Assembly: GCF_020439865.1 (NCBI RefSeq)
Contig: NZ_JAGRPF010000144.1
Coordinates: forward strand, 1 to 64,000
Reading direction: 5' to 3'
DNA length: 64,000 nucleotides
Source: Prosthecobacter sp.
Lineage (GTDB): Bacteria; Verrucomicrobiota; Verrucomicrobiia; Verrucomicrobiales; Verrucomicrobiaceae
How positions within the stretch are numbered: position 1 is the stretch's first letter; the number at the start of each line of letters is the position of its first letter. Below the pieces are notes generated by a model. That model had not been told where the DNA came from. It did not search any database and saw only the letters and a program-made list of their open reading frames with translations. Made by a program: the position numbers and the translations under genes. Of this stretch, positions 1 through 64,000 are shown piece after piece.

Positions 1-187
1 CCGAACGCCCGTCCTGAATTCCCCGCTCATAGGCCTGCCGGTTCATCTCCGTTCCCTGATCACGCATGTCCTGGCGATATGGATTGTTCGCATAAGGGTC
101 GCGCCCGTTCGGACCATTGTAGTAGGGATCAACGCATTGGGTGAGCAGCAACGGCAGCGCCAGTGAGGCGAGGAGGTGTGATTTCAT
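1..187 (-). CDS. Putative lipoprotein, 3' end cut by window edge
   Basis: An ATG at 187 (minus) opens a frame that stays open to the window edge, giving 62 residues. It starts with a hydrophobic leader, MKSHLLASLALPLLLTQC, that ends in a cysteine; glutamine at -1 of this possible lipobox is unusual. The mature part is rich in Asn, Tyr, Pro and Gly (DPYYNGPNGRDPYANNPY) and then becomes charged (RDQGTEMNRQAYERG). It follows tex on the same strand after 109 bases. I do not recognise the family. The C-terminus lies outside the window. Confidence 0.6.
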   Translation of the reverse strand, partial: MKSHLLASLALPLLLTQCVDPYYNGPNGRDPYANNPYRQDMRDQGTEMNRQAYERGIQDGRS

Positions 188-296
188 GAATGGAATGTTC
201 GAATCGTAAAAGACGCCCCACCCGGTGGCAAGACCGCAATCTCCGACGCAGCCGCGACGGTTCCTGTTCACTCGAAATGTCGTCGCCAACGCAGGC

Positions 297-2666
297 CTAC
301 TTCTTTCCCTTCTGCGCCGCTGCGGTGAACCAGTCCACGCCACCACCGCCGCCGCCAAAGGGATTGCCCATGCCGCCGCCGGAACTGCGATTGCCACCAC
401 TGGAAAAGCTGCGCTGGCCGCCGCCTTGACCACCACCAGCCGGACGCGGGCCACCACCGCCCTGCTTCTTCTCGAAATCGGGCTTCGATTTCATGCTCAG
501 TGCGATGCGTTTGCGTGGAATGTCGACTTCCGTCACGGTGACGGTCACGCGCTGGGCGACCTTCACGATCTCCGCCGCATCACGCACGAAGCTGTCGCTG
601 AGCTGGCTCACATGCACGAGTCCGTCCTGATGCACGCCGATGTCCACGAAGGCGCCAAAGGCCGTCACGTTGGTCACGATGCCCGGCAGCTTCATGCCGA
701 CGGTGAGATCCTTCATCTCATTCACGCCTTCGGCAAAGGTGAAGACCTCGAACTGTTTGCGCGGGTCGCGACCGGGTTTCGCGAGTTCGTTCATGATGTC
801 CTGCAGCGTCGGCAGGCCCACCTCTTCACTCACATACTTCTTCAGATCGATCTTCTGGCGCAAATCGGCGCGCTGCATGAGATCCGGCACCGTGCAGCCG
901 ATGTCCGCCGCCATCTTCTCCACCAGTGCATAACGCTCGGGATGCACAGCGCTCGCGTCCAGTGGATGAGCAGCGTCACGGATGCGCAGGAACCCTGCGG
1001 CCTGCTCAAAGGCCTTGTCCCCCAGCCGCGGCACTTTCATGAGATCTTTGCGGCTCTTGAACGGTCCGTTCTCATTGCGGAACGCCACGATGTTGGCCGC
1101 ATGCGCGCTGTTGAGACCGGAGACGTAGCTGAGAAGCTGCTTGCTCGCCGTGTTCAATTCGACTCCAACGCCGTTCACCGCGCTGATGACCACATTGTCG
1201 AGGCTCGTCTTGAGCTGGTTCTGATCCACGTCGTGCTGATACTGGCCGACGCCGATCGATTTCGGATCCAGCTTCACCAGTTCGGCCAGCGGATCCATCA
1301 GACGACGGGCGATGGAAACGGAACCACGCACGGTGACGTCATGATTCGGGAACTCTTCGCGTGCGACCTCGCTCGCGCTGTAAATCGAAGCACCGCTCTC
1401 GTTCACCATGATCACCGGAATCGAAGCCGGCACGCCGATCTTCTTCACAAACATTTCCGTTTCGCGACTCGCCGTGCCGTTGCCGATGGCGATGGCCTGA
1501 ATCTTGAAACGCTCGATCAGATTCAGCAGCAGGTTCTTCGCATGCATCAGGCTGTTGCCGTCGCCAAGCAGATAGATCACGTCGTTGTAGAGAAGCTGTC
1601 CCTGCGCGTCGAGCACGACGACCTTGCAGCCCGTGCGGAAACCGGGGTCGATGCCCAGCACACGCTTCTGGCCGAGTGGCGCTGCCAGCAACAGTTCGCG
1701 GAGGTTGTCTGCAAACACCTTCACCGCCTCGGTGTCGGCCTTCTTTTTAGACTCCAAACGCGCTTCGGTTTCCATGCTGGAACTGAGCAAGCGCTTGTAG
1801 CTGTCGGCACAGGCCAGCTTCATCTGATCCGAGCAGGCGTTGCCGCCTTTGACGAAGAGATTCTCCAGCATCTTGACCGCCGTCTCCTCGGCAGGCTGGA
1901 TGCGCATGAGCAAGAAGCCCTCCTTCTCACCGCGGCGAATCGCCAGCATGCGATGGGACGGGATCGACTTCAGCGGCTCGCTCCAGTCGAAGTAGTCGCG
2001 GAACTTCTGCGCATCTTCCTCCTTTTCTTTTCCAAACATGACCTTGGAAATGACCGTGGACTGTTCAGCGAAGAATTTACGCAACGCTGCACGCGCCTCG
2101 GCATGATCGCTGATGCGCTCCGCGATGATGTCGCGTGCTCCACTCAGCGCATCGGCGCCATCTTTGACGCGCAGTTCCTCGTTCTCGTGATCCGCGTTCA
2201 CGAACTTGGCGGCTTCGCCGTTCAGATCCACGCCGTGCGTCATCAGATTCGCCTCGATGAAATCTGCCAGCGGCTCCAAACCTTTCTCCTTCGCGATCGT
2301 CGCCCGCGTGCGGCGCTTTGGACGGAACGGCGCAAAGATGTCCTCCAGGGAGTTCATTGTTTCCGCCTTCTCAATCTTCGCCCGCAGCACGTCGGTCATG
2401 AGCTTGCGTTCTTCGAGTGATTTCACGATCGCCGAGCGGCGGTCGTCCAGCGCCACGAGCTGGTCCATGCGGTCCTTCACGTTCTGAATCTGCACTTCGT
2501 CCATCGAGCCCGTGGCTTCTTTTCGATAGCGGGCGATGAAGGGCACGGTGGCGCCGTCGGCAAACAATTTGGCCGTCGCGCCGACCTGAATGGCCCGCAG
2601 GCCCATTTCCTTGGCGACACGTTCGACATGAGCGACATTGATGTTGAGTTCGTTGGCAGCAGACAT
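297..2666 (-). CDS. tex: Tex-family RNA-binding S1 protein
   Basis: Full-length Tex (789 aa). Tex proteins bind nucleic acid and act on transcription and RNA in the cytoplasm. The N-terminal helical region carries the family stretch VPFIARYRKEATGSMDE, followed by a YqgF-like nuclease-fold segment (LGIDPGFRTGCK), a helix-hairpin-helix region (near GLNSAHAANIVAFR) and an S1 domain at about 655-727 (VTNVTAFGAFVDIGVHQDGL). Residues 728-789 form a Gly-rich, Arg-containing tail (repeated GGG, GGNRSSGGG), which is longer than in typical Tex and may add RNA contacts. The ATG at 2666 matches the usual Tex N-terminus. The gene is divergent from the propeller gene at 2835. A long open frame on the opposite strand is a codon-usage shadow. 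Confidence 0.96.
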   Translation of the reverse strand: MSAANELNINVAHVERVAKEMGLRAIQVGATAKLFADGATVPFIARYRKEATGSMDEVQIQNVKDRMDQLVALDDRRSAIVKSLEERKLMTDVLRAKIEKAETMNSLEDIFAPFRPKRRTRATIAKEKGLEPLADFIEANLMTHGVDLNGEAAKFVNADHENEELRVKDGADALSGARDIIAERISDHAEARAALRKFFAEQSTVISKVMFGKEKEEDAQKFRDYFDWSEPLKSIPSHRMLAIRRGEKEGFLLMRIQPAEETAVKMLENLFVKGGNACSDQMKLACADSYKRLLSSSMETEARLESKKKADTEAVKVFADNLRELLLAAPLGQKRVLGIDPGFRTGCKVVVLDAQGQLLYNDVIYLLGDGNSLMHAKNLLLNLIERFKIQAIAIGNGTASRETEMFVKKIGVPASIPVIMVNESGASIYSASEVAREEFPNHDVTVRGSVSIARRLMDPLAELVKLDPKSIGVGQYQHDVDQNQLKTSLDNVVISAVNGVGVELNTASKQLLSYVSGLNSAHAANIVAFRNENGPFKSRKDLMKVPRLGDKAFEQAAGFLRIRDAAHPLDASAVHPERYALVEKMAADIGCTVPDLMQRADLRQKIDLKKYVSEEVGLPTLQDIMNELAKPGRDPRKQFEVFTFAEGVNEMKDLTVGMKLPGIVTNVTAFGAFVDIGVHQDGLVHVSQLSDSFVRDAAEIVKVAQRVTVTVTEVDIPRKRIALSMKSKPDFEKKQGGGGPRPAGGGQGGGQRSFSSGGNRSSGGGMGNPFGGGGGGVDWFTAAAQKGKK

Positions 2667-2834
2667 GGTTGGGAAAGTTAAAATTGAGGATGAAACATCC
2701 GGTTGGGATGGGTGGAGTTAGCGAGTCAATCCGACGCGGCAACCCCGGAGACCACGATGTGGAAAACTTTTGTCGGAGGCATGGCTTGACATCGATGCTG
2801 CGAAGTTTTCGTGCGGCATTCGTATTGAAAAAGA

Positions 2835-4055
2835 ATGAAAAAATGTCTTGTCGCACTTCTGGTTTCGATCAGTGCCTTAGCCGCTGAAGATTGGCCGCGC
2901 TGGCGTGGCGCGAATGCGGACGGACGATGGAACCCGGCGGGAATTCCGGCGGATTTTGCAACGAAAGAACCCGTGCAACTTTGGAAGACGGAGATCGGCG
3001 TGGGCTTTAGTGGCGTGACAGTAAGCGACGAGCGTGTCTATGTCATGGATCGGCTCAAATCGCCGCAAGAGGTCGAACGCGTGCTGTGCTTCGATGCAAA
3101 CAGCGGCAAGGCGCTGTGGAAGCACGCGTGGGAAGTCAGCTATAGCGGCATGGACTACCCGACCGGACCGCGAACGTCGGTGAACATTCATGAAGGCAGG
3201 GCGTATGCGCTGGGGGCCACCGGTGTCGCCACGTGCCTCGATGCGGTCACTGGAAAGACAATTTGGGAAGTGAACACGATGGAAACCTGCGGCGCCAAGA
3301 TTCCGACCTGGGGCTTTGCTGCATCGCCTGTGATCGATGGAGACCGCGTCCTGCTGCATGTGGGTGCCAAGAGCGGTTCCGTGATCGCTTTGAACAAAAA
3401 CACCGGCGAAGAGGTGTGGCGCGGCGGTCCCGATCCTGCGGGCTATTGCACGCCGGAGATCATCACTCACAATGGAAAGCGCCAGCTCATCGCCTGGGGT
3501 CCGGAACATGTGCAGAGCCTGAATCCCGACAGTGGCGCCGTGAACTGGCTCTACCCCTACAAGATCACGTATGGCGTCAGCATTGCGCAGCCGCTGTATC
3601 ACGACGGCGTTCTGCTCGTGTCTGGCTACTGGCACGGTGCGAAGGCGTTTCAGCTCGGCACCGGCGTGGAGTTGTTGTGGGAGAACGAAACTGAGATTTG
3701 CGGTCTCATGTCTGCGCCGCTGTTCAAGGACGGCGTTGTTTACATGCTCGACAAAAACCGCAGCCTGCAGGCTTTTGACCTGAAGACCGGCAAGATTCTC
3801 TGGAGTGACGACAACACGCTCACGCCGAAGGATCGCAATCCGCAGATGAGCCTCGTGTGGATGGAAGAGTCCAAGAACCTCGCAGCCTTGCTCAACGCCA
3901 GCGGCGAACTCGTCTATGTGACGCTCACTCCCGAAAAGCGCGAGGAACTGGCCCGCTGGCAGATCATCGGCAAAACCTGGGCGCATCCCGCCTTCGCGGG
4001 AAATCGTGTTTTTGCCCGCAGTGATAAAGAACTGGTCGCCTGGCGGCTTTGGTAG
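2835..4055 (+). CDS. Secreted PQQ-type beta-propeller protein
   Basis: A 406-residue protein with a signal peptide (MKKCLVALLVSISALAAED) and then the DWPRWRG opening typical of outer-membrane or periplasmic PQQ-like propellers in PVC bacteria. Blade motifs recur, for example LCFDANSGKALWK, LDAVTGKTIWEV, LNKNTGEEVWRG and FDLKTGKILWSD: each is D-x-x-T/S-G-K followed by Trp. No PQQ-dehydrogenase active site is evident, so a binding or scaffold role is as likely as catalysis. It is followed 5 bases after its stop by the ceramidase-like gene, probably in one transcript. A second propeller of this type lies at 12132. Confidence 0.88.
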   Translation: MKKCLVALLVSISALAAEDWPRWRGANADGRWNPAGIPADFATKEPVQLWKTEIGVGFSGVTVSDERVYVMDRLKSPQEVERVLCFDANSGKALWKHAWEVSYSGMDYPTGPRTSVNIHEGRAYALGATGVATCLDAVTGKTIWEVNTMETCGAKIPTWGFAASPVIDGDRVLLHVGAKSGSVIALNKNTGEEVWRGGPDPAGYCTPEIITHNGKRQLIAWGPEHVQSLNPDSGAVNWLYPYKITYGVSIAQPLYHDGVLLVSGYWHGAKAFQLGTGVELLWENETEICGLMSAPLFKDGVVYMLDKNRSLQAFDLKTGKILWSDDNTLTPKDRNPQMSLVWMEESKNLAALLNASGELVYVTLTPEKREELARWQIIGKTWAHPAFAGNRVFARSDKELVAWRLW

Positions 4056-4060
4056 TCGCC

Positions 4061-5413
4061 ATGAAACTCTGGCTGCCCTTCCTCCTCGCCGTATTCGTCA
4101 TCGCCGCCGCGCCTGTGGCTGAATCACCCGCTTGGAAGGCCGGAGCGGCTTCCGCGAAGATCACCCCGGAACAACCGATGTGGATGGCGGGCTATGCGGC
4201 ACGCACGAAGCCGTCGGAAGGCGTGGAACTCGATCTGTTTGCGAAGGCCTTGGTGATCGAAGACCAGGCAGGAGCGAAGTTTGCACTCATCACGATGGAT
4301 TTGATCGGCGTGCCGCGAAACGTGCGGCTCGCGGTCGCGGAACGGGTGAAGAAGGAGCATGGCATCGAACCGGCGAATCTCGCGATTAATGCCTCGCACA
4401 CGCACAGCGGGCCGGAATTGCGCACGAGCAAGATTCACGGTGCGGACGATGTGGCGTTGCGGGAGAAGGAGGCGACGGAGTACACCACAAAACTGGAAGA
4501 CACGCTCGTGCGGCTCGTGGGCGAGGCGATTCAGAAGTCCGTGCCTGCGCATCTCGACTACAGCACCGCACGCTGCGGTGTCTCGATGAACCGCCGCACG
4601 CCCGATGGCAAAGGCGGCTGGAACAATTTCCCAAATCCGAACGGCCCGGTGGACCAGACCGTGCCCGTTCTGAAAGCGTCGAGCGCCGAGGGCAAGGAAA
4701 TCGCCATCGTATTCGGCTACGCGTGCCATTGCACGACACTAGGGCATCAGAAGTTCAGCGGTGATTACGCCGGTTATGCGCAGCAGGAGATCGAAAACGC
4801 GCATCCCGGTGCCGTGGCGATGTTTGCGAACGGTTGCAGCGGCGATCAGAACCCGTATCCGCGCCGCACGATGGAACTCGCGCAGCAGCACGGCAAATCG
4901 CTGGCGACATCCGTGCAGGCCGCGCTCGAAACGCACATGCAGCGGCTCTCGGGTCCGATCCGCGCTGCGTATCGCGAAATCCCGCTCGCCTATGACACGC
5001 TGCCGACGAAGGAGCAGCTTCTCGAAGAGCAGAAGTCCAAGAACAAGTGGATGGCCACGCATGCCACGCGCGTGCTGCAGCGCATCGCCGATGAAGGTCC
5101 GCTGCCGGCGACTTATCCGTATCCCGTGCAGGTGCTGCGCCTCGGCAACGAACTCACCTGGGTCACGCTTGGCGGCGAGGTGGTCGTGGATTACTCACTG
5201 CGGCTGAAGAAGGACATCAAGGACCCGATCGTGTGGGTCAGCGGCTACACGAACGACGTCATGGCCTACATCCCGAGCCTGCGCATCTGGCAGGAAGGCG
5301 GCTACGAAGGCGGCGGCGCGATGATCTACGGCACGCATCCCACTCGCTGGAGTGACAAGACCGAGGTGCACATCATGGGCACGGTGATGGAATTGCGGAA
5401 GGCGGTGGAGTGA
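4061..5413 (+). CDS. Neutral/alkaline ceramidase-like secreted hydrolase
   Basis: A 450-residue protein with a signal peptide (MKLWLPFLLAVFVIAAAPVAES). It resembles the N-terminal metal-dependent domain of neutral ceramidases: AGAASAKITPEQPMWMAGYA, then NASHTHSGPE with the paired His of the zinc-binding region, and later FANGCSGDQNP. It is shorter than full ceramidases (about 650-750 aa) and lacks their C-terminal Ig-like domain, as is common for PVC homologues whose substrate is unknown. The ATG at 4061 was preferred to one at 4049 because it begins the signal peptide and does not overlap the previous gene. A strong hairpin follows the stop. Confidence 0.82.
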   Translation: MKLWLPFLLAVFVIAAAPVAESPAWKAGAASAKITPEQPMWMAGYAARTKPSEGVELDLFAKALVIEDQAGAKFALITMDLIGVPRNVRLAVAERVKKEHGIEPANLAINASHTHSGPELRTSKIHGADDVALREKEATEYTTKLEDTLVRLVGEAIQKSVPAHLDYSTARCGVSMNRRTPDGKGGWNNFPNPNGPVDQTVPVLKASSAEGKEIAIVFGYACHCTTLGHQKFSGDYAGYAQQEIENAHPGAVAMFANGCSGDQNPYPRRTMELAQQHGKSLATSVQAALETHMQRLSGPIRAAYREIPLAYDTLPTKEQLLEEQKSKNKWMATHATRVLQRIADEGPLPATYPYPVQVLRLGNELTWVTLGGEVVVDYSLRLKKDIKDPIVWVSGYTNDVMAYIPSLRIWQEGGYEGGGAMIYGTHPTRWSDKTEVHIMGTVMELRKAVE

Positions 5414-5423
5414 AGAATAAAAA

Positions 5424-5452
5424 CGGCCCGGAAGGTGATTCCGGGCCGCTTT
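5424..5452 (+). terminator. Rho-independent-type terminator after ceramidase-like gene
   Basis: Perfect 9-bp inverted repeat, CGGCCCGGA (5424-5432) and TCCGGGCCG (5440-5448), with a 7-base loop. It is preceded by an A-rich stretch but followed only by a short C-T-T-T. It begins 10 bases after the stop at 5413 and sits between convergent genes, so it may serve both. Confidence 0.7.
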
Positions 5453-5492
5453 GGTGATTCAAATTGACCGCACACGGAGTGTGCGGACCACT

Positions 5493-6494
5493 CTACTTGC
5501 TCGCCTCGGCGAACTGCGCGTCGAAGATGATCTTCGAGGGCGGGAAGTCGATCTTCTTGCAGAAGGCGGCGGATTCGGTGGCACCGAACTCACGGTCCAT
5601 CGCACCGTCTTCCCACTCGACGGAGAGCGGGCCGCCGTACTCGATGTCGTTGAGAGCGCGGATGATAAGTTCGAAGTTAATCTTGCCGCGGCCGACGGAC
5701 TTGAAGTCCCAGTAGCGGGAGGGCTTGTGGAAATCGACGTGGCCGCCGAAGACGCCGACGGTGCCGTCGCCGATGCCCCATGAAACGTCCTTCATGTGCA
5801 CGTGGAAAATGCGGTCGCTGAACTTGTAGATGAACTTCACGTAATCGACGCCCTGGTAGCCGAAGTGGCTGGGGTCGAAGTTGAAGCCGAAGGCAGGATG
5901 ATAGTCGAGGGCCTGCAGGGCGCGTTCGGCGCTGGCGATGTCGAAGGCGATCTCGGTCGGATGCACTTCGAGCGCGTAGCGGATGCCGAGTTTCTGGTAT
6001 TCATCGAGGATCGGCTTGAAGCGCTTGGCGAAGTCAGCGTAACCCGCGTCGATCTGGCCGGGGAGGTTCGGCGGGAAGGAATAGACGAGGTGCCAGATGC
6101 TGCTGCCGGTGAAGCCGTTCACGACGCTGACGCCGAAACGCTTCGCGGCGTGCGCGGTTTTGATGAGCTCCTCGGCGGCGCGTTGACGCACGCCTTCAGG
6201 ATTGCCGTCGCCATAGATGTAGGGCGGGAGAATCTGGGCGTGACGGGCGTCGATGTTGTCGCACACGGCCTGGCCGACGAGATGGGTGGAGATGGCGTGG
6301 CACTGCATGCCCGCTTCCTTGAGCTTCGCACGTTTCGCATCGCAGTAGGCCTGGTCGGCCTTGTCCACTTCGAAGTGGTCGCCCCAGCAGGCGAGTTCGA
6401 CGCCGTCGTAACCGAAGGACTTGGCCTTCTGGATCATGGTGTCGCAGGAAAGATCGGCCCACTGGCCGGTGAAGAGGGTGACGGGACGTGGCAT
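5493..6494 (-). CDS. Sugar phosphate isomerase/epimerase (TIM barrel, AP-endonuclease-2 fold)
   Basis: A 333-residue cytoplasmic-type xylose-isomerase-like TIM barrel. Visible features are the start [18 protein letters not shown], the substrate/metal residues in [31 protein letters not shown] and the C-terminal LSVEWED. These Glu, His and Asp positions match the divalent metal site of the family. Many such proteins act on polyol or keto sugars; the substrate here cannot be read from sequence. The open frame extends upstream to 6935, but the ATG at 6494 begins the conserved domain. It lies 89 bases downstream of the secreted protein on the same strand. Confidence 0.88.
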
Positions 6495-6583
6495 GACGTG
6501 TGTGGTGGTTGAGTTGAGACGGGGAAGAAGGAGAAAGAATGGCCGATGTCGAATGTGGAATGACGTTTTTTTCGCTGCGATGG

Positions 6584-7453
6584 TTATTTGCCCTCGATTT
6601 GGAGGGTGCGCGTGAGGGTAAAAGGATAGTCGTAGCTCAACAGGATTTTCTCCCGGTTCGGTCCGGCTCCTTGCGCCGAAGCCACAAACTGGCCGGTCAC
6701 TTTCGCATCCAGATCCAGCATGTCCGAGAGGCGGCGGCTGACGGTGGCCTTGAACGTCACCTCCATGCGGGCGTTCAGATCCATCGGACGTGCCATGTGG
6801 AATTTCCCCTCGATGGCGAACGTGGCATGAGGGCCGTCCGGCTGATCCTCCACGGAGACCAGCGTGGTTTCGAAATCGTCGGGAACGATCCAGCCGTAGG
6901 CGTTGCCTCGAGGCGCGGAAAGCACGGTCTTCCACGTTTCCCCCGGCTTTCGGGAACCGGTGCCGATGCAGACAGGCAGGACCTCCAGCAGGTCGGACGC
7001 AAAAGCCAACTCGCCAAGCAATTGGGATTCCTCGAGCGTGGCCTTCCCCGGGGTGAGTTCATAGTCCCAGTGCCCGTTCTTTATCCGGGTCCGCAATGTT
7101 TTGCCGAGCAGCGCGGTGGTTTCATTGGGCGGCGGACGGGCACCCGAGTAGTGAACGCACTCCTTGCCCAATTCACGCACCTGCACCTCTTCAGCGTCCT
7201 TGCCGATGATGCGGCGCACGAAATTCACCCGCTGGCTGAATCGGGTGACCGCGTCGGTGACATTGGCGCCGATTTCCTGACGGGTCTGCCCGGCTTCAAC
7301 GCGGACCTCGCGCTTCTCACGCAGGAGAGTGCCGCTGCGCATGAAGGATGCATTTCCGACCACCACGGGTTTTGGCGGGCGGTCGGCGGCGGGCATCAGA
7401 GCCGGTGAGCAGATCAGCCCCAGGAGGATCAAAAAATGCCACGCGGTTTTCAT
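6584..7453 (-). CDS. Secreted protein of unknown function
   Basis: A 289-residue protein with a signal peptide ([24 protein letters not shown]). The mature part is mixed alpha/beta and contains [16 protein letters not shown] in the middle and a beta-rich C-terminal half ([32 protein letters not shown]). I do not recognise a family. Its start is 96 bases from the divergent heme/sugar dehydrogenase gene, so the two could share a control region. Confidence 0.75.
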
Positions 7454-7549
7454 GCTGGCCAGATTACGCGAGAAGCGCCAGGCGGCACAATCACAACCTT
7501 GCGCATTTCAGGCTTGGCGAATGAACCCTGCCCATTTCATCATGCCGCC

Positions 7550-10249
7550 ATGCGACGCCTAATTCTCTTTTTGGCCATCTGTTCTGTTTCCTCCGCCCAG
7601 TGGACCACCTCGCGCATTCACGGGTCGCCGGAACCGCCAAAGCCGTATGTGCCGGAACCGGCGTTCGCGTCGATCGAACTGCACGAGGCACTGGAGATGA
7701 TCGCCGTGCCGGGAGCGCACCGTTTTGTCGCCGTTGAGAAGGGTGGGAAGATTTGGAGTTTCAAAGATGCACCGGATGCTTCGCAGAAAGACCTGCTGAT
7801 CGACCTGAAGCCGGATCATCCGCAGCTCAATTACGCCTATGGCATCGCCTTCCACCCGAAGTGGAAAGAAAACGGCTTCGTCTTCCTCACTTACGCTTAC
7901 GGCGCCGACGTCGAGGACGGAACCAAGCTGTCGCGCTTCAAACTGACGCAGCAGGATCCGCCGGTGCTGGATCCGAAATCGGAAACCGTGCTGCTCACCT
8001 GGCGCAGCGGCGGCCACAACGGCGCCTCACTGCAATTCGGCCCCGACGGCATGCTTTACATTTCCACCGGCGACTCCGAAGTGCCGTCACCGCCGGACCC
8101 GCTGAACACCGGACAGGACATCAGCGATCTGCTTTCCTCGATCCTGCGCATCGACGTGGATCACGAAGAGAATGGCAAGGCGTATGCCATTCCGAAGAAC
8201 AATCCGTTTTTGAAAACGCCGAAAGCCATGCCGGAAATCTGGGCCTTCGGATTCCGTAACCCATGGAAGATCAGCTTCGATGCCAAAGGCCGTCTGTGGT
8301 GCGGCGATGTCGGCTGGGAGTTGTGGGAGATGATTCATCTCGTGCAGCGCGGCGGCAATCATGGCTGGAGCGCCTACGAGGCCTCGCAGCCGATCAAACC
8401 TGAGACGCAGCGCCCCGAGCCCATCATCCCGCCTGTCGCCGCGCATCCGCACACTGAGGCCGCGAGCATCACCGGCGGTTACGTGTATCACGGCAGCCGC
8501 TTTCCCGAACTGCGCGATGCCTATATCTACGGCGACTACGAGACGGGCAAAATCTGGGCGCTCTGGCATGATGGCAAACAGGTGACACGCCGCGAGGAGA
8601 TCGCCGACACGCCGCACAAGATCGTCGGCTTTGGCCAAAGCGAGGACGGCGAACTTTACTGGATGAACTGGGAGCAGGACACGCACCTTTACTGGCTCGC
8701 GCCGAATCCTGCTGTCGGCAAACCGAGCCAGTTTCCGCGCCAGCTCAGTGAGACCGGTCTTTTCACCGACACCGCACAGCAAACGCCCGCCCAAGGCGTG
8801 CATGCCTATGACATTGCCGAACCCATGTGGCAGGATGAAGCGGAGGCGATGCGGTTCATTGCGCTGCCCGAAGGGAAACACATCATCACCCACTGGAGCG
8901 GCAATCCCGAGAAGCCCAACTACAAGGTCGAGTGGCCCGCCGACGCCGTGCTGGCGCGCACGATCAGCTTGAAACAAAAACGCATCGAAACGCAGGTGCT
9001 GCACTACGACGGCGAGACTTGGAACGGCTATTCCTACCGCTGGAACGATGCCGGCACCGATGCGCTGCTCGTCGGCAACAATGGCGAAGAGATCACCATC
9101 AACCAACAGCCCTGGCGCATCCACAGCCGTGGCGAATGTGCCCGCTGTCACACCAACTGGAGCGGCTTCGCCGTGGGCTTCCAGCCCGATCAGTTGACGA
9201 GCATCGACGGACAGAAACCGCAGGACGCCAGCGCGCTGTTTGACGGCCCGTTCTTCGGACGCATGAAGAAGCACCTCGTCTCCAGTCACGACGAACAGAC
9301 GGCGCTGGAGGATCGTGCGCGTTCCTGGCTCCATGCCAACTGCGCCCACTGCCATCGCCGCAACGGCGGCGGCAGCGTGCAGTTGATGGTCAACATCGAT
9401 CTCACAACGGCGGAAACGATGATGCTCGATGAGAAGCCTGTGCGAGGTGATCTGGGTCTCACGGATGCACGTGTGATCTCCCCGGGCAAACCTGAACAAA
9501 GCGTGTTGATCGCCCGCATTTCACGGATTGGCAGCGGACACATGCCGATGATCGGCGCGCGCGAAGTTGATCCACATGGCTTCCGCCTCCTGTGGGACTG
9601 GATTCGCGGAGAAGCGACGAGTCGCCGTCCCGACAAGGTTGCATCACCGAGCGACGCCCTGCTTGTTGCCAACGCCATCAGCGACAACGAGTCCAAGTTC
9701 GATCCTGGCTTGGCCAAGGTCCCGAATCCCGAAATCGCCTGCTACTTCGAGCGCTTCCTCCCCTACGACCAGCGCATCAAGACACTCGGCACGAAGATCG
9801 ACACGACAAAACTCCTCGCCGTCCAAGGAAATGCGGCGCATGGAGCCGAACTCATCGGCATCACTGGAAAGATGGCCGTGTGCCTCGCCTGTCACATCAT
9901 CAACGGCACGGGGCGAGATTTCGGACCCGACTTGAGCAAGGTCGGCGCAAGACTCACACGCGAACAGATTCTCGAAAGCCTGCATCAACCTTCCAAGGTC
10001 ATCGCCAAGGGCTACGAGACATGGACGCTCACGCTGAAGGACGGCGGCATGGCAACCGGCTTCGTCGTGAATCCCGGCGACGGCAACGTGACCCTCAAAG
10101 TCCCCACCGGACAGCCGCAGACCTTTGAACGCACTCAAATCCGCAGCCAGCAGGTGCAGCCTTTGTCGCTCATGCCCGAAGGATTGCTACAAAGCATGAC
10201 CGAACAAGAGGCCGCAGACGTGATCGCGTTCCTGGCAGGATTGAAGTGA
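7550..10249 (+). CDS. Sorbosone/glucose dehydrogenase-like propeller with PVC-type heme domains
   Basis: An 899-residue periplasmic protein. The ATG at 7550 starts a signal peptide (MRRLILFLAICSVSSAQ); an upstream in-frame ATG at 7436 would place the signal internally. The first ~430 residues are a six-bladed glucose/sorbosone dehydrogenase-like propeller (FHPKWKENGFVFLTYAY, GGHNGASLQFGPDGMLYIS, FRNPWKISFD, GDVGWELWEM, GGNHGWSAYE). The rest holds three CxxCH heme-type sites: CARCH and CAHCH in a middle cytochrome-like region, and CLACH in a C-terminal PVC-type heme-binding domain (TIGR02603-like, ending near TEQEAADVIAFLAGLK). It probably oxidises a sugar or alcohol and passes electrons to its own hemes; substrate unknown. 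Confidence 0.88.
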   Translation: MRRLILFLAICSVSSAQWTTSRIHGSPEPPKPYVPEPAFASIELHEALEMIAVPGAHRFVAVEKGGKIWSFKDAPDASQKDLLIDLKPDHPQLNYAYGIAFHPKWKENGFVFLTYAYGADVEDGTKLSRFKLTQQDPPVLDPKSETVLLTWRSGGHNGASLQFGPDGMLYISTGDSEVPSPPDPLNTGQDISDLLSSILRIDVDHEENGKAYAIPKNNPFLKTPKAMPEIWAFGFRNPWKISFDAKGRLWCGDVGWELWEMIHLVQRGGNHGWSAYEASQPIKPETQRPEPIIPPVAAHPHTEAASITGGYVYHGSRFPELRDAYIYGDYETGKIWALWHDGKQVTRREEIADTPHKIVGFGQSEDGELYWMNWEQDTHLYWLAPNPAVGKPSQFPRQLSETGLFTDTAQQTPAQGVHAYDIAEPMWQDEAEAMRFIALPEGKHIITHWSGNPEKPNYKVEWPADAVLARTISLKQKRIETQVLHYDGETWNGYSYRWNDAGTDALLVGNNGEEITINQQPWRIHSRGECARCHTNWSGFAVGFQPDQLTSIDGQKPQDASALFDGPFFGRMKKHLVSSHDEQTALEDRARSWLHANCAHCHRRNGGGSVQLMVNIDLTTAETMMLDEKPVRGDLGLTDARVISPGKPEQSVLIARISRIGSGHMPMIGAREVDPHGFRLLWDWIRGEATSRRPDKVASPSDALLVANAISDNESKFDPGLAKVPNPEIACYFERFLPYDQRIKTLGTKIDTTKLLAVQGNAAHGAELIGITGKMAVCLACHIINGTGRDFGPDLSKVGARLTREQILESLHQPSKVIAKGYETWTLTLKDGGMATGFVVNPGDGNVTLKVPTGQPQTFERTQIRSQQVQPLSLMPEGLLQSMTEQEAADVIAFLAGLK

Positions 10250-10278
10250 ACCGGCCCCATGAAGTGAACCGGCCCCAT
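10243..10278. repeat. Perfect 18-bp tandem duplication across a stop/start junction
   Basis: GAAGTGAACCGGCCCCAT occurs twice back to back (10243-10260 and 10261-10278). The first copy contains the stop codon of the dehydrogenase and the second ends with the first two bases of the next gene's ATG. The duplication also creates a two-codon mini-ORF (ATG AAG TGA at 10259). Confidence 0.9.
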
Positions 10279-10474
10279 GCACTCCACCACCGTCATCTGC
10301 CCGAGCTGTTTTCAGGAGTTTGAAGTGCCGGCTCCCTCTCTCAGCGAGATCCCATGCGATGTGGACTATGACTGTGAAGTGTGCTGCCGACCACTGCGCA
10401 TCTTGTTTGAGGAAGATGACGGGGAAATCATCGGCAACGCTTACGGACTGGGGGACAGCGGGCCGTTCGGCTGA
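10277..10474 (+). CDS. Small CPXCG-type cysteine-rich protein
   Basis: A 65-residue protein starting MHSTTVICPSCFQEF, with CPSC and CEVCC pairs that can form a zinc knuckle, and an acidic middle (FEEDDGE). It fits the CPXCG-motif cysteine-rich proteins of about 60 residues found in many proteobacteria and verrucomicrobia. Function is unknown. The intergenic duplication upstream places its ATG 27 bases after the previous stop. Confidence 0.75.
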   Translation: MHSTTVICPSCFQEFEVPAPSLSEIPCDVDYDCEVCCRPLRILFEEDDGEIIGNAYGLGDSGPFG

Positions 10475-10668
10475 TTTCGCTCGATTCAGGGTCACCTGAC
10501 ATTCTGGCAATCTCAAGTATTGCCCCCGCTGCGCTTTCCTTGCGAGTTTTCGCAGAGATTGCATTTGGCTGTTTGCAAAAACAGAAGTTGTCGTTAACCT
10601 CGAAAAATCCCGCTACCAGGAGTCTGGTGGATGGGAAGCTTAACAAACTGGTTAACACCCAAACACAC

Positions 10669-10773
10669 ATGAAAATCGCTATCCTCACCCTTATCGCGGC
10701 TTCCGCCGTCCTCAGCTCCTGCCAGCAGACCCCTCCTCCTCCGCCGCCGCCACCGGTGATGAGCGGTAAGTAA
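10669..10773 (+). CDS. Tiny proline-rich lipoprotein
   Basis: A 34-residue ORF: leader MKIAILTLIAASAVLSSC with a good lipobox (LSSC), then QQT, eight consecutive prolines and VMSGK. The polyproline is coded by a mix of CCT, CCG and CCA, so it is not a simple nucleotide repeat. A short proline-rich peptide tethered to a membrane could act as a spacer or docking peptide; this is inference. The lipoprotein leader is the main reason to believe it is expressed. Confidence 0.6.
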   Translation: MKIAILTLIAASAVLSSCQQTPPPPPPPPVMSGK

Positions 10774-10778
10774 GCAAC

Positions 10779-10799
10779 CCAGCCGCTTTGTGCGGCTGG
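10779..10799 (+). terminator. Hairpin between two tiny lipoprotein genes
   Basis: Perfect 8-bp stem CCAGCCGC/GCGGCTGG with a 5-base loop, beginning 5 bases after the stop of the proline-rich lipoprotein. No T-run follows, so termination is weak or it acts as an mRNA stabiliser. Confidence 0.45.
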
Positions 10800-10813
10800 T
10801 GTCTGACTCAACC

Positions 10814-10978
10814 ATGTTTAACATGATTCGTCTCTCTGCTATTCTGCTCGCTGCGTCCTCGATGCTCCTCGCATCCTGCGCCAGCAAGAAGGAATGTGCC
10901 ACGTGCGACGCCAAAGCGAAGGCTGCGTGCTGCTCGAAAGACAGCGCGGCCTGCTGCAAAGACGGCCACAAGCACTGA
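10814..10978 (+). CDS. Tiny cysteine-rich lipoprotein
   Basis: A 54-residue ORF with a lipoprotein leader (MLLASC; lipidated Cys about residue 22) and a mature part with six further cysteines in the order C-x-x-C, CC, CC, plus a His-containing tail (CCKDGHKH). The Cys/His content suggests metal or thiol chemistry at the envelope. ATG at 10814 or 10823 are both possible, and a GTG at 10790 lies inside the upstream hairpin. A very strong terminator follows. Confidence 0.65.
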   Translation: MFNMIRLSAILLAASSMLLASCASKKECATCDAKAKAACCSKDSAACCKDGHKH

Positions 10979-11000
10979 TCTGAAAGGAATCTGAATCCAC

Positions 11001-11042
11001 GCCGCCGTTCCCCATCCAACCGGGGAACGGCGGCTTTTTTTT
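11001..11042 (+). terminator. Strong rho-independent terminator
   Basis: A 13-bp perfect stem, GCCGCCGTTCCCC (11001-11013) and GGGGAACGGCGGC (11022-11034), with an 8-base loop and a following run of T residues. It ends the transcript of the cysteine-rich lipoprotein and separates it from tsaD. Confidence 0.92.
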
Positions 11043-11104
11043 GAGTGTCGCCGACCGGATTCTGGATGCCGCATTCCCGATTCTGTTCCATTCGTCCCCC
11101 TCCC

Positions 11105-12115
11105 ATGCCCCCCTGCCTGCTCGCCCTCGAATCTTCCTGTGATGAGACTGCCGCCGCGATCTGCACGCTGGAGGGAGACCTCATTTCCAGCCGCATCGCA
11201 TCACAGATCGACATTCACCGACAGTTCGGTGGCGTCGTGCCGGAGGTGGCATCGAGAAATCACATCCTGCATGTCCGCCCACTTGTGGAGCAAGTTCTGG
11301 AAGATGCCGGGAAAACGCTCGATGACATGGCTGCGTTCGCCGCCACGAGCGGGCCGGGACTTGTCAGTTCCCTGCTCATCGGCACATCGATGGCCAAAGC
11401 GCTCGCCGTCGCGGAAGACAAACCGTTCATCGCCGTGAACCACATGGAGGGACATCTGCTCTCACCTTTCATGGGAGATCACGGCCCCGTGCGCTCATGC
11501 GTGGCGCTCATTGTGAGCGGCGGTCACACCATGCTCGTGAGAGTCCGCGGGGTGGGAGATTATGAACTGCTCGGTCGCACGCGGGACGACGCTGCCGGCG
11601 AAGCCTTCGACAAGGTCGCCAAGATGATCGGCCTGCCCTACCCTGGCGGCCCCGAAATCGACAAACTTTCCAAGCAGGGCGATCCGAACGCTTTTGCTTT
11701 TCCTCGCAGTTTCCTCGACGGCCGCAGTCTGGAGTTCAGCTTCAGCGGGCTCAAGACCGCCGTGCTCTATGAACTGCCGAAACTGGATCTCAAAGACACC
11801 CAGGTGCTGGCCGATGTGTGCGCCAGCGTTCAGGCCGCTATCATCGACGTTCTCGTCGAGAAACTCGTGCTGGCCGCAAAGTCCTGTGGTGAAACGCTGG
11901 TGGCGGTCAGCGGCGGTGTGAGCTGCAATCGCGGACTGCGCGAGGCGCTCACCACACGTTGTTCCCTCGAAGGTCTGCAACTGCTGCTCGCGCGGCCCGA
12001 TCTTTGCACGGACAATGCCGGCATGATCGCCTTCGCCGCCGCCCAACGTTTCAATACCGGACACAGCTCGCCGCTGGAGGCGGATGTGGATCCCAATCTC
12101 TCCCTCGTCAGTTAA
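11105..12115 (+). CDS. tsaD: tRNA N6-threonylcarbamoyladenosine transferase TsaD
   Basis: A 336-residue TsaD (Kae1/YgjD). With TsaB and TsaE it transfers the threonylcarbamoyl group to A37 of ANN-decoding tRNAs. It shows the N-terminal LALESSCDETAAAIC, the metal-binding HMEGH motif (NHMEGHLLSPF), the ASKHA phosphate loop region VSGGHTMLV, and the C-terminal VSGGVSCNRGLRE with CTDNAGMIA (final metal-binding Asp). The ATG at 11105 matches the family start; the in-frame codon at 11045 sits right after the terminator and lacks support. The propeller gene at 12132 follows after 16 bases. Confidence 0.97.
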   Translation: MPPCLLALESSCDETAAAICTLEGDLISSRIASQIDIHRQFGGVVPEVASRNHILHVRPLVEQVLEDAGKTLDDMAAFAATSGPGLVSSLLIGTSMAKALAVAEDKPFIAVNHMEGHLLSPFMGDHGPVRSCVALIVSGGHTMLVRVRGVGDYELLGRTRDDAAGEAFDKVAKMIGLPYPGGPEIDKLSKQGDPNAFAFPRSFLDGRSLEFSFSGLKTAVLYELPKLDLKDTQVLADVCASVQAAIIDVLVEKLVLAAKSCGETLVAVSGGVSCNRGLREALTTRCSLEGLQLLLARPDLCTDNAGMIAFAAAQRFNTGHSSPLEADVDPNLSLVS

Positions 12116-12131
12116 CCATCCTCTCGATTTC

Positions 12132-13355
12132 ATGCGCCCGATCCTTCTTCTCCTCTGCGCATTCACCAGTCTTCACGCAGGCGACTGGCCGCAGTTCCTC
12201 GGCCCAGCACGCAACTGCACTGCCGCCGACGAAGCCGTGATTACGGGAGCCACAGAACCGGAAATTCTTTGGAGCCGGAAGCTGGGAACCGGCCATGCCG
12301 GCCCCGTGGTCGTCAAGGACCGGGTGATCGTGTTCCACCGTCAGGACAGCGAGATGGTCACTGAGGCGTTGAGTGCCGCTGACGGCAAACCGATCTGGAA
12401 ACAGACCTATCCCGCCAACTACCGCGACAGCTTCGGTTTCGACAACGGCCCGCGTGCCGTCCCATGCGTCGCTGAGAACACCATCATCACCCACGGACCG
12501 GAAGGGATTGTTCAGGCGCTCGACTTCGAAACGGGTGCGCTGCGCTGGAGTTACGACACTGCCGCCGAACTCGATTCGCCGCAGGGCTATTTCGGCCGCG
12601 CCTGCTCGCCGCTGGTGACCGAAGGCAAGGTGCTGCTCAACGTTGGCGGCAGGAACTCAAAAGGCGGCGCAGGCATTATCGCACTCGATCTCGCGACGGG
12701 AAAACTCCTCTGGCAGGCGACCGACGATGAAGCCAGCTATTCATCGCCCATATTGATTCCCGAAGATCGGAGCGTCGCCGCGTTCTTCACCCGACGTGGC
12801 GTCATCGTGACCGAGGTCAACGACGGCAAAGTGCCGAGGAATGACTTCTTCCGCGCCGAAATCGACGCCTCGGTCAACGCGGCCGCCCCTGTGCCTTGTG
12901 GCGATGGAAAGTTGCTCTTCTCCGCCGCCTACGATGTCGGAACCGGTCTGTGGCAATGGAACAAAGCAGAGCGTCAGTTGACGAATCTGTGGAAGAAGAA
13001 TGATGTGCTCGACTGCCACTACACCACACCGGTTTATCACGACGGCCATGTGTATGGCCTGCACGGTCGGCAGGAAAGCGGGATGACGCTGCGCTGCCTC
13101 AATGTGGCAGACGGCACGGTCGCTTGGGAGGCTCCCGAACGCATTCAGGGCGGCACGCTGGTTCTCGTAGGCGACAAACTTCTAATGCATGCCGAATCCG
13201 GTGAGCTGTGGATCTTCACCGCCAATCCCAAAAAGTTCGACCTCGTGCAGCGCAGCCAGATCACCCGCGCCGGCCACCGCAGCCACGGTGCCTTCGCCAA
13301 TGGCGTGCTCTATGCCCGCGATGCGGAGAAGATGGTGGTGGTGAAGGTGAAGTAG
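12132..13355 (+). CDS. Secreted PQQ-type beta-propeller protein
   Basis: A 407-residue protein with a signal peptide (MRPILLLLCAFTSLHAGDWPQF) and the DWPQFLGP opening. Blade motifs include LDFETGALRWSY, LDLATGKLLWQA and LNVADGTVAWEA. It has the same general type as the protein at 2835 but is too divergent to be a recent duplicate. No active-site Asp/Glu/Cys-Cys set of quinoprotein dehydrogenases is evident, so it may be a scaffold or binding protein. It probably shares a transcript with tsaD. Confidence 0.87.
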   Translation: MRPILLLLCAFTSLHAGDWPQFLGPARNCTAADEAVITGATEPEILWSRKLGTGHAGPVVVKDRVIVFHRQDSEMVTEALSAADGKPIWKQTYPANYRDSFGFDNGPRAVPCVAENTIITHGPEGIVQALDFETGALRWSYDTAAELDSPQGYFGRACSPLVTEGKVLLNVGGRNSKGGAGIIALDLATGKLLWQATDDEASYSSPILIPEDRSVAAFFTRRGVIVTEVNDGKVPRNDFFRAEIDASVNAAAPVPCGDGKLLFSAAYDVGTGLWQWNKAERQLTNLWKKNDVLDCHYTTPVYHDGHVYGLHGRQESGMTLRCLNVADGTVAWEAPERIQGGTLVLVGDKLLMHAESGELWIFTANPKKFDLVQRSQITRAGHRSHGAFANGVLYARDAEKMVVVKVK

Positions 13356-13394
13356 GCGCTGGATTGATCCCGCACCACGTCTAGTCTGCGCATC

Positions 13395-14270
13395 ATGGCC
13401 CAGATCGGCAAACGCAACTCTCTCACCGTCCTCCACAGCACGCCACACGGCATCTATCTTGACGGAGGTGATCATGGGGAGATCCTGCTGCCGAACCGCT
13501 ACATTCCCAAGGGAACGAGCATTGGAGATGTGCTCGACGTTTTCATTTATCGCGATTCCGAGGACCGCCTCGTTGCCACCACCGAACAACCGTTCGCAAC
13601 CGTAGGCGAATTTGCGACGCTGGAAGTCGTGAGTGTGAACCGCAACATTGGCGCCTTCCTCAACTGGGGACTGCTCAAGGATCTGCTGCTGCCGTTTCGC
13701 GAGCAGGCGGATCAGGTCTTCGTCGGCGACAAGGTCGTCGCCTACATCATGCTGGATGAAAAGACGGATCGCATCATCGCGACGACGAGATTGAACCGCC
13801 ATCTGAGCCGTGAGCGGCCGCCGTTCAAACCCGCACAGCAGGTTTCGCTGCTCATCACCGCCCGCACGCCGCTGGGATACAATGCGATCGTTGAAGGAAC
13901 ACATCTCGGACTGCTCTACCATTCGAACATCGGCGCGCCGTTGCAAATCGGGCAGAGGCTGAACGGCTTTGTCAGCGCCGCTCATCCCAGTGGCAAGATC
14001 GACCTCAGCCTGGATGCGTCCGGTTACCAGCGCGTCGCCTCACTGACGGATCGCATCCTCGAGGCCCTGAAAAACAACGGGGGCAGACTCGCCTTCGACG
14101 ACGACAGCCCGCCTGAAATCATCCGCAACACCTTTGAGGCCAGCAAGAAGGCCTTCAAGCAGGCGCTCGGCGCCTTGTATCGGCAGCGACGCATTCGCTT
14201 CACGAACCCCGGCATCGAAGCCGTGGACGTTCGTGAAACGAAGGAGGGTGACTGGAAGCCTTCCGCGTGA
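13395..14270 (+). CDS. CvfB-like S1 RNA-binding protein
   Basis: A 291-residue protein resembling CvfB/YitL. It has an N-terminal S1-like region (HGIYLDGGDHGEILLPNRYI), a second (FATLEVVSVNRNIGAFLNWG) and a third (YNAIVEGTHLGLLYHSNI), ending in a winged-helix region (LEALKNNGGRLAFDDDSPPE, KKAFKQALGALYRQRRIRF). CvfB homologues bind RNA and affect gene expression after transcription. The length agrees with the family. The gene is 39 bases after the propeller. Confidence 0.9.
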   Translation: MAQIGKRNSLTVLHSTPHGIYLDGGDHGEILLPNRYIPKGTSIGDVLDVFIYRDSEDRLVATTEQPFATVGEFATLEVVSVNRNIGAFLNWGLLKDLLLPFREQADQVFVGDKVVAYIMLDEKTDRIIATTRLNRHLSRERPPFKPAQQVSLLITARTPLGYNAIVEGTHLGLLYHSNIGAPLQIGQRLNGFVSAAHPSGKIDLSLDASGYQRVASLTDRILEALKNNGGRLAFDDDSPPEIIRNTFEASKKAFKQALGALYRQRRIRFTNPGIEAVDVRETKEGDWKPSA

Positions 14271-14333
14271 ACTTTGAGCTATTCGATTCAGCAAGCATAA
14301 AAGAGCGCGTTGTGGCCTTCCTGGCTGATTGCC

Positions 14334-14762
14334 TTACTTCTCGCGGATAAACCTTCCATCAGATGTCACACAAGAAGTTCCGTCAATTCCGTCGAAAACC
14401 ACGGCGTGTGGCCGGGGAAGCTTTTGAAGCTCATCTCGTAGCCCCTCGGCGAGAGGCAGCGTGATTGGCACATTGGAAACCAGTGTCAGTGTTGACATTG
14501 GGTCTATCCATCGGCTGCCAGAAAAATCTGCGTCTTCTAGTCCACTGTCGCTAAAACTTCCCTTCGTCTTGAGGTAAGCGATCACGATGTCATACAGCTC
14601 GTCGAATTCCTCTTCGGGAATGCGCTCGGACTTCAGGAACAGACTCTGAATCTCCTCTTCAGCCATGAACTCGGGCTCCATACGCCGCATGCTGCTGAAA
14701 ACGAAGAAGGCAGCAAGCACCAACGCGCCTGCTGCCGTCCATCGAATTCGCTTTCGCCTCAC
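14334..14762 (-). CDS. Small single-pass membrane protein, translationally coupled to the RpiB-SHMT fusion
   Basis: A 142-residue protein starting with GTG at 14762, which overlaps the fusion's TGA in the four bases GTGA, a typical coupling junction. A basic N-terminus (MRRKRIRW) precedes one membrane segment ([17 protein letters not shown]); the remainder is acidic and soluble ([24 protein letters not shown]). I do not recognise a family. The coupling suggests equal expression with the fusion, but no functional link is evident. Confidence 0.7.
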
Positions 14763-16462
14763 GGCAGCGGAAAGCGCTGGTTCACCTCACTGACTTCCTT
14801 GCGAATCTGGGCCAGAACGGCGTCGTCTTCTCGATGGGTCAGCGCGCGGTCGATCCAGGCGGCGATCTGCTGCATGTCGGCCTCTTTCATGCCGCGTGTG
14901 GTGACGGCGGGTGTGCCAATGCGGATACCACCGCCAAGGGTGATCTTCTCGGTATCGAAGGGGATGCCGTTCTTGTTCACGGTGATGGCGGCCTTGTCGA
15001 GCGTCTCACTGGCGATCTTGCCGTTGAGTCCTTTCGGACGCAGATCGACGAGCATGAGGTGATTGTCGGTACCACCGCTGACAATGCGGTAGCCGAGCGC
15101 GGCGAGCGCGGCGGCCAGGGCCTGGGCGTTCTTGACGATCTGCGCGGTGTAGTCTTTGAAACCGGGCTTGAGGCACTCGCCAAAGCAGACGGCTTTCGCG
15201 GCAATGACATGCATGAGCGGGCCGCCCTGCACACCGGGGAAGACCTGGCTGTTGATCTTCTTCGCGAGTTCCTCATTGTTCGTGAGGATCATGCCACCGC
15301 GCGGGCCGCGCAGGCTCTTGTGCGTCGTGGTGGTGACGAAGTCCGCGTATTCCATCGGCGAAGGATGCGATCCTCCGGCGACGAGACCGGCGATGTGAGC
15401 CATATCAACAAAGAGGTAGGCGCCGACGCTCTTGGCGATCTCGCTCATCTTTTTGAAATCAATGATGCGCGGATAGGCGCTGGCACCGGCGGTGATCATC
15501 TTCGGCTGCTCGCGCTTGGCGACTTCGGCGAGTTCATCGTAGTCGATGCGCTCGTCCGTCTGACTGACACCATACTGACAGAACTTGTAGAAACGGCCGG
15601 AGAAGTTCGCCGGATTGCCGTGGGTGAGATGACCGCCATGGGCAAGGTTCATGCCGAGCACCTTGTCACCGGGCTGCAGCACGCTGAAGTAAACAGCGGC
15701 ATTCGCCTGAGAACCGGAGTGCGGCTGCACGTTGGCAAATTTCGCGCCGAAGAGCTGACAGGCACGGTCGATGGCAAGCTGTTCCACTTTGTCCACCTCT
15801 TCACAGCCGCCGTACCAGCGCTTGCCGGGATAACCTTCGGCATACTTGTTCGTCAGGCAGCTTCCCTGTGCGGCCATGACAGCCTTGCTGGTGAAGTTCT
15901 CGCTGGCGATGAGTTCGATGTGCTCCTGCTGACGCTTCTGCTCGCCCTGAATGATTTCGGCGACGGCCGGATCGCTCGCTTCGAGAATGTCGAGCGGATG
16001 CGGCTGAGCGTTCATCTTTTCCACGCGACGTGCATGACGTCCGCCAGCGAAGGGGGTCTTTAACCACGTGTCCACGATTTCCATGGTGACGCTCTCAGGC
16101 GTGTTTTTGCCGGCGAGGCAGAGCACGTTTGAGTTGTTGTGCTCGCGGGTGACGGCGGCGGTGTGAGGATCACTGACCAATGAGGCCTGAATGCCGACGT
16201 GACGATTGGCGGCGATGCACATGCCGATGCCGGTGGTACAAACCAGAATGCCTACATCCGCCTCGCCGGAAAGCACGCGGTCAGCAACCATCTCGGCATA
16301 ATCCGGATAATCGACCGAATCATGCGAGTGCACTCCGAGATCCTCCACGCCATAGCCGCCTGATTTCAAATGGGCGACGACTGCGTTTTTCAAATCGACC
16401 CCGCCATGGTCAGCGGCGATGGCGAGTTTGTGAGGAAGGCTTCCGTTGAGGGTGCTGGTCAT
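14759..16462 (-). CDS. glyA: Fusion of ribose-5-phosphate isomerase B (N) and serine hydroxymethyltransferase (C)
   Basis: A 567-residue protein in one uninterrupted frame. About residues 10-150 are Rpi[45 protein letters not shown] (the catalytic Cys/Thr region) and [14 protein letters not shown]. About residues 150-567 are [36 protein letters not shown], the PLP-lysine motif [15 protein letters not shown], and a C-terminus ending in NQRFPLP. SHMT makes glycine and methylene-THF from serine; RpiB interconverts ribose-5-P and ribulose-5-P. An internal ATG at the start of the SHMT part could also give free SHMT. ATG at 16462 was chosen over 16522, which overlaps the upstream gene. In many bacteria rpiB and glyA are adjacent but separate. 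Confidence 0.92.
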
Positions 16463-16511
16463 TTTTTTGGGGTGGGTGGGGAAATCGAAGATGGGTGGGC
16501 GACGACGGCTG

Positions 16512-16988
16512 TCATCCCTCATTTTTCTTCCAGGTCTGCTCGATGTAGGCCAGCAGGCTGGGGAGCATGCGCTCCAGGTCGCTCAGCGTCGCTTCATACG
16601 CAGAGCGGCCCTGGCCGAAGGGGTCGGACACGTCCTTGCCACGAACGTCGTCCTCCGCGGCGAACTCGGAGACGAGATAAACTTTGTCCACGTGCTCCGG
16701 GAACTCGTCGGCGATCGCCGCCATGTGATGCGAGGACATTGCGAAAACATGCGTGGCCTGATTCAATGCTTCGCGATCAAGCATGCGGCTCTGAAATCCC
16801 GAGAGGTCGAGACCGCGTTCCGTGAGCAGTGCCGTCGTGTGTTTGCTGGCAGGCATGCCGGGGGCGGCGGCCACGCCTGCACTGGCGACCTGATAGTCCG
16901 CACGCTCCCTGACCAGTTCACGAAAAAGCGCCTCCGCCATCGGGCTGCGGCAGGTGTTGCCGGTGCAGACAAAAAGAACGTTTTTCAA
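16512..16988 (-). CDS. Low-molecular-weight protein-tyrosine phosphatase
   Basis: About 158 residues. The P-loop [16 protein letters not shown] (C-x5-R) starts a few residues from the N-terminus, as in all LMW-PTPs, and the general-acid Asp lies in DVSDPFGQG near the C-terminus. The open frame runs further upstream, but this would put 60+ unrelated residues before the P-loop, so I choose the TTG at 16988 (no good ATG nearby). It is divergent from the Ser/Thr kinase at 17173 and is followed by the RpiB-SHMT fusion after 49 bases. The target could be a kinase or a phosphorylated envelope protein. Confidence 0.88.
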
Positions 16989-17172
16989 GATGCGTGGCAG
17001 GTTTGATTCAACCCCGCCGGGGCGGCGGGATGGCAGTGTGTCGCGACACCCCGATTTGTCAAAGGCGGAGCAAAATCGCACCCTTAAGCATTTTCGTGGA
17101 ATATCCCGCTTGCCAAAAGGGCGGCTCATGGGCTTTGCTTCCGTTTGTTCATTTTCAAGCGCGAAAAACCGG

Positions 17173-19773
17173 ATGGCGGAACGATACAAAATCTATGAGA
17201 AGCTCGGCATGGGCGGCGTCGGTGCCGTGTTCCGCGCGTACGACAGCCAGTTGAAACGCTGGGTCGCCGTGAAGCGACTGCTCTCCGCCAACGAAGCCAA
17301 CCTCGACAAAAACACCGCCTCCGAACTGCGGCGCGAGGCCGATGCGCTCGCCTCTCTGCGCAACCCAAACATCGTGACCATCTTTGACGTGGCGAGCGAT
17401 GAGGAAGGGTTGTTCATGGTGATGGAACTGCTGCAGGGTGAGGACCTCGCGGACGTCGTTTCACGCGGTCCCCTTCCCTACGACGATTTCAAAGAACTTG
17501 CTTCGCAAACGCTTGAGGGTCTCCTCGCCGCGCATCAGCACCACATCCTGCACCGCGACATCAAGCCGGAGAACATCAAGGTCGAGCGTCTGCCTGGCGG
17601 ACGCATGCAGGCAAAGATCATCGACTTTGGCCTCGCACGTGCCGGACTGCGCGCGCGCAAGCAGACGGAAGACCAGGAGGGCACGGTCATGGGCTCCATC
17701 TATTACATGGCGCCCGAACAGCTCACCCGCGAACCGGTGGATGAACGCACGGACCTCTACTCGCTGGGCTGTGTGTTCTATGAAGCGCTCTCCGGCAGAA
17801 AGGCTTTCGATGGCGCCTCAATGGCCGAAGTGATCGACAAGCACATCGACCATGTGCTGACGCCTCTGCACGAAATCGCTCCGCATGTGCCGCAGTGGCT
17901 CGGCGCCTGGTGCGCGCGTCTCATGGCACAAAAGCCAGATGACCGCCCGGCCAATGCCCAGCAGGCCATCGAAGAGTTCCGCGCTTGGGAAAAAATGCCC
18001 ACGATGGTGCCCTATGGTCCCTGGATGGGCATGTACGTGCCGCCACCGGTTTACATGCCGCCGGGAACAGGCACGGTGCCGCTGACCGGTTACTACCCGC
18101 CAGCGGAAACCCAGCCTGCCGTCTATGCCGAACCGGTGGTGGAAGCCGTGGCAGTGCAAATCGTTCCCGAGGCGAGCCCCGTAGTCGAAGTCGCCGCCAT
18201 TACGACCCCGCTGGCACCGGCCCCGCGCAAACCCGCCACGGGAGCTACGTCGGCGATGCAACGACGCACCTCGTCCGTGCAACCGCCGGCGCCACAAACC
18301 GGCAAATCCAATTCGAAGCTGATCAAGCAAATTGCCATCATCGGTGGCGGTGCGGTGGTGCTGATCCTCGGCGGATGCTTCTTTTTTGGAGGAAGCGGCG
18401 TGAAGAAGCCAGGGGGCGGCCAGTCCGTCATGACTTCGATCGGCCTTTCTTCCAATCCTCCCAAGGTCAGCTTCCAACTTCCGCAGGACCGCTCTTATCC
18501 GCCGGTAGACCGGGGCATCTGCCTCTTCTATGTAGGAAACACCGGTAACCTGACGAACCGCAAAGGTAGTGACGGCAAACCGGCCCAGGCAAACACCAAT
18601 GAACCCGTGGTCGAGTGGCATGACCTCTCTGAACGCGGCGGAGATAACATTCTGCGAAGCTATCAAAAAAGCCCGGACTACGCTCCGAGACGAGTCAACT
18701 GGCCGGAGGCCAGCACGGGAGGCACCCCTCGAGCCGGGCGCGTAGTGCTGGACTTCCATGCCCGAAACGGCAAGCCCTGCGCCCTCGAACTCGACGATAC
18801 TGGCAAAGAAGTCCAAAACATGCCTTTCGGCAGCAACAGTGTTCCCGGCAGCGACAAAGGACTGACCGTCGTTGCAGCCTTTCAGGCCGATTCGTCAAAA
18901 CTTCCGACACGGCTCTTCACCTTCGGAAACGAGGACGGAACCACCGTTTCCCTGCGGGTGGACGAAAAGAAGAACGTCGTCACCGAAGTGCTCAACAAGG
19001 GAGGCAGCCCCACTCTGACATCCAAGGATGTCGACGGCACGATCGCCTGTCTTGCTTTGATCAGTTGGAACGCCAGCACAGGTGCGGTGGAACTCCGCGT
19101 GCGCGATTCCGCCGGAAAGGCGTACGCTTCTTCAGGCGGCAAGTCCTCCGCGCCGAGCAGCCCGCTCACCAGCCTGCAAATCGGAATGGTAAAGGATGAC
19201 AAAGGAGCGAGCGCCTCTTCCAAAGATCAGTTCAACGGCCACTTGGCCGAATTCTTCGTATACTCAGCCGCCTTGAAGACGGACCAGTTGCAGCTCATCG
19301 ACGGACGCGTGCGTGATTATTACTTCCTGCCCTCGGCACCTTCGCCGCTCCAAACAAGGCTCAAGACCAAGCTTTCCTGGGTCGAGCCACGCAGTTCATG
19401 GAAGCTGAGCGCCAGCAGCAAAAAAGAACTCTGCACAAGGGCCATTGATGGCAACACCGGTTCGCGCTGGGAATCTGGCGCCTCCATGAAAGGCGGCGAG
19501 TGGTTCACTGTCGAACTGCCCAATGAAACCACGGTCGCCGGCCTTGCTCTCGACAGCCAGGGCAACAATCAGGACTACCTGCGTGGCTACAAGATCGAGA
19601 TGTCTGCAGATGGCAAACAGTGGGGCGCACCCGTCGCCGAAGGAACCAACACGAGTTCTCTGACAGAGATTGTTTTCAAAGCTCCGCAGAAGGGCCGTTT
19701 CCTTCGCGTCACCCAGACCGGCAAGACCGGCCAACATTGGGGAATCAACGAACTGGTGCTCTTCAAGCCGTAG
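17173..19773 (+). CDS. Receptor-like Ser/Thr kinase with LamG-like and discoidin ectodomains
   Basis: An 866-residue membrane kinase. The cytoplasmic kinase domain (about 4-270) has the glycine loop LGMGGVGAV, the Lys in WVAVKRLL, HRDIKPEN (127-134), DFGLA and the MAPEQ segment. A Pro-rich linker follows, then one transmembrane helix at about 386-408 (AIIGGGAVVLILGGCFFFGG). The outer part holds a concanavalin/LamG-like region (about 550-720, with LQIGMVKDDKGA and FNGHLAEFFVYSAAL) and a C-terminal F5/8-type-C (discoidin) domain (about 742-866: AIDGNTGSRWESG, RFLRVTQTG, NELVLF). Discoidin domains usually bind sugars or lipids, so it may sense an envelope or external polysaccharide. The ATG at 17173 begins the kinase domain. 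Confidence 0.93.
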   Translation: MAERYKIYEKLGMGGVGAVFRAYDSQLKRWVAVKRLLSANEANLDKNTASELRREADALASLRNPNIVTIFDVASDEEGLFMVMELLQGEDLADVVSRGPLPYDDFKELASQTLEGLLAAHQHHILHRDIKPENIKVERLPGGRMQAKIIDFGLARAGLRARKQTEDQEGTVMGSIYYMAPEQLTREPVDERTDLYSLGCVFYEALSGRKAFDGASMAEVIDKHIDHVLTPLHEIAPHVPQWLGAWCARLMAQKPDDRPANAQQAIEEFRAWEKMPTMVPYGPWMGMYVPPPVYMPPGTGTVPLTGYYPPAETQPAVYAEPVVEAVAVQIVPEASPVVEVAAITTPLAPAPRKPATGATSAMQRRTSSVQPPAPQTGKSNSKLIKQIAIIGGGAVVLILGGCFFFGGSGVKKPGGGQSVMTSIGLSSNPPKVSFQLPQDRSYPPVDRGICLFYVGNTGNLTNRKGSDGKPAQANTNEPVVEWHDLSERGGDNILRSYQKSPDYAPRRVNWPEASTGGTPRAGRVVLDFHARNGKPCALELDDTGKEVQNMPFGSNSVPGSDKGLTVVAAFQADSSKLPTRLFTFGNEDGTTVSLRVDEKKNVVTEVLNKGGSPTLTSKDVDGTIACLALISWNASTGAVELRVRDSAGKAYASSGGKSSAPSSPLTSLQIGMVKDDKGASASSKDQFNGHLAEFFVYSAALKTDQLQLIDGRVRDYYFLPSAPSPLQTRLKTKLSWVEPRSSWKLSASSKKELCTRAIDGNTGSRWESGASMKGGEWFTVELPNETTVAGLALDSQGNNQDYLRGYKIEMSADGKQWGAPVAEGTNTSSLTEIVFKAPQKGRFLRVTQTGKTGQHWGINELVLFKP

Positions 19774-19808
19774 TCTGGCAAACTTTCGGTTCGGATCAGT
19801 ATCAGTAG

Positions 19809-20696
19809 TTACTGCATCGCCTTGCTCAACGCTTCACGCAGCGCCTGGGCCTGATCATCACCCAATCCGGCCGGAGCCGCCACGGCGGCGTGAATCATAC
19901 CTTCACGGGTTTCACACGGAATCACCGTGAGCACGTTCCCGGAGGCAAGCGGCTGGCGAATGACCGCCGGTGTTTCACAAGCTGAAACAGCGCTCGCACG
20001 AATCGCCGCCCCCCAGGCCATCATCGTTGAAAGCACCAGTCCTGCTTTCGCTTCACCACCCCACAGCACCTCACCGTCATCACTCATCACCAAAAGGTGG
20101 CCGCCGTCTTCGGACAAAACCTGCCGCGCCCACGCGGCAAACGCCGCCAGACGATCGTGGCGCGATCCATGCGGAACTTCAAAGGCCGGCCCCCGCGTCG
20201 AGGACGAGGCGGGCTTCACCTCGGCTTCAGTCGAAACAACTCCCTCTCCACAACTTTCATTTTCAACATCGGACACGGTAGATGGCACCTCCGGCCGCTT
20301 CTCTCCTGACGAAACCTCGACTGCCCGAGTCAGAATGCCCGCCTCGGTCGCACGTTGACGGATAGCTCGGAGCTTGTCCCGAATTCGGCTCAGTGGCAAC
20401 GCGGCCGCCGCGTTGTGCAGCCCTGCATCCGACTCACATTCCGGCTCCTCCAACGGACCCACAGGATTGTTTTGATCCAATGACACCTGCTGCTCTTCGA
20501 CGACTGAAGTCGCTTTCGACACGGGTTCGATCCAGTCTTCCGCAAATCCCCAAGAATCACCAACTGGTTCTTCCATGATGACCGGCGCCGTCTCGATTTT
20601 CCCCACCTGCGACTCCTTGTCAGGAGATGAACCCTGCGGTGCAATCTGCGCCACCAGTCCCTTGATGTGGTCGGCGTCAATCCATGAGACTTGCAT
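19809..20696 (-). CDS. Roadblock/LC7-like domain protein coupled to ParA-type ATPase
   Basis: A 295-residue protein. The first ~175 residues are acidic and low-complexity (many Glu, Pro, Ser). The C-terminal ~120 residues look like a roadblock/LC7-type domain (HLLVMSDDGEVLWGG, NVLTVIPCETREGMIHAAV); this assignment is tentative. Its start overlaps the end of the ParA/MinD gene by 20 bases, so the two are probably translated together. Roadblock proteins often form homodimers that regulate nucleotide-binding partners such as small GTPases, so a regulatory partner for the ATPase is a reasonable guess. Confidence 0.7.
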   Translation of the reverse strand: MQVSWIDADHIKGLVAQIAPQGSSPDKESQVGKIETAPVIMEEPVGDSWGFAEDWIEPVSKATSVVEEQQVSLDQNNPVGPLEEPECESDAGLHNAAAALPLSRIRDKLRAIRQRATEAGILTRAVEVSSGEKRPEVPSTVSDVENESCGEGVVSTEAEVKPASSSTRGPAFEVPHGSRHDRLAAFAAWARQVLSEDGGHLLVMSDDGEVLWGGEAKAGLVLSTMMAWGAAIRASAVSACETPAVIRQPLASGNVLTVIPCETREGMIHAAVAAPAGLGDDQAQALREALSKAMQ

Positions 20697-21486
20697 GTCC
20701 GTGCTCCCTTTCTCGTTCCTTGGTCAATCCCGTGCGTTGTTCCAGTTCAGCCGCGATCTGATCAAAGATCAGCGCCTCCGGCGGCGGGTTGCGCTTCGTC
20801 AGCGCCACCGGCACCCCCAGCGCGCTAGCCTCCAAAAACGAGGACAGACGCGGGATGCTCTGCTGAAACATCAGATTTGCCGGCAGCATCTCGCGCAACT
20901 CTCTCGCCACCTTGAGGCTCATTTCATTTTCACGCATTACCATCGTGAGCAAAATGCCCGCCACTCGCACACCGGCCCCCTCCGCCCGGAAACGCGCCAG
21001 CGTCTCCAGCAAATGCGGCACACTGCGGATCGCCAGAGGCTCCGCCTGCTGTGGTAGAACGGCAAAGTCACAAGCTTTCACCACGGCCTCCGTCGTGCTG
21101 CTCATCCCGGCTGCCGTATCCATCAAAACCACATCCACACCACGTAACTCTGCACCACGCAGCAAATCCGCGAGGCGTGCCGGCACCTCATGCACCGACC
21201 ATCCCTGCCTCGCGCACATGTCGTACTGCCCGGCAGGCACTATCTCAAGTTCCGGCAGGCGCGTCGGCACCACAATCTTATTCAGGTCCCCGCCGCGAAT
21301 GAGGAACTCATGAAATCCCTCACGTGCCTTCGTGCTCTTCGCCAGCGACAGCCCCACCCCGCCCTGCGGATCGGTGTCAATCAGCAGCACGCGCCACCCG
21401 CGCCTCGCCAGTGAGTAGGCGAGATTGATGCACAACGTGGTTTTCCCCACGCCTCCCTTTTGACTTGCCGTTGCGATTGCGATCAC
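20677..21486 (-). CDS. ParA/MinD-family ATPase
   Basis: A 269-residue P-loop ATPase with a deviant Walker A motif (SQKGGVGKTTLCINLAYSLA), Walker A' (LLIDTDPQGG) and Walker B-type (VVLMDTAAGM). It lacks an N-terminal DNA-binding domain, so it is the chromosomal/MinD-like short type. There is no ParB next door; the coupled partner is the roadblock-like protein. Such ATPases place proteins or complexes in the cell. It is divergent from the small coiled-coil lipoproteins. Confidence 0.92.
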   Translation of the reverse strand: MIAIATASQKGGVGKTTLCINLAYSLARRGWRVLLIDTDPQGGVGLSLAKSTKAREGFHEFLIRGGDLNKIVVPTRLPELEIVPAGQYDMCARQGWSVHEVPARLADLLRGAELRGVDVVLMDTAAGMSSTTEAVVKACDFAVLPQQAEPLAIRSVPHLLETLARFRAEGAGVRVAGILLTMVMRENEMSLKVARELREMLPANLMFQQSIPRLSSFLEASALGVPVALTKRNPPPEALIFDQIAAELEQRTGLTKEREREHGHASLMD

Positions 21487-21614
21487 GCCGCGATGCTAGG
21501 ATGGCTTTGCCGAATGGCAAGGAGGTTGCGCAAACAGGCCAACAGTATTAAGTCCCAGCACTTGCGTCCAGATCATCAAGACTGCAGGCACTCCTGATTG
21601 CCGTGTTCTCTCCA

Positions 21615-21944
21615 ATGAAACCCCTCAGCCTCCTTCTTCCATCGGTCGCGCTTCTGATGTCTTCCTGCGAAAGGCATGAACCACTGGAACAACAGATCGC
21701 CGCGTTGGAAGTGAGCGTCAAAGAGAACGAGAATGCCATCGGGAAATACGAAGCGGACATCAATACACTGGGCGGATCCGGCATGCTGGCAACGCTCGAC
21801 GAACAATCCTCCGCGGTGCAACAACGAGTCACGGCGCTGGAATTCGAGAACAACTCCAGAGACAGAAAGTGGTCTGCCATTGAGGCGGAATTCACACGCC
21901 TCAGACCTGCGGCTGAGGCGTTCAAGTCGTCACAGCCAAAGTAA
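21615..21944 (+). CDS. Small coiled-coil lipoprotein (module copy 1, gene A)
   Basis: A 109-residue protein with lipoprotein leader MKPLSLLLPSVALLMSSC and a mature part that is a heptad-like coiled coil (LEQQIAALEVSVKENENAIGKYEADI), then a Gly-rich break and a second helix (SSAVQQRVTALEFENN). It is immediately followed by the B gene at 21959. Its homologue by layout is 22781. The upstream in-frame GTG at 21603 precedes the leader and is less likely. Confidence 0.72.
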   Translation: MKPLSLLLPSVALLMSSCERHEPLEQQIAALEVSVKENENAIGKYEADINTLGGSGMLATLDEQSSAVQQRVTALEFENNSRDRKWSAIEAEFTRLRPAAEAFKSSQPK

Positions 21945-21958
21945 AACAGTCATCCTTC

Positions 21959-22540
21959 ATGTTCCAATTTGATTACAGCACCCTGTTTAAAGCCATCCTT
22001 TTGCTGGCCTTGGTTCTGGGTGGATGTGAATATCTCAACCGCACCGACAAGCTTAAGGAGAGACTAGCAGAATTGAACGCAACACTGCCACAGCTCAAAG
22101 AAACCGCCGGGCTTCGCAGCCAGGAGTGGGCTGAGCTGAAAGCCGCCAAAGACAAACACGACGCCCTGCTCAAACGTGAGCAGACCGAACTGGCGCGCAA
22201 GGACCTGCTCGATCAGAAACAGCGCAAGCTGGAGGGCGAAATCAAATATTTGTCGGCATCGATGAAGACGATCGTCGAAAAGGTGCGCGCTGATGCGATC
22301 GGCACCACGATCGTCGAACTCAAGCTGCCCGGGCGACCTGCGCTCAAAAATGCCAAAATTCTCAAGATCAGCGACGACTCAATCACCTTCCTTCATGAAG
22401 ATGGAGTGGCTAACTTAAAGGTGAAAGCAGAGGAACTTCCGTCCGAGTTTGTTCAGAAATTCGACCTTGGCCCGGGCTCAATTTCCAGACGGCTGCTTCG
22501 CCTGATGGACGAAATTTCGCCCGCGCCACCGCCAAGGTGA
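21959..22540 (+). CDS. Coiled-coil lipoprotein with C-terminal verrucomicrobial domain (module copy 1, gene B)
   Basis: A 193-residue protein with leader FKAILLLALVLGGC, a long Lys/Glu/Leu-rich coiled coil (about 25-110) and a C-terminal domain (about 120-175) containing LKNAKILKISDDSITFLHED and ending FVQKFDLGPGS. The same domain is the first of two copies in the protease at 23127 (KIRKVSEEGIALTHSDG, KEKYDLGPN). So 21959 looks like a shorter homologue of the N-terminal half of the protease. Function unknown. Confidence 0.75.
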   Translation: MFQFDYSTLFKAILLLALVLGGCEYLNRTDKLKERLAELNATLPQLKETAGLRSQEWAELKAAKDKHDALLKREQTELARKDLLDQKQRKLEGEIKYLSASMKTIVEKVRADAIGTTIVELKLPGRPALKNAKILKISDDSITFLHEDGVANLKVKAEELPSEFVQKFDLGPGSISRRLLRLMDEISPAPPPR

Positions 22541-22547
22541 CAACCAA

Positions 22548-22733
22548 GTAGATGCCGCTACTGAGGTCTCGTATATCTCAGCCACCAGCAGGTTGATCAC
22601 CGACGAATTATTGTCTCCAGAGGCAAATGCGCACGGCATTCCCAAGGTCCGGCTTGGAGTTCCGTTGGCCGATCTAGAGAAGAAGATCATTCTTGAACGG
22701 GCCTGCATGTGCAGCCAACACACCCGCAGGTGA
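22548..22733 (+). pseudogene. Remnant of NtrC-type (sigma-54) response regulator C-terminus
   Basis: A 61-codon open frame with no start codon, in the +1 frame relative to the upstream lipoprotein and ending at TGA. It reads ISATSRLITDELLSPE, then VRLGVPLADLEKKIILERA. This resembles the linker between the AAA+ core and the Fis-type HTH in sigma-54-dependent regulators, where a '...PL.E.E...I...L' pattern starts the Fis helix. It diverges from that pattern exactly where the HTH helices should begin. The AAA+ domain is missing. It is probably a fossil; similarity is only by eye. Confidence 0.4.
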
Positions 22734-22780
22734 TTAGTCTTGCCAAGCTCCTAAGACATACGCAATAAAGGCAAATTACC

Positions 22781-23107
22781 ATGAACTATTTCCTCATATT
22801 CGCCTCGTGTTCCAGCCTACTTCTGCTACCTTCCTGCGAAAAGCAAAAGGCTTTGCAGGCGGAATGCGAACGAGTTGAAACTGAACTGAACAACCGGAGT
22901 CAGGAGCTGAGTTCCCTCGACGCCAAATATGCCGCCATCGGCGTCCCCCCCGCAGCGCTGGAACAACAGCGCGCCGTTCTGCTGCAAAACAACACGAAGC
23001 TCGAGCAAGATTTGAAAACGCTCTCAGACACATGTTCTGCCTGCGAGCAGACTCTGAAGGATGCGCGTTCCAAAGTGGACGCCTATGTCGCCAAATACTC
23101 TCGCTAA
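22781..23107 (+). CDS. Small coiled-coil lipoprotein (module copy 2, gene A)
   Basis: A 108-residue protein with a lipoprotein leader (LLLLPSCEKQKALQAEC) and a coiled-coil mature part (VETELNNRSQELSSLDAKY, LEQDLKTLSDTCSACEQTL). Three further cysteines occur in the mature chain. It matches 21615 in size, leader and coiled-coil pattern and is followed by the second B gene after 19 bases, giving the same A-B order as the first copy. Confidence 0.73.
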   Translation: MNYFLIFASCSSLLLLPSCEKQKALQAECERVETELNNRSQELSSLDAKYAAIGVPPAALEQQRAVLLQNNTKLEQDLKTLSDTCSACEQTLKDARSKVDAYVAKYSR

Positions 23108-23126
23108 CGCCCAACCATCTCCAGCC

Positions 23127-25079
23127 ATGTTCAGCAGTTCAAAATTCTGGATCTTGATCATTCTCGCCGTCGCAGGTCTGGGCTACGGAGCCTACCATCT
23201 CAAGACCACCGAGGACGCAGCGCAGGCGGCATTACAGGCGAACACGGCCAGACTCGCCGAGATGGACGCCGCCCTTGCCCAGAGAAGACAGGTGTTGGAG
23301 AACATGGATAAAACCGGCCGTGAAATTCGAGATGCCGTCGGCAGGAGCCAGGAGCTGTCAAAGAACAAGGCTGTCCTGCTGGAGAAGCAGAACAAGATCG
23401 GCACCGACTTCCAAACGGTCGTGGACTCGATGACGGCGACCGTCGAAAAGCTGCGTTCCAGTGCCCCGGGCAGTGAAATCGGAACGCTATCCCTGGCCAA
23501 CGGGAAGATGCTCAGCGGAGTCAAAATCAGAAAAGTGTCGGAAGAAGGCATCGCTCTGACTCACTCGGACGGCATCGGCACCGTCGCCGTGGACTTGCTG
23601 CCTGAAGATCTCAAAGAAAAATACGATCTCGGTCCAAACGCCTTCGCACCCAAGCTCGCCGCTGCCAAGGTTGCCTTGATGGCAGAACTGCACAAAAACG
23701 ATGCCGCCATAAATTCACCAATGCCCGGCAATATGTCCCCGGCAGCAACGGAACAGAATCCCGGCTCCCCACTGGCTGCTGTAGTCACCCCAAAACTTGA
23801 GGTTACCGAAGCAGGGGGCACCAAAACATACGCAAATGTTCGGTTTATGGGCGTCTCTGATCAAGGTGTCCGAGTTTCCCACGACGCAGGCATTTCAGTG
23901 CTTCCCGTAGCCTCGCTCCCAGAAACTTGGCGTGCAAAGTTCATTCCAAACACATCTGGACCGCCAATGACCGTTCCTTCCTCGGGTTCTGCAACGGCGG
24001 GAAGCACGGCATCCAGAAGCACTCCAGCCCAGTCATCATTCGACCCGAATTCGCTCGTTTTCATCAAGACGGACTCCGGAGCCGGCTCGGGATTCATCGC
24101 CAAGGTCAATGACAAGACTTATGTTTACACCAATGCGCATGTCATCTGTGGAACCCCGGGAGGATTCACCAAAAAAATCGTCAGCATCAAGACAGCCGCA
24201 GGCAGGGCGATTCCCATTCCCTATGATCTGGAATTGTCCAACATGTACGATGCGTCCAGCAGCAATGGTCTGGAGGACATGGCACGTTTCGCAATCACCC
24301 TCAAGGAGGGCGAGACCGCCTACGACCTGGGAGGACTCAATTCCGACACCTCAATGAACCAAAAGGTAGTGGCCTATGGCAACAGCCTGGGAGGTGATGT
24401 CATCACTTCCTTGGATGGAGATATCGTGGGTCTTGGCACGGACAGAATCGAGATCAGTTGCGGGATCGTTGCCGGCAACAGCGGCGGCCCTGTCGTGATG
24501 GCAGACACCAAGAAGGTCATTGGTATTTCAACCTATTTGAGCACTGGCAAACGGGACATTTGGACCAGCGGAACGGCATTCTCTCAAGTTCGTCGGTTTG
24601 CACTGAGACCCGAGAAGGTCACCAAGTGGAGAAAAATGCTGTACACCTCCTTGATGAGTTCGTTGGCGGAACTGAAAGCCTTTGATCGCGATACCCTCTC
24701 CCTGGCCGCAGCTTGCTACCTCAACCCAAGACCAAATCGCGGCGGTTTCGACGTTCCAAGCCAGCAAAACGGTGACTATGTGATTCGCCAAGTCTTGGTG
24801 GATGGAGGCAGTCTCACCCTTGGCAGCACCATCAACGCAGGAATTGCCAGGGTAAATCAGCGCCTCGGCGGGGCGACAGCAACGATGTCTGTTTCTTCGG
24901 TAGTGCCCATCTTTGCAGAGTTCTTCAGCTCTGTAACAAACGCCTCCGCCTCACAAATGTCGTCGCTGCAAATCGCCGACCGCGCCCCCTACCTCAAGCA
25001 GTTCATTCCCGAGTTGATCGCCATCAGGAAAGAAATACACGAACGGTTCATTCAAGAGGGCCTCACACGTTACAGGTAA
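23127..25079 (+). CDS. Membrane-anchored trypsin-like serine protease with two verrucomicrobial repeat domains (module copy 2, gene B)
   Basis: A 650-residue protein anchored by an N-terminal helix (FWILIILAVAGLGYGAYHL). A coiled coil follows (about 25-115), then two copies of a small domain (NGKMLSGVKIRKVSEEGIAL and YANVRFMGVSDQGVRVSHD). The C-terminal half is a trypsin/HtrA-type protease: SGAGSGFIAKVN, YTNAHV with His338, DMARFAI with Asp384, and GIVAGNSGGPVVM with Ser452. No PDZ domain is visible. It is predicted to cut proteins outside the inner membrane. The ATG at 23127 gives the anchor; the frame is open from 23061. The N-terminal half matches the lipoprotein at 21959. Confidence 0.9.
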   Translation: MFSSSKFWILIILAVAGLGYGAYHLKTTEDAAQAALQANTARLAEMDAALAQRRQVLENMDKTGREIRDAVGRSQELSKNKAVLLEKQNKIGTDFQTVVDSMTATVEKLRSSAPGSEIGTLSLANGKMLSGVKIRKVSEEGIALTHSDGIGTVAVDLLPEDLKEKYDLGPNAFAPKLAAAKVALMAELHKNDAAINSPMPGNMSPAATEQNPGSPLAAVVTPKLEVTEAGGTKTYANVRFMGVSDQGVRVSHDAGISVLPVASLPETWRAKFIPNTSGPPMTVPSSGSATAGSTASRSTPAQSSFDPNSLVFIKTDSGAGSGFIAKVNDKTYVYTNAHVICGTPGGFTKKIVSIKTAAGRAIPIPYDLELSNMYDASSSNGLEDMARFAITLKEGETAYDLGGLNSDTSMNQKVVAYGNSLGGDVITSLDGDIVGLGTDRIEISCGIVAGNSGGPVVMADTKKVIGISTYLSTGKRDIWTSGTAFSQVRRFALRPEKVTKWRKMLYTSLMSSLAELKAFDRDTLSLAAACYLNPRPNRGGFDVPSQQNGDYVIRQVLVDGGSLTLGSTINAGIARVNQRLGGATATMSVSSVVPIFAEFFSSVTNASASQMSSLQIADRAPYLKQFIPELIAIRKEIHERFIQEGLTRYR

Positions 25080-25105
25080 GAACCGCCCCTTCCTAAGCCA
25101 GCAAT

Positions 25106-27322
25106 TCACTCCCCGCCCGCGACCTCGCGGTTCAGCGGTGTGTAGTGTTCGAGGTAGCCGATCATCATTTCGTCAAACGTCTGCTGGCCCCAGCGGACGT
25201 TTTTCGTTGGGTCGGGGTTTGCCGGATTGCCGGCGCTGTTGTCGAATACGGCGGTGATTTTGATGGTGGTGCCTCGCGGCAGAAAGCGGGGCTTGGCGTA
25301 GTCGTAGCGGAGCTGCCAGTTGAAGTCGTATTTGGGGATGTCGAGCAGCGTCTCGGTCTTCCCATCGGGTGAGATCGCCTCGAATTTGAACGCCTTCCCG
25401 CGCACGTGCATGTGGGCCATCCATGCCATGGCATTGATGTCCACGGGCAGCTTGCGCTGAGCCGTTTCCACGTGATTTGCGGCTCCAGCAGGGATGCTGA
25501 TGCGGGCGTTCGGCAGTGCGGTCGTATGAATGACGTATTTTGGCGGTTCCTTCGCGAAAAGCAGGCCCATGCGCATCGTGTCCTGCACGGCCTTGCCATT
25601 CGGTGTGTAGTGAATCTGAAAGCTCACCGTCGCTCCAGCCGGCAGTTTGCGTGCAAATCCTTCGGGATAGATCTGCTTCGTGTTGCCAGGCACGTAGGCG
25701 GCCCAGTAGCCTTCGGAGCCCTCATCGCCACCGCCGCGCACTTTGCGCCCTTTTTCATAGACGGAGACGATGACGTGATGCACGACCTGACGTTCGGTCG
25801 GCAGGATTTCATAACCGCGCACCCAGCGATCTTCCGGAAAGTCAGTGCTTACGGTCACGTGCTGGTAGGGCATCGTGCCCTCGGCCTTGATCGAAATCGG
25901 CTTCGCCGCTGCGATGATGGCGTCCGGCTTGCCAATGCTCCACTCACTCTGGAACTGGCGCGGCTTCGGCGCGTCAGCCACATCTCCCTTCGGACGATCG
26001 GATGCGAGCCAGGCGAGCAGGTCGGTGCGATCACGTTCCGACAGCGAACGATCATTGGCCCACGGCGAATGTGTCGCACCTTCAAGCGGCGCTGCGAACC
26101 ACGGAGGCATCGCGCCACGCTCCACCTGCTTGCGGATCATGCCTGCGTGCTCGGTCACCGCCTCGAACGAATCGAGCGCGAACGGACCCACGCCGCCTTC
26201 GTGATGACATTCCACGCAGTTTGCCTGCATGATGCGCGCGACGTCGCGATGATAGGTGACGTTCGTGCTGGCGACGGCGTTTTGAGCGGGCAAATCCAGC
26301 GCACAGCCCGGCGCGCTCGTCGCAGCGATCTCCGCCGGTTCGCCTCGCAGCATCGCGGCGACCGCATCACGCAGGTAATGATGTTGCGGCTGATCTTTGC
26401 TGTAGCCGAGACCGTACTGGTCGTTCAAAGCACCGCGATAAACGAGCGTACGCGAAGAATCGAGAAGGAAGACTTCCGTGGTCGTGGTCGCAGCCAGCGT
26501 CTGCGCGAGTTTGCTATCGGCATCGAGCGCCACTTTCGACTTCAAGCCACGGTCGGCGATGAACTTGGCGATCTCGTCGTTCTTCTGACATGGGGGCGCA
26601 TTGACCAGCAAAACATGCAGCCCCTGCTCTTTCAGGTCGGATTCCAAACGTGCCGTTTCAGGCGCCAACTTGCCGCTGATCGGGCAGGTAGAGCTGAACA
26701 GGGCGATTACGAGACCATTCTTTCCAGCAGCGCCACTCAGTTTGATTTCTGATCCATCTAGTGCTTTCAGCGCGAGATCCTCCACCATGCGACCGACGCC
26801 GTGTTCGCTGCCTTTCAGAAACAATGGCGCTTCTTTGAAGGACGGATCCTCGCTCGCTGGCTTGATCGGATCTCCACTGGTTGGCATTTGACCTCCCGCC
26901 CCCCGCTTGCGCAGACTGGCGAGTGTTTTGACGGCCTCGTCCAGCGTCACGCTGCCGTCTTTGTCAGTGTCGAGACCATTGAACCACTTCTTGTTCGGCA
27001 ATTCATCCTCGGTGAGCGTCCCATCGCCGTTTTTATCCAGGCGCTTGAACAGGCTGCCTGTGTCCGAACCACCGACGAGATTCTGAGCCTTACGCACGCT
27101 CTTCAGCGCCTCGTCGCGGGTCAGCATGCCGTTCTTGTCGGCATCGAGCATTCTTAAATAGGCGGCGCTGTTCATCTCGTCGCCGCTGATGACACCGTCG
27201 CTGTTCTTGTCGAATGCTTTGAACTTCTCATCGAACTCCGTGAGCTGCACCTGGGCGCGCAGGCCAATGGCGGAAACGGCCAGCACAACGCCGCCGAGGA
27301 GAATGAAGCCAAGTTTTTTCAT
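25106..27322 (-). CDS. Secreted EF-hand / redoxin / cytochrome / copper-monooxygenase-like multidomain protein
   Basis: A 738-residue secreted protein starting at the ATG at 27322 (MKKLGFILLGGVVLAVSAIG). Four EF-hand loops are visible at about 38-49 (DKNSDGVISGDE), 60-71 (DADKNGMLTRDE), 96-107 (DKNGDGTLTEDE) and 118-129 (DTDKDGSVTLDE). A thioredoxin/AhpC-type domain follows (about 178-335) with one Cys in STCPISGK, then a CVECH heme-type site (369-373) and a C-terminal region (about 450-735) resembling type-II copper monooxygenases (RQVVHHVIVSVYEKG, AHMHVRGKAF). Possible roles are periplasmic redox or lytic chemistry with Ca2+ binding. PVC genomes carry related layouts; the substrate is unknown. 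Confidence 0.88.
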   Translation of the reverse strand: MKKLGFILLGGVVLAVSAIGLRAQVQLTEFDEKFKAFDKNSDGVISGDEMNSAAYLRMLDADKNGMLTRDEALKSVRKAQNLVGGSDTGSLFKRLDKNGDGTLTEDELPNKKWFNGLDTDKDGSVTLDEAVKTLASLRKRGAGGQMPTSGDPIKPASEDPSFKEAPLFLKGSEHGVGRMVEDLALKALDGSEIKLSGAAGKNGLVIALFSSTCPISGKLAPETARLESDLKEQGLHVLLVNAPPCQKNDEIAKFIADRGLKSKVALDADSKLAQTLAATTTTEVFLLDSSRTLVYRGALNDQYGLGYSKDQPQHHYLRDAVAAMLRGEPAEIAATSAPGCALDLPAQNAVASTNVTYHRDVARIMQANCVECHHEGGVGPFALDSFEAVTEHAGMIRKQVERGAMPPWFAAPLEGATHSPWANDRSLSERDRTDLLAWLASDRPKGDVADAPKPRQFQSEWSIGKPDAIIAAAKPISIKAEGTMPYQHVTVSTDFPEDRWVRGYEILPTERQVVHHVIVSVYEKGRKVRGGGDEGSEGYWAAYVPGNTKQIYPEGFARKLPAGATVSFQIHYTPNGKAVQDTMRMGLLFAKEPPKYVIHTTALPNARISIPAGAANHVETAQRKLPVDINAMAWMAHMHVRGKAFKFEAISPDGKTETLLDIPKYDFNWQLRYDYAKPRFLPRGTTIKITAVFDNSAGNPANPDPTKNVRWGQQTFDEMMIGYLEHYTPLNREVAGGE

Positions 27323-27443
27323 GGAGTAGGGAGTGTGAACTCGATCTGTGACCGGAAGTTTCCTGCCGTATGACAGGATCATCCAGTCAAAATCGCACCT
27401 GGGCGATTGACGCCGCGGTTCCCGTCCGTTTGAATCGGCCTCG

Positions 27444-28391
27444 ATGAACAACCGTATCCTCTCCCTCCTGTCCGTCATGGCCCTCGCCGGCAGCGCCGCC
27501 GCCGAAGTCGCTTATGAATTCGTCCCGAACTTCATCACCCCGCCTCCCGGCAAGGAAACCATCGGCAACGGCCACGGCGAAATTGGCGTGGACTCTTCTG
27601 GCAAAATCTATGTGAGCGTCCAGGACAAGGACGCTGGCATTCAGGTCTATGGGACGGACGGCAAATTCATCAAAGCACTGCCACTCCCTCCCTCGCTCCA
27701 CGGATTTGTGATCCGCAAGGACGATGGAGGCGAGTTCATCTTCGCCGCCGTCTTGGGCGAGCAAAAGGTCATCAAATGCGATCTCGAAGGCCAGGTGCTC
27801 ATGACGATCCCGACGAGCGAATTCCCCGCCGACAAGGTCGGCAAGGGCCTCAAGCTCACCAACTGCGACGTCGCTCCAAATGGTGACATTTATGTCGTCG
27901 ACGGCTACGGCCAGAGCCACATCTTCATCTTCAGCCGCGAAGGCAAGTTCAAGGCTGTCTTCGGTGGCCCGGGCGAACCTCTGAAGCTCGCCAATGCGCA
28001 CAAGATCTTCATCGACAAGCGCTTCGAACCCGCCCGCGTCATGATCTGCGACCGCGGACACAAGCGCATGCTGCACACCGACCTCGCCGGCAACTTCATC
28101 GGCGAAATTGCCGCTGAAATGCGCAATCCGAGTTCCGCCAGCTTCCATGGCGACCTGATGTGCGTGGCCGAAATCGCCGGCAACGTCAGCGTTTGGGACA
28201 AGGACAACAAGCGCGTCGCCGACCTCGGCACCAGCCCGAAACCGACCAACACGCCAAAGATCGAGCCTAAAGACTGGCAGCAGGGCATCGTGACGAGCCC
28301 GCACGGCATCACTTTCGACAACGACGGCAACATTCTCGAAACCGAATGGAACCAGTGGGGCCGCGTGCTGCGCTGGAACGTCAAGAAATGA
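27444..28391 (+). CDS. Secreted NHL-type six-bladed propeller
   Basis: A 315-residue protein with a signal peptide (MNNRILSLLSVMALAGSAAAE) and NHL-like repeats such as GEIGVDSSGKIYVSVQ, NCDVAPNGDIYVVDG and HGITFDNDGNILETEW. NHL propellers often bind proteins, peptides or sugars; a few are enzymes (peptidyl-amidoglycolate lyase type). It is divergent from the copper-monooxygenase-like gene (121 bases), which is notable because eukaryotic amidating enzymes pair the same two folds. No direct evidence links them. It overlaps the next gene by 4 bases (ATGA). Confidence 0.82.
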   Translation: MNNRILSLLSVMALAGSAAAEVAYEFVPNFITPPPGKETIGNGHGEIGVDSSGKIYVSVQDKDAGIQVYGTDGKFIKALPLPPSLHGFVIRKDDGGEFIFAAVLGEQKVIKCDLEGQVLMTIPTSEFPADKVGKGLKLTNCDVAPNGDIYVVDGYGQSHIFIFSREGKFKAVFGGPGEPLKLANAHKIFIDKRFEPARVMICDRGHKRMLHTDLAGNFIGEIAAEMRNPSSASFHGDLMCVAEIAGNVSVWDKDNKRVADLGTSPKPTNTPKIEPKDWQQGIVTSPHGITFDNDGNILETEWNQWGRVLRWNVKK

Positions 28392-29017
28392 TGCGCCGGG
28401 CGCGATCCATCCTCATTCTCGCCGCAGGGGGAGCCGTTCTGGCCCCCCTGTGTGCTTTGGGGCATGGTTCAGAGTTTCTCAGCGCCAAGCTCACCCTGCT
28501 ACCGGATGCTGAGGTGCGGCTGGATGTGACGGCAGACTTCGGTGGCAATCCGCTGATCTCCGACGAATCGACCGCTCGCTCGGCACTTGCTGATCCGGTC
28601 CGCTTGAACGTGGAGGGCCATCTGGTGGCTCTTTCGGATGTGACGGAACCCTCCGTTTCCCAGCATCAAAACTGGACTGAGTTCGCCCCAGCCTCCTACC
28701 TGCCTTCCGACACGGAAGCGCAGGAACATCAATTAATCACCACCACATGGAGCTGGCGCAGCGAGACGCCGGAGATCGTATTTGAGATGCCCAAGGGCAA
28801 GATCCATGACGTGCTTCTCTGGACTCGAGATGAAGCTGCCCCTGCCGCGCCCCCGAAATGGATGCTCCTGCTCGCAGGTGACAAATCAAAGGCCATCTCA
28901 GTCCACTGGACGCCTTGGTGGCGTCGCTGGCAGACAGTGATGGCCTCGTCGTTTCTCGTTTTCGCGATCGGTTACTTCGTCTCGCGGAACTTCACCTTAC
29001 GCCAGCGCACGCTGTAG
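28388..29017 (+). CDS. Secreted/membrane-anchored protein of unknown function
   Basis: A 209-residue protein coupled by an ATGA overlap to the NHL propeller. It has a signal peptide (RSILILAAGGAVLAPLCALG) and a C-terminal transmembrane segment (VMASSFLVFAIGYFVS) followed by a short basic tail, so it should be anchored at its C-terminus with the beta-rich middle outside. The mature part begins HGSEFLSAKLTLLPDAEV. The tail overlaps the DUF1080 gene on the other strand by 46 bases. I do not recognise the family. Confidence 0.72.
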   Translation: MMRRARSILILAAGGAVLAPLCALGHGSEFLSAKLTLLPDAEVRLDVTADFGGNPLISDESTARSALADPVRLNVEGHLVALSDVTEPSVSQHQNWTEFAPASYLPSDTEAQEHQLITTTWSWRSETPEIVFEMPKGKIHDVLLWTRDEAAPAAPPKWMLLLAGDKSKAISVHWTPWWRRWQTVMASSFLVFAIGYFVSRNFTLRQRTL

Positions 29018-29676
29018 GGGCCGGTGCCCTTCTTGATCCCGTGCACCTGGAAGCCGATGTAGCCTTCGGGATCGCCGGGCTGGGTGAAGTCGGCGGTCTT
29101 CACGCCATTGACGAAGCTCTGATAGTGATCGCCCTTCACCACGATGCGGTAGTGGTTCCACTCGCCTTTTTTGAAAGCTGCCTTCGCGTCGTCGGTGCGC
29201 ACGGCTTCCGTCTTCGTCAAAATGCTCCACCAGGTGCCGCGACGAGCTTCGTCGTAGAAATCACCGGCGGTGCCATTGATTGCAATCTCGCACTGCGGAC
29301 CAAAGAGACGGCCGGGTGGATTCGGTTTGCCGCTCTTGCTGCCTTCAGGCGCCGGATCGCCCTCTTTCGCGATGTGGCTGCGAACCTGCACGCCGGAGTT
29401 GAGTTCGTCGTCCACGTTCACCTCAAATTCGAGTTCGAAGTCCTTGAAAGGGCCGATGGCGAGAAACGAGTTCGGGCTTCCATCGGTCGTGGTGCCGATG
29501 AGCACCCCGTTTTCGACCTTGTAGGTGGCCTGTCCGCTGATGATCTGACCGCCTTGGAGCGAGCCGTCGGCAAACCAGTATTGCCAGTCCGGACCGGAAT
29601 CCTGGGCCTGCAGGGTGAAAAACGCGGTGGTGAAAATGGCAGCAGCCGATAGGGAGGCGATAAGTCGGGTTTTCAT
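28972..29676 (-). CDS. DUF1080 (3-keto-disaccharide hydrolase-like) protein
   Basis: A 234-residue secreted protein; signal peptide MKTRLIASLSAAAIFTTAFF. The domain is a concanavalin-like beta sandwich of the DUF1080 family: WFADGSLQGGQIISG, VENGVLIGTTTDGSPNSFL, FELEFEVNVDDELNSGVQVR, GEWNHYRIVVKGDHYQSFVNG, GYIGFQVHG. Some relatives hydrolyse 3-keto-disaccharides; others have no known activity. The ATG at 29676 is chosen because it begins the signal peptide. The open frame extends upstream to 29718. Confidence 0.86.
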   Translation of the reverse strand: MKTRLIASLSAAAIFTTAFFTLQAQDSGPDWQYWFADGSLQGGQIISGQATYKVENGVLIGTTTDGSPNSFLAIGPFKDFELEFEVNVDDELNSGVQVRSHIAKEGDPAPEGSKSGKPNPPGRLFGPQCEIAINGTAGDFYDEARRGTWWSILTKTEAVRTDDAKAAFKKGEWNHYRIVVKGDHYQSFVNGVKTADFTQPGDPEGYIGFQVHGIKKGTGPYSVRWRKVKFRETK

Positions 29677-29801
29677 AAAGACAGGCCACTCTGAACGGGC
29701 AGAGGCAGAGTTTTCCATCGAAAAGTCCAGTTTATTTAAGAATACTTAACTAAATCAGGGATTTTAACCGGGTAAAAACCTCAAATAAATGGAAACCAAC
29801 C

Positions 29802-29830
29802 TTGACCGTTTGGCCAAGTTGGAGTTAAAA
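29802..29830 (+). promoter_or_regulatory. Candidate sigma-70-type promoter
   Basis: TTGACC (29802-29807) and TTAAAA (29825-29830) are separated by 17 bases and lie 26 bases before the ATG at 29857, inside an A/T-rich stretch (29677-29856) unlike the flanking DNA. The -10 match is poor. Verrucomicrobial promoter consensus is not well known. Confidence 0.3.
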
Positions 29831-29856
29831 CCTGATTATTACCCGATTATTATTGG

Positions 29857-30108
29857 ATGGCCCGCCCCTCAAACACCTTCGATTCACTCTCGCTGACGAT
29901 CGCGGTCACCCCGCAGATCAAGCAGTATCTCGAAGACATGACCTTGAAGGGCACGTTTGGCAGCAGCCCCGCCGAGGCGGCGAGGATGCTTCTGAGCAAT
30001 GGGATCGATGCCATGTTGAACTCGGGTGCTTTGGAAAGACGCAAATGGGCGCTCAAGGACGGGGAACTCGTCCTGGTCGCGCCCGACCAACCTGCCCTCA
30101 CATCATGA
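29857..30108 (+). CDS. Small protein, possibly ribbon-helix-helix-like
   Basis: An 83-residue protein. A short N-terminal strand-like stretch (SLSLTIAVTP) is followed by helices (QIKQYLEDMTLKGTFGSSPA and EAARMLLSNGIDAML). This beta-alpha-alpha order is compatible with a CopG/Arc-type DNA-binding fold, but the match is by shape only. Its stop overlaps the next gene's ATG (ATGA), so the pair is coupled. It is preceded by an AT-rich leader with a possible promoter. Confidence 0.6.
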   Translation: MARPSNTFDSLSLTIAVTPQIKQYLEDMTLKGTFGSSPAEAARMLLSNGIDAMLNSGALERRKWALKDGELVLVAPDQPALTS

Positions 30109-30311
30109 CCCTGCAACTCGATCCTCACGCCGACACGACCGTCTTCTCCACCCTCGTCGAAGTCGAAATGACCGACACGGACCGCAGCCTCAAGGGCAAC
30201 TGGAAATCCGAAACCCGCCTCTCAATGCTCTCGCACGAAATCACCCGCTACATGCCGGAACTCGCCGCCATGCTCGCAAGCAGCGGCAGGCGGAAGATGA
30301 TGGCGGCCTGA
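30105..30311 (+). CDS. Small protein of unknown function, coupled to 29857
   Basis: A 68-residue protein whose ATG overlaps the previous stop. It is acidic at the start (MTLQLDPHADTTVFSTLVEV) and amphipathic later (SHEITRYMPELAAMLASSGR). The two-gene arrangement resembles small regulator pairs, but it lacks recognisable toxin motifs. The upstream open frame to 29853 is excluded because it overlaps the preceding gene. Confidence 0.5.
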   Translation: MTLQLDPHADTTVFSTLVEVEMTDTDRSLKGNWKSETRLSMLSHEITRYMPELAAMLASSGRRKMMAA

Positions 30312-30407
30312 TCTGACTGCCGCCCAAACGAATTGGCACGATGAAAAGGGCGTGAGGTTTCACTTCCAATCCGTCAGGCATTTATGGCACGCTGTGCCTG
30401 CTTCGAA

Positions 30408-31136
30408 ATGCCTCTGGAATCAACGCCCTCTCTCAAGCCCGCGACGTTTCACACCACACGCTGGACGCGCGTTTGTCTGGCCAAGTCAGACACAGACGAC
30501 GGTCGCGAAGCGCTGGCGGATCTTTGCGACGCCTATTACGAACCGGTGCTGGCGTTCCTCCGTTGTGAGCTTCGCAATGCCGATGCAGCGCGGGAAATGA
30601 GCCATGCCTTCTTTGCCGAAATGCTCGGCAACGGAGCAATCGGCGGTGCAGATCGCACCCGCGGGCGGTTCCGCTCCTACCTGCTCGGCGCGGTGAAGCA
30701 TTTTATGGCGCGACGGCGCGAATCCGCGGGCCGCATGAAGCGCGGAAGTGGCCTTGAATTACTTTCGTTGGATCATGAGGAAGCAATTGAAGTCGCCGAT
30801 GCACGCCAAGGCACACCGGATGCGGAATTCGACCGCCAATGGGCCGTCACTGTGCTCGCTCGGGGGCTCGAAGCTCTGCACCTCGAGTGTGTTGCAGAAA
30901 ACCGCGAGACGTTCTTCGAATCCGTGAAGCCGCTGCTGACCGGTGATGGCGCTTATGGCGATCAGGCTGCGCTGGCGACGGCCTGCGGAATGAATCTGGA
31001 CGCATTTCGCATGGCGGTGCATCGATTGAAGAAACGCCTGCGGCAGTGCGTGAAGGCGGAGGTCGCCGGCACTCTGGATGATCCTGCGATGGTGCAGGAG
31101 GAAATGCAAAGCCTCTTCGCCGCGCTCGGCGGATAA
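30408..31136 (+). CDS. ECF-type RNA polymerase sigma factor
   Basis: About 242 residues (start at 30408; an ATG at 30384 is possible). The opening FHTTRWTRVCLA and the region-2-like helix LADLCDAYYEPVLAFLRCEL are typical of the long ECF sigma factors common in Planctomycetes and Verrucomicrobia. The later part MNLDAFRMAVHRLKKRLRQCV corresponds to region 4. No anti-sigma factor is adjacent. The Ser/Thr kinase 42 bases downstream on the same strand is the usual partner in this group, so phosphorylation may control the sigma factor. Confidence 0.88.
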   Translation: MPLESTPSLKPATFHTTRWTRVCLAKSDTDDGREALADLCDAYYEPVLAFLRCELRNADAAREMSHAFFAEMLGNGAIGGADRTRGRFRSYLLGAVKHFMARRRESAGRMKRGSGLELLSLDHEEAIEVADARQGTPDAEFDRQWAVTVLARGLEALHLECVAENRETFFESVKPLLTGDGAYGDQAALATACGMNLDAFRMAVHRLKKRLRQCVKAEVAGTLDDPAMVQEEMQSLFAALGG

Positions 31137-31178
31137 AAAGTCCGTTATGATTCTCCCGCAACGCATCAGGACAACGGC

Positions 31179-34100
31179 ATGAGCGAATCCTCCTCCAAAC
31201 AATGCCCTCAATGCGGAGCCGACATGCCGGTCAGCACGGATGGCCTTTGTCCACGCTGCCTGATGGCCCAAATCGTCGAGCCAACGCAGGACGGTGGTCC
31301 GAACAACGCTGCTCTGCCGCCGCTGACCCCGGAGGAACTCGCGCCGCACTTCCCTCAGCTCGAAATTCTCGAATGCCTCGGTCGCGGCGGCATGGGCGTT
31401 GTCTACAAAGCGCGGCAGAAATCGCTGAACCGCCTCGTCGCGCTCAAACTGCTCGCACCGGAGCGTGCGGACGATCCGCAGTTTGCCGCGCGTTTTGAGA
31501 AAGAGGCGCATGCGCTTGCCGCGCTGAATCATCCGCACATCGTCGCCGTGCATGACTTCGGGCAGGCGGGCGGGTTTTACTACATTCTGATGGAGTTCGT
31601 CGATGGCGTGAATCTGCGCCAACTGCTGCAGACGAAAAAGCTCACGCCAAAGGAGGCGCTCAGCATCGTGCCACCCGTGTGCGACGCGCTCCAATGCGCG
31701 CACGACCACGGCATCTTGCATCGCGACATTAAGCCGGAGAACCTGCTCATCGACAAGGCGGGCGTGGTGAAGATCGCGGACTTCGGCATCGCGAAAATCA
31801 TTGAGCGAGATGCGGGCCGTGGCGACGCTGACGACGAAATCACCGGGGAACTGCGCACCTCACCGCAAGGCACGCCCGACTACGCTGCGCCCGAGCAGCA
31901 GAACGGCACCGCCGACCATCGCGCGGACATCTACAGCCTCGGCGTCGTGCTTTATGAAATGCTCACCGGAGAGCGCCCCAAGGACAAGATCGAGGCACCG
32001 TCGAAACGTGTGCAGGTGGACATCCGCATCGACGAGATCGTGCTGCGCGCACTCGAAAAGGCCCCCGAACTGCGCTTTGCCACCGCCGCGGAATTTCGCA
32101 CGCAGGTAGAGGCACTTTCTTCATCCCCTGACAAGCCGAACGAAGCCGGAGCACGTCGTGCTGTGTGGCGCGCGTTGCTGTTGTTTGCCCTGGCACTGCT
32201 GATACCGACCACCGGCTGGATGATTCACAGCCGAAACATGCAGGCCGCGACCGCAGAACGCATAGCGAGGATCCGACAGATTCAAAGCCAGGTGGTCATG
32301 CTCAACCAGCGCATCGGAGACGCCAATGCTTCGGCTGGAAGGGCGGCCGCACGCGCCGGCAACGATGCGGAGCGCGAGGAGACGCGCGACCATGCCCGCG
32401 AGGAACAAGCGATGCACCAGAAGCGCGCAGACCAGCTTCAGAAAGAGCTGGATCAAGCTTCGGACTCTTTAATGCGGCTGTCACATCCTTCCGCTTCGAG
32501 GCCGTGGGGGGGCATTCTCTCCGCGCTGGCAGGTCTTCTGTGTGCGATTTCGGGATGGCAGATGTTAAGAAGAATGCAAAGCGGTCAGATCGGCCGAAGG
32601 CCATCGACAAGTATCGCCGCTGCGGTGACCACCACTCTGAGCTACGTGTCACTGGCGTTTGTTTTCCTGTTGATTCGGCTGCCCATTGGAATGCTGGAGG
32701 CCGTGATCTTGCTGGTGCTGGCGGGAGGCGTGCTGGTGTTTGCAAGAGGGGCGCTGCGAACAAAGACCACGCCAGCGACCGGCTGGCTGCGCGGGCTGTC
32801 CGTGGTAGCATTCGGACTCTCGATTCCGGCGCTGTTTCTGGCTTACTTCAGCATGGGATCGCTTCTCTCTGAATCCGGAGGCTGGCATCCTCAACCCACA
32901 GAGGCGATTTTCTTTCAACTGGTCTGGCTGGGTGCCATACTTCTTCCATGGTCAGGGATCACTCTGTGGCGTTCTTCACGGCCTGCACAGCAGCGCGTGT
33001 CCGGATGCCTTGCGGTGTTTTTGATGGCCGGGCTCGTCGCATCGATCGGCATGCTGGTTTTGACATTCCTTTACTGGGCTGCCGAGGCACCGGGACCACG
33101 TTTGGAGGTATCGTGTCAGCTTCACAATGTGCGAAAAAACGTGGTCATCGTCGAAGCACAGGTGCGTGCTTCGGAGGGCGCTGGACAGGTCGGCTTCGAG
33201 ATGGTGGGAGCGGACACTCCGTTGGAGGTCGTCAACGAAGCCCGATCAGCACTACGGGGCGGCGACGAGGTGATCGTCTCTTCGTCAAAGACAGCTCCGA
33301 CTCCGGTCATAAGCCTTCTGCCCAATCGCGGCCGGGTACATGTGGGATTTGTCCTGCCAGACGAAGCCGCCGCGGACAAGGCACGGCGTGCCTTCAAAAG
33401 CCCGGTCACCATTCATTTACCCCCGAAGGATGACATGCCGCAACGCGCGGAGTTGTTTGCCGTTATTTTGGACTCAGGCGAAGTCATTCGCGCGACCTTG
33501 ACCCTGGGACGCCCTGAAGCTGAGCATGAAGCGGTGATGCCTGTGGATAAGACGGCGGCTCCAAAGACCGCTGATGCCGAATTTCCCGTCGGAGCGCACG
33601 TCAGTCGAAACAATCACACCGTCCTAGCCACTCACGACAAGGCCGAGACGGCACTGCACCATGTCTTCTACTTCGCGGGAAGTTTTGGCACGACATCGAC
33701 CAGTACACAGAACCTCGCGACCAGAAGCTGGGTAGACGCAGGTTCGATCAAACTGTCAAACGGCCGCACTTTTGGCTTCCGCCGCGAGTCGGGTTATCCT
33801 GACGAATTCACCATCAACGGCACCACTTTTGACTTGCGCAAAGGACGGGTCATGGAACTTCGGGACGACGGCTCGATCGAGCAATTAGGCTTGTTTCCTG
33901 AACTTGCTGTGGCCCGTTCACCCGATGAGCTCGCATCGCTCGTTGAGAAAGAGCGGATGAAAAAAGCCAACTCCAAAACCACCTCGATCAACGGCACCAT
34001 GAACGACGACGATCTCAAACAACTCTCCTGGCACGAGTTTGATCAGACGAAAGGCAAATACTGGCGCGAACTGGCAGATGCAAGGCGGTTCAGGGAGGCG

Positions 34101-34886
34101 GCTGTGTTGATTGAAAAAATGCTCGGATTGCATCCTGAACTGGATCCCGTGAACGCTTCCAATCTTCACTTTCACGCCGCGCAGTGCTGGGCGATGTCGG
34201 ATAACAAGGAGCAGGCGCTGAAACATCTCAAACTCGCACGTCATCCGTCCGAAACGACGGGCGGCCTGCGCTGGAACGATTACGTGGAAGGCACCGAGGC
34301 GTTTTTGCGTGGTGACAAGCCCGGGCTGCTGAAAGCGCACGAAAACGTCGCCAAGGGCAATCCGATCAACCAGCCGAACCTCGCCGTGCTCGACCGCCTG
34401 ATCGCGAACTTTGGAAAGCCCTACGCCGAGGCGTATGAAACCGACGGGCAGGATCACAAGAAGCTCAGCGCCGAATGCTTCAACCGCACCTGGGAGCTGC
34501 TCGACAAAAAAGAACGCACCCGGGAGGAGGACGAGCGCATGATTTCGCTGGCCCATTCCTCGCTGGCGCACTGGCGGATGCGGGAGGACTGCACGGATCA
34601 AAATCTGAGCATCGGCTACTGGCAGATCTCGCGCGTGTATGCCGCACTCGGCCAGGGAGAGAATGCCCGGCGCTACGCTGAGCTCTGTCTCACCGTCAGC
34701 GACAAGGAACCGCCGTTTTACCTCGGCTATGCGCACGAGGCGCTCGCACGCGCCGCAAGGCTCAACCAGGACCGCGCAGCGTTCGACACGCATCTGGCCG
34801 AAGCGAAGACGCTGGCGGCGAAAGTGAGTGAACCGGACGAGCGAAAGATGCTCGAGGATGATCTGGAGTCGCTGGTGTTCCCCTGA
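31179..34886 (+). CDS. Large transmembrane Ser/Thr kinase with N-terminal zinc ribbon
   Basis: A 1235-residue protein. A zinc ribbon (Cys9, Cys12, Cys24, Cys27) opens it. The kinase domain (about 60-320) shows GRGGMGVVYKARQKSLNRLV, Lys90 in VALKLL, HRD at 181-183 (HRDIKPENLL), DFG at 201 (ADFGIAK) and AAPEQQNG. A membrane region (about 330-640) has at least six hydrophobic helices (ALLLFALALLIPTTGWMI; LGAILLPWSGITLW; AGLVASIGMLVLTFLYWA). A beta-rich region follows, then a TPR-like helical C-terminus (SNLHFHAAQCWAMSDNKEQA; ALGQGENARRYAELCL). It is the likely partner of the sigma factor just upstream. The signal it reads is unknown. Confidence 0.93.
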   Translation: MSESSSKQCPQCGADMPVSTDGLCPRCLMAQIVEPTQDGGPNNAALPPLTPEELAPHFPQLEILECLGRGGMGVVYKARQKSLNRLVALKLLAPERADDPQFAARFEKEAHALAALNHPHIVAVHDFGQAGGFYYILMEFVDGVNLRQLLQTKKLTPKEALSIVPPVCDALQCAHDHGILHRDIKPENLLIDKAGVVKIADFGIAKIIERDAGRGDADDEITGELRTSPQGTPDYAAPEQQNGTADHRADIYSLGVVLYEMLTGERPKDKIEAPSKRVQVDIRIDEIVLRALEKAPELRFATAAEFRTQVEALSSSPDKPNEAGARRAVWRALLLFALALLIPTTGWMIHSRNMQAATAERIARIRQIQSQVVMLNQRIGDANASAGRAAARAGNDAEREETRDHAREEQAMHQKRADQLQKELDQASDSLMRLSHPSASRPWGGILSALAGLLCAISGWQMLRRMQSGQIGRRPSTSIAAAVTTTLSYVSLAFVFLLIRLPIGMLEAVILLVLAGGVLVFARGALRTKTTPATGWLRGLSVVAFGLSIPALFLAYFSMGSLLSESGGWHPQPTEAIFFQLVWLGAILLPWSGITLWRSSRPAQQRVSGCLAVFLMAGLVASIGMLVLTFLYWAAEAPGPRLEVSCQLHNVRKNVVIVEAQVRASEGAGQVGFEMVGADTPLEVVNEARSALRGGDEVIVSSSKTAPTPVISLLPNRGRVHVGFVLPDEAAADKARRAFKSPVTIHLPPKDDMPQRAELFAVILDSGEVIRATLTLGRPEAEHEAVMPVDKTAAPKTADAEFPVGAHVSRNNHTVLATHDKAETALHHVFYFAGSFGTTSTSTQNLATRSWVDAGSIKLSNGRTFGFRRESGYPDEFTINGTTFDLRKGRVMELRDDGSIEQLGLFPELAVARSPDELASLVEKERMKKANSKTTSINGTMNDDDLKQLSWHEFDQTKGKYWRELADARRFREAAVLIEKMLGLHPELDPVNASNLHFHAAQCWAMSDNKEQALKHLKLARHPSETTGGLRWNDYVEGTEAFLRGDKPGLLKAHENVAKGNPINQPNLAVLDRLIANFGKPYAEAYETDGQDHKKLSAECFNRTWELLDKKERTREEDERMISLAHSSLAHWRMREDCTDQNLSIGYWQISRVYAALGQGENARRYAELCLTVSDKEPPFYLGYAHEALARAARLNQDRAAFDTHLAEAKTLAAKVSEPDERKMLEDDLESLVFP

Positions 34887-35005
34887 TACGCCGTGCGTCT
34901 GCTCACCCCCAACACACATGATCTGAGCCACCCAGCCCGCGACAAAAGACATCCCAAAGGAACAATACCCCTCAACCGTCTATCTCCAACCACGCCACTC
35001 CGTTC

Positions 35006-35926
35006 ATGAACACCACGCGCATCACCATCACTGTTTTACTCCTTGGTTCCGTGCTGAACGCACGTGAGTGGACATCGTCCGACGGACGCAAACTGCAGGC
35101 TGACTTCGTCTCTGCTAACGCGACTCATGTCACGCTGAAAATCTCGGGCAAGGACATACCAGTGCCGCTGAATCGCCTCTCCGCCACCGATCAGGCCTTC
35201 GTGAAGGAACAAGCCGGCAAACCCGCCGAGCCGAAGAAAATCGATGGTCCATTTGCCGAACTGATCACGGGCGACTGGGCGTTGTCAAAGCACAAGGATC
35301 TGCCATTCGCGCTGTATGGCTCCAAGGAACTCGACGCATCGAAGTCCTATCCACTCATCCTCGCGCTGCATGGCAAGAGCCAGAACGATGAGAATGGTAA
35401 GCAGGTCGGCGGATGGATGAAGAGCTTCCTCAAAGAGGATCGTTTCTCGAAGAATCCCTGCATCATCGTCGCGCCATTGTGCTATCAGCCCTACGGCGGC
35501 ACGGGCGGAGGTTGGAGCGACAAACCAGGCGTGGAGGCGGTCTCACTGGTCAAGGAGCTGATCAAATCACTGCCGATCGACAACGCACGCGTGTATTGCG
35601 TCGGTTACTCGATGGGTGGCTTTGGCACCTGCCATCTCATCAACACCGAACCACGTCTTTTCGCCGCCGGAGTCGCCGTCGCAGGCTGCACAGGACCGGA
35701 CACGGCGAAGACCTTCAAGAAGGTGCCGCTGTGGCTGTTTCACGCGGCGGATGACGCCACGGTTCCGGTGAAATACTCGCGCGACCTCGCCGAGGCGCTC
35801 AAACGTGAGAAGGACTGCAAGTTCACCGAGTATCCTGATGGCGGCCACGGCATCGTGGGCAAAGCCTTTGAGGAAGAAGAGATGCACACCTGGCTTTTCG
35901 CGAAGGGCGTGGAGCCCGCGAAGTAA
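35006..35926 (+). CDS. Secreted alpha/beta-hydrolase with N-terminal SHD1 domain
   Basis: A 306-residue protein: signal peptide, then a Sla1-homology-1-like domain (REWTSSDGRKLQADFV to about residue 70), then an alpha/beta-hydrolase of the PHB-depolymerase/Fae-like esterase type. Catalytic residues: Ser in VYCVGYSMGGFG, Asp in HAADDATVP, His in DGGHGIVG; an oxyanion region is at ILALHGKSQNDE. The substrate may be a plant-wall ester or polyester. The same SHD1 element starts the DUF1549 protein at 41978. Confidence 0.88.
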   Translation: MNTTRITITVLLLGSVLNAREWTSSDGRKLQADFVSANATHVTLKISGKDIPVPLNRLSATDQAFVKEQAGKPAEPKKIDGPFAELITGDWALSKHKDLPFALYGSKELDASKSYPLILALHGKSQNDENGKQVGGWMKSFLKEDRFSKNPCIIVAPLCYQPYGGTGGGWSDKPGVEAVSLVKELIKSLPIDNARVYCVGYSMGGFGTCHLINTEPRLFAAGVAVAGCTGPDTAKTFKKVPLWLFHAADDATVPVKYSRDLAEALKREKDCKFTEYPDGGHGIVGKAFEEEEMHTWLFAKGVEPAK

Positions 35927-35955
35927 CCACCTTACCGCCACGACTCCACCCCTGC

Positions 35956-36318
35956 ATGGCCAAAAAAACGATCAACATCGACGTGGTGCGTGAGATCGCC
36001 TTGTCGCTGCAGGGTGTCGAAGAGAGCACCTTGCACGGCGTCCCATCGTTCAAGCTGCGCGGCAAGCTCCTGGCCTGTCCGGCCATCCACCCGTCGGCCG
36101 AACCCGACACGCTTGCCGTTCGACTCGACTTTGACCGGCGCGAGCAACTGATCATGGCTGAGCCGGACATCTACTATGTGACGGAGCACTACTTGAAGCA
36201 TCCGATGGTGCTCGTGCGACTGTCCCTCGCGGATCGGAACTCGTTGAAGAATTTGCTAAGCACGGCCCGCAGTCTGATGGGCGCCAAGGACAAGCCTGCA
36301 GGGGGCGGAGGCAAGTAG
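35956..36318 (+). CDS. MmcQ/YjbR family protein
   Basis: A 120-residue protein with the MmcQ/YjbR pattern: VREIALSLQGVEESTLHGVP, FKLRGKLLACPAIHPSAEPD, VRLDFDRREQLIMAEPDIYY and HPMVLVRLSLADRNSLKNLL. Members are small, double-wing-like proteins with a proposed DNA-binding role; function is unproven. It is 3 bases before the GNAT gene, so they may share a transcript. Confidence 0.87.
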   Translation: MAKKTINIDVVREIALSLQGVEESTLHGVPSFKLRGKLLACPAIHPSAEPDTLAVRLDFDRREQLIMAEPDIYYVTEHYLKHPMVLVRLSLADRNSLKNLLSTARSLMGAKDKPAGGGGK

Positions 36319-36321
36319 ACC

Positions 36322-37131
36322 ATGTTTGAAACTCGATCACGCGGATACGCCACCGACCTGATGCTCGCGTCGCTCGACGGCTATGTCTCGCGCGGTGACG
36401 GATATTTCGCCGCGCGGACACCAACGTCCCCGTCTTTTTGGTGGGGTAACTTCGTGCTTTTTTCCGAACCACCCCGGAAGGAACTTATGCAGAAATGGGA
36501 ATCCACTTTTGACGAAGAAGTCGGGTGCACTGCGGGCATTGAGCATCGCAATCTTGCATGGGATTCGATCGACGGAGATACGGGCGATGCGGATGCCTTT
36601 GTCGCCAAGGGTTACACTCTCACTCGTGACTTCTACCTGTTTGCTGAAAAGACCCGACCTTCGCCACACCATCGGACCGACTTGCAAATACGCCCGATCG
36701 AGGGCGATGCCGAGTGGGCGCGTGCGGACGAGATTGCGATGGAGTCCTTTTGTGACGAACAGAGCACGCCGTCGTTTCGACGCTTCCTTTCGCAACAAGC
36801 CAGTCGATACCGACGGCTCGTTAACAAAGGCTTCGGGAAATGGTTCGGAGCCTTCAGCAATGACATCATGGTTGCGAGCATGGGTATCTACGTCCGCGAC
36901 AATATCGGCCGCTGTCAGTCCGTGGCGACCTCGCCGGAATATCGACGAAGCGGCTGCTGCGGCACATTGGTCCACGCCGCCTGCAGCTTTGCCTTTGAAA
37001 AAATGGGAGCGAGAGAGATCGCGATGATGGCGGACCCATCCAACCCGTCACTGCGTGTTTATCAATCGGTTGGCTTCGAGATTCAGGAGCGCGTGGCGAG
37101 TCTCTCCCATTCCAAGACCAACTGCGTCTGA
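36322..37131 (+). CDS. GNAT-family N-acetyltransferase
   Basis: A 269-residue protein whose C-terminal half is a GNAT domain: ASMGIYVRDNIGRCQSVATS, PEYRRSGCCGTLVHAACSFA (the acetyl-CoA-binding R/Q-x-x-G-x-G/A loop region) and DPSNPSLRVYQSVGFEI. The N-terminal half (about 1-120) includes YVSRGDGYFAARTPTSPSFW and is probably a divergent second GNAT-like lobe. Substrate unknown. It directly follows the MmcQ-like gene. Confidence 0.85.
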   Translation: MFETRSRGYATDLMLASLDGYVSRGDGYFAARTPTSPSFWWGNFVLFSEPPRKELMQKWESTFDEEVGCTAGIEHRNLAWDSIDGDTGDADAFVAKGYTLTRDFYLFAEKTRPSPHHRTDLQIRPIEGDAEWARADEIAMESFCDEQSTPSFRRFLSQQASRYRRLVNKGFGKWFGAFSNDIMVASMGIYVRDNIGRCQSVATSPEYRRSGCCGTLVHAACSFAFEKMGAREIAMMADPSNPSLRVYQSVGFEIQERVASLSHSKTNCV

Positions 37132-37203
37132 AAATCTCCACCTCATGCGGGGAATCGTGAACACCAGACGCAGTGCCCGCGCGACCCCCAAAAATCAAAG
37201 CCC

Positions 37204-37635
37204 ATGCACGTCACCGACCTCGCCATCAACAAGTCCTTGGGGATGCAACTCGCGCCAGAAGGCGTGGGCCATATTCTGGACCTGCCTGAGTCGCCACTGC
37301 TGCTCAATCATGTCGGCACTGTTCACGCCGGCGTGCAGTTTTCACTGGCGGAGGCGGCCAGTGGTGAGTTTCTGCTGCGCCAGCTCGGCGAGTCTCAAAA
37401 TCAGGTCTTCGCGGTGCTCCGGACATCGAGCGTGAAGTTTCGCAAGCCGGCGCACGGCGCCCTGCAGGCCTTGGCGCGATTCGCCGATGGCAACGTTGAG
37501 TCCTTGTCGGCCGAACTCACTTCGCGTGGCCGGGCTTTGACCACCGTGCTGGTCGAGGTGGCGGATGCCCAGGGAGTCGTGACGATGACCGGCCGGTTTG
37601 ACTGGTTTTTACAGCGGCAGCCTCCTGCGGCCTGA
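37204..37635 (+). CDS. Hotdog-fold thioesterase-like protein (DUF4442/PaaI type)
   Basis: A 143-residue protein with the hotdog core: LLLNHVGTVHAGVQFSLAEA (substrate-binding helix), LRTSSVKFRKPAHGALQALA and TTVLVEVADAQGVVTMTGRF. It resembles DUF4442/YiiD-type thioesterases. The catalytic Glu/Asp on the central helix is plausible (LAEAASGEF). The substrate is likely an acyl-CoA. It is separate from the GNAT gene by 72 bases. Confidence 0.8.
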   Translation: MHVTDLAINKSLGMQLAPEGVGHILDLPESPLLLNHVGTVHAGVQFSLAEAASGEFLLRQLGESQNQVFAVLRTSSVKFRKPAHGALQALARFADGNVESLSAELTSRGRALTTVLVEVADAQGVVTMTGRFDWFLQRQPPAA

Positions 37636-37674
37636 GTGCGACTCCCATGAACACGACCAATCATCTTCGATTGT

Positions 37675-37833
37675 GTGGTCCTTGGCGCCCCCCGCTACTA
37701 CGAGCGCTTTGGATTCAGGGTCGAAGCCGGTTTGATCCTGGCGGATGTGCCCAAGGAGTATTTCATGGCCGTAGCGTTCGTCACATGGATGCCCCGTGGT
37801 GTCGTCAGCTATCATGAGGCGTTTAGCGCATGA
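37675..37833 (+). pseudogene. C-terminal remnant of a YhbS-like GNAT acetyltransferase
   Basis: A 52-codon frame without a start codon, ending at TGA. It reads VVLGAPRYYERFGFRVEAGL, then DVPKEYFMAVAFV and VVSYHEAF. This is the typical end of YhbS-type GNATs ('VLGxPxYYxRFGF...VPxxxFM...YHxAF'). The N-terminal ~110 residues are missing, and the nearest ATG (37647) is out of frame. Confidence 0.7.
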
Positions 37834-38081
37834 GTGGGCCACAAGACACTGACCTCGCCAAACCTCGCATCGAGAATGTGCACGAACATACGAGAGATAA
37901 GGCCGATGACTCCGCTGCGGTCATCACCGAGTTGCTGCACATCGCCCGCTTGCCAGGCGAATCAGCTTCAGGTAGGAATGCTGACCGAGGTTGTCCCGGC
38001 GGTTGGCGTTATTGCAACATCGGGTCCACCGGGCTGGTTTTTCAGTGACAGGCTTCTCAATCCTTCAACCTAGTCGCCCCA
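37834..38081. other. Intergenic remainder without recognisable gene
   Basis: Between the GNAT remnant and the gene at 38082. Short open frames occur on both strands, but none has a leader, codon pattern or motif that I can support. Together with the remnant it makes a 446-base stretch without an intact gene. Confidence 0.6.
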
Positions 38082-38549
38082 ATGAAACATCTGTTCCCAC
38101 TCCTTCTCATCGTGCTTCGAGCGTCACTTGGCGTCGCTGCCGATCCAGCCGCCACACCTGTGAGTGATGACAACAAGCTGCTCAACGGGAAGTGGACACC
38201 GATCGCCGCCGTCATTGGCGGCATCAAGCTGCCGGCGGACGAGTTGAAAAAAATCACTCTCACCCTGAGCGGCGACACCTATGAAGTGGCTGTGCTCGGA
38301 GAAGATCACGTCGACAAAGGGACGGCCACGCGCGATACCACCACCACCCCCAAACGCCTGACCATCAAAAGCCTCGAAGGCCCGAACAAGGGCAAGACCT
38401 TCCTCGCCATCTACGAGATCAAGACGGTCAACGGCGTCGACGCCTACCGTGTTTGCTACGACCTCTCAGGCACCGCCTTTCCCACTGAATTCAAGAGCGT
38501 GAAAGGCAGCCAGCTCTACCTCGCGGGCTACCGACGGAAAAAGGAATGA
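38082..38549 (+). CDS. Secreted TIGR03067-type protein
   Basis: A 155-residue protein with signal peptide MKHLFPLLLIVLRASLGVAA and a lipocalin-like beta domain. It shows LLNGKWTPIAAVIGGIKLPA, KKITLTLSGDTYEVAVLGED, TPKRLTIKSLEGPNKGKTFL, YRVCYDL and a C-terminal QLYLAGYRRK, which match the TIGR03067 family common in Planctomycetes and Verrucomicrobia. Function unknown. Confidence 0.82.
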   Translation: MKHLFPLLLIVLRASLGVAADPAATPVSDDNKLLNGKWTPIAAVIGGIKLPADELKKITLTLSGDTYEVAVLGEDHVDKGTATRDTTTTPKRLTIKSLEGPNKGKTFLAIYEIKTVNGVDAYRVCYDLSGTAFPTEFKSVKGSQLYLAGYRRKKE

Positions 38550-38584
38550 CCAGAGCGCCAGCTCCTTGAAGAAGCGTTGGTCAT

Positions 38585-38707
38585 CTAGGAGCGTGTCTCT
38601 CCGGGGACGATTCCAGTTCCAATGCCAGCCTTGTGACCAAATGCCATGGCGGGTGACGCGGCGGCAAGGTCAAGCACTGCCAGGAGGGTTAAGGCGAAGG
38701 TTTTCAT
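38585..38707 (-). CDS. Very small secreted peptide
   Basis: A 40-residue ORF: leader MKTFALTLLAVLDLAAASPA, possible cleavage near AMA, and a mature end FGHKAGIGTGIVPGETRS. It lies 30 bases after the next minus-strand gene and may share its transcript. Support comes only from the leader and position. Confidence 0.45.
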   Translation of the reverse strand: MKTFALTLLAVLDLAAASPAMAFGHKAGIGTGIVPGETRS

Positions 38708-38737
38708 GGTTTTAGGACGCCTTGTGTTTGAAGCGAG

Positions 38738-39103
38738 TTACTTGGAGGTGGTGTTGGTGACGGACTTCGTTTCACCCGATGGCGTGGTGACGCTGCGCGT
38801 GGCGGTGCACGTGACTGAGCCATTGGTGGTGGCGGTCTGACCCTGCGGGCCGGTGACGCTGCTGGTCTTTGCACGCCCGGTGCCGTCGGCATTGCGGACA
38901 ACCTGCTGCGCAGTGGCGACAGATTTGCCCTGCGCCCCGGTGGTGACGGCACTGCGACTGGCCGCACCGGGAACAACCGAGCCGCTGACGGCACGGGTGG
39001 CGGTGCCGCGTTTCGTGGCGACGCCCGTGGCGCGACCAAAGTCACGAGCCTGAACGCTGCCGAGAGTGAGACCAAGGGTGAGAAGAATGAGGGTGGCTTT
39101 CAT
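38738..39103 (-). CDS. Small secreted Thr/Ser/Ala-rich protein
   Basis: A 121-residue protein with signal peptide MKATLILLTLGLTLGSVQA. The mature chain is low-complexity and rich in Thr, Ser, Ala, Gly and Val, with a basic start (DFGRATGVATKRGTATRAVS) and loosely repeated units such as SVTGPQGQTATTNGSV, ATRSVTTPSGETKSVTNTTS. It may be a surface or filament-like protein; the family is not recognised. The start at 39103 gives the signal peptide; the frame is open to 39238. Confidence 0.65.
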   Translation of the reverse strand: MKATLILLTLGLTLGSVQARDFGRATGVATKRGTATRAVSGSVVPGAASRSAVTTGAQGKSVATAQQVVRNADGTGRAKTSSVTGPQGQTATTNGSVTCTATRSVTTPSGETKSVTNTTSK

Positions 39104-39249
39104 GATGTGTTTTGGGTTTGGAGGAGCGCGACGTGATTGCCGCACATCGAGCCGAATGCCGGACAGGACCGCGCGGTTACAGAAAAAATTCAGCACCTCG
39201 TCCAGGCGTCGGGAGTTGACGCGCCGCCACCTCTGCATGACCAGAAAAC

Positions 39250-40122
39250 ATGCAGCTCATCTCTGGAACCGCCGTCGCCGAAAAAGTCCTCGCAGAATGC
39301 CGCCGCGACATCGCGGAACTGGCCGCCCTGGGGCGCAAGCCCGGACTCGCCGTGGTTCTCGTCGGTGATGATCCGGCCTCCCGCGCCTACGTCCGCTCCA
39401 AGGACAAAAAATGCCGCGATCTTGGCCTTCATTCAGTTAAACTCGAGCTTCCAGCCACCACCACGCAGGAAGAACTGCTCGCACATGTCCGCGCGCTGAA
39501 CAACGACCCGTCCATCCATGGCATTCTCGTACAAAGCCCGCCGCCGAGGCACATCGACGAAGCTGCGATCGTGCGTGCCATTGACCCGGCGAAGGATGTC
39601 GATGGCTTTCATCCTGTGAACGTCGCCAAGCTCGCATTGGAAGACCCCACCGGCTTCGTGCCGTGCACTCCTCTCGGTTGCCAGCGCCTCTTGATTGATG
39701 CCGGCATTGAGACGAGCGGCGCGCACGCCGTCGTCGTCGGTCGCAGCATGATCGTCGGCAAGCCGATGGCATTGCTGCTGATGGCCAAAGGCAAAGGCGG
39801 TGACTCCACTGTAACTGTCACGCACTCCCGCACACGCGACCTCGCTGCGATCACGCGCACGGCCGACATCATCATCGCCGCGATTGGCCGTCCCCATTTC
39901 ATCAAGGCAGAACACGTCAAGGAAGGCGCGGTTGTCATCGATGTCGGCATCAACCGCGTGGACGATCCCACAACCGAGAAAGGCTACAAACTCGTCGGCG
40001 ACGTCGCTTTCGATGAAGTCGCACCGAAATGCCGCGCGATCACACCAGTGCCTGGTGGCGTCGGGCCCATGACGATCGCGATGCTGATGGCAAACACGAT
40101 CAAGGCCTGCCGGCAGGCCTGA
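39250..40122 (+). CDS. folD: Methylenetetrahydrofolate dehydrogenase/cyclohydrolase FolD
   Basis: A 290-residue bifunctional FolD, which oxidises methylene-THF to methenyl-THF with NADP and hydrolyses it to formyl-THF. Evidence: [14 protein letters not shown] (active-site Tyr and Lys), [42 protein letters not shown], the dinucleotide site [17 protein letters not shown] and the closing [15 protein letters not shown]. Length and motifs are standard. It works with SHMT in one-carbon flow. Confidence 0.97.
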
Positions 40123-40172
40123 GTTCAATGGTTTGCAGAGAATTTCGATTCTCAAAACGAGGCGCTCATGCC

Positions 40173-41744
40173 ATGCTCCGGATCACCATGCGTATCCGAC
40201 CGACTGCTTTTGCCGCTGTGCTTGCTTTTGCGATGCCCGTTTGCCTTTTTGCCGAGGAGGAGAAGCCTCAGAAGCCCGAATCGCCGCCCGCAGAGAACAA
40301 GAAGGACAAAGCGGAAGAGAAAAAGGATGCCAAAAAGTCAGAGGCCGACAAGCCGGTGGTGACTGCAGGCAAGGTGACGATCGGCGGCAAGGAGATCGCG
40401 TACGAGGCCAAGGCGGGGACACTGCCCATTTTGAAGCCGGACGGGAAGCCTTCGGCGCAGGTGTTTTACACCTCCTACACGAGGAAAGACGTGAAGGAGG
40501 TGGCGACACGGCCGGTGACATTTTGTTTCAACGGAGGCCCGGGAAGCAGCTCAGTATGGCTGCATCTGGGTGCCTTCGGTCCGAAGCGCGTGGACCTGCC
40601 TGCGGACGGCCTGACTCCACCAATGCCGCCGGGCGGACTGGTGAACAATGAGTTCTCGCTGCTCGACGTGACCGATCTTGTGTTCATTGATCCGGTGAAT
40701 ACGGGCTTCAGCCGGGCGGAGGATCCCAAGAAGGTGGACGAGTTTCTCGGTGTGCATGAGGACATCGCAAGCGTCGGCGAGTTCATGCGGTTGTGGGTGA
40801 CACGTGAGGAACGCTGGAGATCGCCCAAGTTCATCGCGGGAGAGAGCTACGGCGGCATTCGCGGAGGAGGACTCGCGCAGCATTTGCAGCAGCGGCATCG
40901 CATGTACCTGAACGGAGTCGTGATCGTCTCGGGGCTTTTGGATTATGCGACGCTCCTGCCCGGCCCCTTGAACGAGGTGCCCTATGAAGTGCTCCTGCCG
41001 GCACTGACCGCGACGTCGCATTACCACAAGAAACTGCCGCCGGATTTGCAGGCAGACTTCCAGAAGGCGGTGGCCGAGTCGCGTGCGTTTGCGTTTGGGG
41101 AGTATGCATCAGCCCTGCTGAAAGGAAGTGATTTGCCAAAGGAAGAACGTGACGCCGTGGTGAAGAAGCTCGCCAGACTGACGGGTCTGGAGCCAAAACT
41201 CATCGAAGAGCAGGAACTCAGGATCGGCAGCGGGGTATTCCGCGAAATGCTGCTGCGGAAGGAAAAGCTGGTCCTGGGGGCTTACGATGCGCGCGTTACC
41301 GGCCGCGATGGCGACGAATCGGAGAATCATCCACAAATCGAACCGTTCATGCGCGTGGTGGGCAGCATCGCGGCGGCATCGATGAACGCCTACCTGCGCG
41401 AAGAGCTGAAATACGAAAAGGACCTGCCTTACGAGGTGCTGGCCCCGCAACCGAATTGGAATCACGGCAAAGGCAACAGCTACACAAGCGTGAGTGGCGA
41501 ACTGGCCGACGCCATCAAGCAAAACCCCCATCTTAGGGTGCTGGCGCTGACTGGGTGGCGAGACTTGGTGACTCCTCCCGACAACATGCTCTTGAGCGTG
41601 CGCCAGATGCATCTGCCGGACGAACTGAGAGGAAATATCGAGTTCGCCGAATATGAATCCGGCCACATGATGTACACGAACCGTCCGGACATGGAGAAAA
41701 TGCACGCTGACATCACTGCCTTCATCGCGAAGGCGTTGAAGTAG
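40173..41744 (+). CDS. Secreted S10-family serine carboxypeptidase
   Basis: About 523 residues. A signal peptide (MRIRPTAFAAVLAFAMPVCL) follows ATGs at 40173 and 40188, either of which could be the start. A Lys/Glu-rich linker (about 30-70) precedes the S10 hydrolase domain: GGPGSSSVWLHLGAFGPKRV, the nucleophile in FIAGESYGGIRG, the Asp in LTGWRDLVTPPDN and His in YESGHMMYTNRPDM. It should remove C-terminal residues from peptides in the periplasm or outside. The frame is open from 40029, overlapping folD, and that part is rejected. Confidence 0.9.
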   Translation: MLRITMRIRPTAFAAVLAFAMPVCLFAEEEKPQKPESPPAENKKDKAEEKKDAKKSEADKPVVTAGKVTIGGKEIAYEAKAGTLPILKPDGKPSAQVFYTSYTRKDVKEVATRPVTFCFNGGPGSSSVWLHLGAFGPKRVDLPADGLTPPMPPGGLVNNEFSLLDVTDLVFIDPVNTGFSRAEDPKKVDEFLGVHEDIASVGEFMRLWVTREERWRSPKFIAGESYGGIRGGGLAQHLQQRHRMYLNGVVIVSGLLDYATLLPGPLNEVPYEVLLPALTATSHYHKKLPPDLQADFQKAVAESRAFAFGEYASALLKGSDLPKEERDAVVKKLARLTGLEPKLIEEQELRIGSGVFREMLLRKEKLVLGAYDARVTGRDGDESENHPQIEPFMRVVGSIAAASMNAYLREELKYEKDLPYEVLAPQPNWNHGKGNSYTSVSGELADAIKQNPHLRVLALTGWRDLVTPPDNMLLSVRQMHLPDELRGNIEFAEYESGHMMYTNRPDMEKMHADITAFIAKALK

Positions 41745-41977
41745 CCCCTTTTTGATCCCAACTGTTCAAAAGAACTGATTGACGCGTGAAGGGGGTAAGA
41801 GTGGGCCTATTTTCCTGTTCGAGGCATGACACCCCTTCAGGAAGCTCCAGATTTTGGCAACCGACTCCGTCTCAAGGCTTGCCGCCGGGGCAAAAAAACG
41901 GCACATTTTGTCTAATTGAAGGATGTTCAGGCACGTTCGTGCCTATGGAAGTCCTACATACTTCATTCCACACCACC

Positions 41978-44170
41978 ATGAAACAAACCACGAAACTGCT
42001 CAGCAGCCTCCTCGTCGCCGTTCTTTTCGCTTCCTCCGCTTTTGCGGAATTGCGCACTTGGACAGACACCAAGGGCCGCCAAGTCACCGCCTCATTCATC
42101 GGACTCGATGGTGGGGACATCATCCTGCAAACAGCCGATGGCGCCAGCCACAAGTTCCCGCTGACGAACCTGTCTGCGGAAGACCAGGCACTGGCAAAAT
42201 CCATGAAGCCTTCCGACCAGCCTGTGATGCTGGCCAATGCAACGGTCGCCCAAGCGTCCGCAGCCATTGACCGTCTTGTGGCCAATGGTCTTGTCCGTGC
42301 CAATCCTGAGCGTGCGAAGGGCGGCAAAAAGCCGATCACCGGCTTCAACCCCCTGGCCAATGACGAGCAGTTCGTGCGCCGTGTTTATCTCGACATCGTG
42401 GGTCGTATCCCGAACTACACGGAGACCATGCAGTTTCTTCAGGACTCCAACCCGAACAAGCGCGCCAAGCTGATCGACATGCTGCTCGACAGCCCCGGCT
42501 ACAACAGCGCCACCTTCGACTACTTCGCTGAAATGCTTCGCGTGAAGGACCGCCTTGAACAGGACAATCTGCGCGGCGTTCCCTACATCAACTGGATGCA
42601 GGATCAGATCGCTAAAAACGCCTCATGGAGTGACATGGTCTATGCGATGCTGACCGCTAAAGGCAAGATGTGGCAGGATGGTGCTGCAGGCTATCTCCTT
42701 CGTGATGCCGGCATGCCTTTGGACAATCTGGCCAACACGCTCGCCGTCTTCCTCGGCACCGACGTCGCCTGCGCCCAGTGCCACGACCACCCGTTCTCCG
42801 ATTGGACCCAGCACCAGTTCTATGAGATGGCCTCATTCTTCGGTGCCACCACCACTACGATGAACGCCTCGCGGAACCGCAAGGAAAAAGGTGAGCAGAT
42901 GAACGCGATGAACGATCTGATGCCCAAGATCGAAGAACTCGTCACCAAGAGCGGCCAGGATATCAAGCGCATCCGCAACGGTATCCGGAACTACATGGGA
43001 GCCAATCGCTTCATCGTCGGCGACACGGATTCCAATGGAATGAAACTGCCCCATGACTACAAGTACCCGGATGACAAACCCAACGCTCCGGTTGAGCCTA
43101 AGTTCATCACGTGGAGCAAAAACGATAAAAATCTTCCTGCCTACAAGCAGAAGATGAAGGCCGCCGAAGACCTTCGCCCGGCGTTCGCCAAGTGGGTCAC
43201 AGATCCTTCCAATCCACGTTTCGCCATGGCTATCGCCAACCGCATGTGGAAGCGCGCCTTCGGTCAGGGCATCTCCGAACCGGTGACCAATATTGATGAT
43301 CCGAAACAATCGGTGAATCCTGAACTCCTAATCCATCTGGCCGAAGAAATGAAACGTGTGAAGTTCAACATCAAAGACTTCATGCGCATTATCTACAACA
43401 CCCGCGCCTATCAGTCCGAAGCCACTTCGGAGAAGATCGCCATGGGAGAACCCTACTACTTCCAAGGGCCGTTGCTTCGCCGCATGACCGCAGAACAGGC
43501 CTGGGACTCTTACATGACTCTCGTGCTCGGTGACCCTGACAAGTACACCAAACCACTTCAAGATTTGTATAGTCGTTCCATCGACCTCGACCTGTCTAAC
43601 CCCAAGCTGGACGCTCAGACTGTTCTTGTAAAATACAGCGCCTTCCGCGACATGGCCGCGAAGGAGCGTGCGCTCATGGGTGGTGGTCTTGCTGATGCCG
43701 GCAGTGACATGATGGAGAGCGGCACCAAGGCCAAGGGCAAAGCGGCTGAGAAACCTTCTGGCGAGATGATGGAGAACGCCTCCTTGAGCTATGGAAACAT
43801 GATTCTGCGTCGTGCGTCCCAACTCGAGCAGCCCGCCCCGAACGGTCACTTCCTGATTGATTTCGGGCAGTCTCCCCGCGCCTTGATCGATGGCAGCGTC
43901 AAAACCGGTTCTGTCCCCCAGGTGTTGATGATGATGAACGGGAAGGCGCAGGAAATGCTCACCAGTTCTGATTCACTGATCTTCCGCACCATGGAAAAAG
44001 TGAAGTCGCCGCCGGAGAAGGTCGAGGCCCTCTTCATTTCCATTCTCAACCGTCGCCCAACCTTGGCGGAAAAAGACATCGCCAAGCGCGCTCTTTCCAG
44101 CGGTGATGACGGCTATGCCAACATGATCTGGGCTCTGATCAACACTCGTGAGTTCATCTTTGTGCAATAA
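41978..44170 (+). CDS. SHD1 + DUF1549/DUF1553 secreted protein
   Basis: A 730-residue secreted protein; signal peptide MKQTTKLLSSLLVAVLFASSA. An SHD1 domain (about 24-75, LRTWTDTKGRQVTASFIG to LSAEDQALAKSM) precedes DUF1549 (about 110-310: FVRRVYLDIVGRIPNYTE, LGTDVACAQCHDHPFSDWTQ with a CAQCH heme-like site) and DUF1553 (about 385-660: NPRFAMAIANRMWKRAFGQG, RIIYNTRAYQSEA). Such proteins are abundant in PVC genomes and always occur near a DUF1501 gene; they are thought to act in polysaccharide degradation or envelope redox chemistry, not proven. A 233-base leader precedes it. The frame extends upstream to 41786, but the leader starts at 41978. Confidence 0.9.
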   Translation: MKQTTKLLSSLLVAVLFASSAFAELRTWTDTKGRQVTASFIGLDGGDIILQTADGASHKFPLTNLSAEDQALAKSMKPSDQPVMLANATVAQASAAIDRLVANGLVRANPERAKGGKKPITGFNPLANDEQFVRRVYLDIVGRIPNYTETMQFLQDSNPNKRAKLIDMLLDSPGYNSATFDYFAEMLRVKDRLEQDNLRGVPYINWMQDQIAKNASWSDMVYAMLTAKGKMWQDGAAGYLLRDAGMPLDNLANTLAVFLGTDVACAQCHDHPFSDWTQHQFYEMASFFGATTTTMNASRNRKEKGEQMNAMNDLMPKIEELVTKSGQDIKRIRNGIRNYMGANRFIVGDTDSNGMKLPHDYKYPDDKPNAPVEPKFITWSKNDKNLPAYKQKMKAAEDLRPAFAKWVTDPSNPRFAMAIANRMWKRAFGQGISEPVTNIDDPKQSVNPELLIHLAEEMKRVKFNIKDFMRIIYNTRAYQSEATSEKIAMGEPYYFQGPLLRRMTAEQAWDSYMTLVLGDPDKYTKPLQDLYSRSIDLDLSNPKLDAQTVLVKYSAFRDMAAKERALMGGGLADAGSDMMESGTKAKGKAAEKPSGEMMENASLSYGNMILRRASQLEQPAPNGHFLIDFGQSPRALIDGSVKTGSVPQVLMMMNGKAQEMLTSSDSLIFRTMEKVKSPPEKVEALFISILNRRPTLAEKDIAKRALSSGDDGYANMIWALINTREFIFVQ

Positions 44171-44218
44171 TTCATTCAGAAACACACACACCATAAAAAC
44201 GCGCTATCACAAATATCT

Positions 44219-45514
44219 ATGAAATCGGAACTTAACAAACTCAACTCAGTAGCACGTCGTGACTTCATGATGCGCACAGCTCAAGCGGCCCTCGGCGTCA
44301 CTGTCATGCCGGCCTTGAATCTTGGTGCCGCCGGCACCACCGGACCGGGCACCCCTGGATTCGGAAAGGCAAAAAGTGTCATCTTCCTCTGGATGGGTGG
44401 CGGGATGACTCATATCGACACTTGGGATCCCAAAGATGGTCCAACCAAAGGACCTACTGACCCGATCAAGGCTGAGTCTGGCTCGGGCAATCTGGACCGT
44501 CTCGGCGGCACCATGGTGAAGATGGCCAAGGTCGCCAACAAGTTCTCGATCATCCGTTCCATGTCCTCAAAGACTGGCGTGCATGATCAGGGCACTTATG
44601 TCATGAAGACAGGCTACGAACCGCGCGGAACGATCGTCCATCCTTCCATTGGCGCTTGGGCTTCGCATTTCTTGGGCCGCATCAAGGGAGTTACCCTTCC
44701 TGACAGTGTCGTTGTCAACAGTGGCAACGCCTATCCAGGCGCGGGCTTCTTCCCAACCACCACGAGCCCCATTCCGATTTCCAATCCGGAGACAGGACTT
44801 CAGAACATTCGCCCAACAACTTCGGACGATCAGTTCAAGAAGCGCATGTCACTCACTGATGAGTTCGATGCATCCTTCCGCAAAAAGTTCCAGTCTGACG
44901 ATGTGAAGTCGTATTCCGAATTCTACGACGAAACCATGAAACTGATGAAGAGCGAAGACCTCAAAGCCTTCGACTTGAGTCAGGAACCTGCCAACGTGCG
45001 TGAAAAATTCGGCAGAAACAACTTCGGCCAAGGTGCACTTCTGGCTCGCCGTCTGGTTCAGCATGGTGTGCGTTTCGTCGAAGTCCAGGCGGGCGGATGG
45101 GACATGCACAACACGATTGATCAGGCGCTCGGCAATACTGCAGCCAACATGGACAATGTCTTCGCAACCTTGATCGAAGATCTCGTCTCCAACGGCCTGT
45201 TTGAATCCACGATGATCGTCATGGGCTCTGAGTTCGGCCGCACGCCGGACATCAACGAAAATGATGGTCGTGACCATTACCCACTCGCCTACTCCACAGT
45301 CTTTGCTGGTGGCGGAGTCAAAGGTGGCTTTGTCTACGGTTCCACCGACAAGGAAGGCCGCCGCGTGGCTGACAAGCAGGTCACCCCACAGGACTTCCAG
45401 TCCACCATCGGTCATGCCATGGGCCTCCCCGTGGATGAAGTGGTCATGTCTCCCTCGAACCGCCCGTTCACGGTCGGAGACAAGGGCGTCCCGGTCACCG
45501 ACATCTTCGCGTAA
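44219..45514 (+). CDS. DUF1501 sulfatase-like Tat-exported protein
   Basis: A 431-residue protein with a twin-arginine signal (ARRDFMMRTAQAALGVTVMP). The domain is an alkaline-phosphatase-like/sulfatase-related fold: VIFLWMGGGMTHIDTWDPKD, FSIIRSMSSKTGVHDQGTYV, SIGAWASHFLGR, FVEVQAGGWDMHNTIDQALG, IVMGSEFGRTPDINENDGRD. DUF1501 members share the fold with sulfatases but lack the formylglycine site. It is 48 bases behind the DUF1549 gene and ends in a clear terminator, so the two form an operon. Confidence 0.92.
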   Translation: MKSELNKLNSVARRDFMMRTAQAALGVTVMPALNLGAAGTTGPGTPGFGKAKSVIFLWMGGGMTHIDTWDPKDGPTKGPTDPIKAESGSGNLDRLGGTMVKMAKVANKFSIIRSMSSKTGVHDQGTYVMKTGYEPRGTIVHPSIGAWASHFLGRIKGVTLPDSVVVNSGNAYPGAGFFPTTTSPIPISNPETGLQNIRPTTSDDQFKKRMSLTDEFDASFRKKFQSDDVKSYSEFYDETMKLMKSEDLKAFDLSQEPANVREKFGRNNFGQGALLARRLVQHGVRFVEVQAGGWDMHNTIDQALGNTAANMDNVFATLIEDLVSNGLFESTMIVMGSEFGRTPDINENDGRDHYPLAYSTVFAGGGVKGGFVYGSTDKEGRRVADKQVTPQDFQSTIGHAMGLPVDEVVMSPSNRPFTVGDKGVPVTDIFA

Positions 45515-45545
45515 TCTCCAGGAGGTCAGTTCACCTCTTCAGAAG

Positions 45546-45575
45546 CACCCGGCCGCAAGGCCGGGTGTTTTTTTG
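45546..45575 (+). terminator. Rho-independent terminator after DUF1501 gene
   Basis: Nine-bp stem CACCCGGCC (45546-45554)/GGCCGGGTG (45559-45567) with a four-base GCAA loop, followed by a run of eight T residues. It ends the DUF1549-DUF1501 transcript 32 bases after the stop. Confidence 0.93.
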
Positions 45576-45626
45576 CATGTTCCATTCAACCGATAAAGCA
45601 GACGTGCTTCAGAGATGGGGCAGCCT

Positions 45627-46724
45627 TCAGATCAACAACCCACCGCGTTTCCTCTGTAGCACTGCCGCAACCACCACCCAGAACACAAGCACCAGACTGC
45701 CCGGCTCAGGCACGACAACCGGACTCAGGGTGAAGGTAAAGTCATCAAAGTAGTTTTTGAAACTCGCAGCCCCGTTGTTCAACGTGCCGCCGCGCAGATC
45801 CCATTGGAGACCCGTCAGAGCTCCCGCATCCAACCCCAGCGCCTGGTTGGCCAGCACATAAGTCTGCGTTCCCAGCGTGGATGTCGTGTCATCAAACGCG
45901 CTTATCGCGACGCCTGCAGTGTTGTTTACTGTGTCCAAGATCACCACAATCTCAGACCACCCGGCAGTTCCCAGACGACTGGCAGTCGTCTGCCAGACTC
46001 CTCCAGGAATGCGGTACTGAAGCATGTTGTCTCCTGTGTAACCGATTTGAAAGACCGTTTGATCCATCGAATCACGCAAGGCGAGGCCCAGAATATTGTC
46101 CGTATCCGTGTCATCCCAGTCGGAAGGACACAACCAGAACGCCATCTGAATCAGGCTTCCGTTGGTGGTAGAAGGGGCCGTTCCCTTGAAGTCTCTCGAA
46201 TCCAAAGAGTAGGCGTAGCTTAAATCTGTGTCAGAAGCCAGAAGGTTGAGGACGGATGCTCCTGAGTGAGCACCGGGATAGCGATAAGCCTGAACATAGT
46301 CACGATTGAAACTTCCCCCATAATAATACGGCGCATCGACATCCTCATTGAGACGCCCACCGGCAAGTGCACGCCACAACCCCGAATTGTCGACGATGTC
46401 GGTAGCAGTTCCTCCGGGACCTCCGCCATTTGTGCCATAGTCGCCTGCATTGTAACGGCTCAGATCTACGCCATGCGTGCCATCGCCAAGCGTGTTGGGG
46501 TATGCGCCCAAGGGAACTACGCCCGTGTAGCCGTTGGCATCGATGTTATTGAGGTAGAACTGCGCATCCCCTGCCAGAAAGGCCGATAGAATCTGTCCAT
46601 CCACCGGAAGGCGATACCCGTCCTGCTCTTCAAAGCTTCCCAAATAGGCTCCGGCGACTTGGGGCCAAAGCATGGCAGCCAAGACGCAGGCAAAGCGGTA
46701 GGGTTTGAGGGGGACTATTTTCAC
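45627..46724 (-). CDS. Secreted PEP-CTERM-sorted protein
   Basis: About 365 residues. It has a signal peptide (MKIVPLKPYRFACVLAAMLW, GTG start at 46724), a long beta-rich secreted body and the C-terminal sorting signal: VVPEPGSLVLVFWVVVAAVL then QRKRGG. This PEP-CTERM element is recognised by exosortase EpsH/XrtA-type enzymes and implies release to an exopolysaccharide. No exosortase is in this window. The upstream region (46725-47013) is A/T-rich and divergent from xseB. Confidence 0.9.
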   Translation of the reverse strand: MKIVPLKPYRFACVLAAMLWPQVAGAYLGSFEEQDGYRLPVDGQILSAFLAGDAQFYLNNIDANGYTGVVPLGAYPNTLGDGTHGVDLSRYNAGDYGTNGGGPGGTATDIVDNSGLWRALAGGRLNEDVDAPYYYGGSFNRDYVQAYRYPGAHSGASVLNLLASDTDLSYAYSLDSRDFKGTAPSTTNGSLIQMAFWLCPSDWDDTDTDNILGLALRDSMDQTVFQIGYTGDNMLQYRIPGGVWQTTASRLGTAGWSEIVVILDTVNNTAGVAISAFDDTTSTLGTQTYVLANQALGLDAGALTGLQWDLRGGTLNNGAASFKNYFDDFTFTLSPVVVPEPGSLVLVFWVVVAAVLQRKRGGLLI

Positions 46725-47013
46725 AGGTAAATGTAAATTTAACCAAATTAAACATACTTTCAATAATTTCCGAATCCCCTGCCATTGCAAGAATTGGAAC
46801 ACGGACCCGTCTTGAAGAAGCCATAAGTCCATGTAATCCGACTATTCTGCCCGATTTAAAGGGAGGCGTTTCAGGGCCATACTCACTTCGCAAGGGGATA
46901 GAGACCCAGACAATCCATGCATTTCCCTGCACGGCTTTTCCTGCTTGCGGCACCCTTCGAAGCCCGGATAATGGCGGCCCTTCCGAGCCCTCCAAGCCCG
47001 TCTCCCTTAATCA

Positions 47014-47361
47014 ATGAGCAAACCCAGTACCAAGCCCGAGGAACCTTCGTTTGAAGAAGCGATGCTGCGTTTGGACGAACTCGTGGCCAGCATGGAGGAC
47101 GGCCAGCTTTCGCTGGAGGAGATGATTTCCAGCTACGAAGATGGAGTACGCCTCCTCACACTCTGCCGCCAGCGGATCGACGGGGCCCGCAAGCGGGTTG
47201 AGCTTATCAGTTCCGACTTGGAAGGTGAGAAGGCCACCCTCTCTCCTTTTGAAGACGCTTCAGACGAAGACGACACCTCCGAAACGGCCGACAGGCCGCG
47301 CCCCGCTTCCCGTCGCCGCAAAACTGCCGATTCCGAAGGCGGCGAAATCCGACTTTTCTAG
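47014..47361 (+). CDS. xseB: Exodeoxyribonuclease VII small subunit XseB
   Basis: A 115-residue protein. The ~70-residue XseB domain is PSFEEAMLRLDELVASMEDG, QLSLEEMISSYEDGVRLLTL, CRQRIDGARKRVELIS. It pairs with XseA to degrade single-stranded DNA from both ends; XseA is not in this window. The C-terminal ~40 residues are acidic and then basic, an extension longer than usual. Its stop is 4 bases before the dxs start, so the two are coupled. Confidence 0.93.
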   Translation: MSKPSTKPEEPSFEEAMLRLDELVASMEDGQLSLEEMISSYEDGVRLLTLCRQRIDGARKRVELISSDLEGEKATLSPFEDASDEDDTSETADRPRPASRRRKTADSEGGEIRLF

Positions 47362-47365
47362 ACCT

Positions 47366-49258
47366 GTGGACACCAAACTGCCTGACATCACATCCCCCGC
47401 CGATCTCAAAGCCCTGCCGCTGGAGAAACTGCCCGAACTCGCGGAAAAGATCCGCCAGACGCTCATCGAAACCCTCAGCCAGACCGGCGGCCACTTGGGC
47501 CCAAATCTTGGGGTCGTTGAACTGTCCATCGCACTGCATCGTGTTTTCAACACGCCCAAGGATCGTTTCGTCTTCGACGTCGCGCATCAAGGCTACGTCC
47601 ATAAAATGCTCACGGGGCGCTGGGATCGCATTCACACCATCCGTCAGCACGACGGGCTCAACGGTTTCCTCCTGCGCACCGAGAGCGAGCACGACTGCTA
47701 CGGTGCGGGCCACGCCGGCACCGCCCTCTCCGCCGCTCTCGGGATGGCCACCGGGCGCGATCTTGCCGGTGGCGACGAGAATGTCGTCTGCGTCGCCGGT
47801 GATGCCGCCTTCACCTGCGGTCCCGTGTTTGAAGCGCTCAACAATGTCGCGGCGCATACAAAACGCCTCATCGTAGTTCTCAACGACAACGAGTGGTCCA
47901 TCGATCGAAACGTCGGTGCCATTGCGAAATACTTCAACGCCATGGCCACGCATCCGGCGTTTGCCAGCCTGCATCAAAAGGCCGCGAAATTTGTCGAGTT
48001 CATGCTCGGCGAGGGAGCACGTCGCTTCGCGGAGAAGGTCGAAGGAAACGCCAAGAATTTCCTGCTGCCACAGAGCCAGACCCCCAGCAACCGCAGCTCG
48101 CTCTTCGACGAATTCGGCATCCGCTACTACGGGCCGATCGACGGTCACAACATCAATCTCCTGATTGAGACCTTCGAGTTCCTCAAGACCCAGGACGAGC
48201 CGGTGATCCTTCACATCATCACCGAAAAGGGCCGCGGTTACACCCCTGCGCTCAACGATCCCGGCAAATTCCACGGCCTCGGCAAATACAACAGCGAGAC
48301 CGGTGAAACTCCCGCCAGCGACAAGCCTACCTACTCTCAGGTCTTTGCACGCAGCGTCACCGACTTCGCCAAGGCAGATAAAAAGATCATCGCCATCACA
48401 GGGGCGATGCCCGGCGGCACCGGCCTGAGCGTCTTCAAAAAGGAAATCCCCGAGCGCTACTTCGATGTCGGCATTGCCGAGGAGCATGCAGCGCTCTTTG
48501 CCTGCGGTCTCGCCACACGCGGCCTGAAGCCCTTCCTTACCATCTACTCCACCTTCATGCAGCGTGCGTTCGACATGATCGTGCATGACATGGCCATCCA
48601 AAATCTTCCTGTGCGCCTCTGCATGGATCGCGGCGGCCTCAGCGGTGACGACGGCCCCACGCACCACGGTTTGTTCGACATCGCCTATCTCCGTGGTGTT
48701 CCCGGCATCGTGCATATGCAGCCGCGCAACGAGGACGAGTTCGTGGACATGCTGTGGACCATGGCGAACTACGAAGCCGGCCCCATCGCCATCCGCTACC
48801 CGCGCGGCAACGGCCCAGGCGTCACGCCCAAAGGCAAGCCCGTCCTCCTCGAAATCGGCAAGTCCGAAGTCATCGCCGACGGCGGTGACGTCGCGCTCAT
48901 TGCCTTGGGAGACATGTTCCCCATCGCTGAAGCTGCGAAAAAAGAGCTCGAGGCGAAAGGCCTGTCCGTTGCGTTGATCAATCCGCGCTGGATCAAGCCC
49001 CTCGACATGCCCTGCATCGAGTCCTTCGCCAAAAAAGTGAAGGTCGTCTGCACCCTCGAAGACCACGTTCTCCGCAACGGTTTCGGTGCTGGCGTTATCG
49101 AGCAGCTCAACGACGCGGGCATTCACACGCCGGTCGTTCGCATCGGCTGGCCCGATCAGTTTATCGAGCACGGCAGCGTTCCCATCCTGCGCAAAAAGCA
49201 CGGCCTCAGCGTCGAAAACACCGTGTCTAAGGTGCTCGCTCAGTTGCAGCAGGTCTGA
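47366..49258 (+). CDS. dxs: 1-deoxy-D-xylulose-5-phosphate synthase
   Basis: A 630-residue thiamine-diphosphate enzyme that condenses pyruvate and glyceraldehyde-3-phosphate in the first step of the MEP isoprenoid pathway. Evidence: GGHLGPNLGVVELSIALHRV, the TPP site CVAGDAAFTCGPVFEALNNV with LNDNEWSIDRNVGAIAKYF, FDVGIAEEHAALFACGLA (catalytic Glu), MDRGGLSGDDGPTHHGLFD, and the C-terminal HVLRNGFGAGVIEQL. The GTG start at 47366 fits the family N-terminus (LPDITSPADLKALPLEKLPE); the open frame continues into xseB and is not used. It follows xseB after 4 bases. Confidence 0.96.
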   Translation: MDTKLPDITSPADLKALPLEKLPELAEKIRQTLIETLSQTGGHLGPNLGVVELSIALHRVFNTPKDRFVFDVAHQGYVHKMLTGRWDRIHTIRQHDGLNGFLLRTESEHDCYGAGHAGTALSAALGMATGRDLAGGDENVVCVAGDAAFTCGPVFEALNNVAAHTKRLIVVLNDNEWSIDRNVGAIAKYFNAMATHPAFASLHQKAAKFVEFMLGEGARRFAEKVEGNAKNFLLPQSQTPSNRSSLFDEFGIRYYGPIDGHNINLLIETFEFLKTQDEPVILHIITEKGRGYTPALNDPGKFHGLGKYNSETGETPASDKPTYSQVFARSVTDFAKADKKIIAITGAMPGGTGLSVFKKEIPERYFDVGIAEEHAALFACGLATRGLKPFLTIYSTFMQRAFDMIVHDMAIQNLPVRLCMDRGGLSGDDGPTHHGLFDIAYLRGVPGIVHMQPRNEDEFVDMLWTMANYEAGPIAIRYPRGNGPGVTPKGKPVLLEIGKSEVIADGGDVALIALGDMFPIAEAAKKELEAKGLSVALINPRWIKPLDMPCIESFAKKVKVVCTLEDHVLRNGFGAGVIEQLNDAGIHTPVVRIGWPDQFIEHGSVPILRKKHGLSVENTVSKVLAQLQQV

Positions 49259-49325
49259 CCTTGGCGGTCGTCAGGACCAGGTTCTGAGGGACATGGCACG
49301 AGTCGTGAGACATCGTGTGCCCCCC

Positions 49326-50873
49326 ATGATTCTTCGTTACCTCGTCCTCGCATTACTAATCTGCGAACAGACCGTACCGCTGTTCGCCATTGAAGCGCCT
49401 CCGGCATCCGTTCCTTCAGGTGACGAACCATCGTTCGTGCGCAAAGATGCGATGAACGAATCCGGTGAAAAACTTGGTTCGGTCATTGATGGCCTCGGCT
49501 CCTCGCTCGCCACCACGCCGGTCTCGTGGCTGAATGACAAAGCGTGGCACGGCATCACCTGGCTGAAGCTCATTTCCAGCGGCGCCCTGCTGCTCTTCCT
49601 CATCGTCGGCGTCCCGCTCCTCCGTGCCGCCATCGAACGACATCTCAAAACACGCACGAGTGACGCGCCACAGAGGGCCTCCCAGGTCGTCCTCGATGCG
49701 GTCCGGCATCCGCTCTATTTTTTCATCTGGGTGTGCGGCATCTACTGGGCGGTCACGCCCCTGTTTCGATACTTCCGGGATTCTGATGGCAAAAACACGC
49801 TCCAAACCATCGCCGGTGGCTTCATCGATGCGGTCGCACTCATCGCACTTGCCTGGTTTGCTGTGCGCCTCGTCCGGCTGGTAAACGCCCGACTGCGGCA
49901 ATGGGCAGCAAAGGACGGCAATCAATCTGCACATGTTCTCTCCTCACTGCTGCGCCGGGGAGTTCGTCTGGTCCTTCCCGCCATAGCGCTGCTAATGGTG
50001 CTCCCGCTTTTCAACCTCGCTCCGGAGACGCAGCTCGTGGCCAATCGTCTGACCAGCCTGTTTCTCATCGGCGCCATCTCCTGGCTCATCCTCCAGGGAC
50101 TGGACGCGTTCGAGCAGATCATCGTGAGCCGTCACAAGATGGATGCCGCGGACAACTTTGAAGCACGACGCATTTACACTCAGACCAACCTGCTGAAAAA
50201 GGTCATCGTCGCCGCCGTGCTCATTCTCACCGTAGGTTCCATGCTCATGGTGTTTGATTCCGTGCGCCAGTACGGCAGCAGCATCCTCGCATCGGCGGGC
50301 ATCGCCGGATTGATCGTGGGTGTCGCCGCGCAGAAGAGCATTGCAGGTCTGCTTGCCGGTTTCCAGATCGCCATCGCCCAGCCCATCCGCATCGAGGACG
50401 TGGTCGTCGTGGAAGGCGAGTGGGGACGCATCGAGGAAATCACGCTCACCTACGTTGTTGTGCGCATCTGGGATCAGCGTCGCCTCGTGCTGCCGATCAA
50501 CTACTTCATCGAACAACCTTTCCAAAACTGGACCCGCCACAACGCCGAAGTGCTGGGAACCGTCTTCCTGCGCGTGGACTACACCGCGCCGATCGGCGAA
50601 CTGCGAGAAGAACTCTCCCGCATCGTGGCCGCGTCCGAGCATTGGGATGGGCGCACCGTGGGCCTGCAGGTCACCGACAGCCGGGATCAGACACTGGAAC
50701 TGCGCGCCCTCGCCAGTGCCGCAGACGGCTCGAAGGCTTGGGATCTGCGCTGCGAGATCCGCGAGAAGCTGGTCGAATACATCCGCAAAAATCATCCCGG
50801 AAGCCTGCCCCGAATCCGCGCCGGCCTCGACGACCGGCCCTCCGTGCTCGAGCCGGCCGTGGATGCAGGCTGA
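49326..50873 (+). CDS. MscS-family mechanosensitive channel
   Basis: A 515-residue protein. ATG at 49326 gives a signal peptide (MILRYLVLALLICEQTVPLF); ATG at 49293 is possible. The N-terminal periplasmic part precedes four or five membrane helices (LISSGALLLFLIVGVPLL; LYFFIWVCGIYWAVTPLF; VALIALAWFAVRLVRLV; VRLVLPAIALLMVLPLF). The MscS pore helix is at ILASAGIAGLIVGVAAQKSI (Gly/Ala-rich TM3) and the beta domain follows (IRIEDVVVVEGEWGRIEEIT). It should relieve osmotic pressure or act in a specialised sensing role. It is 67 bases behind dxs. Confidence 0.92.
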   Translation: MILRYLVLALLICEQTVPLFAIEAPPASVPSGDEPSFVRKDAMNESGEKLGSVIDGLGSSLATTPVSWLNDKAWHGITWLKLISSGALLLFLIVGVPLLRAAIERHLKTRTSDAPQRASQVVLDAVRHPLYFFIWVCGIYWAVTPLFRYFRDSDGKNTLQTIAGGFIDAVALIALAWFAVRLVRLVNARLRQWAAKDGNQSAHVLSSLLRRGVRLVLPAIALLMVLPLFNLAPETQLVANRLTSLFLIGAISWLILQGLDAFEQIIVSRHKMDAADNFEARRIYTQTNLLKKVIVAAVLILTVGSMLMVFDSVRQYGSSILASAGIAGLIVGVAAQKSIAGLLAGFQIAIAQPIRIEDVVVVEGEWGRIEEITLTYVVVRIWDQRRLVLPINYFIEQPFQNWTRHNAEVLGTVFLRVDYTAPIGELREELSRIVAASEHWDGRTVGLQVTDSRDQTLELRALASAADGSKAWDLRCEIREKLVEYIRKNHPGSLPRIRAGLDDRPSVLEPAVDAG

Positions 50874-50958
50874 TGCACGATGTCAAAATGAAGGCTCTTC
50901 GAGAATGAGCCTCATTTGATAATCATCCCAAGTCCTCGAACCCGCTAATCATCCGCCC

Positions 50959-51321
50959 ATGGACTTGCTCTGGGATCTTCATCAACAAGGGCAGATTTCA
51001 TCTGCCAATCAAACCGCCGACCGTGCGGCGAACAAAGCCGAAAACGTTGCGGCAGCACTGTCTCGTCTGCAACGCCGCATCGAGCGCCTGTCGCTTTGCT
51101 CTCAGGCGATGTGGGAATTGCTGCGTGACAAACACGGCCTCACCGAAGAGGAATTGCAAAACCGCATCCTCGAAATCGATCTTCGCGACGGTGCGACCAA
51201 CGGAAAGATGCGAACGCAGATTGTGGACTGCCCGAGTTGTGGCCGCAAGACGAACACCAAACGCTCGCTTTGCGTGATCTGCGGCGCGCCGCTGCCATCA
51301 AAGCACACGTTTGAAGTATGA
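50959..51321 (+). CDS. Coiled-coil protein with C-terminal zinc ribbon
   Basis: A 120-residue protein. The N-terminal part is a helical coiled coil (NQTADRAANKAENVAAALSR, LQRRIERLSLCSQAMWELLR); the C-terminal part is a zinc ribbon (DCPSCGRKT and LCVICGAPL, two CxxC pairs). I recognise no named family; similar short proteins occur in verrucomicrobia. It has an 85-base gap from mscS. Confidence 0.75.
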   Translation: MDLLWDLHQQGQISSANQTADRAANKAENVAAALSRLQRRIERLSLCSQAMWELLRDKHGLTEEELQNRILEIDLRDGATNGKMRTQIVDCPSCGRKTNTKRSLCVICGAPLPSKHTFEV

Positions 51322-51328
51322 GAGTTCC

Positions 51329-52408
51329 TCACCTCTCCTCCACCCAACCCGGAGCCGGGTAGCTGCCGAGTGTCTTGACCTGAACGGCATGCTCCTCGAG
51401 CGCGGTGATGGCCTGCTGAAGCGCTGGGTCGGAATGGTGGCCGCTGATTTCGAGGAAGAAGCGGGCCTGGGTGCCGCACGGTGTCGGACGGTTTTCGATC
51501 TGGCGGACGTTGACGTTGCGGGAGGCGAAGACCTGCAGGACTTCCATTAGCGCACCGACGCGATCCTTGGAGTGGATCATGAGCATCGTGTTGTCATTGC
51601 CTGAGGGCGGACCAGAGCGGCGACCGAGGATGATAAAGCGCGTCTGCGTGGCATACTCGCGTGGCGAGGTCGCAATGACGCGCAGATCGTGCAGTTCGGC
51701 ACTGAGCGGCGTGCCCAACGCGGCGATGGACGGATTCTGGGACGCCAAGGTGGCCGCAGCACTGGAACTCGGCGACTCAACGAGCCTTGCCCCCGGAAAA
51801 CTTTGCGCGAGCCAGGGACGGCAGTGGGCGAGCATCTGGGCGCGGCCATGGATCTCGGTGATGGTACCATTCGGGCCCTGCGCCATCACGGCGGCGTCAG
51901 CCTTCCACAAAATCTCTGCGTAGATCTGCAGGGCGCTGTCGGCGAGATGATCGAGCGTGTGATGCACGGCGCCTTCGGTCGAGTGCTCGATGGGCAGCAC
52001 GCCGTAGTCGGCCGTCTGTGCCGCCACCAGGCCAAAAACACCTTCGGTGGTGACTTCAGCGAGGTATTCGACGCAATGCCCAAACTTGTTCACCGCCGCC
52101 TGATGGGTCCATGAGCCGGTGGGTCCGAGGTAGGCGATCTTGAGGCTGTCTTCGAGCGCGAGCGCGGCACTCATGATCTCGCGATAGATGGCGCGGATCG
52201 CACGCTCGGTGAGACGGCCGTTTTGCGCGCGGTTGATCTCTGCCAGCTTGCGCAGCAGCTTGTCCTCACGGCCCGGCACATAGATGTCGAGATCGTCCTT
52301 GCGCTTGATCTCACCGACGGTGTGCACCAGTTCGGCGCGTTCGTTCAGCAGCCGAAGAAGCTGCTGATCGATGCTGTCGATCTTATTGCGGACTTCTTCG
52401 AGGGACAT
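51329..52408 (-). CDS. pheA: Bifunctional chorismate mutase/prephenate dehydratase (P-protein)
   Basis: A 359-residue P-protein. N-terminal AroQ chorismate mutase (1-85): RNKIDSIDQQLLRLLNERAE, YVPGREDKLLRKL. Prephenate dehydratase (about 90-270): LGPTGSWTHQAAVNKFGH, GVLPIEHSTEGAVHHTLDHL, RFIILGRR. C-terminal ACT domain (275-359) with the Phe-binding pattern IENRPTPCGTQARFFLEISG. It makes phenylpyruvate and is normally inhibited by phenylalanine through the ACT domain. It lies 18 bases downstream of scpB on the same strand. Confidence 0.96.
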   Translation of the reverse strand: MSLEEVRNKIDSIDQQLLRLLNERAELVHTVGEIKRKDDLDIYVPGREDKLLRKLAEINRAQNGRLTERAIRAIYREIMSAALALEDSLKIAYLGPTGSWTHQAAVNKFGHCVEYLAEVTTEGVFGLVAAQTADYGVLPIEHSTEGAVHHTLDHLADSALQIYAEILWKADAAVMAQGPNGTITEIHGRAQMLAHCRPWLAQSFPGARLVESPSSSAAATLASQNPSIAALGTPLSAELHDLRVIATSPREYATQTRFIILGRRSGPPSGNDNTMLMIHSKDRVGALMEVLQVFASRNVNVRQIENRPTPCGTQARFFLEISGHHSDPALQQAITALEEHAVQVKTLGSYPAPGWVEER

Positions 52409-52426
52409 GGCCGCAGAAGGAAAAGG

Positions 52427-53170
52427 TTAAGACTCGTCCGCAGCGGTTTCTTCGGCGGCAGTTTCTGCCCCATTGGTCACCGGAGCGAGCGAGAGCTGCT
52501 GCTCCTGCGGCTGGTCACCTGCGGCAGGCGCACCTTCCTCAGCGGTGGGAAGCTTCACACGGCGCAGTTCGGAGGCGTTCGGCATGTCGTCGAGACTACG
52601 AACGCCAAAATGATCGAGGAAGGCCTCCGTGGTGCCGTAGAGCAAGGGACGGCCCGGAAGATCGGCACGGCCTTCGATTTTAATAAGACCGCGGTCGATG
52701 AGTTGCTGCATCATCGCATCCACGGAAACACCGCGCACAGCCTCGACACCAGCTTTGGTAATCGGCTGGCGGTAGGCCACAATGGCGAGTGTTTCGAGAG
52801 CCGGCTGGCTGAGGCGCTGCACCTTCTTGCCGGGATAGAGCGCACGGCACCATTCGGCATACTCGCCACGGGCGGCGATGCGCCAGCCGTTGGCACGCTC
52901 CACCAGCGTAAACGAATGCTTCTCCGACTCGTAGCGTGCGATCAGTTCATCCAGGATCGCGCGCACCTGCTCCTCGGTCGTTTCAGCCAGCGGGGCCACC
53001 CATTCCGGAACCTGGGGACCTTCGCCGGCAGTTTCAGCAGCAGCAGCGGATTCGCTCGCCGCGTCCAGAATGTCTTTCGCAGTCTCTTTGACGGCGGCAC
53101 ACATCTGCGGCACGCCCAAGGGTTCCTGGGAGGCAAAAAGAAGGGCTTCTACGATCGAGATCAGTTCCAT
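52427..53170 (-). CDS. scpB: Segregation and condensation protein ScpB
   Basis: A 247-residue ScpB, the winged-helix partner of SMC-ScpA. Evidence: MELISIVEALLFASQEPLGV, LVERANGWRIAARGEYAEWC, LSQPALETLAIVAYRQPITK and LLYGTTEAFLDHFGVRSLDD. The N-terminal half contains an inserted Glu/Ala-rich stretch (LDAASESAAAAETAGEGPQV) and the C-terminus has an acidic low-complexity tail ending AETAAEETAADES. ATG at 53170 begins the ScpB helix; the open frame starts at 53191. It is upstream of pheA; scpA is not adjacent. Confidence 0.94.
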   Translation of the reverse strand: MELISIVEALLFASQEPLGVPQMCAAVKETAKDILDAASESAAAAETAGEGPQVPEWVAPLAETTEEQVRAILDELIARYESEKHSFTLVERANGWRIAARGEYAEWCRALYPGKKVQRLSQPALETLAIVAYRQPITKAGVEAVRGVSVDAMMQQLIDRGLIKIEGRADLPGRPLLYGTTEAFLDHFGVRSLDDMPNASELRRVKLPTAEEGAPAAGDQPQEQQLSLAPVTNGAETAAEETAADES

Positions 53171-53286
53171 GACGCGGGCGCGCAATCTCAAGCGAGGCTG
53201 AGGGGCGAGTCAAGCTGTGGAACGCACTTCGCACCCTGCCGCCCACAGGCTTGACACCCCCGCCCCAAACACGTTCTGTTCCGCCC

Positions 53287-54441
53287 ATGGCCCTGCGACT
53301 CGACACCGCCGTCATCCGTGGTGAAATCGACAACACCACCCGAGGGAACGTACGAGGCAGACTGTGGCTTGTCGGCAGGGAGGAGCCAATCTCAATCGAT
53401 CTGCGCGGCGACGCCTGGCGCGATGTGGCCGGAGGAAGGCTCACATTTACCAATCCCAAGCCGGAACCGCAGGCTGCCGCATCAAAGCTGCAACCAAAAC
53501 AGAAGGGGTTTGTGGGCGACATCACCGCCTCCCGCAAAGTGAAGATCAGTGCGGCACCCGAGGATGAACAGCAGGAGACCGAGTCAGAGGGAGAAACCCA
53601 AAAGCACCCGACGGAGTGGCACAATGCGCTTTATTTCGAATGGTATTCCGAAGCCAACGGCCGTGTCGTCATCGAAAGCGCGGGCTTCGACCTTTGCATC
53701 TCCGAATGGATCTGGGAAATGGACGACGCCGAGGAGCAGGCGCAGAAGCTCACCAATCTGCAGGCCATGCGCGGCTGGCTTGCCGGCATCATCCGGCGGC
53801 CGGAGGTCGAGGAAGAAATCGACAACAGCGAAGAAAGCTGGGAGAAATCATTCAAACAATCCGACCGCCTGCACGACGCCCATGAGGAAGCACTTGAGAA
53901 ATTCGGTGTAGAAGGCCTGCAGGATGACCGCGTCGCTTTCGTCATGGGATGGGACCACATGCTAGATGAGAGGAGTGTCGAAGATCTCGAAGAGACTGAC
54001 AATGAAGAGGATGCCGACGATCAGGAATGGGAAGACTTTTTGGAGGCAGGTGAGCAGGAGGAACATCCACTCCAGAAGCGGGCGCACCATTTCGTGCTGA
54101 GGCTCCTGACAGAGATCAAAGAGGAGCGCTCCCAAAACGCGGCCACGAGCGACGACGACACCGCGTTCGACCGTTTCATTCGCAACTCGATGAACATCAG
54201 CGGCAAGCTGGCCGGTGCATTCGGCGTCTGCGGCTTCGGCGGCTCTGAGAGCAGCGGTTACATCCTCGCCATCCTGCGCCGCTGCCTGAACTGGGCCAAC
54301 GAAGCGCTGGCTGCACTGAATGAATTGATGGAGGCTCCCGAGTGGCAGAATCGCCTCGAACTGCTGGATGAATACCGGGCCGAACTCTTCGCGATCCGCG
54401 ATGGCATCACGGACCTGCGCAAGGAACTGCGGGACAAGTAA
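53287..54441 (+). CDS. Protein of unknown function, family A (paralogue of 60742)
   Basis: A 384-residue acidic protein with no signal peptide. Three blocks are shared with the protein at 60742: an N-terminal strand-rich block (GRLWLVGREEPISIDLRGDA, WRDVAGGRLTFTNP), a middle block (NALYFEWYSEANGRVVIESA, FDLCISEWIWEMDDAEEQA) and a C-terminal helical block (AILRRCLNWANEALAALNEL, LLDEYRAELFAIRDG). Between the last two lies a long Glu/Asp-rich insert (EEIDNSEESWE, LEETDNEEDADDQEWEDF). The gene ends one base from the convergent cupin gene. Function not recognised. Confidence 0.78.
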   Translation: MALRLDTAVIRGEIDNTTRGNVRGRLWLVGREEPISIDLRGDAWRDVAGGRLTFTNPKPEPQAAASKLQPKQKGFVGDITASRKVKISAAPEDEQQETESEGETQKHPTEWHNALYFEWYSEANGRVVIESAGFDLCISEWIWEMDDAEEQAQKLTNLQAMRGWLAGIIRRPEVEEEIDNSEESWEKSFKQSDRLHDAHEEALEKFGVEGLQDDRVAFVMGWDHMLDERSVEDLEETDNEEDADDQEWEDFLEAGEQEEHPLQKRAHHFVLRLLTEIKEERSQNAATSDDDTAFDRFIRNSMNISGKLAGAFGVCGFGGSESSGYILAILRRCLNWANEALAALNELMEAPEWQNRLELLDEYRAELFAIRDGITDLRKELRDK

Positions 54442-54442
54442 A

Positions 54443-54859
54443 TCACGCCGCCCGCAGCGATTTCCACGGCTCTTCGTGGCTGTGGTCCACCACGGCAGGA
54501 TCGTCCGCCTTCGCAGGCGAGAGAATAGCGAGGAAGACGAGCTTCTCATCGCCTGCATTCCAGGTGCCGTGAATCTCGCCCATCGGGATGAAAACCATGT
54601 CGCCGGGTCCGAGGATCTTCTTTTCCTTGCCCACCCACTGCTCGGCCTTGCCGGACAGGATGTAGATCACTTCTTCACGCGTCGGATGTGAGTGAAACGG
54701 ATGACTGCGCCCCGGCTCCATGTTCGCCCGCACCATCAGCAGGTGCTCGTTTTGCACGATGTCCTCCCGGCAAAGCCACTCCTCGAGCGTCCAAGGTGAG
54801 AGGTAGTCGATCTTTTCGGCTGCAGTAACGAAGCGGCGGTTGGCGATGGCGTCGGACAT
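54443..54859 (-). CDS. Cupin-domain protein
   Basis: A 138-residue single-domain cupin. The two metal-binding motifs are visible: HPFHSHPTREEVIYILSGKA (G(X)5HXH(X)3-4E type) and LGPGDMVFIPMGEIHGTWNAGD. The three His and one Glu likely bind Fe, Mn or Zn. Substrate unknown; such small cupins can be dioxygenases, isomerases or sensors. Its 3' end is one base from the family A gene on the opposite strand. Confidence 0.87.
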   Translation of the reverse strand: MSDAIANRRFVTAAEKIDYLSPWTLEEWLCREDIVQNEHLLMVRANMEPGRSHPFHSHPTREEVIYILSGKAEQWVGKEKKILGPGDMVFIPMGEIHGTWNAGDEKLVFLAILSPAKADDPAVVDHSHEEPWKSLRAA

Positions 54860-54938
54860 GATGGAGGAACGTTAGCGTTTTGGGAACGCGACGACAAGAC
54901 CCGTGATTGCACCTGTGACTATCTGATCTGCGACAAAC

Positions 54939-55208
54939 TCAATACGTGAACAGATCCTTCACGACCCAGGGATGCTCGATTTCCATGCCCTTCTGCTTCA
55001 TGAGCAGGTTGAGAGCGTCTGCCATGCGCTGCTTCATGTGCTTAGTGAGACGGCGGCCTTTGCGGGCGCGCTGGACGGCTTTGTGAGTCATGGGTTCCGC
55101 GCTGGCCGTCACCAGATCGTGATTGTCCAGCTCGTGCTCGGTCATGATCCCGTCCAAAGGCTGCACGCCCATGTTGCGCTCGATTTCGTCTTGTCCCATG
55201 CCGCGCAT
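54939..55208 (-). CDS. Small basic protein of unknown function
   Basis: An 89-residue protein (ATG at 55208): MRGMGQDEIERNMGVQPLDG, then TEHELDNHDLVTASAEPMTH and a basic helix KAVQRARKGRRLTKHMKQRM, ending IEHPWVVKDLFTY. The basic middle and amphipathic ends suggest nucleic-acid or membrane association, but no family is recognised. The frame stays open upstream to 55307, but those residues look random (SPGGSAGSKWSITRIQ). Confidence 0.6.
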   Translation of the reverse strand: MRGMGQDEIERNMGVQPLDGIMTEHELDNHDLVTASAEPMTHKAVQRARKGRRLTKHMKQRMADALNLLMKQKGMEIEHPWVVKDLFTY

Positions 55209-55315
55209 CTCATTCCGCAAATCGTCGTCCGCAATCTGAATTCGAGTTATGCTCCATTTTGAACCTGCTGAGCCACCAGGCGAACAAGCGCCGAAGGCGG
55301 CATTCACGACCGTGG

Positions 55316-56011
55316 CTACAGCAGCCCATGCTCTTTGAAACTAAAGTAAGGCAGGATGCGTGATTCAGAGGGCGTGCCGATAATGAGGTGATCTTGCAGA
55401 ATGAGGCCGGTGGCTTCGGAGGCTTCGCGGAGACGGCGGGTGATTCGGCGGTCAGCGTCGCTGGGGGTGGGATCGCCGGAGGGGTGGTTGTGGATGAGGA
55501 CGAAGGCGTAGGCGTTGTGAATGAGAACCTTTCTGAGCAGGTCACGCGGATGGGCGACGCATTCGTTGAGGCTGCCTTTGAACGCCTCCTCGCAGCGCAT
55601 GACGGCGAGCTTGGTATTGAGCAGGATGACGCGAACGGACTCGTGGCCGAGGGCCTGCATCTCGGAACCGATGTAGTCGTAGATGCGCTGCGGACGGTCG
55701 AGGATGATCTCGGCATGCGAGGGTTCCTGTGCGGCGCGGCGGCCGAGTTCGAAGGCGGCAGCGAGTTTGGCAGTCTTCGCCGGCCCGAGGGCCTTGATCT
55801 TGCCAAGGACGGCGGGCTCAAGGCGCGAGAGGTCGCGCAGGGATTTGTAGTCACGCAGGATGCGCTGGCCGATCTGCAGGGCGTTTTCGCCTTTCGTTCC
55901 GGTGTTGATGAAGAGAGCCAGCAGCTCTGCATCCGAGAGCGCCTGTGGACCGAGGCGAAGGAGACGCTCACGCGGACGGTCGTTTTCCGGGATGTCGTGA
56001 ATGCGGGACAT
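55316..56011 (-). CDS. radC: RadC (JAB/MPN) family protein
   Basis: A 231-residue RadC-type protein. The N-terminal UPF0758 part is RIHDIPENDRPRERLLRLG and ALSDAELLALFINTGTKGEN, with helix-hairpin-helix IKALGPAKTAKLAAAFELG. The C-terminal JAMM domain has FVLIHNHPSGDPTPSDADRR (zinc HxH...D) and the upstream Glu. RadC no longer has a proven role in DNA repair; it is often found with mobile or competence genes. It follows the prenyl synthase. Confidence 0.94.
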   Translation of the reverse strand: MSRIHDIPENDRPRERLLRLGPQALSDAELLALFINTGTKGENALQIGQRILRDYKSLRDLSRLEPAVLGKIKALGPAKTAKLAAAFELGRRAAQEPSHAEIILDRPQRIYDYIGSEMQALGHESVRVILLNTKLAVMRCEEAFKGSLNECVAHPRDLLRKVLIHNAYAFVLIHNHPSGDPTPSDADRRITRRLREASEATGLILQDHLIIGTPSESRILPYFSFKEHGLL

Positions 56012-56047
56012 GAAACGGTTCGCAGTTCACATGACAGAAGATGGCGA

Positions 56048-57058
56048 TCAGTGGATCGCGCGGCACTGGTCCAGCAGGCTGTGCAGGTAACCTACGATGT
56101 CTTCGAGCGCCTGCTTGTGCTGTGAAGCGGCGAGGCAGATGAGATCGGACCGTGCTGAGACAAGAAGATCCTGGGCGAATTTCACCGCACGCTCGACCGC
56201 GCCGTCGTAGTCGGCAATGCTGGCGAGGATGGTGGTGTCCATGGGCTCGCCTTTGAGCAGCATGCGGTTGAGCTTCTGTTTCTGCGGCTCGGTGGCTCCT
56301 TCGAGGAGGTAGAGGATGGGCAGCGTGAGCTTGCCGCGCGCGAGGTCGGTGCGGAGGGTCTTGCCGACCGTTTTTTCATCGCCGACGATGTCGAGGCAGT
56401 CGTCGTAGATCTGGTAGGCGGTGCCGAGCTTGAGGCCGTAATCGCGCAAAGCGTTTTGAATGGCCTCTGACTGCCGGTTGAGACGTGCGCCGAGCTCACT
56501 GGCGACCGCGAAAAGCGCGGCGGTCTTCATTTCGATCATCTTGAGATAATCGGCGACGGAGAGATTGAGGTCGAAACGGCGCTGTGTTTGCAGGATTTCA
56601 CCGGAACAGACGTCACGCGAAGCGCGTGCGATGGTGCGGCAGACGTGGGTGTCATCAAACTCGGTGGCGAGTTCGAGCGCGTAGGCGAAAAGGCTGTCCC
56701 CAAGAAGCACGCTCAGGCTGCTCCCCCACTTGGCAACGGCGGTGGGCTGGGCGCGACGGATGTCCGCACCGTCCATGATGTCGTCATGCACAAGCGATGC
56801 GATGTGGACGAGTTCGAGAATGACGGAGAGGCGCGTGTGCCCCTCATGCGTGCCACCCGTGGCACCACCGGCGAGAACGGCAAGCGCCGGACGGATGCGC
56901 TTGCCGGAGGTCTGGCAAACGTAGCTGACGTAACCCTCCACACCGGGATCAAATGCCCGCGCCTGATCAAGGATGGCAGTCTCCACACGCTCCAAGTCCG
57001 CCCGGATGAGATGAAACGGGAAGACGGGATTGCTGGCGCTGACGGTTGCGGCGGACAT
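56048..57058 (-). CDS. Polyprenyl diphosphate synthase
   Basis: A 336-residue trans-prenyltransferase that extends allylic diphosphates with IPP. Asp-rich motif 1 is LVHDDIMDGADIRRAQPTAV (DDxxD) and motif 2 is YQIYDDCLDIVGDEKTVGKT. GKRIRPALAVLAGGATGG is the N-terminal motif. The presence of bulky residues just before motif 1 (HIASLVH) suggests a long-chain product such as octaprenyl, but product length cannot be stated. Its substrate supply fits the MEP pathway (dxs at 47366). Confidence 0.94.
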   Translation of the reverse strand: MSAATVSASNPVFPFHLIRADLERVETAILDQARAFDPGVEGYVSYVCQTSGKRIRPALAVLAGGATGGTHEGHTRLSVILELVHIASLVHDDIMDGADIRRAQPTAVAKWGSSLSVLLGDSLFAYALELATEFDDTHVCRTIARASRDVCSGEILQTQRRFDLNLSVADYLKMIEMKTAALFAVASELGARLNRQSEAIQNALRDYGLKLGTAYQIYDDCLDIVGDEKTVGKTLRTDLARGKLTLPILYLLEGATEPQKQKLNRMLLKGEPMDTTILASIADYDGAVERAVKFAQDLLVSARSDLICLAASQHKQALEDIVGYLHSLLDQCRAIH

Positions 57059-57166
57059 GCTTGCAGATGATCTACGGTTCCATCACTCACGCAGATTCAT
57101 TCGTCAACTGTCAGGCCGATGCCTCGCAAATCCGAATTTTCAAAAGAAATGAAAGCTGGCTTAGAC

Positions 57167-57790
57167 TCACTTGGACCTGGCGGCCAGAACGCCGCTGACA
57201 ATGGCATTCGCCAGCTTCTGGCGGTGGGCGGGAGTGGCACAGCGGGCCGCCTCGCGTTTGTTGCTGATGTAGCCGCACTCGACGAGCACCGCCGGCATTC
57301 GGGTCTCGCGCAACACCTTGAAGTCGGCGGGAAAAATGCCCCGGCTGCCACCGGTGACATGGCTCTTGATGGAACGGCTGATCGCGGTGGCCAGAATCTT
57401 GCCGCGGGAACTGCGATAATAGACCTCGCCGCCGGAGATGAGGGTCGTGCGGCTGCCATTAAAATGAATGCTCAAAAAAATGGACGACGGAACGCGGTTG
57501 GCCATGCGGGCGCGCTGGTCCAGTTCCACAAAGGTGTCCGTCCGTCGCGTCATATGGGTCGCGATGCCCTTCGCCTTAAGCGCTGTTTCCACCCGTTTGG
57601 CGACATCCAGGCAGAGTTTCTTTTCGATCAGGCCGTTCCAGACCGAACCACCGTCCTTGCCGCCATGACCGGCATCGATCACCACATGGGAAAATCGAAG
57701 CGTCTCGGCAGCCGCCACCACCTCCGCACTGAAAATGATCAGCGCCACCCCTGCCGCAACGATGCGTAAGAGACGAGGATGCACGAACAC
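57167..57790 (-). CDS. N-acetylmuramoyl-L-alanine amidase (Amidase_3)
   Basis: A 207-residue zinc amidase. A signal-like N-terminus (LLRIVAAGVALIIFSAEVVA) precedes the catalytic domain: VVIDAGHGGKDGGSVWNGLI (zinc His), EKKLCLDVAKRVETALKA, TRRTDTFVELDQRA, SIFLSIHFNGSR (zinc His) and AVLVECGYISNKREA (catalytic Glu). It splits septal peptidoglycan between MurNAc and the stem peptide. GTG at 57790 overlaps the LysM gene's TAG (TAGTG), so the two are translated together. Confidence 0.94.
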   Translation of the reverse strand: MFVHPRLLRIVAAGVALIIFSAEVVAAAETLRFSHVVIDAGHGGKDGGSVWNGLIEKKLCLDVAKRVETALKAKGIATHMTRRTDTFVELDQRARMANRVPSSIFLSIHFNGSRTTLISGGEVYYRSSRGKILATAISRSIKSHVTGGSRGIFPADFKVLRETRMPAVLVECGYISNKREAARCATPAHRQKLANAIVSGVLAARSK

Positions 57791-58254
57791 TACGGAATTC
57801 GAAGCGTTTTGCCGGCGCGGATCATGTCCGACTTGAGGCCGTTGGCCGCCTTGAGTTTCGCGACTGTGGTGCCGTTTTTGCGGGCGATCGCACCCAGCGT
57901 GTCACCGCTTTTGATGGTGTAGGAGCGGCTTCTGCCGCTACTCGATTTGGACGACGTCTTCTTTTTGGACGAACTGCGGGAGGACGATCCATGGGAAGAA
58001 CGCCAGGAGGAGTAGTCCATGCCCGCCCCCTGCCCTCCTTCGGCCGCCCAGTCACTCTTGTAGTCGCCGTTGTCCGCGAACGGATAATCAGCATGCGACA
58101 TGCTGTGCGCGGGCGTTCTGGACGAACCGTGCAGGTTGATGACCGGCAGATTCTTGGGCAGCCCCTTGATGTGCCCGGAGTTCTCGCAAGCAGCCAGCAG
58201 CAACAGCGGAGCCGCCAGACAGGCTTTGAACAGATTCGTCGTCGAATGACTCAT
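57790..58254 (-). CDS. LysM-containing lipoprotein
   Basis: A 154-residue lipoprotein: leader LFKACLAAPLLLLAACENSG (lipobox LAAC). A Ser/Arg-rich linker (SSHGSSSRSSSKKKTSSKSS) precedes a C-terminal LysM (about 110-154): YTIKSGDTLGAIARKNGTTV, AKLKAANGLKSDMIRAGKTL. It binds peptidoglycan from the outer membrane. The overlap with the amidase gene suggests a joint role in placing or activating it. Confidence 0.92.
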   Translation of the reverse strand: MSHSTTNLFKACLAAPLLLLAACENSGHIKGLPKNLPVINLHGSSRTPAHSMSHADYPFADNGDYKSDWAAEGGQGAGMDYSSWRSSHGSSSRSSSKKKTSSKSSSGRSRSYTIKSGDTLGAIARKNGTTVAKLKAANGLKSDMIRAGKTLRIP

Positions 58255-58292
58255 GCGTGATGATGCCTCATTTCATCCATTGCGCACGCGAA

Positions 58293-58694
58293 TCAATCCT
58301 GCGTGTGAAAACGGCTGATGCGCTGCTTGACACGCGGAATGCCGTTTGAGTCCTTCTCAAGAATCAGGGTCCGCTCATGATAGTACTGCGTGCCGCTGCC
58401 CGGCAGGCTGTAACGCCATTCCGTGTCTTCGGGCATGTTGCGCTCCATCGGGTTTTTAATTGTGTTGTAAACCGACCGGCCGTCCATTCCGACGCGGACC
58501 ATTTTAAACTTCCGCTCGCTGAACCCCTGAGCGTAGCGCGTGCTGGTGGATCCGAAGTGAAGCACCGCCTTCATCGACTCGGAGGGGCCATACCCATAGT
58601 TGACCATGCAAAACAACATCATGAGGGCGGGGATCAGCAGGATGGCCGCCGGGGTGAAGAGATACCAGTTCTTTTTGAAGAATGCAGAGTTCAT
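58293..58694 (-). CDS. Small membrane protein of unknown function
   Basis: A 133-residue protein with one N-terminal membrane segment (FTPAAILLIPALMMLFCMV) and a beta-rich outer part containing YGPSESMKAVLHFGSTSTRY, EWRYSLPGSGTQYYHERTLI and ending RISRFHTQD. No family is recognised. The ATG at 58694 is chosen; the frame starts upstream at 58736 but adds a hydrophilic stretch. It lies between the pseudopilin-like gene and the LysM gene. Confidence 0.65.
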   Translation of the reverse strand: MNSAFFKKNWYLFTPAAILLIPALMMLFCMVNYGYGPSESMKAVLHFGSTSTRYAQGFSERKFKMVRVGMDGRSVYNTIKNPMERNMPEDTEWRYSLPGSGTQYYHERTLILEKDSNGIPRVKQRISRFHTQD

Positions 58695-58781
58695 GCGGGC
58701 GCATGCTGGTGGAGGCGATGGCGGCAGGCAAGACAAAAGACTCTGCCAAGCTTGACCTAATCCGCTCTGTTTCCGCCAAGA

Positions 58782-59204
58782 TCAGAACTGCTGCTTCCCG
58801 GGCTGGGCAATTTCGGTGCTGGTGTAAAGCAGTTCACCGTTTTGGATGCGCAGGTACTTAGCGGCTCCCTGGATGTCCTCTTCACTGAGACCAGGAACCA
58901 CGAACAGCCGGCCTTTCATGGCTCCACGGACCGACATGCCACCACGAACGATGGCACGCACGGTATCGACCACGCTGTTGTCCTGAACAAAATTCACTTC
59001 TGCCGCCCGGGCCATGGTGCAGGTGGAGCAAAGTTCCTGGGCATTACGGCGGTCACGGGCAGCGTAAATCGCATCGTTCTGGCCGATCATCGGAACCGCC
59101 ATCCCCAAGATCACACCCAATATGGCAATAAACATCAACACCTCGAACAGGCTAAAACCCGATCGAAGCCGAAGAAGGGAGGTGGAGTGGGAGCAAGACT
59201 TCAT
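58782..59204 (-). CDS. Type II/IV pseudopilin-like protein
   Basis: A 140-residue protein with a type IV prepilin signal: LRLRSGFSLFEVLMFIAILG, cleavage after Gly16, Phe at +1, Glu at +5 (FSLFE) and a hydrophobic helix (FIAILGVILGMAVPMIG). The globular part has a Cys pair (ELCSTCTMARAAEV). Minor pseudopilins of the type II secretion system are close in length. No other pilus or secretion genes are near, so it depends on genes elsewhere. Confidence 0.85.
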   Translation of the reverse strand: MKSCSHSTSLLRLRSGFSLFEVLMFIAILGVILGMAVPMIGQNDAIYAARDRRNAQELCSTCTMARAAEVNFVQDNSVVDTVRAIVRGGMSVRGAMKGRLFVVPGLSEEDIQGAAKYLRIQNGELLYTSTEIAQPGKQQF

Positions 59205-59227
59205 GGCTGTTGTTATATACTATGCTG

Positions 59228-59330
59228 ATAATTTATGATAATTATCGCAATGATGCAACCATCATTTATCAAATTTCCATAAAACACTCAACCAAGAGTC
59301 TCATAAGTGATAATTCGCAGAGACTCTCCT
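59228..59330 (-). promoter_or_regulatory. A/T-rich upstream region with palindromes before pseudopilin gene
   Basis: An A/T-rich stretch upstream of the pseudopilin start. It contains the perfect palindrome GATAATTATC (59236-59245) and an inverted repeat AGAGTCTC (59295-59302) / GAGACTCT (59320-59327) with a 17-base loop. On the minus strand, TTATCA and TATATA are 16 bases apart and could be a weak promoter. The inverted repeat might be an operator or the end of the tlyA transcript. Nothing else coding is seen between 59205 and 59366. Confidence 0.4.
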
Positions 59331-59366
59331 CACTTCAACTTTTTCATGCCCGCCCAGTCAGGTTCC

Positions 59367-60104
59367 TCATTCCAACACACTGAACCAAGCCAGAAACTCA
59401 CGGTTTCCGTCTGTTCCTTGAATGGGGGACTCCATCAAGGCTCTCCATTGAAGCTGTGGCTGAGACCGAACAAATGCCTCGATGCGCGAACAGGCCTTGG
59501 TGTGAAGCTCAGGTTCCCGCACGATGCCGCCCTGACCCACTTCCTCACGCGTCAGCTCGAACTGCGGCTTGATCAAAACCACCGCATGCCCCCCGGGCCG
59601 CAGCGCCTGCAGGACCGCCGGCAGCACCAAGGTCAGTGAAATAAACGAGAGATCGGCCACCAGCAGGTCAACATCCTGACCCACATCCTCCTTCTTCATG
59701 TGTCGCAGGTTAAACTGCTCCCGCGACACCACACGGGGATCACTGCGCAGTTTCCACGCGAGCTGATTCGTGCCGACGTCATAGGCGAAAACTTTCACAG
59801 CTCCGCGCTGCAGCAGGCAGTCTGTAAATCCTCCGGTGGATGCTCCCACATCCAAGGCTGTCATGCCTGCGACATCGATGCCGAAATGCTCAAGCGCTCC
59901 CTCGAGTTTCAACCCGCCTCGGCTGACAAACTTAGGACGTTGCCGCACGACGATCTGCTCACCCTCCTTCACCAGCCAGCCGGGCTGAGTGATGCGCCTG
60001 CCCATCACACTGACTTCACCAGCCATGACCAACCGTTTGGCCTTCTCGCGGGATGGCACGACGCCGAGTTTTACCAGAGCTTGGTCGAGGCGTTCGCGCG
60101 GCAT
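59367..60104 (-). CDS. tlyA: TlyA-family rRNA 2'-O-methyltransferase
   Basis: A 245-residue TlyA. The N-terminal S4 domain is RLDQALVKLGVVPSREKAKR, LVMAGEVSVMGRRITQPG; the FtsJ-like methyltransferase domain has LDVGASTGGFTDCLLQRGAV (SAM site), FAYDVGTNQLAWKL and LLVADLSFISLTLVLPAVLQ. TlyA in actinobacteria methylates ribose in 16S/23S rRNA and is required for capreomycin sensitivity; here the target rRNA is only presumed. It lies in a run with 60121 and 60742. Confidence 0.95.
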   Translation of the reverse strand: MPRERLDQALVKLGVVPSREKAKRLVMAGEVSVMGRRITQPGWLVKEGEQIVVRQRPKFVSRGGLKLEGALEHFGIDVAGMTALDVGASTGGFTDCLLQRGAVKVFAYDVGTNQLAWKLRSDPRVVSREQFNLRHMKKEDVGQDVDLLVADLSFISLTLVLPAVLQALRPGGHAVVLIKPQFELTREEVGQGGIVREPELHTKACSRIEAFVRSQPQLQWRALMESPIQGTDGNREFLAWFSVLE

Positions 60105-60120
60105 GAGAGAATACCCTTCA

Positions 60121-60699
60121 CTACTTCCGGATCGGCAGAATCAGCTCGTCTCCGGCTTCGATGCTGACGCCAGGCAGTGCGACGGTTGAATCGATGTCTA
60201 CGACTGATTCCGCCGCTTCAATGGTCTCCCCCACGATCACACGCCCCACCAACCCGTCACCACGCCTCACGTCGAACTTCATGCCGCTGGTAAGCTGCTT
60301 GTCCTTGCCGGCACTGATCACGGCGAATCCCTGGTCTTTGTGAACCTCGACCACTTTTGCCATCGCAGGCATCCCAAGAAGCTGCTTCTGCAAGGCTGTC
60401 AAAGGAGCGGCGGCAGGTGCTGGCGACGGCGTCACCGCAGGGGCTCCCGGCATCAGAGTGCTTCCAGCCAGAGGAGGAACGGCTTGCACGGTCGAATCCG
60501 GCACTTCAGGCGGAGGCGGCAGCGAGGCCACCACACTGGGGCTCGCAGGCATGGCGGAATCATGAGCAGCCTGCTGCTTGCGTACCAGTTCAAGCTCTCT
60601 GCGCGCGCCTCTGGCCTCTTCCTGCGCCTCCCAAGCAAGATAGCCTGTGATGGCGAGAAGGATAACCGTGAGAGCCAAGGCAAAGTGTGAGAGTCGCAT
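60121..60699 (-). CDS. Membrane-anchored coiled-coil protein
   Basis: A 192-residue protein with N-terminal membrane segment (FALALTVILLAITGYLAWEA), a short coiled coil (QEEARGARRELELVRKQQAA), a Pro/Ala-rich linker and a beta-rich C-terminal part: VVEVHKDQGFAVISAGKDKQ, MKFDVRRGDGLVGRVIVGET, GVSIEAGDELILP. The C-terminal part has the look of a small beta-barrel with inserted repeats. No family is recognised. It sits between the family A paralogue and tlyA. Confidence 0.68.
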   Translation of the reverse strand: MRLSHFALALTVILLAITGYLAWEAQEEARGARRELELVRKQQAAHDSAMPASPSVVASLPPPPEVPDSTVQAVPPLAGSTLMPGAPAVTPSPAPAAAPLTALQKQLLGMPAMAKVVEVHKDQGFAVISAGKDKQLTSGMKFDVRRGDGLVGRVIVGETIEAAESVVDIDSTVALPGVSIEAGDELILPIRK

Positions 60700-60741
60700 G
60701 ATGGCCAGACTAGACGCAAGGCCCGCACGGATCAACCTCGC

Positions 60742-61767
60742 TCACGGTCCACGCAGAAGTCCCAGTAGTTCGCGCATGCGCAGTTCAATGTTCAACAGGC
60801 TGGCCTGAACTCCGGCAAGCCATTCCATGTCCGCCCCATCGGGATGCTGCTGCACCAGTTTGTCCGTCGCATTCAGCGCAGCGGCGAAGAGAGGAAGGCT
60901 TTGCTCCAGATCGACCACCAGAAACTGCCACTGATCCTTTTCCGCCTCGGCAAACTGACGCAGCACGTGAATGAGATGAGCTGCGAGATCCGCCACAGTG
61001 GAAAGCAGCCGCAGCACCGCAGGACGGGTGCGTACCTCCTCATTGAAGACCAGGAGACTCTGAAACCGTCTCAACTCCTTCGCCAGAGCCGCAGAACGCG
61101 CCACAGGGTCCAGGTCAGCGTCGTTACGAGACTTCGCCGGTGTTTTGCGCGGCGGCTCGGCGGAAGATTCGTTGTTCACGGCCCCAAACGGATCACTGCC
61201 CGCCTTGGTCGGCTGAAAAGGATCGTCAAAACCTGGGCTGTGCAGGGCGTCAGCAGACTTCGAGTTACGGCTGGCCCCCAAAAGAAAATGTTTTCGACGA
61301 GCACGATTCTGCCGCAACAGGGCTGACTCCTCGTCCTTCGTCAGTTGCCAGCGAGGAGAGGAGACGCGCAGCTGTAGATGCCAGGACTGAATTAGGATGC
61401 GCTGGTGGTCCTGGTTGAACCATTCGAAGAAGAGAAGATTCTTCAGCCCCGGAGGAACTGGCGCGGTCATAACACCGCCTGACTGTAAGCGTCGGCGCGG
61501 CAGTTTGGCCACCCGATAGGAAGCCGTCATCAGGCCGCTGTAACCATGCTGCATCGGCCTGATCGCATCCACGTGGCCTTGGTTGGCGTCGGGCAGCGGA
61601 TTGTGGAAGTCGACCCTGCACCCGGCGATATCACGCAAAAAGTTGCCCACCAGTTCCACACGCACCGGTTGATTCTGACCTGCAAGATGCAGCACTCCTG
61701 TGACCAAACCGGGCACTTCGTTGGAAAGGTACCCGCCTAGGATGGACGACTCGAGACAAATGATCAT
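60742..61767 (-). CDS. Protein of unknown function, family A (paralogue of 53287)
   Basis: A 341-residue protein without a signal peptide. Its N-terminal block GVLHLAGQNQPVRVELVGNF and LRDIAGCRVDFHNP matches GRLWLVGREEPISIDLRGDA and WRDVAGGRLTFTNP of 53287. The middle block NLLFFEWFNQDHQRILIQSW matches NALYFEWYSEANGRVVIESA. The C-terminal helical block (about 265-341) also resembles that of 53287. The acidic insert is replaced here by a Ser/Pro-rich linker. It heads the 60742-60121-tlyA run. Function unknown. Confidence 0.75.
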   Translation of the reverse strand: MIICLESSILGGYLSNEVPGLVTGVLHLAGQNQPVRVELVGNFLRDIAGCRVDFHNPLPDANQGHVDAIRPMQHGYSGLMTASYRVAKLPRRRLQSGGVMTAPVPPGLKNLLFFEWFNQDHQRILIQSWHLQLRVSSPRWQLTKDEESALLRQNRARRKHFLLGASRNSKSADALHSPGFDDPFQPTKAGSDPFGAVNNESSAEPPRKTPAKSRNDADLDPVARSAALAKELRRFQSLLVFNEEVRTRPAVLRLLSTVADLAAHLIHVLRQFAEAEKDQWQFLVVDLEQSLPLFAAALNATDKLVQQHPDGADMEWLAGVQASLLNIELRMRELLGLLRGP

Positions 61768-61956
61768 TAATTGTCATATAAACTAGAGTCCCACGCGCTG
61801 CGCCGCAAGTGCGCTTGCTGAGCCAAACACAAAAAGTCACCGCGCTCTCCGACACTGCTCACTTATGTGGAACTGTGGCAAGATTGCTGCTTGTTCCACA
61901 ACTCATGTGATGTTACGGGCCGCCTCCCCCAAAACCACAAACCCAATAAACCACCT

Positions 61957-62211
61957 ATGAAAGACCTCGTTTACCTCAGCCGCGCCTTCGTCGAATTCGG
62001 CCCCTTCTCCAAGAAGGAAATCCTCGACTTCCAAAAGCGCGGAATTCTCTCCGCCGCCGACTACCTCCGTGATGAAGGCAGCGACACCTGGCTTCACTAC
62101 CAGGAATGGCTGACCGTCGTCCCGATGCCGGCACCCAAGCTGGTGAAGAAGTCCGCTCCTGCCAAACCCGCCGCCAAGGCTCCGGCCAAGAAGGCGAAAA
62201 AGGCAGCGTAA
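61957..62211 (+). CDS. Small GYF-like domain protein with Lys/Ala/Pro tail
   Basis: An 84-residue protein. The first ~55 residues (MKDLVYLSRAFVEFGPFSKK, EILDFQKRGILSAADYLRDE, TWLHYQEWL) fit a short GYF_2-like fold. The tail is a basic, histone-like run (KSAPAKPAAKAPAKKAKKAA). Such tails bind DNA or membranes. The ATG at 61957 begins the domain; the upstream frame to 61867 is unlikely. It ends before two hairpins. Confidence 0.68.
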   Translation: MKDLVYLSRAFVEFGPFSKKEILDFQKRGILSAADYLRDEGSDTWLHYQEWLTVVPMPAPKLVKKSAPAKPAAKAPAKKAKKAA

Positions 62212-62254
62212 GCCGCATCGAGGCCCAAGAGCCTCGAAGCATCTGATTGATCCA

Positions 62255-62290
62255 ATGCGCGTCCAGTCTCCGTGCTGGACGCGCATCTTT
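62255..62290 (+). terminator. Hairpin just upstream of the MFS gene
   Basis: A 12-bp perfect inverted repeat ATGCGCGTCCAG (62255-62266)/CTGGACGCGCAT (62275-62286) with an 8-base loop and then CTTTG. It lies between the small GYF-like gene and the MFS start at 62295. A smaller 6-bp hairpin CGAGGC/GCCTCG lies at 62218-62235. Termination or attenuation before the transporter is possible. Confidence 0.6.
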
Positions 62291-62294
62291 GTTC

Positions 62295-63557
62295 ATGCGA
62301 AAAGCGCGCGTGCACGAAGTCGATGCCATCACCTCCCGGACCCTGCGCAACGAGCTTTGGCGCTCGTTGCCCTCGGGAGTCATCGACACCCTTACCGCCA
62401 CCTTCGGCATGCTCATCGCCGTACGCGTGTTTCACATGAGCGATGTGGCGAAGTCGGTCTTCCTGAGCGCCACGAGCGGCGGCATGGTCGCCAGCCTCTT
62501 CGTGGTGCCGCTGCTGCTGAGGGCCAAAAGCACCATCGCACGCACGGCGGCAAAAGTGCAGTTGCTCGGTGGCGCGTGCATGGCCGTCTCCGCGGCATTT
62601 CCGCACAATGCCCTGCTTTACATCACGGGCCTCAGCCTCGGACTGTTCTGCCTGTCCATGCAGATTCCCCTGATGACCCAAATCTACCGGATCAATTATC
62701 CGGCTGTCAAACGGGGCAAGCTTTATGCCGTCACCGGCGTCACACGTGCTGCCGCGGCCATGTGTTTTGGATTCGCCGCAGGCAAATCCCTCGGCTGGAA
62801 TGTCGAAAACTACACATGGCTTCTCTGGGCCTTCGCGGCCAGCGGCTTCGTATCCGGATTCTGGACCTACAGTCTGCCTGTCACACCTTGGGAGGCACCG
62901 GAAAACTCCAGCACCAGCCTTTGGAGTTCCATGCGCTGGGTGCGCGAAGACCACGACTTCAGAACACTGCTCATCTCCTGGATGATCATGGGAATCGGCA
63001 ACCTCGCAGCCGCCTGCCTTTTCGTCGAATACCTCGCCAATCCGCGTCACGGCATCAATCTCGATGAGTTCGACGTCGCATGGATCACTGGTGTCGTTCC
63101 CGTGTTCGCCCGCGTGGTGTTCTCTTATCCCTGGGGCCTCGTCTATGACCGCTTCCATCTCTTCACCGTGCGTGCAGTGCTCAATGTCTTCTTCGCCGCC
63201 GGAATTCTTTGTTTTTACCTCGGTCACAACTTTTTCTGGTGGACTCTGGGGATGGCGCTCTGGGGCATGGCCAACGCCGGTGGCAACGTCACCTGGGCGC
63301 TCTGGGTAACGAAACTCGCCTCCAAACACGCCGTGGCCGAATACATGAGCGTCCACACCTTCCTCACGGGAATGCGTGGGCTTGTCGCCCCTTCCCTTGC
63401 CTTTGCCATGATCAAATTCATGTCATTCGACACCTTTGCCATCGTCTGCGGCCTCACCATCATCTCCGCCAGCGGCTTCATCGGTGTCCGTGCACGCAGC
63501 AGTGATCCCGAGACATCCGATCGCCTCCGCCCCGGTTCAAAACACGAACGCTTATGA
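62295..63557 (+). CDS. MFS transporter
   Basis: A 420-residue membrane protein with about twelve hydrophobic segments. The N-terminal half contains SLPSGVIDTLTATFGMLIAV and the middle half GVVPVFARVVFSYPWGLVYD, the position of the MFS loop 2-3-like motif. The last part is MALWGMANAGGNVTWALWVT and FVSGFWTYSLP. No substrate is evident. The start at 62295 follows a hairpin. Its stop overlaps the next gene's ATG (ATGA), so the two are coupled. Confidence 0.86.
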   Translation: MRKARVHEVDAITSRTLRNELWRSLPSGVIDTLTATFGMLIAVRVFHMSDVAKSVFLSATSGGMVASLFVVPLLLRAKSTIARTAAKVQLLGGACMAVSAAFPHNALLYITGLSLGLFCLSMQIPLMTQIYRINYPAVKRGKLYAVTGVTRAAAAMCFGFAAGKSLGWNVENYTWLLWAFAASGFVSGFWTYSLPVTPWEAPENSSTSLWSSMRWVREDHDFRTLLISWMIMGIGNLAAACLFVEYLANPRHGINLDEFDVAWITGVVPVFARVVFSYPWGLVYDRFHLFTVRAVLNVFFAAGILCFYLGHNFFWWTLGMALWGMANAGGNVTWALWVTKLASKHAVAEYMSVHTFLTGMRGLVAPSLAFAMIKFMSFDTFAIVCGLTIISASGFIGVRARSSDPETSDRLRPGSKHERL

Positions 63558-64000
63558 ACATCCACCTCGTCCAAATGGATCCTGCATGGGAAGATCGTCC
63601 CGCCAACCATGCGAAGGCAAAGCAGCTCATCGCGGAAGCGAATCCCGACCCCGGATCGCTCATCGTGCTGCCGGAAATGTTTGCTACTGGCTTCAGCACG
63701 AATATTCCGATGACTGCCGAGCCAGCCGGTGGTCCCACGGAACAGTTTCTGCGAGAACTGGCCACCACGCACCAATGCTGCGTTGTTGGCGGACTCGTCA
63801 CAGCACTGCCTGATGGCCGCGGCTCGAATCAAGCGCTCGTGATTGCACCGGACGGCAGCGAACTGGCCCGTTATGACAAAAACCACCCCTTTAGCATGGG
63901 TGGTGAGGATCAAGTGCATGCCGCTGGCAAAGGTGTCGCACTCTTCGAATGGCAGGGTCTGCGCATCGCACCGCTCATCTGCTACGACCTGCGCTTTCCC
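63554..64000 (+). CDS. Carbon-nitrogen hydrolase, omega-amidase-like (3' end outside window)
   Basis: The first 149 residues of a nitrilase-superfamily enzyme. The catalytic Glu is in IVLPEMFATGFSTN, the Lys in ARYDKNHPFSMGGE and the Cys in IAPLICYDLRFP. The pattern LIVLPEMFATGFS and FSMGGE fits YafV/Nit2-type omega-amidases, which hydrolyse alpha-keto-glutaramate-type amides. The ATG overlaps the MFS stop. It runs off the window edge. Confidence 0.88.
   Translation, partial: MNIHLVQMDPAWEDRPANHAKAKQLIAEANPDPGSLIVLPEMFATGFSTNIPMTAEPAGGPTEQFLRELATTHQCCVVGGLVTALPDGRGSNQALVIAPDGSELARYDKNHPFSMGGEDQVHAAGKGVALFEWQGLRIAPLICYDLRFP

Follow-up and report, generated by a model that had tools for sequence, protein, structure and literature searches.

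The S1C serine proteases of the HtrA/DegS/DegQ type (Pfam Trypsin_2) have a trypsin-like fold with a His-Asp-Ser triad, and DegS is a membrane-anchored periplasmic protease. The Lpp/OprI alanine-zipper lipoproteins are short coiled-coil lipoproteins. In the PilN/PilO/PilP alignment complex, a lipoprotein is combined with coiled-coil proteins that are anchored in the membrane and have a small beta domain, and short strands forming a small barrel are found in SH3/Sm-like domains (Hfq-like, PWWP, SH3). The locus described here lies in a 64,000-nucleotide stretch of DNA from Prosthecobacter sp. (the window) and encodes proteins that resemble each of these in part. It consists of two A-B gene pairs, and the second B gene also codes for a trypsin-like protease. 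A literature search, short of full texts, found no description of the A-B pair.

Identification and Relatedness of the Two A-B Gene Pairs

The four open reading frames of an earlier note on this DNA were recovered unchanged as two pairs at 21615-22540 and 22781-25079. A1 (21615..21944, + strand), coding for a coiled-coil lipoprotein of 109 amino acids, is separated by 14 nt from its partner B1 (21959..22540, + strand; 193 amino acids), and has syntenic orthologues in three related genomes (G041, G037, and G021). A2 (22781..23107, + strand; 108 amino acids), likewise coding for a coiled-coil lipoprotein, precedes its partner B2, whose start at 23127 is consistent with the aligned homologues. 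A search of the spacer (22540-22781) for the relic of a third pair gave no match.

Pairwise BLASTP of A1 against A2 yielded nothing useful (E 0.34). As the two proteins are too diverged for this method, related loci were searched with profiles, which matched A1 and retrieved 35 A and 37 B genes from the window and related loci. In an exclusion test, the profile was seeded from A1 alone and A2 was always left out, and vice versa. The A1-seeded profile found the excluded A2 with E 4.5e-17 in round two and 2.7e-19 in round three, and the A2-seeded profile found A1 with E 2e-15 and then 4.6e-26. B1 and the N-terminal half of B2 share 30% identity over 185 residues (E 2e-18). The claim of two consecutive, related A-B pairs was thus borne out, for A by profiles (E 1e-15 to 1e-26) and for B by a match at BLASTP level, and the outcome that the earlier note named as refuting did not occur. 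A chance resemblance of unrelated coiled coils would fit the negative BLASTP result, and coiled coils do yield weak spurious Pfam matches, but the exclusion tests reached E 1e-15 or better and each A protein recovered by profile is encoded directly before a B gene; this explanation is refuted, and we assign it virtually no probability.

All 35 A genes are followed immediately by a B gene on the same strand, in most cases after 11-36 nt; a few called A or B starts overlap the upstream gene, one B gene is fragmentary, and the two B genes without an A gene of their own each adjoin another B gene. The distance matrices of the A proteins and their B partners correlated with r = 0.893 (maximum of 0.315 in 5000 permutations), which shows that A and B are inherited as a unit. 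Within-genome partner swaps in genomes with several pairs matched this value in 2 of 5000 cases, approximately the frequency of the unswapped arrangement itself. Because linked genes give congruence without interaction, congruent A and B trees are not proof of contact between the two proteins. The dN/dS values determined with three relatives ranged from 0.15 to 0.36 for all six gene types tested, which indicates purifying selection on each of them. The A and B families are therefore real, and their genes are paired, duplicated, inherited as a unit, and under selection for function. The A and B profiles were also collinear from the N-terminus (hhalign, 82%), a match that may reflect generic coiled-coil similarity.

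Anatomy of the A and B Proteins

In an alignment of 24 A proteins, the lipobox Cys after the hydrophobic N-terminus was the only invariant column; lipobox-type N-termini are present in A1 and A2, in agreement with their description as small coiled-coil lipoproteins. A lipobox is also present in B1, whereas B2 and the B-mid proteins start with a hydrophobic membrane segment that lacks one. The charges flanking these N-terminal segments showed little topology bias, and topology was read from hydrophobicity.

In the AlphaFold2 model of B1 (pLDDT 82.8, 11 sequences), a single helix (residues 6-113) is followed by a small beta-barrel (residues 117-156; pLDDT about 80-90 for the barrel domain). The best PDB matches of the barrel in Foldseek and VIA-align searches were Hfq-like and other small barrels, with weak scores (Z about 4.5). 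VIA-align with B1 returned mainly Hfq-like barrels and myosin helices and was uninformative on function. The barrel has the signature K-I-x-K-V...H-x-D-G...LP...DLGP. Neither Pfam nor NCBIfam contained a match to A, B, or the barrel (the latter in B1, B2, and the other barrel proteins scanned), and Pfam SH3 and SHD1 specifically gave no match in these barrel proteins. The B profile detected a second copy of the barrel in B2 (E 7e-11), confirming the earlier assignment of two copies of this small domain to B2. Elsewhere, the same small barrel occurs in one protein with a superinfection-immunity membrane domain of Pfam (L094:1441-2088), and two more barrel-domain proteins are encoded close together in the window's own genome (G000:C164:13469-14467).

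The Protease Domain of B2

The AlphaFold2 model of B2 is only fair (pLDDT 68.5, pTM 0.44, 13 sequences) and places a helix (residues 5-111), a barrel (strands within 117-154), a linker, a second barrel, another linker, the protease, and a helical C-terminal domain in this order. The N-terminal half (23127..23642, + strand; residues 1-172), recognised by its match to B1 and in the model, comprises the membrane anchor, the long helix, and the first barrel. It is followed by the second small barrel (23787..23960, + strand; residues about 221-278), the trypsin-like protease domain (24036..24590, + strand; residues about 304-488), and the C-terminal domain (24591..25079, + strand; residues about 489-650).

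The protease domain matched Pfam Trypsin_2 with E 3.5e-9 (38 bits, cut-off 27.6), and its Foldseek matches lay among DegQ, DegS, and HtrA (E about 1e-8). The proposed triad was located exactly at His338, Asp384, and Ser452, and all three residues are invariant in eight homologues. As judged from sequence and model, the B2 protease is predicted to have an HtrA/DegS-like fold with an intact triad. The NCBIfam HtrA equivalog model scored 19.5 bits, far under its cut-off of 416.2, and no Pfam PDZ match was obtained in B2 at E up to 1. The C-terminal region, mostly helical in the model, is conserved together with the protease in fused and unfused homologues. Trypsin-like proteases from Victivallis/Lentisphaeria (L061, L062, L063, and L064) carry C-terminal zinc-finger motifs of the CxxC-x-G type that look DnaJ-like by eye.

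Origin of the Duplicated Pair and of the Protease Fusion

The slot between the gene for a ParA protein and that for an EF-hand/redoxin protein holds different numbers of A-B pairs in related genomes: three in G041, G037, and G027 (with a protease fused to the third B), two in the window, G021, and G047, one in G045, G032, and G022, and none in G059. The EF-hand/redoxin gene of the window (25106-27478, - strand) codes for a single protein in which EF-hands and an AhpC/redoxin domain occur with a copper monooxygenase C-terminal domain and a cytochrome-c-like segment, the last one scoring below cut-off.

B1-type proteins cluster in one clade of the B tree (100/100), and B2 together with the B-mid copies in another (100/100), both with other species; the A partners of the B1 type are likewise grouped (99/99). 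Since B1 and B2 fall into separate, well-supported clades, the duplication predates these species, and a recent local tandem duplication is ruled out. Of the proposed duplication followed by protease capture, the duplicated two-gene unit and the gain of a protease by one B gene stood, whereas its placement as a local tandem event within this genome did not.

In G059, the gene that immediately follows ParA in this slot is unfused and codes for a signal-peptide-like N-terminus, one barrel, and a protease. The second barrel of B2 shares 51% identity with that of this G059 protein, and 45% and 40% with those of the unfused G046 and G060 proteases; its identity to the first barrel of B2 is 32%. An origin of the second barrel by internal duplication was therefore rejected. 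These identities show that B2 arose by the fusion of an entire B gene with an entire, pre-existing gene for barrel and protease. The locus thus records a gene fusion, and the unfused gene is still in place in a relative.

The fused protein of G041 has a single barrel (53% identity to the first and 21% to the second barrel of B2); proteins of this type either lost the second barrel later or arose separately. The fused genes fall within a clade (100/100) in which most B genes lack a protease, and the monophyly of the four fused proteins within it is weak (50/62), which leaves room for two fusions, one giving the two-barrel form of the window lineage and one the single-barrel form of the lineage of G041, G037, and G027. 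The different barrel content and the grouping of the window protease with the unfused one of G059 (84/89) argue for two events, but the four fused proteins are together in the best B tree and a single clade of fused proteases was not rejected (p-AU 0.139); we regard two fusions as quite plausible, if somewhat short of probable. In another genome (G034), the second B gene is split by a TAG stop (L049:6583-7501), and the pair looks like a decaying copy.

Distribution and Genomic Neighbourhood

Within the family, 66 of 68 genomes gave a B-profile match, in some cases with the barrel only. In the phylum, 63 of 388 genomes matched; matches covering coil and barrel were nearly all from the two sampled families of Verrucomicrobiales, and those outside the order were mostly to the barrel alone. 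The full A-B pair occurs in both sampled families, in the second often in the order A-B-B'. In a genus of this order with compact genomes (2.2-3.5 Mb), presumably Akkermansia, all 10 genomes examined have a gene for a lipobox coiled-coil protein 18-22 nt before B. This protein resembles A only marginally (E about 1e-4 to 0.2), and its identification as A therefore depends mainly on position and anatomy. An unnamed gene pair thus recurs across the order and, if this genus is Akkermansia, is testable in a studied gut bacterium. Coil-barrel-protease proteins with no recognised A are encoded in G067, G299, and G369; the joining of the barrel to a trypsin-like protease therefore happened, or persisted, more than once. 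Single-protein scans of named-genome contigs and viral contigs gave no relative, nor were any found in phage records; fused relatives came to light when named genomes were scanned with an alignment.

Beyond A and B themselves, no neighbour was conserved across the order. The adjacent ParA gene occurs as a single copy in 65 of the 68 family genomes, among them many with the A-B genes elsewhere and genomes that lack them, and the adjacency of ParA and A-B is confined to a subset of the genus. The co-occurrence check proposed in the earlier note consequently lends no support to a coupling of A-B with ParA, which is near-universal irrespective of A-B. The product of 19809-20696 (- strand), earlier called a roadblock protein, had no Pfam match at E 0.001; its gene is conserved beside ParA. 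Also syntenic near ParA is a gene (16954-19773, + strand) for a Ser/Thr protein kinase with a C-terminal F5/8 type C domain. A role in anti-phage defence was rejected, the PADLOC matches being generic trypsin and coiled-coil hits.

Proposed Arrangement in the Envelope

The reading we put forward, and hold with even confidence, is that A and B build a helical stalk rooted in the membrane and topped by the barrel, and that B2 carries an HtrA-like protease on this stalk. A would be a short lipoprotein whose mature part forms a coiled coil, and B a membrane-anchored protein whose helix of ~100 residues would carry the small SH3/Sm-like barrel into the periplasm. Both may wind into one mixed coiled-coil stalk, with A and B attached to the same membrane and the barrel as a head recognising a ligand or protein. 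The B2 fusion would then hold the serine protease at a constant height over the inner membrane, where it could cleave envelope proteins brought to it by the barrels or the stalk. As for the lipoprotein/protease system of the envelope suggested earlier, placement there is a reasonable inference.

The main rival to a shared stalk is a bridge between the membranes, with A in the outer and B in the inner membrane, their antiparallel coils acting as an Lpp- or TolA-like spacer, and the protease as a later addition. The similar coil lengths of A and B, the combination of a lipoprotein with an inner-membrane partner, and the absence of a protease from most B genes are in line with such a bridge. In E. 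coli, Asp after the lipobox Cys disfavours outer-membrane sorting, a rule that may not hold in Verrucomicrobiota; Asp, Glu, or Asn follows the Cys in 19 of the 24 aligned A proteins, which speaks against the bridge, as does the lack of an Lpp-family match above cut-off (NCBIfam NF040598: 15.2 for B1, cut-off 43; A1 and A2 not among the matches). We consider the bridge rather unlikely.

A2 adjoins B2 and is co-inherited with it, as would be expected if it were a dedicated regulator or inhibitor of the B2 protease, like RseB-type control of site-1 proteolysis. However, A accompanies protease-less B in many genomes, and the unfused proteases of G059, G046, and G060 have no called A gene beside them. 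A is therefore not primarily a protease regulator, and such a role for A2 appears improbable. Extending the shared stalk with its barrel head to the whole order, we tentatively suggest that A-B might be an undescribed envelope scaffold serving as a mounting platform, with enzymes such as the trypsin-like protease fused to the stalk so as to work at a defined distance from the membrane.

Comparison with Known Systems

Like the PilN/PilO/PilP complex, A-B combines membrane-anchored coiled-coil proteins and a small beta domain with a lipoprotein, but the PilN match was insignificant (E 0.2) and no pilus genes were recognised nearby. The B barrel may resemble SH3/Sm-like barrels in its predicted short strands (Z about 4.5, a weak score); it differs in having no detected sequence similarity to them, in being presumably secreted, and in its own signature. 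A shares with Lpp/OprI the plan of a short coiled-coil lipoprotein, but its mature part comprises about 90 residues and its gene was always found beside a B gene. With the HtrA family, B2 has the protease fold and the His-Asp-Ser triad in common. It would, like DegS, be a membrane-anchored periplasmic protease, with barrels in the place of the PDZ domain of DegS. In comparison with the HtrA family, B2 has no detected PDZ domain and adds a stalk formed by a long helix, a pair of small barrels, and a C-terminal domain that is helical in the model.
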